From contig JAKAYK010000002.1 of NCBI GenBank assembly GCA_021826765.1, positions 1 to 40,710 on the forward strand: 40,710 nucleotides of DNA. Reading direction: 5' to 3'. The position numbers and the translations under genes were made by a program. The notes below the pieces were generated by a model. The model had not been told where the DNA came from and searched no databases. It saw only the letters and a list, made by a program, of their open reading frames with translations. Of the stretch, positions 1 to 40,710 are shown piece after piece; positions within the stretch are counted from its first letter, which is position 1, and the number at the start of each line of letters is the position of its first letter. Source of the DNA: Thermoplasmata archaeon. Its GTDB lineage: Archaea > Thermoplasmatota > Thermoplasmata > Thermoplasmatales > Thermoplasmataceae.

Positions 1-2
1 TT

Positions 3-947
3 GTCGTTGGGCTGATCGCTCTTGTATTTCCTGAAGTTGTAGGTCTTGGATATGGATGGACTCAGCAACTTTTTGATGGAAATCTATCCCTTTTCAGCAT
101 GGGTTATGGAATTAATTATTACTTTCTGTTCCTGATATTTATTGCACTGTTTTTCCTGAAAGTAATCGCAACAAGCTTCACCATTGGATCTGAAGGATCA
201 GGAGGAGTTTTTGCACCAGCACTTGTTTCAGGAGCCTTCTTGGGCGCAGCCATAGCTATTCCTATACACGCTGTTTTTCCATTCATCAGCATGGATGAAA
301 TCATAGTTGTATCCATGATAGCCTTATTTGGAGGGGCGTCAAAAGCACCAATAGCTATTATCATCATGGGAACAGAGATGACAGGAACATTCGCCCTCTT
401 CATTCCACTCATGCTTGCAACCACAATCAGTTATTTTATCACAGGCGACATGACTATTTACAAATCACAGGTTTCTGACAGGTCAATGTCACCTGCACAT
501 GAAATGGAGTATCGCAAGCCTATGATGGATAGTATCCCCATATATACTGCAATGAATAAGGATTATCTTCATATAAACAAAGATGCTCCTGCGAGAGAGG
601 CAATAGAAAAGATAAGGGACAGCAGGACCAAAGGCATAGTAGTCCAAACAGATGGAAAATTTGAGGGATACCTATCTATTGAGAATATACCCGAGGATGT
701 GAACTACGAAGAGCCGGTGAAGAACCTGATGTCAGCTGATATTTCAAGGATTACGGCAGATAAATCTCTGCATGATGCCATGAATACGCTTCAAAACGAA
801 GCAACAGGAAAGATTATAGTTGTGGACAATAATGATCAGGACAAAATCCTTGGAACTATTACGCTCTCGGAAATTTCTGAAGCATACAACAGGGAAATAA
901 GGAGAATGAAAGAAAGAACCCGGCCAAAGGGAAGCAGGTCAATATAA
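3..947 (+). CDS. ClC-type chloride channel, C-terminal part with cytoplasmic CBS pair (5' truncated by window edge)
   Basis: The open frame continues upstream of the listed ATG (VVGLIALVFPEVVGLGYGW...). TM helices include GSEGSGGVFAPALVSGAFLGA, followed by two CBS-like segments. Confidence 0.9.
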   Translation, partial: VVGLIALVFPEVVGLGYGWTQQLFDGNLSLFSMGYGINYYFLFLIFIALFFLKVIATSFTIGSEGSGGVFAPALVSGAFLGAAIAIPIHAVFPFISMDEIIVVSMIALFGGASKAPIAIIIMGTEMTGTFALFIPLMLATTISYFITGDMTIYKSQVSDRSMSPAHEMEYRKPMMDSIPIYTAMNKDYLHINKDAPAREAIEKIRDSRTKGIVVQTDGKFEGYLSIENIPEDVNYEEPVKNLMSADISRITADKSLHDAMNTLQNEATGKIIVVDNNDQDKILGTITLSEISEAYNREIRRMKERTRPKGSRSI

Positions 948-968
948 AAAAAATGATAAATTATTTTT

Positions 969-1847
969 TTATTGTGCATCATTTACTATCTGGGATATGT
1001 AATTTGCACCACTTGTTATCCCTGAGAATTGTGCACTGTTGTTAAGCATATAGGATGGTGAATTTCCCTGAATGGTCACCGGGCTGAATAATGATCCTTC
1101 CAGGAAGTATGTCCCCCCGTTACCGCTTATAATTATACACGTTGTAAGATGGCCTGCAAAATTGGCAAGTGGTTCTGTTGTGGTGCTCGTAGCGTCAGTG
1201 GGAACATATGTCTGGTAATCCACGAAGTCGTTTATGACCGCGGAAGGAAAACCGGATGTTGACTTCAGAGTGGTTATTCCTTCATTCACCAGTGCCTGGC
1301 TTGGTGTCTGTGGAAATTGTTCGGGATAAACATAATCTACATGGAAATTAACCTGCACTTTACTGTTGTTGAATGAGAAGTTGGTGAAAAGAAGTCCCGG
1401 TATATTGTTGATGTTTTCAGATGGATCGCTGTAATGGTATGAGATTATGTAGTTTCTGCTATGGTAAGTCTGGTTTATGTACTGATACCATATCCAGCTT
1501 TCTGCTGCTCCAATTGGGCAACCTCTCCAGGACATAAAATATATGTTTATCTGATTTTTTGTCCCAAGATTTCCGCTGGAAATATTTGCAAATTCTCCAG
1601 CTTTTATGAATGATGGCAAGCCACCTGAACTGCTGGAACCGGATGAACCTCCATACGGATTCAGATTCACAACACCGCTTGCCTCAAGAACGACTGAAAT
1701 AAGAATTACTGCTACCAGAATGGTGATTATTCCAATAAAAGTTTTATTATTTAATAAATCTCTGAATTTTGATGAAAAAGTTCTATTCTCCGCAACCTTT
1801 TTGTTATCTGCCAGACCTTTTTTCTTTTTGTTGCTGTTTGAAGACAC
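969..1847 (-). CDS. DUF929-like membrane-anchored thioredoxin-fold protein
   Basis: Single N-terminal TM, then INIYFMSWRGCPIGAAESWIWYQYIN, which resembles DUF929. The listed ORF begins at 1955, but a GTG at 1847 (VSSNSNKKKKGLAD) avoids overlap with the divergent gene at 1923. Confidence 0.7.
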   Translation of the reverse strand: MSSNSNKKKKGLADNKKVAENRTFSSKFRDLLNNKTFIGIITILVAVILISVVLEASGVVNLNPYGGSSGSSSSGGLPSFIKAGEFANISSGNLGTKNQINIYFMSWRGCPIGAAESWIWYQYINQTYHSRNYIISYHYSDPSENINNIPGLLFTNFSFNNSKVQVNFHVDYVYPEQFPQTPSQALVNEGITTLKSTSGFPSAVINDFVDYQTYVPTDATSTTTEPLANFAGHLTTCIIISGNGGTYFLEGSLFSPVTIQGNSPSYMLNNSAQFSGITSGANYISQIVNDAQ

Positions 1848-1922
1848 GATAAAAGAGTTAATGAAAATATAAAATACTTTCTTTAGTAACAAATTTCTTA
1901 TTTCCAGACTCACTATCTTCTT

Positions 1923-2882
1923 ATGAAATATGGAATCATAGGTCTGGGAAATCATGCGCTCAACAGAATAATGCCCTCTATCGTTTCCAGTGGAAGCGAG
2001 ATTTTCGGCGTCACTACGACTAACAGTGAGAAAGGTAGAACTGTTTCAGATCAATATTCTTGCAAATATTTTGGCACCTATGAGGAAATGTTAAGATCAG
2101 ATATAGAGAATGTATATATCGCATCTCCCAACTTTCTCCATTATGAACATGCCATGAAAGCAATCAGGAATGGGAAGAATATATTGATGGAAAAACCCAT
2201 GGCTCTCAGGGCAGTTGAAGCAAAGGACATAATGGAACTTTCAAAAGAAAAAAATGTCAGGGTTGCAGTTGGGTTTCATCTCAGGATGCATCCGTCTGTC
2301 AAATTTGTCAAAGATAGGATTTCTGATACCCAATCACCAATTAAACTCATTTCAGGATACTGGGGCCACCTGAGCACCTCACAAAGGAATATCACCGATG
2401 ATAACAGATGGTGGGGAGAGTATGAAAAGTCCGGAGGTGGTTCAGTTATGGGAACAGGAGTTCATATTATTGACACCATATTGAACATAGCGGGAAAGTT
2501 TCCGAGAAAGGTAACTGCCTTAGCTCTTCCTGAAGGTTCAATGATCGACAGATCAATGATCATAAACATGCAATTTGAAAGTTTCATCTCCACAGCATAC
2601 AGTTCAAGGGAAACCTCCGAATTGAGCAACGATCTTGTGATCGTGACTGAAGGAGAAGAAATCAGGGTAAGAAACTTTTTTTCCACATCTATTGATTATG
2701 AAATACTGGTAAATGGAAATTCCATGCAGAAAGAATCAGGTGGGAATATATATGCAAAGGAAATTGCCGAATTTGAGAAAGCTGTATCCGGGGAAGAATC
2801 GCACATTGCAAGGGATAAGGATGGCTATTATGTCGTCAGGGTAATAGAGGATGCGCATAGATACATGTCCATGGCAAGATAG
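1923..2882 (+). CDS. Gfo/Idh/MocA-family oxidoreductase
   Basis: Rossmann start MKYGIIGLGNHALNRIMPSI, with the EKPMALRAVEAKDI motif. Confidence 0.9.
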   Translation: MKYGIIGLGNHALNRIMPSIVSSGSEIFGVTTTNSEKGRTVSDQYSCKYFGTYEEMLRSDIENVYIASPNFLHYEHAMKAIRNGKNILMEKPMALRAVEAKDIMELSKEKNVRVAVGFHLRMHPSVKFVKDRISDTQSPIKLISGYWGHLSTSQRNITDDNRWWGEYEKSGGGSVMGTGVHIIDTILNIAGKFPRKVTALALPEGSMIDRSMIINMQFESFISTAYSSRETSELSNDLVIVTEGEEIRVRNFFSTSIDYEILVNGNSMQKESGGNIYAKEIAEFEKAVSGEESHIARDKDGYYVVRVIEDAHRYMSMAR

Positions 2883-2929
2883 GCCGGAATAAAAAGTAAT
2901 TTATACCCTTTTTTAAATTCTCACTGGTT

Positions 2930-3742
2930 ATGCAGGAAGATATATTTATAGACGCAGAAGTGGCTTCAAAGATTATTGACACTGTTATCTATTACGACTG
3001 CAGGTACAGACTGGCTGAGTCAGATTGGGGTGAAGGGGAATACAGGAAGGGACATATACCCGGAGCATACTTTTTTGATCTGAACCGGGATCTTGCGGGA
3101 AAGGTTGATGTGGAAGGTGGAAGGCATCCATTGCCAGATCTTGAAATATTTAAGGAAAAACTTGAAAAAACCGGGCTCACTGATAATACGACAGCAATAT
3201 GTTATGATGATAATCTTTCAGGAGCCTCAAGAATGTGGTTCCTTCTAAATTTTATCGGACACAGCAACACATTCATCCTGAATGGTGGAATAGAAGCATG
3301 GAAAAGAGTAGGGGACCCTGTTGAAACTAATATTCCGTCTCACAGAATTAATGGAAAAATCAGCCTGAAACTCAACAATAGCATCCTTGTCGATATGGAT
3401 AAAGTCAGGGAATCCATTGGAAAATACCAGATAATTGATGTAAGGGATGAAACCAGATTCCTTGGGAAATCGGAGCCCATAGACAGGATTCCTGGAAGAA
3501 TACCGGGTTCAATAAACCTGCCATTCCAGAATCTCATGAATGGTGCATACCTGAAGAGTGAGGAGGAATTAAGGGATATTCTGAAATCAGCAGAAGATAA
3601 TACAATTCTTTACTGTGGTTCCGGCGTGACTTCATGCGTTACTTTTGCTGTTCTCAAGATGCTTGGGAAAAATCCCGTACTTTATCTCGGAAGTTACAGT
3701 GACTGGATCAGCCATAAGGGAAACAATGTGGAACATGGGTGA
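2930..3742 (+). CDS. Thiosulfate/3-mercaptopyruvate sulfurtransferase (tandem rhodanese)
   Basis: Two rhodanese domains; active-site loop YCGSGVTSCV; R-GHIPGA. Confidence 0.9.
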   Translation: MQEDIFIDAEVASKIIDTVIYYDCRYRLAESDWGEGEYRKGHIPGAYFFDLNRDLAGKVDVEGGRHPLPDLEIFKEKLEKTGLTDNTTAICYDDNLSGASRMWFLLNFIGHSNTFILNGGIEAWKRVGDPVETNIPSHRINGKISLKLNNSILVDMDKVRESIGKYQIIDVRDETRFLGKSEPIDRIPGRIPGSINLPFQNLMNGAYLKSEEELRDILKSAEDNTILYCGSGVTSCVTFAVLKMLGKNPVLYLGSYSDWISHKGNNVEHG

Positions 3743-3865
3743 GTTGCTAAAGCCCATCCTATTTATCCATTCATTTCAATTGCAATAATTTCCCTATTGA
3801 TAATATATTCATATGCATATATAAATTCTTAAAAGACTTTTAAGGCAGAGATAATACAGGTAATC

Positions 3866-5038
3866 ATGTCGAACGCAGATGTTTATATCATTTCTGCAAA
3901 AAGAACACCAATTGGAAAATTTGGCAGATCGCTGAAAGACATTAATGCTGCCCATCTGGGAGGTTATGCAATAAAAGCAGCAGTTGATTCTTCGGGGCTG
4001 AAAGGGGAAGACATTGAAGAAGTTCTAATGGGAAATGTAATACAGGCTGGAAATGGACAGAATCCAGCCGGGCAATGCGCATCCTTTGCAGGACTTCCTT
4101 ATACGGTCACCAAGAATACTGTCAATGTTGTTTGCGCTTCTGGAATGCTCGCTCTGGAGAATGCATCAAGGGAAATTATGCTTGGAGAGAGAGATATAAT
4201 TGTGGCGGGAGGTGCCGAGAGCATGAGTATGGCCCCATTTCTCTTATCAAGTTCACTCAGATGGGGTGTAAAACAGATGTTCAATTCACAGGAGAAGATG
4301 ACAGATTCAATGTTTCATGACGGGCTTCAGGATGCATTCTATGGAATGGCTATGGGATATTATTCCGACTTAACTGCGAAGAAATTTAACATGAAAAGGG
4401 AATATCTGGATGAGTTTTCAATTCAGAGTCAGGAAAGGGCTCTCAAGGCATCAGAGAATGGTTCCTTCCGGAACGAGATAGTAGAACTTCCGGAACTCAA
4501 AATTGATGAGGGGGTAAGGAAAACCAGCATAGATGTTCTTTCAAAACTTAAACCATCCTTCGGCGAGAATGGATTGCATACTGCAGGAAATTCTTCACAG
4601 ATATCAGATGGTGCATCTGCACTTGTCCTTGCTTCAGATAAAGCTGTCAAGGAACACAATCTCAGGCCTATTGGGAAAATTACAGGTTTTACTTCTGCAT
4701 CAATGGATCCTAGGGAATTTGTGGAGGCGCCTGTACGCTCAACAAGAGCACTGCTGGATAAAAAGAATATGAAGATTGAGGATTTCGATCTGGTCGAGCA
4801 TAATGAAGCATTTGCAGCGGCCTCGCTTCTGGTGAGGGACATGCTAGGGATCCATAATGATAGATTCAATGTTAACGGAGGCGCCATTGCAATGGGCCAT
4901 CCACTTGGCAATAGTGGTTCAAGGATAGTTGTCACACTTCTTCACGCACTGAGAGCAAGAAAAATGAGCAATGGCATAGCTACGCTCTGCCATGGTGGAG
5001 GAGGAGGACACAGTATGTCTCTGGAGGTGATAGAATGA
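3866..5038 (+). CDS. Acetyl-CoA acetyltransferase (thiolase)
   Basis: Motifs VVCASGMLALENA, HNEAFAAA, NVNGGAIAMGHPLGNSGSRI and CHGGGGGHSMSLE. Confidence 0.93.
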   Translation: MSNADVYIISAKRTPIGKFGRSLKDINAAHLGGYAIKAAVDSSGLKGEDIEEVLMGNVIQAGNGQNPAGQCASFAGLPYTVTKNTVNVVCASGMLALENASREIMLGERDIIVAGGAESMSMAPFLLSSSLRWGVKQMFNSQEKMTDSMFHDGLQDAFYGMAMGYYSDLTAKKFNMKREYLDEFSIQSQERALKASENGSFRNEIVELPELKIDEGVRKTSIDVLSKLKPSFGENGLHTAGNSSQISDGASALVLASDKAVKEHNLRPIGKITGFTSASMDPREFVEAPVRSTRALLDKKNMKIEDFDLVEHNEAFAAASLLVRDMLGIHNDRFNVNGGAIAMGHPLGNSGSRIVVTLLHALRARKMSNGIATLCHGGGGGHSMSLEVIE

Positions 5039-5874
5039 ATGTAAGCGTAGTTGGAGCAGGAACAATGGGAAGAGGTATAGGTCAGGTATTTGCGCAGGCA
5101 GGTCACGATGTGATCCTGATAGACATCAACAGGAATGTTCTGTCGTCTGCAGAATCAAACATAAAGGAATCGCTTTCAAGATTGAACAGGAAAGGCCTCC
5201 TGAAGGAGAGCATAGAATCAATCATCGGGAGAATAAAATACAGTTCAAGCCTGGAGGACATAAAAAACAGCAAGATCATTATCGAGGCTGTTTTTGAGAA
5301 GATTGAGATAAAGAAGGAAACTCTGGAGATCATAAGCAAGCATGCCGATCCACAGGCCATTATCGGCACAAACACTTCTTCCATTTCCATCAACACTCTT
5401 TCCCAGTACGTCAATGGCAAGGAGAGATTCCTTGGAACACATTTTTTCAATCCTGTTCCGGTGATGAAACTCGTGGAAATCATAACATCAGAAAGAACGG
5501 ATGGCAAGGTCGTGGAAACAATAGAGAAGGTGATGATAGAAATTGGAAAAGATCCTGTTTTTTCAAAAGATTTCCCGGGCTTCGTTTCAAACAGGATACT
5601 CATGCCTCTCATAAGGGAAGCAATATTGACATTTGAACAGGGTGTTGCTTCTGCTGCAGATATCGACAAAACTTTCAGGCTGGGAATGAATCATCCCATG
5701 GGCCCCCTCGAACTGGCAGATTTTGTCGGACTCGATGTGTGTTATGATGTTCTGGAGGTTCTCTACAGGGATTATGGAGACCCAAGATTCAAGCCACCGA
5801 TCACTCTCAAGAATATGGTGACCGCAGGAAAGCTCGGAAGAAAATCATCAGAAGGTTTCTACACTTACAGGTGA
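5035..5874 (+). CDS. 3-hydroxyacyl-CoA (3-hydroxybutyryl-CoA) dehydrogenase
   Basis: GAGTMGRGIGQVFAQAG; THFFNPVPVMKLVEII; overlaps the thiolase stop (ATGA). Confidence 0.93.
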   Translation: MNVSVVGAGTMGRGIGQVFAQAGHDVILIDINRNVLSSAESNIKESLSRLNRKGLLKESIESIIGRIKYSSSLEDIKNSKIIIEAVFEKIEIKKETLEIISKHADPQAIIGTNTSSISINTLSQYVNGKERFLGTHFFNPVPVMKLVEIITSERTDGKVVETIEKVMIEIGKDPVFSKDFPGFVSNRILMPLIREAILTFEQGVASAADIDKTFRLGMNHPMGPLELADFVGLDVCYDVLEVLYRDYGDPRFKPPITLKNMVTAGKLGRKSSEGFYTYR

Positions 5875-5878
5875 AATA

Positions 5879-6616
5879 ATGGAAAATATCAAGGTTGGAC
5901 AATCTGGAAAGGTCGCAGATATTCAGATAAACTGTAAGAATCCTATGAATCCTCTTACAGTGGAAGTTCTGGAGGAAATTGAAGAGACTCTGAAGGATGA
6001 GAGTAAGATCGGCCTGATTTCCGGAATGAACAGAGCATTCAGTGCAGGTGCAAACATAAAAGAGTTTATTGATCTTCATCCACAGAAAGCATATGAATTC
6101 TCCAGAAGGGGACATGACGTGATGAATTTCATTGCGGAAAGAAAAATGCCTGTTATTGCCGCAATTCATGGGTTTGCGCTTGGCGGAGGCATGGAACTGG
6201 CAATTGCCTGTGATTATAGAATTGCGCATCCATCAACAATTATGGGACTCCCGGAAATAACACTTGGCATACTTCCAGGATTTGGAGGCACACAGAGACT
6301 ACGCCATCTTGTTGGGGAAACAATGGCCTTTGAACTGGCCACAACGGGAAAGAAATTTGGTGCTGAGGTGGCAAAACAGATTGGAATACTCAACGAGATA
6401 ACGGAAAATTACTATGAGAGGGGAATGGAAGTTGCCAAACAGTATGAAAAACTCCCTGTTGAAGCTCTCGGATACATAAAAGAACTTATAAGGGCCAAAC
6501 ACGATGATAATTTCTATCTGGAGATGGAATACTTTGGGAGAGTCTTCGCAACAGAGAATCAGAAAGAAGGCGTGAAAGCATTTCTGGAAAAAAGGGAAGC
6601 TTCATTCAACCATTAA
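5879..6616 (+). CDS. Enoyl-CoA hydratase/isomerase family protein
   Basis: Oxyanion-hole motifs AFSAGANIKEF and IHGFALGGGMELAIACDYRIA; PEITLGILPGFGGTQRL. Confidence 0.93.
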   Translation: MENIKVGQSGKVADIQINCKNPMNPLTVEVLEEIEETLKDESKIGLISGMNRAFSAGANIKEFIDLHPQKAYEFSRRGHDVMNFIAERKMPVIAAIHGFALGGGMELAIACDYRIAHPSTIMGLPEITLGILPGFGGTQRLRHLVGETMAFELATTGKKFGAEVAKQIGILNEITENYYERGMEVAKQYEKLPVEALGYIKELIRAKHDDNFYLEMEYFGRVFATENQKEGVKAFLEKREASFNH

Positions 6617-6619
6617 AAT

Positions 6620-7348
6620 TCATCTTTTATTGAGTGGATAATCCTTTATTGAACACCCGCCCGGTCCACAGATTATTGAGGAATTGGTCAAATTAAGGAA
6701 TATGCCAACTTCTACAACACCGGGAATGTTTTTTATCGAGTTGAACACTTTTTCCGGATTATCCATCTTTCCAGTCCTGGCAATTGCAACCATGTTGCCA
6801 TTATCTGTCTTTGCTTCAGGGTTCCCTTTAATATCTGTCTTGAAAAACTCACTCAGCCTGTCAACCGTGTTCTTCCAGAGAAATGGAAGTATTTCAACAG
6901 GCACTCCAAAATCACCCAATTTATCCACTGATTTGGTTGAATCCGCAATTATCACGACCTCCCTGCTGTTGTATGCGACCATTTTCTCTCTTGTGAGGGC
7001 CCCTCCACCACCTTTTATGAGCCTTCCCTCAGGGTCTATTTCATCACAGCCATCCACTGTAATGTCTATGAATCCTGCGAATTCATGCGTAACCTTAAGC
7101 CCGTACTGTATCAATTTTTTCTCGCTGTCATTGGAAGTAGGGACGAATAGGGTGTCATGGAAATGTGTTTTGTCTGCACCAATTTCATCGATCAAGTGCT
7201 TTACAGTGGAACCTGTTCCAATTCCAACAATCTTCTTCCCGCGGAGTTTTTCAATTGCTTTCTGCGCTGCCTTTTTCTTAAAATCTTCACTGTTCATCTG
7301 ACAGTTAGGTATTTCATAATAGTATTTTACCCATAACTCCCCGTTCAT
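6620..7348 (-). CDS. rpiA: Ribose-5-phosphate isomerase A
   Basis: VGIGTGSTVKHLIDEIG, DGCDEIDPEGRLIKGGGGALTREK. True start may be the internal MNSEDFKKK. Confidence 0.92.
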   Translation of the reverse strand: MNGELWVKYYYEIPNCQMNSEDFKKKAAQKAIEKLRGKKIVGIGTGSTVKHLIDEIGADKTHFHDTLFVPTSNDSEKKLIQYGLKVTHEFAGFIDITVDGCDEIDPEGRLIKGGGGALTREKMVAYNSREVVIIADSTKSVDKLGDFGVPVEILPFLWKNTVDRLSEFFKTDIKGNPEAKTDNGNMVAIARTGKMDNPEKVFNSIKNIPGVVEVGIFLNLTNSSIICGPGGCSIKDYPLNKR

Positions 7349-7377
7349 ATTTATATTGCTTCATTTCATGAGGTCAT

Positions 7378-7893
7378 ATGGATTCCAACAAAAACAAAAA
7401 AAGCTGGATAGACAGCAGAACCGTGACGGAAAAACTTGTTTTACCTCCGGACACCAACGTATTCAATTCACTTTATGGTGGTCGACTGATGGAATGGATC
7501 GACAATATAGCGTCAATAGTGGCCTTTAAACACTGTAGGCAGAGGACAGTAACAGGGAGTATTGACAGCATATTCTTCCTTGCGCCAATACACATTGGTT
7601 ACATTGTTAAACTGGATGCAAGGATAAATTATGTTACCAAAACCACAATGGAAATTGAAGTGGATGTTCTATCTCAGGATCCAAACACAGGCAAAAGCAG
7701 ATTTGCGACAAAAGCCTATCTTACTTATGTGGGAATTGACCAGGACGGAAGGGCAACCTCAATACCCGGACTCCTTCTTGATGATGAAAATTCTAAGAAC
7801 AGATTCAGGGAGGCTGAAGAGAGGAATGTAAGAAGGAAAGATCTTCTTTCCAAGGTAAAAGCAGAAGCCATGATTTATGATAAACTACAATAA
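7378..7893 (+). CDS. Hotdog-fold acyl-CoA thioesterase
   Basis: LPPDTNVFNSLYGGRLMEWIDNIASIVA is typical of YciA/BFIT-like thioesterases. Confidence 0.88.
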   Translation: MDSNKNKKSWIDSRTVTEKLVLPPDTNVFNSLYGGRLMEWIDNIASIVAFKHCRQRTVTGSIDSIFFLAPIHIGYIVKLDARINYVTKTTMEIEVDVLSQDPNTGKSRFATKAYLTYVGIDQDGRATSIPGLLLDDENSKNRFREAEERNVRRKDLLSKVKAEAMIYDKLQ

Positions 7894-7937
7894 TAGCACA
7901 CAAGAGAAACATTTTTTATTCCTTATCTTACAGTCTG

Positions 7938-8222
7938 ATGATGCTAAAAGAATCAATCTTTAACACTGTATCAGAATTTACGCAATTCACACAGACAAAC
8001 AGTATTCTTGACAGAGGATTATACATTGTAGTCTCTGCCTCAAGCGTTTTGATCGCACTTCTATGGATTCCCATAGCAATGGGGTTTTTCAGCACTGATG
8101 AAAACAAAAAATATGCATCTTACCACCGGGCGAAATCCGCTGCAATAGGGACAGCGATCTATATATTTGCAGTAACCGGCGTAATATATGGGGTATTCAA
8201 TTTCATAATAACAGGAAACTGA
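7938..8222 (+). CDS. Small two-TM protein, CedA1/VirB2-like pilin candidate
   Basis: 94 aa. Two hydrophobic helices (LYIVVSASSVLIALLWIPIAMGFF and AAIGTAIYIFAVTGVIYGVFNFII) are joined by a charged loop (STDENKKYASYHRAKS). First gene of a coupled cassette with a VirB6-like and a VirB4-like gene. Confidence 0.55.
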   Translation: MMLKESIFNTVSEFTQFTQTNSILDRGLYIVVSASSVLIALLWIPIAMGFFSTDENKKYASYHRAKSAAIGTAIYIFAVTGVIYGVFNFIITGN

Positions 8223-9175
8223 TGCTATCCTCAGATATTATTTCAGCTCTTGGAAAGGCAATACTTTCCATGGAACTCTTTCTCTCGCAATTTCTATGGA
8301 GAATGGCTATAGATCAGGGATTAAAAAACCCACAGTCTTACCTGATCTGGCATCTATTCAATGGCAATCTAAGGAAGCTTGAAAATGATCTGTTTGATCT
8401 TGTGCCAGTATTGATATCAATTTCACTTGCATATTCTGGCATTGCCATTCTTATGGGATTGGAAAAGGAAAATAAGCACATTCTTGAAAATGCATCAGTT
8501 GGGTTATTTCTACTTGCATTTTCCGTTTATGTGATGAAGTTTACATTAATAGTTTCTCTGGATGCATCAGATGGAATTCTATCCATGTCTTCAGGCTGGA
8601 GTTATTATTTCTCTGATGTTTATGTGCTTTCAAGTATGGGGTTTTCAGGAAATCAGGCATACTCCGAAATATTTTTTTCAGGCATCTACACTATTGGAGG
8701 CATAGGAATAACTCTGTCTCTGATGCTCAGGGAGGGGATTCTTATAATGTTGTTTCTTCTCCTTCCCCTTTTATCGGTATTATCATTCAACGTGAAGGGA
8801 AGGGGTATTCTTATCAAATTGTGGATAGTGTTCCTTGAGGCAGCTTTTCTGCCGGTACCAATCCTTTTGATGATATATGTTTATATCAACCTGAGTGGAG
8901 ATTTCTTTCAACAGCTGGGCATCATAATACTTATTTCATCTTTTCCTGCTTTTCTCTCATATGGATCTTATAGAATTGCAGGCGCAAGGTTCTCCTCACT
9001 GCCATTTTTAATTGAATTTGAAAGGAAGAACATGTCCAGTATGGTATCACCTACCAAGGGGCCCCTGTCCGTTCCATTCCAGAACACCATAAAACAGTTA
9101 AAGAATACTTTCCCGGAGGGGGAGATGGGGAGACTGGTAACAGAGATGAACGGAGGATCCAGTTTTGAGCACTGA
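8222..9175 (+). CDS. Polytopic membrane protein, CedA/VirB6/TrbL-like
   Basis: 317 aa with multiple TM segments; LREGILIMLFLLLPLLSVLSFNVKGRGILIKLWIVFLEAAFLPVPILLMIYVYI resembles the VirB6/TrbL core. One-nt overlap with the preceding stop (TGATG). Confidence 0.55.
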   Translation: MLSSDIISALGKAILSMELFLSQFLWRMAIDQGLKNPQSYLIWHLFNGNLRKLENDLFDLVPVLISISLAYSGIAILMGLEKENKHILENASVGLFLLAFSVYVMKFTLIVSLDASDGILSMSSGWSYYFSDVYVLSSMGFSGNQAYSEIFFSGIYTIGGIGITLSLMLREGILIMLFLLLPLLSVLSFNVKGRGILIKLWIVFLEAAFLPVPILLMIYVYINLSGDFFQQLGIIILISSFPAFLSYGSYRIAGARFSSLPFLIEFERKNMSSMVSPTKGPLSVPFQNTIKQLKNTFPEGEMGRLVTEMNGGSSFEH

Positions 9176-10988
9176 ATTGCTGAAACCGTTGGAAAATATT
9201 TTTCCATCATCAAGATCCAACGACAGAAGAAAAGCAGTCATTGTGTTCACATTATCTGCCATATTCATTATTTTCTATCTGGGGCTAGAACTTGAGGCCT
9301 TAATTCTTGCTATATTAACAGTACTGGCCATAATTTATTTTCGTTCAAGATCCAGCGCGCTGAATATAGAAAAGGAAGAAAATAATTCAACACATTTCTA
9401 TAAGATCAGCTCTGATTTCTCATGGGAAGACAGCAAAGAGCAGGCTTGGAGAAATCTTACAAATTTAACATCTTTATGCAGTTATATTGGCGTAAACTTT
9501 ACAGTCGTATCATATCCGGATAACAGCAATTCATCCATGAGGCCAATTTCTGTTGCACATGCAGATTATCTGAATTTCATAGATTCAACCTTTCCGGAAC
9601 GGCACAGTTTCTCAAGTGTTATTAAATTGGAGAATGTAGACGAACTATCAATTGGCAGGATAAAGGAATCTGTTTCAAGAATTGGAATCAGTATGGAAGA
9701 AAGTAGCAAATTTATACTGACTTCTGCGGAATTTTTTTTCGGGGAAAAGGATCTGAAACTGGATGGAAAATATATCTCCGGAAAATTTCATTATTGTGTG
9801 CTTGCATTAAAAAACATTAAGGGTGGTAAATATTTCCAGTTATCAGACATTGTAAGAAGAATTAGGGGTGATGTCCTCTTTGTAAACGACTTCAGGATGA
9901 TGGACTCACAAAATAGCCTTGTAATAAGGAGGCAGATTTCTACCATATTGGCATCTTCAAAGATTAAAACTGAAAAAAAAATTGCATTAAAAAATTCATT
10001 CAAAGACAGGGAGGAATCTGCTATCATCCTTAAAAAAACAGATGAAAACGAAATAATTGACACATCTATGTTCCTCATCATAAAGGCAGATGCGCCTTAC
10101 GAACTAACAGATAAACTAATCCATGCAAAATCATTGACTGAACATTTCTCCCTTGAGACTCAGGTCGTAAATGATCGGAAAACTATAGAGAAATTGATTT
10201 CCATGAATTTTTCATCATTCCATTACCCAATGCTGTCAGGAAATATTGCTTCACTTATCTCCTTTCTTGGAACAAAAGTGAAGACTAATGGGATAATAAT
10301 TGGAAAAAATTCAATGACAGGAATGCCTGTTCATTTGGATATATTTTCAGGTGATTCATATAATTTGATCATTCTTGGAGAAACAGGTTCCGGGAAGACA
10401 TTCTTCTCAAGGCTTGTGCTCTGGCGCCTCCTCATTTCGGGAATGGTTGAAAAGATCATGATAATTGATCCTCAGGATGAGTTCTCATCCATTTCATTTG
10501 CAGACAGGATGGGGGCTGGAACGGAGTATTTTCCTGAGATAAAAATTTTGACAGGTTATGGAGACAATTATCTCAGACAAATGGAGGAATATATTACAGG
10601 AGACAGTTCAAAGAGGAAAATGATTCTGGTGGATGAAGCACATTTATTCATAAGAGACCAGGAGAGCAAAAATAAAATGTCTTATCTTTACAGGGTATCA
10701 AGGCATTATAACGCTTCAATAATGATCATAACACAGGACGTGGAGGATTTCAAACAGCCCCCTTTAAACAGCATCATCAACAATTCAGCATATGTTGGAA
10801 TTTTCAGGAATAAGATGTGGGATTCTCTTAAGGAATTTGGGATCTCACCTCAAAAACATGGTTACAGCAACTTTGAATCTCTTGGTGGTGGAAAAAGTTC
10901 AACAGAATCTGAAATGTTTCTTTACACAAATGGGAGAATGAAAAAAGTAAGCGTCCTTGCATCAGGGTGGGAATTATCGAATCTTTAG
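9165..10988 (+). CDS. VirB4/HerA-superfamily ATPase with N-terminal TM segments, CedB-like
   Basis: Walker A ILGETGSGKTFFSRL; Walker B RKMILVDEAHLF; VirB4-like VSRHYNASIMIITQDVEDF; hydrophobic N-terminal hairpin. TTG start overlapping the upstream gene by 11 nt. Confidence 0.7.
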   Translation: MSTELLKPLENIFPSSRSNDRRKAVIVFTLSAIFIIFYLGLELEALILAILTVLAIIYFRSRSSALNIEKEENNSTHFYKISSDFSWEDSKEQAWRNLTNLTSLCSYIGVNFTVVSYPDNSNSSMRPISVAHADYLNFIDSTFPERHSFSSVIKLENVDELSIGRIKESVSRIGISMEESSKFILTSAEFFFGEKDLKLDGKYISGKFHYCVLALKNIKGGKYFQLSDIVRRIRGDVLFVNDFRMMDSQNSLVIRRQISTILASSKIKTEKKIALKNSFKDREESAIILKKTDENEIIDTSMFLIIKADAPYELTDKLIHAKSLTEHFSLETQVVNDRKTIEKLISMNFSSFHYPMLSGNIASLISFLGTKVKTNGIIIGKNSMTGMPVHLDIFSGDSYNLIILGETGSGKTFFSRLVLWRLLISGMVEKIMIIDPQDEFSSISFADRMGAGTEYFPEIKILTGYGDNYLRQMEEYITGDSSKRKMILVDEAHLFIRDQESKNKMSYLYRVSRHYNASIMIITQDVEDFKQPPLNSIINNSAYVGIFRNKMWDSLKEFGISPQKHGYSNFESLGGGKSSTESEMFLYTNGRMKKVSVLASGWELSNL

Positions 10989-11036
10989 GGCAGCAACGTG
11001 TGATGAAAATTTACACTCTTTATTTTTGGTAAGATA

Positions 11037-11279
11037 TTATGGATTCTCCCACACATAAACATAAAAAATGCCGATGATTCCAAGCACAATCATGGGGACT
11101 ACAAACGAATATAGGCCTGGGTCCAACCATGTTCCATAAAGGATTGACCATGATACATAAAATAGAATCCCTATGAGAAGAAAAATGAAACTTACTGCAA
11201 GCAATGCATTGAGATACATTGATCTTCCCTTGAATGATCCTAGTTTTCTTTGTGAACTTTTATTTTCAAGTTGAGTCAT
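11037..11279 (-). CDS. Small two-TM membrane protein, unknown function
   Basis: 80 aa with two hydrophobic helices. Convergent with the ATPase gene. Confidence 0.55.
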   Translation of the reverse strand: MTQLENKSSQRKLGSFKGRSMYLNALLAVSFIFLLIGILFYVSWSILYGTWLDPGLYSFVVPMIVLGIIGIFYVYVWENP

Positions 11280-11586
11280 TACGGAAATGCATACAATTAA
11301 CTGATATAATTTTTTTTATATTGTTCAGAACATCTTCACTACATATTTTATCTATCAAGGACTTCTGGAAAATCACACACATCATGGGCCCACGTTATCA
11401 ATTCAACACAAATTACGCTCTAAGTCAAATCATACGGTTTCAATTTTCTTCCTTCCGAAATTCTATGGTGTTCCAAATTTGTCAGATCAGTGGTTAAGAG
11501 AAAATATCCTGCATACAGGCAATTTATCTAAAAAGTCAGAGTAACGTGCCCATAAGACTTATCAGGTTCAAGCACATAGGTTTTAC

Positions 11587-11949
11587 ATGGTGAGGATACA
11601 GTTTCTGGAGGATGAATTTGAGATTGATCTGGAAGGAATAGAGAAATTCGAGGCGGTGAAAAGGGAACTCCGGATACCATACTCATGCATAAGCAGGGTT
11701 GACGACACAGCGGGAGATGTTTATGGGGGATTAAGGCTCATGGGAACAAGACTCACACAAAACATGTACGATTTTGGAAGATTCACCACAAAGGAAGGGG
11801 AAGGATTCTTTGCTTTCAGGAAGAGGGAGAATGCATTTGCAATTCATCTCATCAACAATAAATACGGGATAATCATTATCGAAACTGAAAACAGGGAACA
11901 GGCAATAGAAGAATTGAGAGCAAAAATGGTGAAAGGATCAGGGGCCTGA
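11587..11949 (+). CDS. Conserved hypothetical protein, possibly PH-like
   Basis: 120 aa; beta-rich; FGRFTTKEGEGFFAFRKRENAFAIHLINNKYGIIIIETENREQAIEEL resembles bacterial PH-like proteins. Confidence 0.6.
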   Translation: MVRIQFLEDEFEIDLEGIEKFEAVKRELRIPYSCISRVDDTAGDVYGGLRLMGTRLTQNMYDFGRFTTKEGEGFFAFRKRENAFAIHLINNKYGIIIIETENREQAIEELRAKMVKGSGA

Positions 11950-12151
11950 AATCTCTTTTTTCTCAATATACAATCATCATGTTATTTTATAAGTCTAATA
12001 TATGAATAATGCGTTAAACTTATCCTCATTCTTAATTTATTAAATCATTTAAAGTTCTATTTTTAGAATATTTCCGCACAATGGTGAGCAAATTTTAGGG
12101 CATGTAATATATCATAATATTAATATCTAAAAAGATAATCACAAAGAAGAA

Positions 12152-13663
12152 ATGAGCATTATCCGGTTCAGTTTGATTTCTTTAAGAAGCTTTAAACAAA
12201 AAAACATTATCGCATTTATAATCGCATCATCAATTGTCCTTATGCTCAGCGGATTAGCTATTAATGCTTCTCAACCGGTTGTCTATGATCATTATGTTTA
12301 TATGAATTTAACCGCTTCACAGATAGGAAACACAAATAATTTCCTGGTAAAAGGGTTTATTCTTGATAAAAACCTTTTGCCAGAATCAAATTCATCATTT
12401 AATTTCGAAAAATCCCCTTCCCACATGTTTTTTGGCGGGAACAATTTCAGTGCTTGTCAGCAGTTTATACTTAATGATATTCAATCCCAGAATAGATTGA
12501 CAAATTCTGAAGGGCTTTTTTCATTGGAAATCAATGGCTCTGGAAACTATTCCAAATATTCGTGTTTTCAGCAAATAATGTCCTTTTTTCAGTACAATTT
12601 TGTCTTCAGCATAAGCAATCTATCCGGGTCGCAGCAAGACTCTATGATAGAATACCCGCCCGGTCAGCAATTGATACTTTTACCTTATTATAATTTGGGA
12701 AATTATGGAACTGCAGCTGTAGTCTTCATTCCCGGAAATAGCAGCAATACTTTCAACCTTAGCTATAAAACTTACTCTAATTTAACCACAAATACATCAG
12801 CAATTTTGAATCTTGGAAAATTTCATTACGGAATTCCACAAAGGGTAGGCGACTATAACCAGATTTTATCAATGAATGAAGCTTATTCAGTATCATTTTA
12901 TTTCAACAACAATCTTTATAATAGCCTTAATTTTGCTCCACCCACTTCCAGCTTCAGTTTTTCTTCACAATTAGGATTTACTGTTTATTTTTTTAGTGCA
13001 GTAAGTATTATCTTTATCACAACCACGATCGCAACAAACATATTTGACAGGCCAATGAATGAATTTTATCTTTCAATTCCTGAAAAAAGAAGAAATGTAA
13101 TCATAGGATCCGTTATTCTGGGCACCATCGCAACAATCATTTCAACAACAATCGCATTTTTACTTGGAGATATAATTAGTATTATCCTTTTTTCAGCACC
13201 ATTAAACTCATCATCTATCTTAAATTTGATGATATTTAACCTGTTCCTTTTTGCAATTATCTCTCCTATTTATTTCTTCTTCGGCACACACACCCGTTAT
13301 GGTTCAGGAATTAAGATTGGAATTTCATTGATGCTTGTCATTGGAGTCCCATTAATTTCCAATATAATCGAATCAGTATTTTCTATAAGCATTTTTGTAT
13401 CCGGTTTTGGAGGAAATCAAATTTCAATGTTATATCTTCCATACCTTCAAGAAATAAGGATATTCAATCTGTTGACCGGACTTATCCCATTCACAGCTCC
13501 AATGGATTTGTTCAACTACATGGTAAGGTCACCATTTTTAGGAATAGTAATGCTGAATCATCTGTCAATATTTTATCTGAGTCCATTGATCTTTTTCTCA
13601 CCATTGATCACATGGTTTGTCCCCCTTATCTATCTCAGTATAAGAAAATATGAGAGAGTTTAG
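12152..13663 (+). CDS. Polytopic membrane protein, ABC-2 permease-like
   Basis: N-terminal TM, large extracytoplasmic region, then about six C-terminal TM helices. No adjacent ATPase. Confidence 0.55.
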   Translation: MSIIRFSLISLRSFKQKNIIAFIIASSIVLMLSGLAINASQPVVYDHYVYMNLTASQIGNTNNFLVKGFILDKNLLPESNSSFNFEKSPSHMFFGGNNFSACQQFILNDIQSQNRLTNSEGLFSLEINGSGNYSKYSCFQQIMSFFQYNFVFSISNLSGSQQDSMIEYPPGQQLILLPYYNLGNYGTAAVVFIPGNSSNTFNLSYKTYSNLTTNTSAILNLGKFHYGIPQRVGDYNQILSMNEAYSVSFYFNNNLYNSLNFAPPTSSFSFSSQLGFTVYFFSAVSIIFITTTIATNIFDRPMNEFYLSIPEKRRNVIIGSVILGTIATIISTTIAFLLGDIISIILFSAPLNSSSILNLMIFNLFLFAIISPIYFFFGTHTRYGSGIKIGISLMLVIGVPLISNIIESVFSISIFVSGFGGNQISMLYLPYLQEIRIFNLLTGLIPFTAPMDLFNYMVRSPFLGIVMLNHLSIFYLSPLIFFSPLITWFVPLIYLSIRKYERV

Positions 13664-13803
13664 AAGTTTCTGTTCGTTATTATAAATGTGAAATAACACT
13701 AAAAATATTTTTCCGGCCTTTTTTAAAAAATTCTGCGATTTAGCATGTGGAATTTAAAAAACATTGATAAAATTTATTTTAAACGGTTTAATACCTCTTC
13801 ATT

Positions 13804-14166
13804 ATGAACGATTTAGCTGCTGAGTTTTTTAAGTGTACAGACAGGGAAAGAGCTATTTTCGAAGCAGGAATAAAATTAGGGTCAATATATCATCAGTATG
13901 TTGGAATGCCAATAAACAGCACAAACGTTGATTCAGCGGAAAAGGCCATTATGGAAGGTGTAAAAGTACAGCCATTCATATCCGGGGCATCTGTGAAAAT
14001 TAGGCGCGATTCTCTCAAGAGTGGTGAGGGAAATTATTCTTATCAGTCTCTTACAGGAGAAATGATGGATGTCGAAATCAGTGTGAAATATGGGGAGGAA
14101 ACCGTGACTGCCAGAATGTCCTATATTGAGAAATTGAATTATCCATTGATGTATCTGGAGGATTAA
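13804..14166 (+). CDS. mptD: Archaeal dihydroneopterin aldolase (MptD/DUF372 family)
   Basis: FECTDRERAIFEAGIKLGSIYHQYVGMPI-like N-terminus (here FFKCTDRERAIFEAGIKLGSIYHQYVGMPI). Confidence 0.75.
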   Translation: MNDLAAEFFKCTDRERAIFEAGIKLGSIYHQYVGMPINSTNVDSAEKAIMEGVKVQPFISGASVKIRRDSLKSGEGNYSYQSLTGEMMDVEISVKYGEETVTARMSYIEKLNYPLMYLED

Positions 14167-14167
14167 T

Positions 14168-14710
14168 ATGGCAGTAAAAATTGGAATCACGGGTCCAGTG
14201 GGATCAATCAAAGCTGAAGCGTTAGGAAAGATCATAGAAATGCTTAAAAATCAGGGAAAGGACATACAGGGTGTTCTTGTTTCTGAAATAATGGAACAGG
14301 GGAAGCTCAATGGCTATTCCATACTCGATATCTATACGAAGAGGAGAATTGTTTTCGCTGACACAGGAATTTCTTCAAGGGTTAAAATAGACAAGATAGG
14401 TGTTGACACAAGGCTGCTCGAAGAACTGCTCATACCAGCTATGCATAGGGCAATAGAAACGGCTGATGTAATAGTGATAGATGAAGTTGGAAAACTTGAA
14501 AATACGACTAAAAATATCCAGAAGACAATCAATGATGCACTGAACTCCACAAAGCCCATTCTGGTCACAATACACAAAAAGTCAAGAAATCCTGTTTTAC
14601 AGGAAATTAGGGCGCTGGAGGGTGTGAGAATATTTGACATCACACCAATCAACAGGAGTCTTCTCCCATACAGGGTAATGAAAGTTATAACTGGAGAGGA
14701 TGAACAATAG
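14168..14710 (+). CDS. THEP1-family nucleoside-triphosphatase with degraded Walker A
   Basis: Walker B-like VIVIDEVGKLE and THEP1-like C-terminus (VTIHKKSRNPVLQEIRALEGVRIFDITPINR). N-terminal GITGPVGSIKAEA replaces GxxGxGK[ST]. Confidence 0.7.
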   Translation: MAVKIGITGPVGSIKAEALGKIIEMLKNQGKDIQGVLVSEIMEQGKLNGYSILDIYTKRRIVFADTGISSRVKIDKIGVDTRLLEELLIPAMHRAIETADVIVIDEVGKLENTTKNIQKTINDALNSTKPILVTIHKKSRNPVLQEIRALEGVRIFDITPINRSLLPYRVMKVITGEDEQ

Positions 14711-15753
14711 AAGAGTATATTGAGGGAAGTGCAAGGATCAGGACAAGTTCAAAGCCACTGGAAAGGGGCCCCGGTAGATCAATGCCCGGATTCCTGAACA
14801 GCAACCAGAGACTTAACAGGGACATAACCATCAGTTTTCTCAATTCTTTTAAGCCTAATCTGTATCTTGACGGCTTTGCTGCTACAGGAATAAGGGCCAT
14901 AAGGGCAGAGAAGGAAGCTGCTGTCAAATCAGTGGCATGTGAAAGGAGCCTCAAGGCCTTTGACATACTGAAAGCGAATGCAGAATTAAACGATTTTAAG
15001 GGCGAATTGCACTGGAGCACCTTCGAATCCATTGTTTCGAAATATCATTTCGATTTCATTGATGTGGATCCATATGGAAACATAGTCCCCTTCACAGATA
15101 TTTCAATCAATCACGTGAAGAACAGAGGATACATCGGTTTCACTGCAACTGATCTTAGTGTTCTCACTGGTTCCCTCAGAGAAAATACAAGAAGAAGATA
15201 TGGGTCTGAAGTCCTGAACAGCAATCTCAGGCATGAAATGGGCATACGGAACCTGCTTGGATTTATTGCTAGAAGGGCAGTATCTCTCGAAACAGGTATG
15301 AATCCGGTAATATCTTTTTACCATGGCCATTTTTACAGGGTTATTGTACAGATTACAAAGAGTTCGGCTGAGGCTGACAGAACCGACAAATTTCTTGGAT
15401 ATGCTGATCCGGGCCTTATAGACCCTATTTATGGGAATCATTCATACGGGCCCCTGTGGATCGGCAAACTGGAATCTTTCTCCGGTGAGAAAATCATGAA
15501 TATTCCTGAGACCTGCAGTGAGGATTCCATTGAATTTTTGGGAAGACTTAAAAATGAGGATATCTCTCAGTTCTTCCTCGACCTCACTGACAGCTGTTCC
15601 AGAAGGAAAGCAAATCTGCCTGCCGTCGCCCATGTGCTTGAAAGCTGCAGTGAAATTGGGATAAGTGCAGCAAGAACACACTTCTCACCCACGGGCATTA
15701 AATGTGAAAACATGGAGCAACTTCGTTCCAGTATATTTCCAGAGAATTCATAA
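14707..15753 (+). CDS. trm1: tRNA (guanine26-N2)-dimethyltransferase Trm1; start codon uncertain (ORF track begins at internal ATG 14782)
   Basis: DGFAATGIRAIR, FDFIDVDPYGNIVPFTD, FTATDLSVLTGS. Trm1-like N-terminal EYIEGSARI is encoded upstream of ATG 14782 in the same frame. Confidence 0.85.
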   Translation: MEEYIEGSARIRTSSKPLERGPGRSMPGFLNSNQRLNRDITISFLNSFKPNLYLDGFAATGIRAIRAEKEAAVKSVACERSLKAFDILKANAELNDFKGELHWSTFESIVSKYHFDFIDVDPYGNIVPFTDISINHVKNRGYIGFTATDLSVLTGSLRENTRRRYGSEVLNSNLRHEMGIRNLLGFIARRAVSLETGMNPVISFYHGHFYRVIVQITKSSAEADRTDKFLGYADPGLIDPIYGNHSYGPLWIGKLESFSGEKIMNIPETCSEDSIEFLGRLKNEDISQFFLDLTDSCSRRKANLPAVAHVLESCSEIGISAARTHFSPTGIKCENMEQLRSSIFPENS

Positions 15754-15893
15754 TCAAATTATTTTCAATTTTGGTTTTCCTGAATTTTCAGCAATAAAAC
15801 TTAACGGCTATCAACAAAAAATAATCATAAATCATGTCATACAATATCACTGTACAGGGAATCTAAATATAATGGTATAGTAATATCAACAGA

Positions 15894-18476
15894 ATGAAGC
15901 AAAATATAAGGGCAAAATCTCTTGTAATATCAGTAGTTTTTATAGCGGTGCTCGTCACAATTACGTCAATGCCTATAGGGGGACTCCCTCCTCTCCAGAA
16001 TCTTCTCAATCCAAATTCGGGAGTCTGGGACCCGGTAGTTCCGAAGGGTTCCACTGGAGTACAGTATGAGAATATATCAGTGAACGGGACGGCTGGAGAA
16101 GTGGTGATCTATACACAACCCGACGGATTTATTGGAATCCAGTCAAACAACACTTTCCTTGTCTACTACATGCAGGGTTATCTGGAAGCACAGTACAGGC
16201 TGGAAGAGATGGATTTCATAAAAAGAACTGCCCTCGGGACTCTTTCACAGGTCATAGGCAGCACCACTCTTTCATCAGATATTTTTTACAGAACTATCCA
16301 GGACTGCCAGATCGCTAAACAGGAAGTGAACAATATGTCATCATCATCCTATGCCCACAGGGTGATCGAAAACTTCACAATGGGCATAAATGCTTATATT
16401 TCATCACTCACGCCACAGACTATGCCATTGCTGTTCAAGCTCCTGAATTATGCACCACACACATGGAATATTACCGATGTGATGGCAGTGCAGCAGTTCT
16501 TCCTCTGGCAGAACAGTGCAGGCGGCATGTCTCCGTTAAATTTCAACTATGCTCTTCAGAACATGCCTGAATCAGTCATAAAGGGCCTGTATCCTGCATA
16601 TCCTGCAGGTGTCCAGAGTCCAGTTGTTCCATATTGCGCCAATACGGCCATCTACAATGGCACCGGGGACATATCAAACCTCTCATTATACAGCCCTTCC
16701 TACAATTATACGGGAGCGGGGTTGAGTAAACTGAGCCCACAGGTTTCAGCGCAGAATCAGTTCCAGTCAGTCAATGCTATAGACAGTGCTGTTTTCCTGA
16801 AACTGTTTGGGATGAACTATTCTATGTCTATACAGTACGCTGCATTCAGGGATTTTGGAAGCAATAACTGGGCTGTCAATGGGGTGAAAACACACAATAC
16901 ATCCTCTCTTCTCGCAAATGATCCGCATCTGACCACGGAGGTCCCTTCCATCTGGCTTGGATTCCAGCTGGTATCACCGGGACAGAATGTGATTGGAGTT
17001 GTATTTCCGGGATTTCCCGGTGTTGTTCTGGGCCACAACCCGCATATTGCATGGGGTGCCACAAATGGCCAGGTTCAGCAGACATACTTCTATGCTGAAT
17101 CCATGAAGAACGGGTCCACCACCCAGTACATGAATAATGGTTCCTATTCCCGGTTTTCAATTATAAACGAAAGCATTCCTGTCAGTGGGCAGCAGAGCTA
17201 TCCACTGAAAGTCATGAAGGCAGTTAACGGTGTAATTCTCTACACAGGGTCAACCACAATTGCAATGGACTGGACAGGGTTGCAGCCGACCTATGAATTA
17301 GACTTCTTCCTTCACATTGATAAGGCTAACAGTGTTGAACAGTTCAGGCAGAATGCATCTACCCTTTTCAAGACAGCAATCCAGAACTGGGCTGTTGCCG
17401 ACTACCTTGGCAACATTGGAATATTTCCATTTGGGGATTATCCGATCATAGAAAAGGGAAATCCGAGAGGCATTCTCCCCGGAACGGGCCCATACAACTG
17501 GCAGGGGTTCATTCCTGCAAACAAGCTTCCATATCTATATGATCCTTCGAGAGGGTTTGTCTTCTCTGCAAACCAGATAACTGTCTCCTCAAATTTCAAG
17601 TATTACGTGGGATGGGATTATGAATCCGGTTACAGAGCGGATCAGATTCACTATCTGCTCAACACAACCCAGAGCCTGAATATGGCAAAGATGGAAAACA
17701 TTCAGTTGAATGTTCATGATTTTACTACGAATATTTTCCTCAAGCCATTGCTTGGAAATATATCGGGCTCCACTGCAGGTTCGTCTGTCATCTCCGCAAT
17801 GAGTTCATGGAATGGAAACTTCACAATCAATTCCACTGCTACAACAGTCTATCACTACTGGCTTATCAATTTCATCAACGACACGTTCCTTCCTTATATG
17901 AAGAAATATAACATAACAACTTCAGACGGGTTGTACAACAACACATTCTTCCTTGGGCCTGCGGATTACTACCATGGGCCCCTCATTGAAGATCTTGTGA
18001 ACTGGACATTGAATCCTGCAGGTTCTGCATGGTTCAACAACCCGTTTACCGGCAAGAACAGGACGGAGGCAATGGTGATGGATGAGGCAATGAACCAGAC
18101 AGTTGCATATCTCAACAAAACATATGGCTCTTATTCCAGTGCATGGGAATGGGGAAATATCCACAAGAGGGTTCTCACCAGCCTCTTTGGAGTACCTGCA
18201 ATGAATACCCAGCAGCTTGCTGCAGCAGGAGATGGCAACACCATAAATGCTGCATATGGCACCATATCTAACTTTGGGCCATCGTGGAGAATGGTTGTAA
18301 ACATGAGCCATCCTGTTACTGGAGTGGGAATATATCCTGGTGGCCTGTCTGAAAACCCACTGAGCCCATATTATTCCAACACTTTCGAGGACTGGAACAA
18401 CGGAATCTATTACACTCTGATACCGGCAACTGCACCATCTGAATTTTTCTATCTCTATGGAGGTGCATCCATATGA
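15894..18476 (+). CDS. Penicillin acylase (Ntn hydrolase) family protein, membrane-anchored or secreted
   Basis: N-terminal hydrophobic segment; linker/nucleophile motif FRDFGSNNWAVNG (Ser codon about 16860); LLANDPHLTTEVPSIWLGFQL; GHNPHIAWGATNG. Confidence 0.92.
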   Translation: MKQNIRAKSLVISVVFIAVLVTITSMPIGGLPPLQNLLNPNSGVWDPVVPKGSTGVQYENISVNGTAGEVVIYTQPDGFIGIQSNNTFLVYYMQGYLEAQYRLEEMDFIKRTALGTLSQVIGSTTLSSDIFYRTIQDCQIAKQEVNNMSSSSYAHRVIENFTMGINAYISSLTPQTMPLLFKLLNYAPHTWNITDVMAVQQFFLWQNSAGGMSPLNFNYALQNMPESVIKGLYPAYPAGVQSPVVPYCANTAIYNGTGDISNLSLYSPSYNYTGAGLSKLSPQVSAQNQFQSVNAIDSAVFLKLFGMNYSMSIQYAAFRDFGSNNWAVNGVKTHNTSSLLANDPHLTTEVPSIWLGFQLVSPGQNVIGVVFPGFPGVVLGHNPHIAWGATNGQVQQTYFYAESMKNGSTTQYMNNGSYSRFSIINESIPVSGQQSYPLKVMKAVNGVILYTGSTTIAMDWTGLQPTYELDFFLHIDKANSVEQFRQNASTLFKTAIQNWAVADYLGNIGIFPFGDYPIIEKGNPRGILPGTGPYNWQGFIPANKLPYLYDPSRGFVFSANQITVSSNFKYYVGWDYESGYRADQIHYLLNTTQSLNMAKMENIQLNVHDFTTNIFLKPLLGNISGSTAGSSVISAMSSWNGNFTINSTATTVYHYWLINFINDTFLPYMKKYNITTSDGLYNNTFFLGPADYYHGPLIEDLVNWTLNPAGSAWFNNPFTGKNRTEAMVMDEAMNQTVAYLNKTYGSYSSAWEWGNIHKRVLTSLFGVPAMNTQQLAAAGDGNTINAAYGTISNFGPSWRMVVNMSHPVTGVGIYPGGLSENPLSPYYSNTFEDWNNGIYYTLIPATAPSEFFYLYGGASI

Positions 18477-18868
18477 TGAAGTACGGATCATACTTTGCTA
18501 TGATACTTTCACTGGTGTCTGGTATCCTGATTTCCTTTACCGAATACTGGTACCTGATATTTGTCCCATTGTTCATCATATCGATGTTCTTTGCAAATAC
18601 AAAGAAATTCTCTCTCCTCCTGGGTGTTCTTGGAGCCTTTGGAATACTGCTGCAGATATTTGCATATAATGGAAATTACAGACTGAAGGAGGCTGCACTC
18701 ATAGGAAATATTGCAGGGATACCTGGCGGAGCAGTCATCTTCCTGGCATTCACTTTCTTGTTCGGCTTCCTGTTTGCTTTCCTTGGTGCACTTGCAGGCT
18801 ATTCAGTATCTCCTGCCATCCAGCCAATGATTGAAAAATCACAGCATAAACCGGTGGAAAAAGAATAA
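18473..18868 (+). CDS. Small polytopic membrane protein coupled to the penicillin acylase gene
   Basis: 131 aa with about four TM segments; ATGA overlap with the upstream stop. Confidence 0.75.
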   Translation: MMKYGSYFAMILSLVSGILISFTEYWYLIFVPLFIISMFFANTKKFSLLLGVLGAFGILLQIFAYNGNYRLKEAALIGNIAGIPGGAVIFLAFTFLFGFLFAFLGALAGYSVSPAIQPMIEKSQHKPVEKE

Positions 18869-18943
18869 GATCATACAGTTTTCAAAATTTATTTTTCATT
18901 TTTCTTCTCATATTCTTTATATTTATTTCTGCAATTTCCAGGT

Positions 18944-19942
18944 ATGGATTATGATTCCGGCAAACTTGGCAGAATAAGGGACAGATTTTATTCCATGGGA
19001 TTTGGAAACACCTCCATATTTCCAATATGGCTGAAGAATGGCTCAACAGTTTTTGCCAAACTTGAGTATTTCAACAAATTTGGCTCAGTAAAGGACAGGG
19101 CTGCATTTTTTATGGTAAATTGGGAACTGGAGAATCACAGTGGAAATACAAATAAAATTTTTGTTGAAGGAACCTCAGGCAATACTGGAATCGCCATTGG
19201 AAATATTTGCAGGGAAATGGGAATCAAATCAAGGATATTGATTCCTCCCGGAACCTTTCCTGAAACTGTGGAAAAATTGAGGGAAAGTGGCGCAGAGATT
19301 GAATTTACCGATGAGGAGAAAACTTCGACCAGCACAGAAAAGGCCATACAGCAGTCCATAGCTCTTATGAAGGAAGACCCGGAGCAGTATATTGCACTTC
19401 ACCAGCATGGAAATGACATGAACTGGCTTGCACATGTATATACTACGGGGCCCGAGGCGGAAAAACAGATCGGCATTCCAGACTATGTCTGCATATGCAT
19501 GGGAACCGGGGGATCCATAATGGGCGTGGGGAGATATTTCAAAGAAAGAAGCAGCAGAGTGAAGGTTGTCATGGGCCAGGCAGATGGAGAGACATTCATC
19601 CAGGGCATAAGAAATTACGAGAAGGCAAAGGACAGGGAAATAATTGACAGGAATATTGAGATCGTTGATTCCATCATTACAGTCACGCAGGAACAGGCGC
19701 TTGAATCTGTCAGGGAACTTGCAGATGATCATGGGATATTTGTGGGTGCATCATCCGGGGCAAATTATCACTGTGCAAGAATGCTGGCAATGAATTATCC
19801 TGGTTCAAGGATTCTAACGATTTTTCCAGACAGTGGGGTAAAATACGGGAATCTTTATGCCTCAACGGGGACATTCACAGAATCTGCAATAAACGAACTT
19901 TCCCGAAGCGCATTGATGAAAAAAAGTTCATTCATTGCATGA
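18944..19942 (+). CDS. PLP-dependent cysteine synthase family protein
   Basis: YFNKFGSVKDRAAFFMV (PLP Lys), EGTSGNTGIAIG, CMGTGGSIMGVGRYFKE, FPDSGVKYGNLY. Confidence 0.9.
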   Translation: MDYDSGKLGRIRDRFYSMGFGNTSIFPIWLKNGSTVFAKLEYFNKFGSVKDRAAFFMVNWELENHSGNTNKIFVEGTSGNTGIAIGNICREMGIKSRILIPPGTFPETVEKLRESGAEIEFTDEEKTSTSTEKAIQQSIALMKEDPEQYIALHQHGNDMNWLAHVYTTGPEAEKQIGIPDYVCICMGTGGSIMGVGRYFKERSSRVKVVMGQADGETFIQGIRNYEKAKDREIIDRNIEIVDSIITVTQEQALESVRELADDHGIFVGASSGANYHCARMLAMNYPGSRILTIFPDSGVKYGNLYASTGTFTESAINELSRSALMKKSSFIA

Positions 19943-19962
19943 ACACTTCGCATTTATTTAAG

Positions 19963-20034
19963 CAGGCCCGCCGGGATTCGAACCCGGATCGTGGGCTCCG
20001 GAGGCCCATATGATATCCATTACACTACGGGCCT
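19963..20034 (-). tRNA. tRNA-Arg (anticodon CCG)
   Basis: Reverse complement AGGCCCG...TGGGC-CTCCGGA-GCCCA...CCGGGTTCGAATCCCGG-CGGGCCT-G; 7-bp acceptor and canonical T-arm. Confidence 0.93.
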
Positions 20035-20524
20035 ATTTTTTGTATCCAATCCTTCTCAGGAGAGATTTTCTTTTCTCTATATCTACTTCGTTTTCAGTGC
20101 CAAGAGGTGAATAACCGTCCACAACACCCACAACTCCTCCACCCTGCACATTCCTGTAGACCAGAACATAGAGTGGATTTGAAGTCGCAGCAAAAATTCT
20201 CCCAACTTCTTGACAGTTCTTTATCTGGTTCATTATGGATATGGGAAATACGTTTTCAAGAATAATGAGGAAAGTATGGCCCGCACCAATTTTCTTTATA
20301 TTTTCAACTGCAATATCAATGAGTTTTTTATTATTTCCGTCCCACCTTATGAGTCTTTCACCTGAAGCTTCAGAGAATGCTATTGCAAAGGACGCATCCG
20401 GCCTTGTAGTGGCTATTATTTCGGTGAGATCTTCAACGGTTTTGATAAAATGGGAATAACCAAGAATCACATTGCATCCATCAGGAAAGTCCAACTTCAC
20501 CTCTTCAACCTGAGACATAATCAC
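20033..20524 (-). CDS. Adenosine-specific kinase family protein (PF04008/DUF355-like)
   Basis: VILGYSHFIKTVEDLTEIIATTRPDASFAIAFSEASGERLIRWDGN and NVQGGGVVGVVDGYSPLGTENEVD are characteristic. Confidence 0.88.
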   Translation of the reverse strand: MIMSQVEEVKLDFPDGCNVILGYSHFIKTVEDLTEIIATTRPDASFAIAFSEASGERLIRWDGNNKKLIDIAVENIKKIGAGHTFLIILENVFPISIMNQIKNCQEVGRIFAATSNPLYVLVYRNVQGGGVVGVVDGYSPLGTENEVDIEKRKSLLRRIGYKK

Positions 20525-20829
20525 ACATGAGATGGCATTATAATTTCTTTCTGTTTTTCATCCTTTGGAACATGTTTCAGGACAAGGTTTCGGCAGGGCA
20601 GATCATATATTTCATGTGATGCAGTGTATCCAGCATTTTCCGATGTTAATTGATGGTAGTTCACTTTTTCCAAAAGGAACAAAATGCATTATCAGAATTT
20701 TTGCGCGGGCAAGTAATAAACCTTTAAAGATCTTCTGAGCAACATGATCCCATGAATGAATATGCTACTTCTTTCACAGAGTCTTTTTTCATGAAAATAT
20801 TAAATTCAACACTGTAATGTTGATTTAGA

Positions 20830-22377
20830 ATGAATATCTATGAGGAAATAGATTCTCTTATTTCTACCGGGACAATTAAGGATGGGGAAGAACTGCAAAA
20901 GTTCAAGATTAAGCTTGCAAAGAAACATGGTATGGATAGAATACTCTCCAATTCTGAAATACTTAACTCAGGATTTATTTCCAGGGGATCAAGGGATATT
21001 CTGCGTCTAAAGCCCACAAGAACCATCTCTGGAGTTGCAGTGGTTGCAGCTATGACTTCACCTGAAATGTGTCCGCATGGAAGATGTATATTCTGCCCGG
21101 GTGGCATGGAGAATAATTCTCCCCAGTCATACACGGGGTATGAGCCATCTGCTATGAGGGGAAGGTCCAATAATTATGATCCATTCAGCATCACATTCAA
21201 CAGGCTGAAGCAGCTGGAAACAATAGGTCATGACACATCCAAGGTTGATCTCATCATTATGGGGGGAACATTCACTGCAAGGGACAGGGAGTACCAGAAA
21301 TGGTTTGCAAAGGGGTGTTATGATGGAATGAACGGTGTACAGGCAGGAACAATTGAGGAGGCAATGAACATCAATGAGACTGCAGGGAGAAGATGCATTG
21401 GACTCACGGTTGAAACGAAACCTGACTGGTTCATGGAGAAGGATATAGAATTGGCCCTCTCATATGGGGCCACCAAGGTTGAGCTTGGTGTACAGGTACT
21501 TAACGAAGATGTGTTGCGCATAAATCACCGCGGTCATGGGATTGAGGAAATTGTAAAATCCACAGAACTCGCAAGGAATGCGGGACTGAAGATACTGTAC
21601 CACCTTATGCCTGGAATGTACCATTCAAATTATGAAATGGATCTTAAAAGTTTCAGGGAAATGATATCAGATGAAAGGTTCAGGCCTGACATGCTCAAAA
21701 TTTACCCCACACTTGTGGTAAAGGGGACAAAACTTTACAACATGTGGGAAAAGGGGGAGTACAGGCCTATGGAAACAGATGAGGCAGCTTCCCTCATAAC
21801 TCAGTTTATGAAGGAAATGCCGCCATGGATCAGGGTACAGAGGATGCAGCGGGATATACCGGTAAATTTCATTGATGCGGGAGTCAAAAGAAGCGATATC
21901 AGGAATATAGTGGATGAAAAACTGAAGGAAGAAGGAATAAAAAGCAGGGAAATCAGAGGAAGGGAGATAGGTTTCCATGAAACACCTGAAGTGGATTTCA
22001 TGATCAGAAGATCAGATTACATGGCTTCAGGTGGCAGGGAGGTCTTTCTTTCCATGGAGAATGCTTCTGGCAACATTGCTGCATACCTCAGACTGAGGGA
22101 TATATCCGGGGATTCATGGTATGAACATTCAAGGGATTCCGGAATGATAAGGGAGATCAGGACAGTCGGAAGGACAGTCCCCATAGGTTCCCATGACAGC
22201 AGGAATTATCAGCACAGGGGATTTGGGAAGATTCTCATCAGTGAGGCTGAGAGGATCACAACTGAAGAATTCCACAGGCCAAGGTTACTTGTGATCAGCG
22301 GTGTTGGTGTCAGGGAGTATTTCAGGAAACTTTCATTTGAAAGATACGGGCCATATATGGGAAAGGAACTTTCCTGA
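20830..22377 (+). CDS. elp3: Elp3 family tRNA-modifying radical SAM/acetyltransferase
   Basis: CPHGRCIFCPGG radical-SAM-like cluster; GYEPSAMRGRSNNYDPF; C-terminal GNAT (QHRGFGKILISEAERI). Confidence 0.93.
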   Translation: MNIYEEIDSLISTGTIKDGEELQKFKIKLAKKHGMDRILSNSEILNSGFISRGSRDILRLKPTRTISGVAVVAAMTSPEMCPHGRCIFCPGGMENNSPQSYTGYEPSAMRGRSNNYDPFSITFNRLKQLETIGHDTSKVDLIIMGGTFTARDREYQKWFAKGCYDGMNGVQAGTIEEAMNINETAGRRCIGLTVETKPDWFMEKDIELALSYGATKVELGVQVLNEDVLRINHRGHGIEEIVKSTELARNAGLKILYHLMPGMYHSNYEMDLKSFREMISDERFRPDMLKIYPTLVVKGTKLYNMWEKGEYRPMETDEAASLITQFMKEMPPWIRVQRMQRDIPVNFIDAGVKRSDIRNIVDEKLKEEGIKSREIRGREIGFHETPEVDFMIRRSDYMASGGREVFLSMENASGNIAAYLRLRDISGDSWYEHSRDSGMIREIRTVGRTVPIGSHDSRNYQHRGFGKILISEAERITTEEFHRPRLLVISGVGVREYFRKLSFERYGPYMGKELS

Positions 22378-22392
22378 AAAATTCATTATTTA

Positions 22393-22426
22393 AGTGTTCC
22401 GCATAACACTAATATAATGCCGTGTT
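22393..22426. promoter_or_regulatory. Candidate kdp operator: AGTGTTccgcatAACACT palindrome plus third GTGTT half-site
   Basis: 18-bp inverted repeat with 6-bp perfect arms at 22393-22410, a TATA-like taatataat at 22410-22418, and GTGTT at 22422-22426, upstream of the kdpF ATG at 22440. Confidence 0.5.
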
Positions 22427-22439
22427 ATAATTGCGGGAA

Positions 22440-22538
22440 ATGTCATGGAATAATATCTGGCTGATACCTATAGCAGCAATTGTGCTGTTATCAAGTCTTT
22501 ATCTGGTATGGTCAATGATAAGAGTTGAGAAATTATGA
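22440..22538 (+). CDS. kdpF: KdpF-like single-TM subunit (32 aa, absent from ORF track)
   Basis: Translation MSWNNIWLIPIAAIVLLSSLYLVWSMIRVEKL*; overlaps kdpA start (ATGA). Size, TM and position match KdpF. Confidence 0.8.
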   Translation: MSWNNIWLIPIAAIVLLSSLYLVWSMIRVEKL

Positions 22539-24304
22539 GTTCATCAATTTCATCACAGGGCAATTTTTGGTCAAATTTTTTCGTTGTGGACAGGCTTGCT
22601 TCAGGCGTAATAATCATTCTTCTATATATTGCAATAATAACAATTTTCGGTTACATCCTTTCACCCTACATAAGCAAAATATACGCAGGAGAGAACACAT
22701 GGTTCAGGAAATACAGCGATCCTTTGATAACTTTCATAGAGAGAGCTGCAGGAATTGACAGGGATAAGAGATACACTTTCAGGTATTATTTTGGCTCGCT
22801 GATTTTTTTCAATTTTATTGTAGGGCTTTTCTGTTTTCTGTTTCTTATCCTTCAGGGAGAATTTTTCGCTGCACCTGGCCAGCGTCCAATGAATCCATTT
22901 CTAGCTTTTAACACCGTTGCCAGCTTTCTCACAAACACCAACATCCAGAATTATTCAAGCCCGTCAAGGCTCACATATCTTGACATCACCGTTGTCATAA
23001 TCACATTGATGTTTGTTTCAGCAACCACTGGATTTGCTGCATCTATGGCTTTTGTAAGAGGTATCCTGAGTGATGATGGAAAGATAGGGAACTTCTTCCA
23101 TGACTTCCTCGTTTCACTCTTTGACCTCATACTTCCTCTATCGCTTCTTGCCACTGTGCTCCTTATTGTTTTCGGAGTTCCTGATGTAACCTATTCCAGC
23201 ATCACAATTCATCCATTCTTCGCGAAATATACTGTGAATATACCCGTCGGGCCCATTGCTTCTCTGGAAGGAATAAAGAACATTGGAACCAATGGTGGTG
23301 GATTTTACGGTGCAAATGCTGCATATCCCTTTGAGAATCCATCATGGATAACCAATATTATCGAAGAGGTCGCATTCACAATAATACCGGTTGGCTCAAT
23401 ATTCGCCCTTGGGCGAGTCCTGGGAAACAGGAAATTTGCAAGGATGCTTTATGGTGTTATATTCACCATATTCATCTTAAGCGCCCTTATGACATTTTTT
23501 TCAGAATTTGCCGGGCTTCCATCTTTTTCCATGCTGGGGATAAATTTCGGAGGCAACTATATAGGGAAAGAGACAGCACTTGGCTTATCACAGAGTTCCA
23601 TATTCGCTTCCGGAGCGACACTCACTTCCACTGGGGCAGCTAATTCAGCGCTGATTGATTATACGCCTGCAGGAATACTTGGAATACTTTTCCCAATGCT
23701 CCTTAATGATCCACTGGGTGGAGTAGGCACAGGGGTCCTCAACATATTCTCCTATGTGATATTCACAGTATTCATCGTATCTCTGATGGTCGGGAAGCTT
23801 CCAGAACTTATGAGTCTGAAAATTGAATCGAAAGAGATAAAATATTCCACATTCACCCTGATTATTCATCCCATTTTGATCATCATTCCCATGGGAATAG
23901 TGCTTCTTTTAGGACCCGAACTAATGAAGAGTTTTATCAATACAAGGCCGGATCAGATAACCCAACTACTGTATGAATTTGCTTCTGCTGTATCTAACAA
24001 CGGTTCAGCCATGGAAGGTTTCACTGTAAACACGCCATTTTACAACACATTGATCGGAATACTTGTCATAATGGGGAGATATCCCATAATTGCTTTCCAG
24101 TTACTGATTGCTCAATCATTTTCAAACAAGAAACCAAAAGTCCAGTATGGCAGGGGCGTTGATATTGGATCATTCTGGTTCGGTTTCATGCTTCTTTTCA
24201 CCATGCTCCTTCTGGGTCTGATCTCATTTTTCCCCATACTTTCTGCAGGTCCATTGCTTGCATGGGGCAAAGCTCTCTCCCTGTCTTTGGAGGGATTGAT
24301 TTGA
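22535..24304 (+). CDS. kdpA: Potassium-transporting ATPase subunit KdpA
   Basis: TNTNIQNYSSPSRL, GTNGGGFYGANAAYPFENP and TSTGAANS selectivity-filter-region motifs. Confidence 0.96.
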   Translation: MSSSISSQGNFWSNFFVVDRLASGVIIILLYIAIITIFGYILSPYISKIYAGENTWFRKYSDPLITFIERAAGIDRDKRYTFRYYFGSLIFFNFIVGLFCFLFLILQGEFFAAPGQRPMNPFLAFNTVASFLTNTNIQNYSSPSRLTYLDITVVIITLMFVSATTGFAASMAFVRGILSDDGKIGNFFHDFLVSLFDLILPLSLLATVLLIVFGVPDVTYSSITIHPFFAKYTVNIPVGPIASLEGIKNIGTNGGGFYGANAAYPFENPSWITNIIEEVAFTIIPVGSIFALGRVLGNRKFARMLYGVIFTIFILSALMTFFSEFAGLPSFSMLGINFGGNYIGKETALGLSQSSIFASGATLTSTGAANSALIDYTPAGILGILFPMLLNDPLGGVGTGVLNIFSYVIFTVFIVSLMVGKLPELMSLKIESKEIKYSTFTLIIHPILIIIPMGIVLLLGPELMKSFINTRPDQITQLLYEFASAVSNNGSAMEGFTVNTPFYNTLIGILVIMGRYPIIAFQLLIAQSFSNKKPKVQYGRGVDIGSFWFGFMLLFTMLLLGLISFFPILSAGPLLAWGKALSLSLEGLI

Positions 24305-26292
24305 ACAGATATCTTGAATATTTTGTCAACACCATGAAGAGCTTCAACCCTGTTCACCTCAAGAAAAATCCTGTTATGTTCATCACCGAGATTGCGTTTC
24401 TGGTTTCTATTTATGTACTCATATTTGGAAAAGAGTATGGGCTTTCAACCACAGGCAATTATGTTCCTTTCTACATTATAGTTCTAATTCTACTCTTCCT
24501 TACTATATTTTTTTCAAATCTTGCAGAATCCATAGCAGAGGGAAAGAGCAGGGACATAACAAAATCTCTCAGGGAGATGAAGAAGGAAACAGTGGGGAGG
24601 ATTATACAGGACGGTTCTGAATCAATGATCAATTCATCCGACCTCAGGAAGGGAATGATTGTGGAGGTCAGGGAGAATGAAACTGTTCCAACGGACGGAG
24701 AGATCCTGGAAGGAAGAGGCAGATTCAATGAATCATCTATAACTGGAGAATCAAGGCCTGTGTTCAAGGTTCAGGGTGATAGTGTCACTGGCGGAACAAC
24801 CATAATTGATGGAAAAGTGAAGATAATGATCACCGCAAATCCCGGAGAGACTTTCCTGGACAAGATGATAGGAATGGTGGAAGGTGCAACAAGATCAAAG
24901 ACACCTAATGAGATTGCACTCTCAATTTTACTATCAGGATTGACACTTTCATTCCTGATTATTGTAACTTCAATGTTTTCACTTGAAATATTCCTGACTT
25001 CCCAGGCAAATATCATATTTCTAGTCATCCTGCTCATCTGCCTTATACCTACAACCATAGGTGCTCTGCTTCCTGCACTTGGTGTAGCCGCAATCAACAA
25101 GGTATCTCAGTTCAATGTGATTGCAAAAAGTGGAAGAGCCGTTGAAAATGCAGGAGATATAGATACAATAATCCTTGACAAGACTGGAACGATCACTATT
25201 GGCGACAGGGAAGCTTTCATGTTCTATACGAACAGGGGAGTCAAAGATGAAGATTTTTACACAAAATGCTACCTCAGTTCAATGTATGATGAGACAAAGG
25301 AAGGCATCTCTGTCATAAAGAAAGTAAAGGATATTAATCATAATGTTTCGGATGAAGAGACAAAAGGTTACGAGTTCATACCATTCACGTCTGACACGAA
25401 ATTCAGTGGAGTCAAGAAGGGAAAGGAATTCATCTACAAGGGTTCACCAAATGCAATTTGGGAAATTGTAGGATACAGGGACAATTTCATAGATGCAATA
25501 TGTGCTGAGATTTCAAGCAGGGGAGGAACCGCAATGGTTGTAACATCCAATGTGGGAGTGGAGGGTGTCATAGAATTCAACGATATACTGAAACCCTGGA
25601 TAAGAGAGAGAATTGACTCCCTTAAGTCAATGAACATCAAGCCTATAATGTGCACAGGCGACAATGAACTCACAGCAAAATATGTGGCTGCTGAAGCAGG
25701 AATAGACGAATTTGTTGCAAATAGCAAACCACAGGACAAATTCAGGAAAGTGGAGGAGGAAAAATCACTGCAGAGGATGGTTGCAATGGTGGGGGATGGC
25801 ACAAATGATGCCCCTGCACTGGCAAAGGCAGATGTCGGGTTTGCAATGAACAGTGGAACACAGGCAGCAAAAGATGCAGCAAACATGATTGATCTTGATA
25901 ATGATCCTACAAAACTTATGGATGTGATCTTCCTGGGAAAGCAGATCCTCATCACAAGGGGGGCCCTTACTACATTCAGTATTGCCAATGACATCTCAAA
26001 ATATTTCGTGATCATTCCTGCCATATTCTATGTGTTCCCTTATCTTTCATTCATCAATATTCTCGGGTTCACAAATCCGCTTCTTGCGCTTACATCTGCA
26101 CTCATATTCAACACTTTCATTATACCCCTTCTCATACCTTTATCCATAAGGGGTGTTAAATTCAAGCCTTCTGGCGTGAATGATCTTCTCAGGAGGAATA
26201 TACTGATATATGGAATGGGAGGAATTATTCTTCCATTCATTGCCATAGGGGCAATTTACTATATTTTAGCAGGAGTCGGTGTTGCATGGTAA
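24301..26292 (+). CDS. kdpB: Potassium-transporting P-type ATPase subunit KdpB
   Basis: DKTGTITIGDR phosphorylation motif; MVGDGTNDAPALAKADVG. A TTG at 24301 overlaps the kdpA stop; the ORF-track start is 24262. Confidence 0.96.
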   Translation: MNRYLEYFVNTMKSFNPVHLKKNPVMFITEIAFLVSIYVLIFGKEYGLSTTGNYVPFYIIVLILLFLTIFFSNLAESIAEGKSRDITKSLREMKKETVGRIIQDGSESMINSSDLRKGMIVEVRENETVPTDGEILEGRGRFNESSITGESRPVFKVQGDSVTGGTTIIDGKVKIMITANPGETFLDKMIGMVEGATRSKTPNEIALSILLSGLTLSFLIIVTSMFSLEIFLTSQANIIFLVILLICLIPTTIGALLPALGVAAINKVSQFNVIAKSGRAVENAGDIDTIILDKTGTITIGDREAFMFYTNRGVKDEDFYTKCYLSSMYDETKEGISVIKKVKDINHNVSDEETKGYEFIPFTSDTKFSGVKKGKEFIYKGSPNAIWEIVGYRDNFIDAICAEISSRGGTAMVVTSNVGVEGVIEFNDILKPWIRERIDSLKSMNIKPIMCTGDNELTAKYVAAEAGIDEFVANSKPQDKFRKVEEEKSLQRMVAMVGDGTNDAPALAKADVGFAMNSGTQAAKDAANMIDLDNDPTKLMDVIFLGKQILITRGALTTFSIANDISKYFVIIPAIFYVFPYLSFINILGFTNPLLALTSALIFNTFIIPLLIPLSIRGVKFKPSGVNDLLRRNILIYGMGGIILPFIAIGAIYYILAGVGVAW

Positions 26293-26942
26293 AAAACAGG
26301 GAATTTTTTAATCTGGTCAGAAGTTCATTTGTGCTGCTTGCAGTTTGCGTTCTTGTAATGGGATTTGCAATACCCACAGCAACCTCACTAATAGCAGAAA
26401 CTATTGATCCGGGAGCAGCAAACGGAAGCCAGATAAACATAAATGGAACCATATATGGCTCATACTATTTAGCACAGGCGTTCAACCAGAGTTATTTCTT
26501 CCAGCCAAGACCTTCTGCCATAGCTTATAACCAAACCGCCTCTGGTTCTCCGGGATGCTCTCCCAACACTAATCAATCTCTCAACCAGACACTGTCCAAC
26601 ATAAACCAGTTCGAGAACATGAATCCAAATGTTACAATCTCCAAGATACCGGGTGAGGTAGTAATGGATTCTGCTTCGGGCCTTGATCCTAATATACCTC
26701 TCAATGCAGCCAAGCTTGAGCAGGGAAGGGTCATCCAATCCATCTACCTGCTTTCAGAAAAGGTCAACAGGATAGTTTCTGAGAAATCCATCACATCCTT
26801 TGTGATGAACCTTGTAAACAGTACAGAAAAGCAGGATTTCCCAATTTTTGGTTCATTCTATGTGAATGTGATGACTCTTGATGTGGGCATTCTTGAATTC
26901 ATGCTTCAGAATGGAATAATCCAGCAATCCCAGTTGAGCTGA
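26286..26942 (+). CDS. kdpC: Potassium-transporting ATPase subunit KdpC
   Basis: GSYYLAQAFNQSYFFQPRPSAIAYN; overlaps kdpB end. Confidence 0.93.
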   Translation: MVKNREFFNLVRSSFVLLAVCVLVMGFAIPTATSLIAETIDPGAANGSQININGTIYGSYYLAQAFNQSYFFQPRPSAIAYNQTASGSPGCSPNTNQSLNQTLSNINQFENMNPNVTISKIPGEVVMDSASGLDPNIPLNAAKLEQGRVIQSIYLLSEKVNRIVSEKSITSFVMNLVNSTEKQDFPIFGSFYVNVMTLDVGILEFMLQNGIIQQSQLS

Positions 26943-27752
26943 TCATCTCTTCACAAGTATGGAGTCTTCAGCAAAATCCTTTATTATTCTTTTTATGTCT
27001 CCATTTATTCTTACATTGTGGTATTCGTCAGGCCTTACTCCAAGAACAACGCAATCAGCACCTGATGTATAAAGTGCCTGCATTGCGATTTCCCTGACCC
27101 CATCCGTGTTCTTCACAATGATATCAGTTTCGACTTCCAGAGAGTCCCACGGTTTTTCCTCCATGAAAGCTTTGAATCCATGAATCTTCTTTCTGTCAAA
27201 ATTTCTCATATCGCATATGGTGAGCCTGGCACCTTCCGCATGGGCAAGCAGTACTGAAAGATAAACAGATTTCCTGGTGTTGAGCCTTTCTGTTATAGGT
27301 ACAAATATGTTCCTGTAATGTGTTGGCCTTCCGACAGAGGAGATCATTGCAACTGTCTTGTTTGTCTTTTTCATCACAGTATCACCTATGGAACCAAAAA
27401 TGGAAGTAGAGACACTCTTCCGTTGCCTATGGCTCATAAATGTCAGGTCATATGGCTTGCTATTTATTTCCTTCAATATTCCTTCCTTGATGTTTTTTGC
27501 ACTCTGTATCCTTGGAATGGATTTGATTCCCTTGGATGTCACTTCCCTGTGTGCATTCATTATGATAGCTATCTTATCACTCCAGGTGATCTCCTTCACT
27601 TCTTCCTTTATTGTGAGAAAAGTCAACTGGGAATTATATTTCATTGCAAAACTGGAAGCAATCTGAAAAGCCTTGGTTGAACTGCCCCCTTTTGCCATAG
27701 GCACAAGTATCTTTTCGGGTATCTGAATTCCCAGTGATTTTTCTTTTATCAC
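26943..27752 (-). CDS. Tandem universal stress protein (two USP domains)
   Basis: KILVPMAKGGSSTKAFQIASSFAMKY and GSIGDTVMKKTNKTVAMIS in domain 1; second domain starts NIFVPITERLNTRKSVYLSVLLA. Likely GTG start. Confidence 0.85.
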   Translation of the reverse strand: MIKEKSLGIQIPEKILVPMAKGGSSTKAFQIASSFAMKYNSQLTFLTIKEEVKEITWSDKIAIIMNAHREVTSKGIKSIPRIQSAKNIKEGILKEINSKPYDLTFMSHRQRKSVSTSIFGSIGDTVMKKTNKTVAMISSVGRPTHYRNIFVPITERLNTRKSVYLSVLLAHAEGARLTICDMRNFDRKKIHGFKAFMEEKPWDSLEVETDIIVKNTDGVREIAMQALYTSGADCVVLGVRPDEYHNVRINGDIKRIIKDFAEDSILVKR

Positions 27753-27804
27753 ATTTACATATGTAATATAAATAATAAAGTTTTTCGTTCAATAATATAA
27801 TAGA

Positions 27805-27839
27805 TTTGATAATAGCAAATTTCACAACATATTATCAAA
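27805..27839. repeat. Inverted repeat TTTGATAAT-(17 nt)-ATTATCAAA in the USP / HisA-like intergenic region
   Basis: 9-bp perfect arms at 27805-27813 and 27831-27839. Confidence 0.5.
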
Positions 27840-27952
27840 GATTCAAAAAATTTTAAAAAATTAAATCGTGGCATTGAATAGCATGCCATTTTATCAAGAA
27901 ATGATTTCATGGAATATTGAAAACATTTACATGCATTTAATGATACAGGATT

Positions 27953-28432
27953 ATGGAATGTCTCATCATTAATGACGGCATAATACAGGGCTATGAAAGA
28001 AAAAACCAGCTGGTCCGCTTCCCTGAAGACGAGGCATTTGTAATAGATATGGATGCAATCACGAAGTATAAATTCAATTACAATGTGTACGGTGAACTTT
28101 CAAAATATATAGAATTCACACTCATGGCATTCCCTTACAGGGAAGCCGATTTTATTGATATTCTAATGTCAGGGGCCTCAAGGGTTGTAGTAAACAACAC
28201 AATCCCAGACATAACACTTAAAAAGTTCATGGATCTTTCAGAGGAGATTGTGATGAACTGCCAGTCATACACAGATGTGGCTAGATTCAGGAGTTTTTCA
28301 GGAAATATGTTCCTTTCATGCAGAATGTTTGACAATAATGGGCTGTATTTCTATTATGGGGCATTCGAGAAGGAGAGCGAGCATGCAATATGGCTTCCCT
28401 CCTTCCCTCAGGATCTAAAGAACGGTTGTTGA
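27953..28432 (+). CDS. Hypothetical protein, possibly a reduced HisA-like TIM-barrel relative
   Basis: Weak similarity of layout only: EAFVIDMDAI and EADFIDILMSGASRVVVNNTI resemble HisA D-L-D and G-A-x-R-V-V-V-G-T segments. Confidence 0.4.
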   Translation: MECLIINDGIIQGYERKNQLVRFPEDEAFVIDMDAITKYKFNYNVYGELSKYIEFTLMAFPYREADFIDILMSGASRVVVNNTIPDITLKKFMDLSEEIVMNCQSYTDVARFRSFSGNMFLSCRMFDNNGLYFYYGAFEKESEHAIWLPSFPQDLKNGC

Positions 28433-28498
28433 TAGGTCATGGATTTCTGCATTCTTATGGAAATGATAAATAACACTGTGAAATATGTTTGATCAACA

Positions 28499-29401
28499 AT
28501 GTCAGGCATAAGTGTTAAAGCAGGTGGAATTTCTCTTGAAACACCGGGAATTCTTGCATCGGGCATTCTTGATGAGAATGGATACACCATGAAAAGAATC
28601 CTTCAGGAAGGGGCCGGAGGTGCAGTCACTAAATCTATTGGAATGGAGGAGAGACCGGGATACGTTCCTCCCGTTGTTTTCGAGGCCCATGGGGGGATAA
28701 TCAATGCAATGGGATTGCCAAATCCCGGAATAGACAACTTTGGAGATGAAATTTCAAAGGCAAAAGAATCTTCCAAACCGGTCATAGGAAGCATTTTCGC
28801 CTCCACCCCTGAGCAATTTATGAAGCTTGCAGAAAGAATGGTAGATTATGGAGTTTCTGCCATTGAACTCAATCTTTCATGTCCGCATGTCAGAGGGTTT
28901 GGTGCAGAAGTCGGCAGTGATCCTGTCCTTGTGAAAGAAATAGTGAAGAATCTGAAAGGTTCCATAAGCATTCCCATATGGTCAAAACTCAGTCCCAATG
29001 TTACGGACATCCTGAGCATTGCCAGTGCTGCATCAGATAGTGATGCAATAGTTTTGATAAACACAGTCAGGGCCATGGCCATTGATATATACGCCAGAAT
29101 GCCTGTGCTGACAAATACATACGGTGGACTTTCAGGCAGGGCAGTAAAACCTATAGGCCTGAGGCTCGTATATGAGGTTAAGAAGGAACTCGGACTGGAA
29201 ATCATAGGCGTAGGAGGAATATCAACGTGGGTGGATGCAATGGAATATGTCATGGCTGGAGCTTCAGCATTCCAGGTCGGAACTGCACTGTGGAATCACG
29301 GCAGATCAGTATTCAACGAGATAAATGAAGGGTTGGCGTCCTTCATGAATGAACACAACATTAAGAGCCTTGCAGAACTCAGGGGGGTTGCCATAAGATG
29401 A
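28499..29401 (+). CDS. pyrD: Dihydroorotate dehydrogenase, catalytic subunit
   Basis: NLSCPHVRGFGAEVGSDP, IPIWSKLSPNVTDI, GLSGRAVKPIGLRLVYEV, GVGGISTWVDAMEYVMAGASAFQVGTA. Confidence 0.93.
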   Translation: MSGISVKAGGISLETPGILASGILDENGYTMKRILQEGAGGAVTKSIGMEERPGYVPPVVFEAHGGIINAMGLPNPGIDNFGDEISKAKESSKPVIGSIFASTPEQFMKLAERMVDYGVSAIELNLSCPHVRGFGAEVGSDPVLVKEIVKNLKGSISIPIWSKLSPNVTDILSIASAASDSDAIVLINTVRAMAIDIYARMPVLTNTYGGLSGRAVKPIGLRLVYEVKKELGLEIIGVGGISTWVDAMEYVMAGASAFQVGTALWNHGRSVFNEINEGLASFMNEHNIKSLAELRGVAIR

Positions 29402-30144
29402 TGGATCATGTCAGGGTCACCAGAAAGGTCAGGGATACACCAACAGTATTCTCGCTTTATTTCAATTGGAACAGAGATGTGGAACCGGGCCAATTTGTGA
29501 TGGTATGGGTTCCGGGGCATTCAGAAGTGCCAATGTCCCTTTCTCAGACAGGAAAAGAGAAATGCCTTACCATCAAGATGTACGGAGATACCACCAAGGC
29601 AATGGATGCTCTCGAACCGGGTGATTTCATATACATCAGAGGGCCCTATGGAAAACCGTTCTCCAGGGTGAAGGGAAAGACACTTCTCATCGGAGGAGGT
29701 TCAGGGATGGCATCTTTAAGGCCCATGATAAATGAAGATTCAACCGGCATATTAGCTGCCAGAGGGAAGGAAGAATTACTGTTTGAAAATGAGTTCCATG
29801 ATGGAAAAGCCATATGCGTTACAGAGGATGGCAGCAGGGGGATAAAGGGGATAATAACTGCTGGAATTGATTCGGTGGATCTTTCCGGGTTTTCCATGAT
29901 ATACGTTTGCGGGCCGGAGAGGATGCTTTATGCAGTTTATAAAAATATTCAAGGAAAGACTGAAAATGTCGAATTCTCCCTTGAAAGGAGCATGAAATGC
30001 GGAATAGGACTCTGTGATTCCTGCTCAGTTGATGGCTTTGAGATATGCAGGGATGGGCCCACATTTAACATGAAGCAGGTTTCTGAAATGGAAGAATTCG
30101 GAAGAACCAGGCTGGACAGGTCAGGTAAGAGGATATATTTCTAG
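29398..30144 (+). CDS. pyrK: Dihydroorotate dehydrogenase electron-transfer subunit
   Basis: Ferredoxin-reductase fold; C-terminal Cys cluster MKCGIGLCDSCSVDGFEICRDGP; ATGA overlap with pyrD. Confidence 0.9.
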   Translation: MMDHVRVTRKVRDTPTVFSLYFNWNRDVEPGQFVMVWVPGHSEVPMSLSQTGKEKCLTIKMYGDTTKAMDALEPGDFIYIRGPYGKPFSRVKGKTLLIGGGSGMASLRPMINEDSTGILAARGKEELLFENEFHDGKAICVTEDGSRGIKGIITAGIDSVDLSGFSMIYVCGPERMLYAVYKNIQGKTENVEFSLERSMKCGIGLCDSCSVDGFEICRDGPTFNMKQVSEMEEFGRTRLDRSGKRIYF

Positions 30145-30150
30145 ATTCAT

Positions 30151-30780
30151 ATGTTAATGACAGAAAAGTTTCACAGTATACAGGGCGAGGGAAGGTTTAC
30201 GGGAATCCCAATGTTCTTTGTCAGAACAAACACATGCAACCTGAGATGCAGATGGTGTGACACCACATACTCTTTCACAGGTGGCCATGAGGAGAACAGT
30301 TCGGACCTTGCAAAGGAATGTGTTGATGCATGGGAGGAATGGATATGCCTGACAGGAGGAGAACCACTACTGCAGAGGGATGCGCTCAAACTGGTTACAG
30401 ATATCTGCAGCACAGGAAAGAAGGTTCTGATCGAGACCGGAGGCTCTCTCGATATAGCTCCATATACGAAGATAGATGGCACGGTTATAGATATGGACAT
30501 AAAGACACCATCTTCAGGCGAGGAAAAAACAATCAGAATTGAGAACCTGTCTCATCTCAGGCAAATTGATTATGTCAAGATGGTTATTTCTGACATGGAA
30601 GATTTTGAATATTCAAGGAAATTTATCGAAGAGCATGTCCGGGGAAATGAAGTTATATTTCAGCCTGCGTGGGGAACTGATCCTGCATGGATTGTAGAAG
30701 AAGTAATGAAGAGAAAGCTTCCTGTAAGGGTAATGCTCCAGGAACACAAGTACATCTGGGGCGAAAGGAGAGGGGTATGA
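30151..30780 (+). CDS. queE: 7-carboxy-7-deazaguanine synthase (radical SAM)
   Basis: EKFHSIQGEGRFTGIPMFFVRTNTCNLRCRWCDTTYSF; LTGGEPLLQ. Confidence 0.93.
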   Translation: MLMTEKFHSIQGEGRFTGIPMFFVRTNTCNLRCRWCDTTYSFTGGHEENSSDLAKECVDAWEEWICLTGGEPLLQRDALKLVTDICSTGKKVLIETGGSLDIAPYTKIDGTVIDMDIKTPSSGEEKTIRIENLSHLRQIDYVKMVISDMEDFEYSRKFIEEHVRGNEVIFQPAWGTDPAWIVEEVMKRKLPVRVMLQEHKYIWGERRGV

Positions 30781-32024
30781 CAGAAACTGCAGTTTTTTCT
30801 GGAAAATTTTACATGGACGGAAATTTTGAAGATCTCACCATAGAGGTGGAAGATGGCATCATAACCAACATCTACAAGTTCAGAAAGGGTATCCCTTCGA
30901 AACGTGTGGAACATGCCATACTGCCAGGTTTCACAGACATTCATGTGCATTTCAGGGACCCTGGGGAAACAGAAAAGGAAGACTTCGTATCAGGAAGCAT
31001 GTCATCTGTTTTTGGAGGAACAACTACAGTATTTGATATGCCTAATAACGCAATTCCCATAACTGATTATAATAGGTTCGATTCAAAGAAGGCATCTATA
31101 AAAGGTAGATCCTATGCAGATTATGGGTTATATTCCATGTACACGGGAAAGAATGCAAATATTATCTCAGAGGAATCAGCAGCATTGAAGATATACATGG
31201 GGGGAAGCACAAACTCCAAAGGAGCCGAAATCAATTATGAAAACGATTCGTTTCTGGAAAATTTTAAAAAAATGATCGTTTTTCATGGAGAAATGCAGGA
31301 ATGCCTGAACATGGGGGCTTTGCCTGAAATACATACTTTGCAGGAACACAGCCTTTCCAGAGGAATAGAGTGTGAAAGAGAATCTGCCCAGATTATTGGA
31401 AAAATGAAGTCCGGGAACATGGTTATGGCACATGTCAGCGACTGGGACAACGTCCACAATCTGGAAAATAGATTCGCCACAGAAATGACACCTCACCACA
31501 TGCTGCTCCACACTGAAATGAATCTTGGTGCATGGGGCAAGGTGAATCCACCCATAAGGGATCGAAGTATAATGGAGTTGAACAGGCAGGCATTCCTTGA
31601 CGGGAAGGTGGATATATTATCCTCTGACCATGCACCACACACTGAATATGATAAGGAGAGCATTGAGTATGGAAAGGCAGGAATAATCGGAGTTGAAACA
31701 AGGATTCCCTTGATGCTTGCGCTGGTTTACAAGAAAATTCTGTCTCTTGAAACTCTGGTGAGGACAGGTGCAGTAAATCCTGCTGAAAGAGCTGGCATAA
31801 AAAAAGGAATAATTCAGAAAGGGTATGCAGCAGATTTCTGTGCAGTAAAATTCTCAGACATGAAAAGGATCAACCAGGAAAGGCTGCATTCTAAAAACCC
31901 ATTCTCCCCTTTTCATGGTTTCGATGCAATCTTCCCACAGGATGTGTTCGTTGGTGGTGAACAGGTTATTTCTCAAGGGGATCTGGTGGAGGCAAGAACG
32001 GGAAAATATCTTGCTTTCAAATAA
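30777..32024 (+). CDS. pyrC: Dihydroorotase
   Basis: LPGFTDIHVHFRDPGETEKEDF; LSSDHAPHT. The ATG at 30777 (MTETAVFSGKF, overlapping the queE stop) fits better than the listed 30687 start. Confidence 0.93.
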   Translation: MTETAVFSGKFYMDGNFEDLTIEVEDGIITNIYKFRKGIPSKRVEHAILPGFTDIHVHFRDPGETEKEDFVSGSMSSVFGGTTTVFDMPNNAIPITDYNRFDSKKASIKGRSYADYGLYSMYTGKNANIISEESAALKIYMGGSTNSKGAEINYENDSFLENFKKMIVFHGEMQECLNMGALPEIHTLQEHSLSRGIECERESAQIIGKMKSGNMVMAHVSDWDNVHNLENRFATEMTPHHMLLHTEMNLGAWGKVNPPIRDRSIMELNRQAFLDGKVDILSSDHAPHTEYDKESIEYGKAGIIGVETRIPLMLALVYKKILSLETLVRTGAVNPAERAGIKKGIIQKGYAADFCAVKFSDMKRINQERLHSKNPFSPFHGFDAIFPQDVFVGGEQVISQGDLVEARTGKYLAFK

Positions 32025-32061
32025 TCGAAACTGCCTTGATATGTCGATAATCCCTTGATAG

Positions 32062-32146
32062 TTATGTTTCAGAGAAACATAAGCGGCAGGGGCCCTCAAT
32101 TTGTCACTTTCTTCCTTGAAGGTGTGAGAGTTTTCAGGCACTCTCA
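32062..32146. ncRNA. Candidate structured RNA or terminator region between pyrC and rnp4
   Basis: Two perfect hairpins: TTATGTTTC-AGA-GAAACATAA (32062-32082) and TGAGAGT-TTTCAGGC-ACTCTCA (32125-32146). Confidence 0.35.
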
Positions 32147-32213
32147 TCTAAGTCCTGAATTTGAAGAGTTAACATTCCCATATGCATATTAAAAAGGAAC
32201 TAATATCCGTTTA

Positions 32214-32501
32214 TTGAAGAATAAAAAAGTAAAGGACAGGATTGCACAGGGTCGTATTCAGGAACTCAATGCAATTTCATCATCCAATGAAGATATGAAC
32301 TACAGGCGCAATGCCATAATCCTCATGGAAAATATAGCAAAGAGGATGGATATTTCATTGAAGAAAAATATCAAGAGAAATTATTGCAAAAACTGCAAGA
32401 GGCCCTACGGTGATTGCAGCAGGGTAAGGCTGAAGAAAAATTGCGTGATTGTTACCTGTCTTGAGTGTGGTGATATAAGAAGGTTCAGATATCGTCCTTG
32501 A
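32214..32501 (+). CDS. rnp4: RNase P protein component 4 (Rpp21/Rnp4)
   Basis: Zn-ribbon YCKNCKRPYGDCSRVRLKKNCVIVTCLECGDIRRFRYRP; TTG start. Confidence 0.88.
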   Translation: MKNKKVKDRIAQGRIQELNAISSSNEDMNYRRNAIILMENIAKRMDISLKKNIKRNYCKNCKRPYGDCSRVRLKKNCVIVTCLECGDIRRFRYRP

Positions 32502-32727
32502 CGGTTTCAATTCTGAATATTACCTTGAATCCCTCAAGTGTTGCATGTATCTTGTCTGCAAACCAAAGAGAGTCCTCTTCCGTAGCGCTGTTCCCCCATT
32601 CGTAAACCATGTCGTGCTCTCCCATTATGGGCTTAAATCCTAATGATCTCAGTCTCATTATTATTTCACTTGGTTTAGCCCCTTCACTTGAAAAAGTAAC
32701 GCTGAGATATGTTTTCATTTTATCCAT
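32485..32727 (-). CDS. Conserved hypothetical protein, 80 aa
   Basis: Compact alpha/beta-like sequence with its own start; 17-nt convergent overlap with rnp4. Confidence 0.6.
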   Translation of the reverse strand: MDKMKTYLSVTFSSEGAKPSEIIMRLRSLGFKPIMGEHDMVYEWGNSATEEDSLWFADKIHATLEGFKVIFRIETVKDDI

Positions 32728-32778
32728 CGGTCATTTTATGACCATATTTATGTTTTTTTCATATTCGACGTTTTATAT

Positions 32779-33231
32779 TTATTGATTTTTCCTTCTAGCA
32801 TAAACATAAGTGAAAACGAGAAGAATCAAAACGGTGGCAATGATGGAAATCGCCATAAGATACCCGACCTGGCTGCTGGCAGGAAAAACAGTAAATTTCA
32901 CTACCTGGTTATGGAGTGTGAGATTGATATTTCCAGACGTGATGTTAGAAGAATAAAGTGGCGGAACAGAAATCGTATAATTGTAATTTTCAGGGGAGAG
33001 GCCGGCGATGGTGAGGTTTCCTCCAATGGAGAAATAATTCTTCCCATCAATGTGAACAGTGAAATTATCGCTATATGGCAATCCGCAACCCTCAAAAGTT
33101 GCTGTTCTGCTGGCCGTTGTGTTTGTTGAATATGAGTTTGAAAAATTTGAATAGTTGTTACCAGGAAATACCGTGGTGAAGATCAGGAGAACAAGAACGA
33201 CTGAAACTAAAACAGCAATTTTCTTCATCAT
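32779..33231 (-). CDS. Membrane-anchored surface protein with Ig-like domain
   Basis: N-terminal signal/TM, FEGCGLPYSDNFTVHIDGKNYFSIGGNLTIAGLSPENYNYTISVP, N-x-S/T sequons, C-terminal TM. Confidence 0.7.
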   Translation of the reverse strand: MMKKIAVLVSVVLVLLIFTTVFPGNNYSNFSNSYSTNTTASRTATFEGCGLPYSDNFTVHIDGKNYFSIGGNLTIAGLSPENYNYTISVPPLYSSNITSGNINLTLHNQVVKFTVFPASSQVGYLMAISIIATVLILLVFTYVYARRKNQ

Positions 33232-33405
33232 ATCTTTTCGAAATTAATTGAACATTAAAAGAGTTGATGCTTTCATCCTGACACGTCAAAGTATAATTTC
33301 AATTTAAATTATTACTATTATTTACTAATTATTACTTTTTAGTTAATTAAAAATATTAATAGCATTACGAAACAGTTAAATACATACTAACCATATACTT
33401 TATAT

Positions 33406-33618
33406 ATGTTTAGACCTTTGAAGGTGTCTCACGCACTAAAGAAGGAAGTCATAATCAGAGATGCAGAAGAAGGTATGATGAACAAAGCTGTTTTTGATTC
33501 TGTGGGAAATAAAATAGGGAAAATAATCAGAATAATGGGGCCCGTGAGGGAACCATACGGTCTGGTAGCACTTTCAGGCGATTTCAACAGCGAAGCAGAA
33601 CTGTATGTAAAAATATAG
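33406..33618 (+). CDS. gar1: H/ACA RNP subunit Gar1
   Basis: [29 protein letters not shown]; directly upstream of TFB. Confidence 0.85.
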
Positions 33619-33628
33619 GGGTGAAAAT

Positions 33629-34567
33629 ATGGAAGATGCAAAAAATAAGAGAAGCATAGAGCAGATAGACAGATGTCCCGAATGTGGGTCCACGGACCTA
33701 TCAAGAGATTATGAGAGAGGTGAACTTGTTTGCAATAAGTGTGGAATAGTTATTGATGACAGTTATATTGACCAGGGCCCGGAATGGAGAGCATTTGACT
33801 CTGAACAGAACGAGTCAAGAGCAAGAGGTGGTTCCCCAATGACTTTCACCATACATGACAAAGGTCTCTCAACTGATATTTCCTGGAAAAACAAGGATTC
33901 ATATGGAAAATCAATTCCAACCAGAAACAGGGCCCAGCTTTACAGGCTCAGGAAGTGGCAGAAGAGGATAAAGGTTTCAAACGCTGCAGAAAGGAACCTT
34001 TCACAGGCACTCCAGGAAATGGAAAGAATGGCATCCAATCTCAGCATTCCAAATGATGTCAGGGAAACTGCTGCAGTCATATACAGGAAGGCAGTGAAAC
34101 AGAACATGATAAGAGGAAGAAGCATTGAGGGTGTTGTTGCAGGTTCACTTTACGCAGCATGCAGGATAACCAACGTCCCAAGGACACTCGATGAGATCGC
34201 ATCCATAACAAGAGTGAAGAAGAAGGAGATAGGAAGGACGTTCAGGATAATGAGCAGATATCTTCAGCTCAACATACTCCCATCAAAACCAGAGGACTAT
34301 CTCAACAGGTTCTGCAGCAAGCTGAAGCTTTCCATGGAAACAAGGAAACAGGCAGCAGATATTATAAAACTTGCACAGGATAATGATCTCACATCAGGAA
34401 AGGGCCCAACCGGTGTAGCAGCTGCGGCAATTTACATAGCATCCATCATGACTGACGAGAGAAGAACTCAGAGGTCTGTTGCTGAAGTTGCAGGAGTAAC
34501 AGAAGTTACCATAAGAAACAGGTACAAAGAACTCACTGAGAAACTTAAACTTGACGTTCAGGAGTAA
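33629..34567 (+). CDS. tfb: Transcription initiation factor IIB
   Basis: Zn-ribbon [24 protein letters not shown]; two cyclin-fold repeats. Confidence 0.96.
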
Positions 34568-34824
34568 TCCTGTCCAGTCAACTTTTTTACCAATTCATAA
34601 GATTTTAAAATTTCATCAACCAATCCATAGATTGAACTTATTTTATCAATATTGCATTTAAAGTGGAGTTCATTTCCTTTCATGAACATAAAGGCTTTAT
34701 CTTCATTTTCAGGTGATGAACTATTCATCACATTTTCAAGAAGTTTTGCTTCACCTTTTATTACAAGCTCGATCTCCACTGATGAATAATTGCTGGAAAC
34801 TATATGGTTTTTGCCAGAAACCAT
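34558..34824 (-). CDS. Pcc1-like KEOPS subunit candidate
   Basis: 88 aa; size, [35 protein letters not shown] and position are consistent with Pcc1. 10-nt convergent overlap with tfb. Confidence 0.6.
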
Positions 34825-34872
34825 AAGACATAAATCCTAACTTTTTAATGGCGAATAGCATACAGGAGAAAG

Positions 34873-34957
34873 GCGGAGGTTGCCGAGTCAGGTCAAAGGC
34901 GGCAGACTCAAGATCTGCCTCTGTAGGGATTCGCCGGTTCGAATCCGGCCCTCCGCA
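34873..34957 (+). tRNA. tRNA-Leu (anticodon CAA)
   Basis: GCGGAGG...GCAGA-CTCAAGA-TCTGC...long variable arm...GCCGGTTCGAATCCGGC-CCTCCGC-A; 7-bp acceptor, 85 nt. Confidence 0.95.
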
Positions 34958-34967
34958 TTATTTACAT

Positions 34968-35233
34968 TTTATCTCGAAATGCGGAAACATAAAGCATGAT
35001 CTGAAACTTTCGAATCGCACATATAACTGCGATAAATGTGGCCTGATCATGAATCGTGATCTGAACGCAGCAATAAACATACGCAACATTGGTATGATAA
35101 AAGTAGGGAGGGGCATTCCCGAACTAACGCCTGTGGAAAGTGCTTCGGCAGAGAGGGACTCTCAAAAGGAGGTCTACGAGTTGTCACTCTATGAATCAGG
35201 AACTTCCAACCCTTCAGGGTGGAGAGGATGTCA
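34968..35233 (+). pseudogene. tnpB: Truncated TnpB (IS200/IS605-type) C-terminus plus right-end sequence
   Basis: CGNIKHDLKLSNRTYNCDKCGLIMNRDLNAAINIRNIG (C-terminal Zn finger and RuvC-III D-x-N-A-A-x-N-I), GRGIPELTPVE; no N-terminal catalytic region because tRNA-Leu lies immediately upstream. Confidence 0.85.
35199..35233 (+). mobile_element. IS200/IS605-like right end / omega-RNA terminal hairpin remnant
   Basis: AGGAACTTCCAACCCTTCAGGGTGGAGAGGATGTCA: stem around TTCA loop followed by GGATGTCA, the layout of archaeal TnpB right ends. Confidence 0.6.
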
Positions 35234-35273
35234 GAACGATCTCTCATTTGAAATATTCCGATCTGGGGTAAAG

Positions 35274-35528
35274 ATGGGCTTGAAAGAGAATAACTTCTTC
35301 ACAAATTTATTCAACAATTATGAAATCCCTCCTTTCAATAAAGTATCATCATTGAGTGCCTCATCAATTCAGGAAAAATTAGACCGGCTTGATCAGAATG
35401 TGAACGTTTTGGAGGTGATGATAACAGGCATATGTCTTGGACATGGAATATCTAAAATTGCAACGAAAGACAAGGATTTTGACATCATTGTGAAGGTTGA
35501 GCATCTGGAAATTATGGACGAACTTTAA
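35274..35528 (+). pseudogene. C-terminal fragment of a PIN-domain (VapC-like) toxin
   Basis: NVNVLEVMITGICLGHGISKIATKDKDFDIIVKVEHLEI resembles the VapC C-terminal half (D-x-x-I-A-x-x-A...T-x-D-x-D-F); the N-terminal half is missing. Confidence 0.6.
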
Positions 35529-35608
35529 ACACCACATTGTTTCATGCCCGAACTTTTCAACGAATTGTAAAATACTAATATTGAATTGAAAATTTCTCAA
35601 AGCTAACT

Positions 35609-36106
35609 TTATTTTAGATTTTCTTGAATTAGTTTCTCAACTATAACCACGTCTCTCCATTCTCCGTCAAGTTTTCCATGCTTTTGGTACACGCCCACTT
35701 CTCTGAAACCGAGTTTATTCATAAGTGCTCGGCTTGATGCATTTTCAACAAATACGCGTGAAACCAATTTCCAGTATCCCATCTTCCCCGCTTCTTCTAT
35801 CAATCTATTCAATAAAGGAGTTCCAATGCCCATACCTCTAAATTTTCTTTCAATATAAATGGAGAATTCAGCAATTCCATTATAGCACTCTCTACTTCTA
35901 TATGATGAGGTTGATGCAAACGCAATCACGATTGAGTCGATCTCAGCAACTATTATTGGATGGATTCCGTCAAACCACTTCTCAATATCTCTGTTATTTC
36001 TTGGGTTTACCTCAAAAGTTGCGACTCTATCTTCAATTCCCTGATTATAGATTCCTGCAATTGCATAAGAATCTTCTAGAAGTGCATTTCTCAATGATAT
36101 GTGCAT
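35609..36106 (-). CDS. GNAT acetyltransferase, phosphinothricin acetyltransferase-like
   Basis: IAGIYNQGIEDRVATFEV; EFSIYIERKFRGMGIGTPLLNRLIEEA; GFREVGVYQKHGKLDGEWRDVVIVEK. Confidence 0.9.
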   Translation of the reverse strand: MHISLRNALLEDSYAIAGIYNQGIEDRVATFEVNPRNNRDIEKWFDGIHPIIVAEIDSIVIAFASTSSYRSRECYNGIAEFSIYIERKFRGMGIGTPLLNRLIEEAGKMGYWKLVSRVFVENASSRALMNKLGFREVGVYQKHGKLDGEWRDVVIVEKLIQENLK

Positions 36107-36157
36107 ATTATGATCTTAATCACCAGAATGTTTTTACTCTTTTCCATGAATTATTAT

Positions 36158-36670
36158 TTAGAGGAGAATATACATGTACAATTCATCAAAATACCTGTTT
36201 CCACGCTTGATCGATTTTGGTCGCATACCATAGTCTATAAAACCGAGATTTCTATAAAGAGTAAGGGCCCTCTTATTTATGGTGAAAACACTGAGTGTCA
36301 CTATTTCAAGTTTCCCCTTTGCAGATTCCAATGCGCTGGTGATAAGTGCTTTACCAATCCCCTTATTCCGATATCCTTCCTTTATGGCAATTCCAAGAAC
36401 CCCATTGTGTGAAACTTCAGTCCCCGGTCTTATCCTGTGAATGTCGCATATTCCAACAACTCTTCCATCTTCTATGGCAACTTTTACGAATGCATCTCCT
36501 TTCAGGACGTTTTCATAAAGATTTGAAAACCACCCAACTTCACTCTCAAATGAAGGTCTGGCATGGAAGAATGTTATGCCGAATTCAGGATCCCTTTTAA
36601 CTTCCTCATAATACGAATAATAATTGTCAATAAGGTCATTCATATCATTCCATTGCAGTTCTCTTATCAT
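36158..36670 (-). CDS. GNAT family N-acetyltransferase
   Basis: GVLGIAIKEGYRNKGIGKALITSALESAKGKLEIVTLSVFTINKRALTLYRNLGF. Confidence 0.9.
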   Translation of the reverse strand: MIRELQWNDMNDLIDNYYSYYEEVKRDPEFGITFFHARPSFESEVGWFSNLYENVLKGDAFVKVAIEDGRVVGICDIHRIRPGTEVSHNGVLGIAIKEGYRNKGIGKALITSALESAKGKLEIVTLSVFTINKRALTLYRNLGFIDYGMRPKSIKRGNRYFDELYMYILL

Positions 36671-36942
36671 TCAATCAGCAAATTAGAAACTCATTATAAA
36701 AATTATCCACACAATTAATTTTCAAATTTGAATGTAATATTTCAGATATCTGAGATTATTTTGTCATCAGGGGCTTTGGGAAATAGTAAAATTGTAATGT
36801 TTCAGCATAGAGATATATGGATTTTTCTCAAGGAATTCGTCAAACTCATTTCTGAAATCATTCTGTCAGGACGTAAAATAGCCAAGAAAATTATGAGGTT
36901 CAGAGCAAAGCCAATAATGCAATAAGCGCGGTTCGATGAATC

Positions 36943-36958
36943 CATGCTTATGGGCATG
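36943..36958 (+). repeat. Isolated hairpin CATGC-TTATGG-GCATG, possibly a second IS200/IS605-like end
   Basis: Perfect 5-bp arms within GATGAATCCATGCTTATGGGCATGAGGGGGCCATCA; no TnpB alongside. Confidence 0.3.
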
Positions 36959-37075
36959 AGGGGGCCATCAGCAAGTTACAATCCTTCATGGGGCGGTAAT
37001 CGATTTAAAATAGGTACATCCAGCAGGACAAGGATGCAAAAGATTATCATAATACAAACATTGTAGGAATAAAAT

Positions 37076-38581
37076 ATGCAATTGTGGGAATGGATTTCAA
37101 TCATATCTATTATATTTTCTCTTCCAGTTATAGTTACATCATATTATCAGCTTATTCTATTTGTTTCAGCACTTCTCTACCCGCTGGATCTGGAAAAAGA
37201 GACTCCGGAACTTGTAGACTTTCCATCTGTCTCAATACTCATTGCATGCTATAACGAGAAGAATGTCATAGGAGAATCACTGGATGCAATCACAACACTG
37301 GATTATCCGTTTTCAAAGATCAATGTGGTAATAGCTGATGATTCAGATGATGAGACACGGTTGATTGTTGATGACTATGCTTCAAAACTTGAAAAATCAG
37401 GAATAAAAACCATCATCTCAAGAAGAGATGAAAGAATTAATTTCAAGAGCGGGGCACTCAATAAAGCACTGCTTCTTGTCACAGGGGATTATACACTTCT
37501 TCTGGATGCAGATTCAAGAGTTAAACAGGAAACTCTAAAAAAAGGAATACATGCCATCCTCACACACAAAAACACTTCCTTTGTCTCATACAGGGTAGGC
37601 CATTATAACAGGTACTTTAACAGGATCACGCAGCTTTTTGCATTATCACAGGACATGGGTGATATGCTGTCAAAGATGGGTTCATACAGGTTCAACCTTC
37701 CATTCTCTTTACAGGGTGGTTTCACTCTGGTCAAAACTTCTGTATTGAGGGAAGTTGGGGGATGGTCAGAACATACCATTACTGAGGATGCAGATCTATC
37801 ATGGAAAATATATCTTAATGGAACGAGGGGACTCTATCTAAGCAATTCAAGGATAATGAGCGAGGATCCTTCCACACTGGAAACATGGAAAAAACAGGTT
37901 GCCAGGGTGCAGCAGGGATGGACCAAACTTGAAATTGACAGATTCTTTAGCACTATTAAAGCCAAAAATGTCTCAATCAGGAACAAGTTCATACTTTTCA
38001 ATATATTCTTTGCCCCCTACTCCAATGTCAGCTGGCTTGTCACGACATTTATCTCCGCGTTTGCTGTAATATTTCAAATTGAGGCCCCTGCAAGCTCAAT
38101 TTTCAGCAGCCCAATATACGTGGCAGTACTGATGATCCCCACGGTACTTTTCTATTTATCAGGAGCATATGCTCTCAAAGTCCAGAACATCCTGAATTTT
38201 AAAAATGGCATAATGATTCCATTGCTATCCTACACTACTGCTTGCATGATAACCAGAGCTGCAATTGGGTTTACCAATGGAATAATGGGAAAGAGGGGGA
38301 ATTTCTTCAGAACGCCGAAAAGAGGAATGAACGCATCTACGGACATGAAATATTATACAGATTTAAAAATGGACCGGAGCGACTACATAGAAGCAATTTT
38401 CTCTGTTATTGGAATAGTTGTGGGAATAACGGTGCTTTATTACGGTGTCTGGATACTTTCCCTCTCTTTGCTGATCTTCTCAATTCTAACACTCAAATCT
38501 GTAAATTTCAGAAAGTCTGCACCTGCTGGCAATCCTGTAGAAGCTAAAGAAATCCAGGAAGAAGCAGTAAAGGTCTTATGA
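37076..38581 (+). CDS. Membrane-bound family 2 glycosyltransferase
   Basis: SVSILIACYNEKNVIGESLDAI, LLLDADSR, ITEDADLSWKIYLNG, QVARVQQGW; terminal TM helices. Confidence 0.92.
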   Translation: MQLWEWISIISIIFSLPVIVTSYYQLILFVSALLYPLDLEKETPELVDFPSVSILIACYNEKNVIGESLDAITTLDYPFSKINVVIADDSDDETRLIVDDYASKLEKSGIKTIISRRDERINFKSGALNKALLLVTGDYTLLLDADSRVKQETLKKGIHAILTHKNTSFVSYRVGHYNRYFNRITQLFALSQDMGDMLSKMGSYRFNLPFSLQGGFTLVKTSVLREVGGWSEHTITEDADLSWKIYLNGTRGLYLSNSRIMSEDPSTLETWKKQVARVQQGWTKLEIDRFFSTIKAKNVSIRNKFILFNIFFAPYSNVSWLVTTFISAFAVIFQIEAPASSIFSSPIYVAVLMIPTVLFYLSGAYALKVQNILNFKNGIMIPLLSYTTACMITRAAIGFTNGIMGKRGNFFRTPKRGMNASTDMKYYTDLKMDRSDYIEAIFSVIGIVVGITVLYYGVWILSLSLLIFSILTLKSVNFRKSAPAGNPVEAKEIQEEAVKVL

Positions 38582-38710
38582 AAGCACAAAGAGCGTGAAC
38601 ATTCCCACAACCATTACACTGGTGAACTGAAATAAAAGAAATCGAAAAATACTGTGTGAGGAGGGGCAGTAATGTGATACATAAACACTCACTCAGTGGA
38701 TTCTTTCAAA

Positions 38711-38784
38711 AGCCGCCGACGGGATTCGATCCCGCGACCTTGTGCTTACCAAGCACACGCTCTACCAAGCTGAGCTACGACGGC
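38711..38784 (-). tRNA. tRNA-Thr (anticodon GGT)
   Basis: Reverse complement GCCGTCG TAGCTCAGCTTGGTAGAGC ... TGTGC-TTGGTAA-GCACA ... GCGGGATCGAATCCCGT-CGGCGGC; complete cloverleaf. Confidence 0.93.
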
Positions 38785-38835
38785 AACAGGGTGAAAATGT
38801 AATAACATTAATAAATTTTGCATAATGTGAGCATT

Positions 38836-39807
38836 TCAGTTTTTATACAGGATGAGATTATTTTTTTCAAGCGTAGAACACATTCCTGTGGTTTCCATAT
38901 GCCTCAAATGGGATATTGCCTCCCCTATGGCAAATTTCTTTTCCATGTGATTCATTGAATCCAGGTGCCTTCCCCTGCTCCAGGTCATGTTGCATGCAAT
39001 ATCATATGCAGTCATCATTTTCCCATTTATGATATTCAGTATTTCCTCCATTCTCGTCGTGTGATGTGACAGGAGAGATTCGATCCTTCCCTTAACATTG
39101 CTGAAGGGGCCCCCATGTCCGGGATATGCATTGTTGACAGGAAGAAGTGCCGTCTTTCTCAAACTATCAATGTAATGGCCCAGAAAATCAGTCACACCAT
39201 CGTAATAGCTTATGTTTGGAGTGATTTTCTCAAGGATATGGTCACCTGTGAATATTATGTCAGTTCCTGATGGAATGAAGCAGGTCGATCCAGGTGAATG
39301 GCCGGGTGTGCTCACATATTCGATTCCTGTTTTTGTTACCGGCAGTTTATCAAAACTGTTTATGGAAAGTCTGGCATATTCATCCAGTTTTGCAAATACA
39401 GGATTCTCCTTTCTGAAAGCGAGAGAAGAAGGGTCAGGCACTCCATTCATTTCAAGGATTTTTTCATCATTCCCTGCGTAGCCATCAACATCTTCCTGCA
39501 TCTTGAATATAAATTCAAGATCATTTTTTCCAATATAGAGTGGAATTCCATATTTCTCACTTGCAATCACTCCTCCTCCAAGATGATCAATGTGGAGATG
39601 AGTAAGGAGGATACCATCAATTTCTGAGAAATCAACGCCACTGTTTAAAAGGAAATCAAAACCTGCCCTATCCATACCGGCATCAATCAGATAGGTGCCT
39701 TTTTCTGTTTTAATTCGGTAAACAGAAGCAAATTTGAGTGCCCTTATAGCTATAGGGACAGTGAACATTTTAATCTCAGGGTTCATGGTTCTTGATGTTT
39801 TCATCAA
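38836..39807 (-). CDS. MBL-fold metallo-hydrolase
   Basis: LTHLHIDHLGGG (HxHxDH), TPGHSPGSTCFI, FTGDHIL, YPGHGGPF. Confidence 0.92.
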   Translation of the reverse strand: MMKTSRTMNPEIKMFTVPIAIRALKFASVYRIKTEKGTYLIDAGMDRAGFDFLLNSGVDFSEIDGILLTHLHIDHLGGGVIASEKYGIPLYIGKNDLEFIFKMQEDVDGYAGNDEKILEMNGVPDPSSLAFRKENPVFAKLDEYARLSINSFDKLPVTKTGIEYVSTPGHSPGSTCFIPSGTDIIFTGDHILEKITPNISYYDGVTDFLGHYIDSLRKTALLPVNNAYPGHGGPFSNVKGRIESLLSHHTTRMEEILNIINGKMMTAYDIACNMTWSRGRHLDSMNHMEKKFAIGEAISHLRHMETTGMCSTLEKNNLILYKN

Positions 39808-39917
39808 TAATCTATTTTATTCAATATTCGTTTTCTTTATAACAATATTCGAAACAATAAATTGAATCTTAACAACCGAAATGAAAAAAATTTAATATAT
39901 GCTTCAATTGTCTCACG

Positions 39918-40710
39918 TTGACAGACTTCGATTATGATGCGATAATAATTGGTGCTGGAACGGCAGGAATGTCTGCTGGTGCAGCGTTGGAAAAGAATGG
40001 CAAGAACTACATTATTCTGGACAAGAAAAAAGAGATAGGAATTCCAGTGAGGTCCACTGGTGCTGTTTCACTTGAATGGGTAAGGAGAATAGGAATGCCT
40101 GAGAATCCTGAGATTATAGATGCAGAAATTTCCAGCATGAGTTTCAGGACTGACAGAAATGCGAGAATTGATATGAATTTTGGCAAAACTGTAGGACTCG
40201 TTTATAACTTTACAAATTATGAAAAATTCCTCGCAGACAAATTTGCAGGAAAACTCAATATCAAACTCAACACAAGAGTTAATGGGGTTTCAGGCAACGT
40301 GGTTACTACTGAAAACGAAACATATACTGCAAAACACATAATCATGGCTGCTGGGCCCCAATCTACTTTTGGAAAGAAATTACCGAAAAACGAGGTTCTG
40401 GTGGCATATGAAGAAATAAGAAAAGCTCCTGCAAGAGATGACTTTCAGATGATCTTATGGTTTAGTGATGATGCTCCAGGCGGATATTTCTGGGATTTTT
40501 CAGAATCAGGAAATTCCAGGAAAATAGGTGTTTGTTTTTATCCTCTGAAAGGGGAGCAACCAAAGGAAGTTCTGTATAAGTTCCAGGAAAAATTCCCTGA
40601 AATCAAAGGGGAGATGATTTCTACAATGGCGCATCAGATTCCTCTGGGAATGCCGCTTGAAACTGTTATAGAGGAAAACAGACTCTACACAGGAGACATG
40701 GTCAATGCAG
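39918..40710 (+). CDS. Geranylgeranyl reductase family flavoprotein (3' truncated by window edge)
   Basis: TTG start; LTDFDYDAIIIGAGTAGMSAGAALEKNGKNYIILDKKKEIGIPVRSTGAVS; open to window end. Not in the ORF track. Confidence 0.88.
   Translation, partial: MTDFDYDAIIIGAGTAGMSAGAALEKNGKNYIILDKKKEIGIPVRSTGAVSLEWVRRIGMPENPEIIDAEISSMSFRTDRNARIDMNFGKTVGLVYNFTNYEKFLADKFAGKLNIKLNTRVNGVSGNVVTTENETYTAKHIIMAAGPQSTFGKKLPKNEVLVAYEEIRKAPARDDFQMILWFSDDAPGGYFWDFSESGNSRKIGVCFYPLKGEQPKEVLYKFQEKFPEIKGEMISTMAHQIPLGMPLETVIEENRLYTGDMVNA

Follow-up and report, generated by a model that had tools for sequence, protein, structure and literature searches.

Three tightly coupled genes on the chromosome of a Thermoplasmata archaeon raise the question of what machine they encode, what it might carry and where it belongs among the type IV secretion systems (T4SSs). 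They lie in the window, by which we mean the whole 40,710-nucleotide stretch of DNA analysed here, from a 1.03-Mb draft genome that is 73% complete. The original prediction read them as a Ced-like DNA-import cassette encoding proteins of 94, 317 and 607 amino acids, and the open reading frames are found exactly where it had placed them: 7938–8222 for the small two-helix protein, 8222–9175 for the polytopic protein and 9165–10988 for the ATPase, which starts at TTG. All three are on the forward strand and overlap by 1 nt and 11 nt.

The locus and its conservation

The upstream flank consists of housekeeping genes (3-hydroxyacyl-CoA dehydrogenase, enoyl-CoA hydratase, ribose-5-phosphate isomerase and a hot-dog thioesterase). 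A TATA-box-like element, ATTTTTTATT, is visible by eye at 7911–7920 (+), some 25 nt ahead of the first start codon. Relatives (L032, L036, L040 and L041) have T-rich or TATA-like stretches, again by eye, at a matching distance, and a leaderless promoter of the cassette's own is therefore probable. On the other side, convergent with the ATPase gene, a gene at 11037–11279 (−) encodes an 80-amino-acid protein with two transmembrane segments and the conserved motif WSILYxTWxDxGLYSF. This protein has no informative Pfam match, and searches gave no support for it as CedA2 or as a pilin; it is possibly an accessory gene, and we did not count it as a core part. Further downstream, at 11587–11949 (+), a 120-amino-acid protein weakly matches a bacterial PH domain (bPH_5).

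We sought the ATPase in 101 genomes close to the source and found it in almost all members of the source's family, across 19 genera, with the cassette single-copy in essentially all of them. In the resulting set of 41 same-family loci, window included, the small gene is present in 37 (38 with L033, in which an N gap masks it), and 38 loci have the polytopic gene; in the other three, a contig end truncates the locus. Gene order is constant, and the genes mostly lie within a few nucleotides of one another. A thioesterase gene is directly upstream of the cassette in about 26 of the 41 loci and a homologue of the 80-amino-acid gene sits beside the ATPase gene in 37, and the locus is therefore fixed rather than mobile, which bears out the view of the cassette as a chromosomal resident among housekeeping genes. 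When compared with the two nearest relatives, all three genes have dN/dS values of about 0.07–0.2 and are under purifying selection.

The cassette also extends beyond the family. When 392 genomes of the phylum were searched with a profile of the small protein, it was found in 33 genomes of its own family, 5 of family f3, 3 of f5 and 19 of f7, which belongs to another order, with two weak matches in f36. Cassette-bearing genomes include G048 and G034, which we take to be Thermoplasma acidophilum and T. volcanium, and G064, presumably Aciduliprofundum boonei. Among 20 distant loci, which come from other families and another order, 18 keep the collinear set pilin, polytopic protein, (VirB3-like protein), VirB4. 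The ATPase thus keeps its partners near and far, as opposed to being a stand-alone enzyme without a conserved neighbourhood.

Assignment of the three proteins

The ATPase has one hydrophobic segment, at around residue 39, followed by a Walker A motif (GETGSGKT, residues 405–412, 10377–10400 (+)) and a Walker B motif (KMILVDEAH, residues 485–493, 10617–10643 (+)); G405, G408–K411 and E491 are invariant in the alignment of 39 orthologues. Its best NCBIfam match is the VirB4 of mycoplasma integrative and conjugative elements (ICEs) (NF045975, 2.6e-22, compared with 1.4e-6 for the CedB model), and Pfam likewise points to VirB4. The family profile matched a VirB4 of known structure (PDB 4ag5) at 1.3e-16 and aligned with Firmicutes VirB4 at 2.9e-31 over 495 columns in hhalign; matches to VirB4 in the plasmid collection were weak at most. 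On these profiles, the protein is assigned to VirB4. Its membrane-anchored N-terminal part (9165–9404 (+)) corresponds in relatives (L042–L047, L057–L061 and families f3 and f5) to a separate open reading frame of 190–250 amino acids with N-terminal transmembrane segments. One such frame only, from an f5 relative (L239), matched PrgI (E = 0.0026), and the N-terminus of the ATPase family (A3) aligned with plasmid VirB3 at P = 0.004, giving moderate support to a VirB3-like N-terminus.

In the 94-amino-acid protein, two hydrophobic helices, at around residues 30 and 73, are joined by a positively charged loop. The Pfam family T4SS_pilin (PF18895) was matched by 34 of 37 orthologues (best 9.9e-8) and NF045849, the pilin-like conjugal transfer protein Mbov_0395 of a mycoplasma ICE, by 31 of 37 (best 9e-8); single sequences, including the one in the window, are sub-threshold, and the assignment is that of the family. 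Consistent with this, a control family of two-helix proteins from the same loci (A4) gave scattered, unrelated matches and no consensus T4SS_pilin match, and the widened pilin family aligned with Firmicutes plasmid pilins at P = 2.1e-4, with controls at 0.05 or worse. A search of PDB sequences with the pilin profile yielded chance matches only, the plasmid collection held no match, and the AlphaFold2 model, one long helix, had no significant Foldseek match in the PDB. By family membership, the protein is placed among the VirB2-like pilins.

The 317-amino-acid protein has at least five hydrophobic segments, and its gene always stands between those of the pilin and VirB4. Single sequences matched no family. 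In hhalign, a profile of 38 sequences could be aligned end to end, if weakly, with the TrbL proteins from eight Firmicutes plasmids: about 225 columns were collinear (P = 3e-4; 1.4e-3 for the widened family), whereas none of the eight control membrane families did better than 0.097. PDB sequence searches with the profile gave chance matches only, and in a Foldseek search of the PDB with the AlphaFold2 model (pLDDT 74) the VirB6 of R388 (7o3v) ranked 11 of 463, which is not significant (E = 0.44). A VirB6/TrbL identity is moderately supported by these alignments. Of the structural and profile resemblances originally expected, those of the pilin to VirB2 and of the ATPase to VirB4 were recovered by profile and that to VirB6 weakly so, whereas Foldseek gave nothing significant and the expected similarity to CedA1 and CedA did not appear.

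Some distant relatives carry more elaborate versions of the pilin region. In L237, from G064, five tandem pilin-domain proteins (8826–13685 (−)) precede the VirB6-like and VirB4 genes, and four of the five have N-terminal ectodomains of about 250–340 amino acids, several of them Gly/Trp-rich, fused to the pilin hairpin; these are possibly modular or tip pilins. In families f5 and f7, the gene right before the pilin encodes a large surface protein (L237:13693–15927 (−), L246:1501–3684 (+), L255:9979–12270 (−) and L252:9607–11325 (−)) with a signal peptide, Ig-like repeats (in L237), a C-terminal transmembrane segment and a cytoplasmic tail resembling a winged helix, a candidate adhesin or contact sensor.

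Cargo, mechanism and alternatives

We consider it probable that the cassette is a minimal, chromosomally resident T4SS of the monoderm conjugation type, inherited vertically in Thermoplasmata. By analogy with known systems, the pilin would sit in the membrane as a hairpin whose positively charged loop points inwards, and the VirB4 motor would pull it out into a thin mating pilus on a VirB6/VirB3 platform. The 317-amino-acid protein would form this membrane platform and the channel, and the VirB3–VirB4-like ATPase would power both pilus assembly and the passage of the substrate.

As had been foreseen, there is no relaxase beside the cassette, and no integrase either; PF03432, the one relaxase family covered, is absent from 11 genomes of the order (the source draft and ten single-contig relatives). 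The further claim that a coupling protein is missing is correct only of the neighbourhood: the genome does encode, unlinked to the cassette, a soluble VirD4/TraG-type ATPase without transmembrane segments (G000:C46, L261:4907–6781; TrwB_AAD_bind at 2.5e-9 and TraG-D_C at 22.2 bits, above the cut-off). This gene is single-copy here and in nearly all family genomes searched. In G009, a single contig of 1,938,699 bp that we take to be Cuniculiplasma divulgatum S5, in agreement with the gene positions in Golyshina et al. 2016, the cassette is found near 1.16 Mb and the VirD4-like gene near 0.76 Mb. A conserved gene for a protein of about 290 amino acids precedes the VirD4-like gene in closer relatives. 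Family f3 has a HerA/VirD4-like ATPase gene and a gene for about 215 amino acids directly after VirB4 (L241:12332–15009 (+), and also L240, L242, L243 and L256); the former possibly encodes a built-in coupling protein.

Contact-dependent exchange of chromosomal DNA between cells is the leading functional reading, and we infer that the unlinked VirD4/TraG-like ATPase would probably feed the DNA to the channel, as in Ced. Genetic exchange is said to occur in Thermoplasmatales populations (Ferroplasma), as Eppley et al. reportedly described in 2007. We found no paper that names the machine for it, and the conserved three-gene locus is a concrete candidate for gene swapping in acidophilic Thermoplasmata. 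In its fullest form, the proposal is of a class-wide, vertically inherited machine for cell-to-cell DNA exchange: an archaeal domestication of monoderm conjugation separate from Ced and Ted. The machine would serve wall-less acidophiles and, in Aciduliprofundum-type relatives, would be elaborated with pilin arrays and Ig-repeat surface proteins. This wider proposal we advance tentatively, as a serious possibility short of a probable one; if true, conjugation was domesticated at least twice in archaea, and from different sources.

The same T4SS could instead serve protein or effector delivery, adhesion or cell–cell contact, for example with DPANN epibionts. The missing relaxase (PF03432) and the lack of an adjacent coupling protein in the window are consistent with such a role, as are the large surface proteins beside the pilin and the ectodomain-bearing pilins of the f5 and f7 relatives. 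It also has a parallel in Patescibacteria, whose T4SSs are thought to have been co-opted for other functions (PMC12102498) and whose homologues may function in protein delivery or in contact with a host. However, the genome has a VirD4/TraG-like ATPase with both TrwB_AAD_bind and TraG-D_C domains, and Ced and Ted move DNA without relaxases (PMC9905601, PMC11868833), which leaves a role other than DNA exchange rather unlikely, although it is the most credible of the alternatives.

The original prediction came closest to a true Ced orthologue, that is, a CedA1–CedA–CedB cassette inherited or transferred from Thermoproteota and importing DNA. For this comparison we used Thermoproteota genomes, of which 22 of 25 yielded CedB and one (0.8 Mb read) had CedA1 and CedA adjacent. 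The retrieved proteins were confirmed by NCBIfam (CedA1 7.5e-37, CedA 1.2e-74) and by the solved pilin 8dfu (3e-24), and the comparison set comprised 20 CedA1 and 13 CedA homologues from 20 genomes. The NCBIfam models of CedA1 (NF041797), CedA (NF041796) and CedE had no match among the 37 pilins and the 38 channel proteins, even at E = 10. In hhalign, the pilin family aligned with CedA1 at P = 0.013–0.038, while control membrane families reached 0.004, and the channel family aligned with CedA at P = 0.06–0.3, no better than controls. The known relationship between CedA1 and CedA was recovered at 1.2e-7, and the profile–profile method therefore works. A whole-genome profile search of Ced-bearing genomes with the channel family found nothing, and we rejected Ced membership for both the pilin and the channel.

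The ATPase is the component with some affinity to Ced. The CedB model (NF041017) does match it, but with 27 bits against a cut-off of 700, and bacterial VirB4 gives the ATPase a better score than CedB does. In a VirB4 tree, all Thermoplasmata sequences grouped with VirB4 from Firmicutes and from Sulfolobus conjugative plasmids, and CedB fell across a branch with 97/97 support. Forcing Thermoplasmata and CedB into one clade cost 7.9 log units (AU P = 0.086), so that such a clade is disfavoured but not formally rejected. A shared set of three component classes, the CedB match and this P value are what speak for Ced orthology, which the pilin, the channel and the tree together make very improbable. 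What stands of the original prediction includes the VirB2–VirB6–VirB4 composition; on the sequence evidence, the cassette resembles Ced in its composition and perhaps its use, but is placed outside the Ced family.

In the course of this comparison, we observed that in Desulfurococcales-type loci (L174–L183) CedB-like ATPases lie in a conserved operon with a membrane protein of about 150 amino acids, proteins of 440–890 and 690–800 amino acids and a polytopic protein of about 480 amino acids, and that CedA1 and CedA are located elsewhere in these genomes. The polytopic proteins of about 480 amino acids are related neither to the 317-amino-acid channel family nor to TrbL.

Uptake of free environmental DNA through a ComB-like T4SS core would fit the absence of a donor-side gene (relaxase) and has a known counterpart in the T4SS-based uptake of Helicobacter (cited in PMC11868833). 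Against this, the cassette includes no dedicated uptake nuclease or DNA-binding protein. Free DNA is also unstable at the pH in which the cassette hosts live, and we regard competence as very unlikely. That the three genes are the decaying remnant of an integrated conjugative element, whose genes and those of plasmids they do resemble, is scarcely credible and was rejected on selection and synteny, given the low dN/dS, the family-wide conservation and the fixed locus with neither integrase nor relaxase nearby.

Comparison with known systems

The closest architectural match to this probable monoderm-type T4SS is found in Firmicutes plasmids such as S. pseudintermedius pKM01 and B. brevis pBbsI, whose MPF_FATA-type systems share the order small two-helix pilin, TrbL/VirB6, VirB3/PrgI, VirB4, and whose VirB4 is the closest by profile to the cassette ATPase. 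In contrast to these, the cassette is chromosomal and vertically inherited, its VirB3-like part is joined to VirB4 in the window, and it lacks a relaxase, an adjacent VirD4 and the cell-wall hydrolase that is encoded downstream in the plasmid versions. The cassette hosts are wall-less cells and would therefore need no VirB1-type hydrolase. The mycoplasma ICE module, too, operates in wall-less cells, and its pilin (Mbov_0395) and VirB4 (Mbov_0397) are the best NCBIfam matches of the pilin family and the ATPase; the ICE, however, is mobile and the Thermoplasmata cassette is not.

Parts of the machine have been listed before. Golyshina et al. (2016) named a VirD4-family ATPase, VirB4, and multipass and small membrane proteins of Cuniculiplasma as T4SS components (PMC5155288), and their C. 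divulgatum genes CSP5_1185–1189 are almost certainly the orthologous cassette. That list was made by arCOG, without a pilin or VirB6 assignment, a phylum-wide survey or a comparison with Ced, and the pili seen by electron microscopy in Cuniculiplasma PM4 were attributed to type IV pili genes (PMC5155288). A 2023 paper mentions VirB4 in 'E-plasma' (PMC10354927). Our literature search turned up no work in which the pilin or channel is identified, the class-wide presence of the cassette is shown or a comparison with Ced is made.

In concept, the nearest precedent is the T4SS of Patescibacteria (CPR), which is also domesticated, usually lacks a relaxase, and has PF18895 pilins and tandem pilin arrays like that of L237, but belongs to a different domain of life and has yielded no VirB3–VirB4 fusions (PMC12102498). 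Ced (CedA1, CedA, CedA2 and CedB, in Sulfolobales and relatives) and Ted (in Thermoproteales) are likewise domesticated VirB2, VirB6 and VirB4 sets without a relaxase. Unlike Ced, the cassette has neither CedA2 nor adjacent Ups pili genes, its pilin and channel have no detectable homology to CedA1 and CedA, and its VirB4 lies on the other side of the tree. The cassette is best filed as a variant that stands alongside Ced, Ted and the Patescibacteria T4SS, set apart from Ced by the sequence comparison with the Ced proteins.
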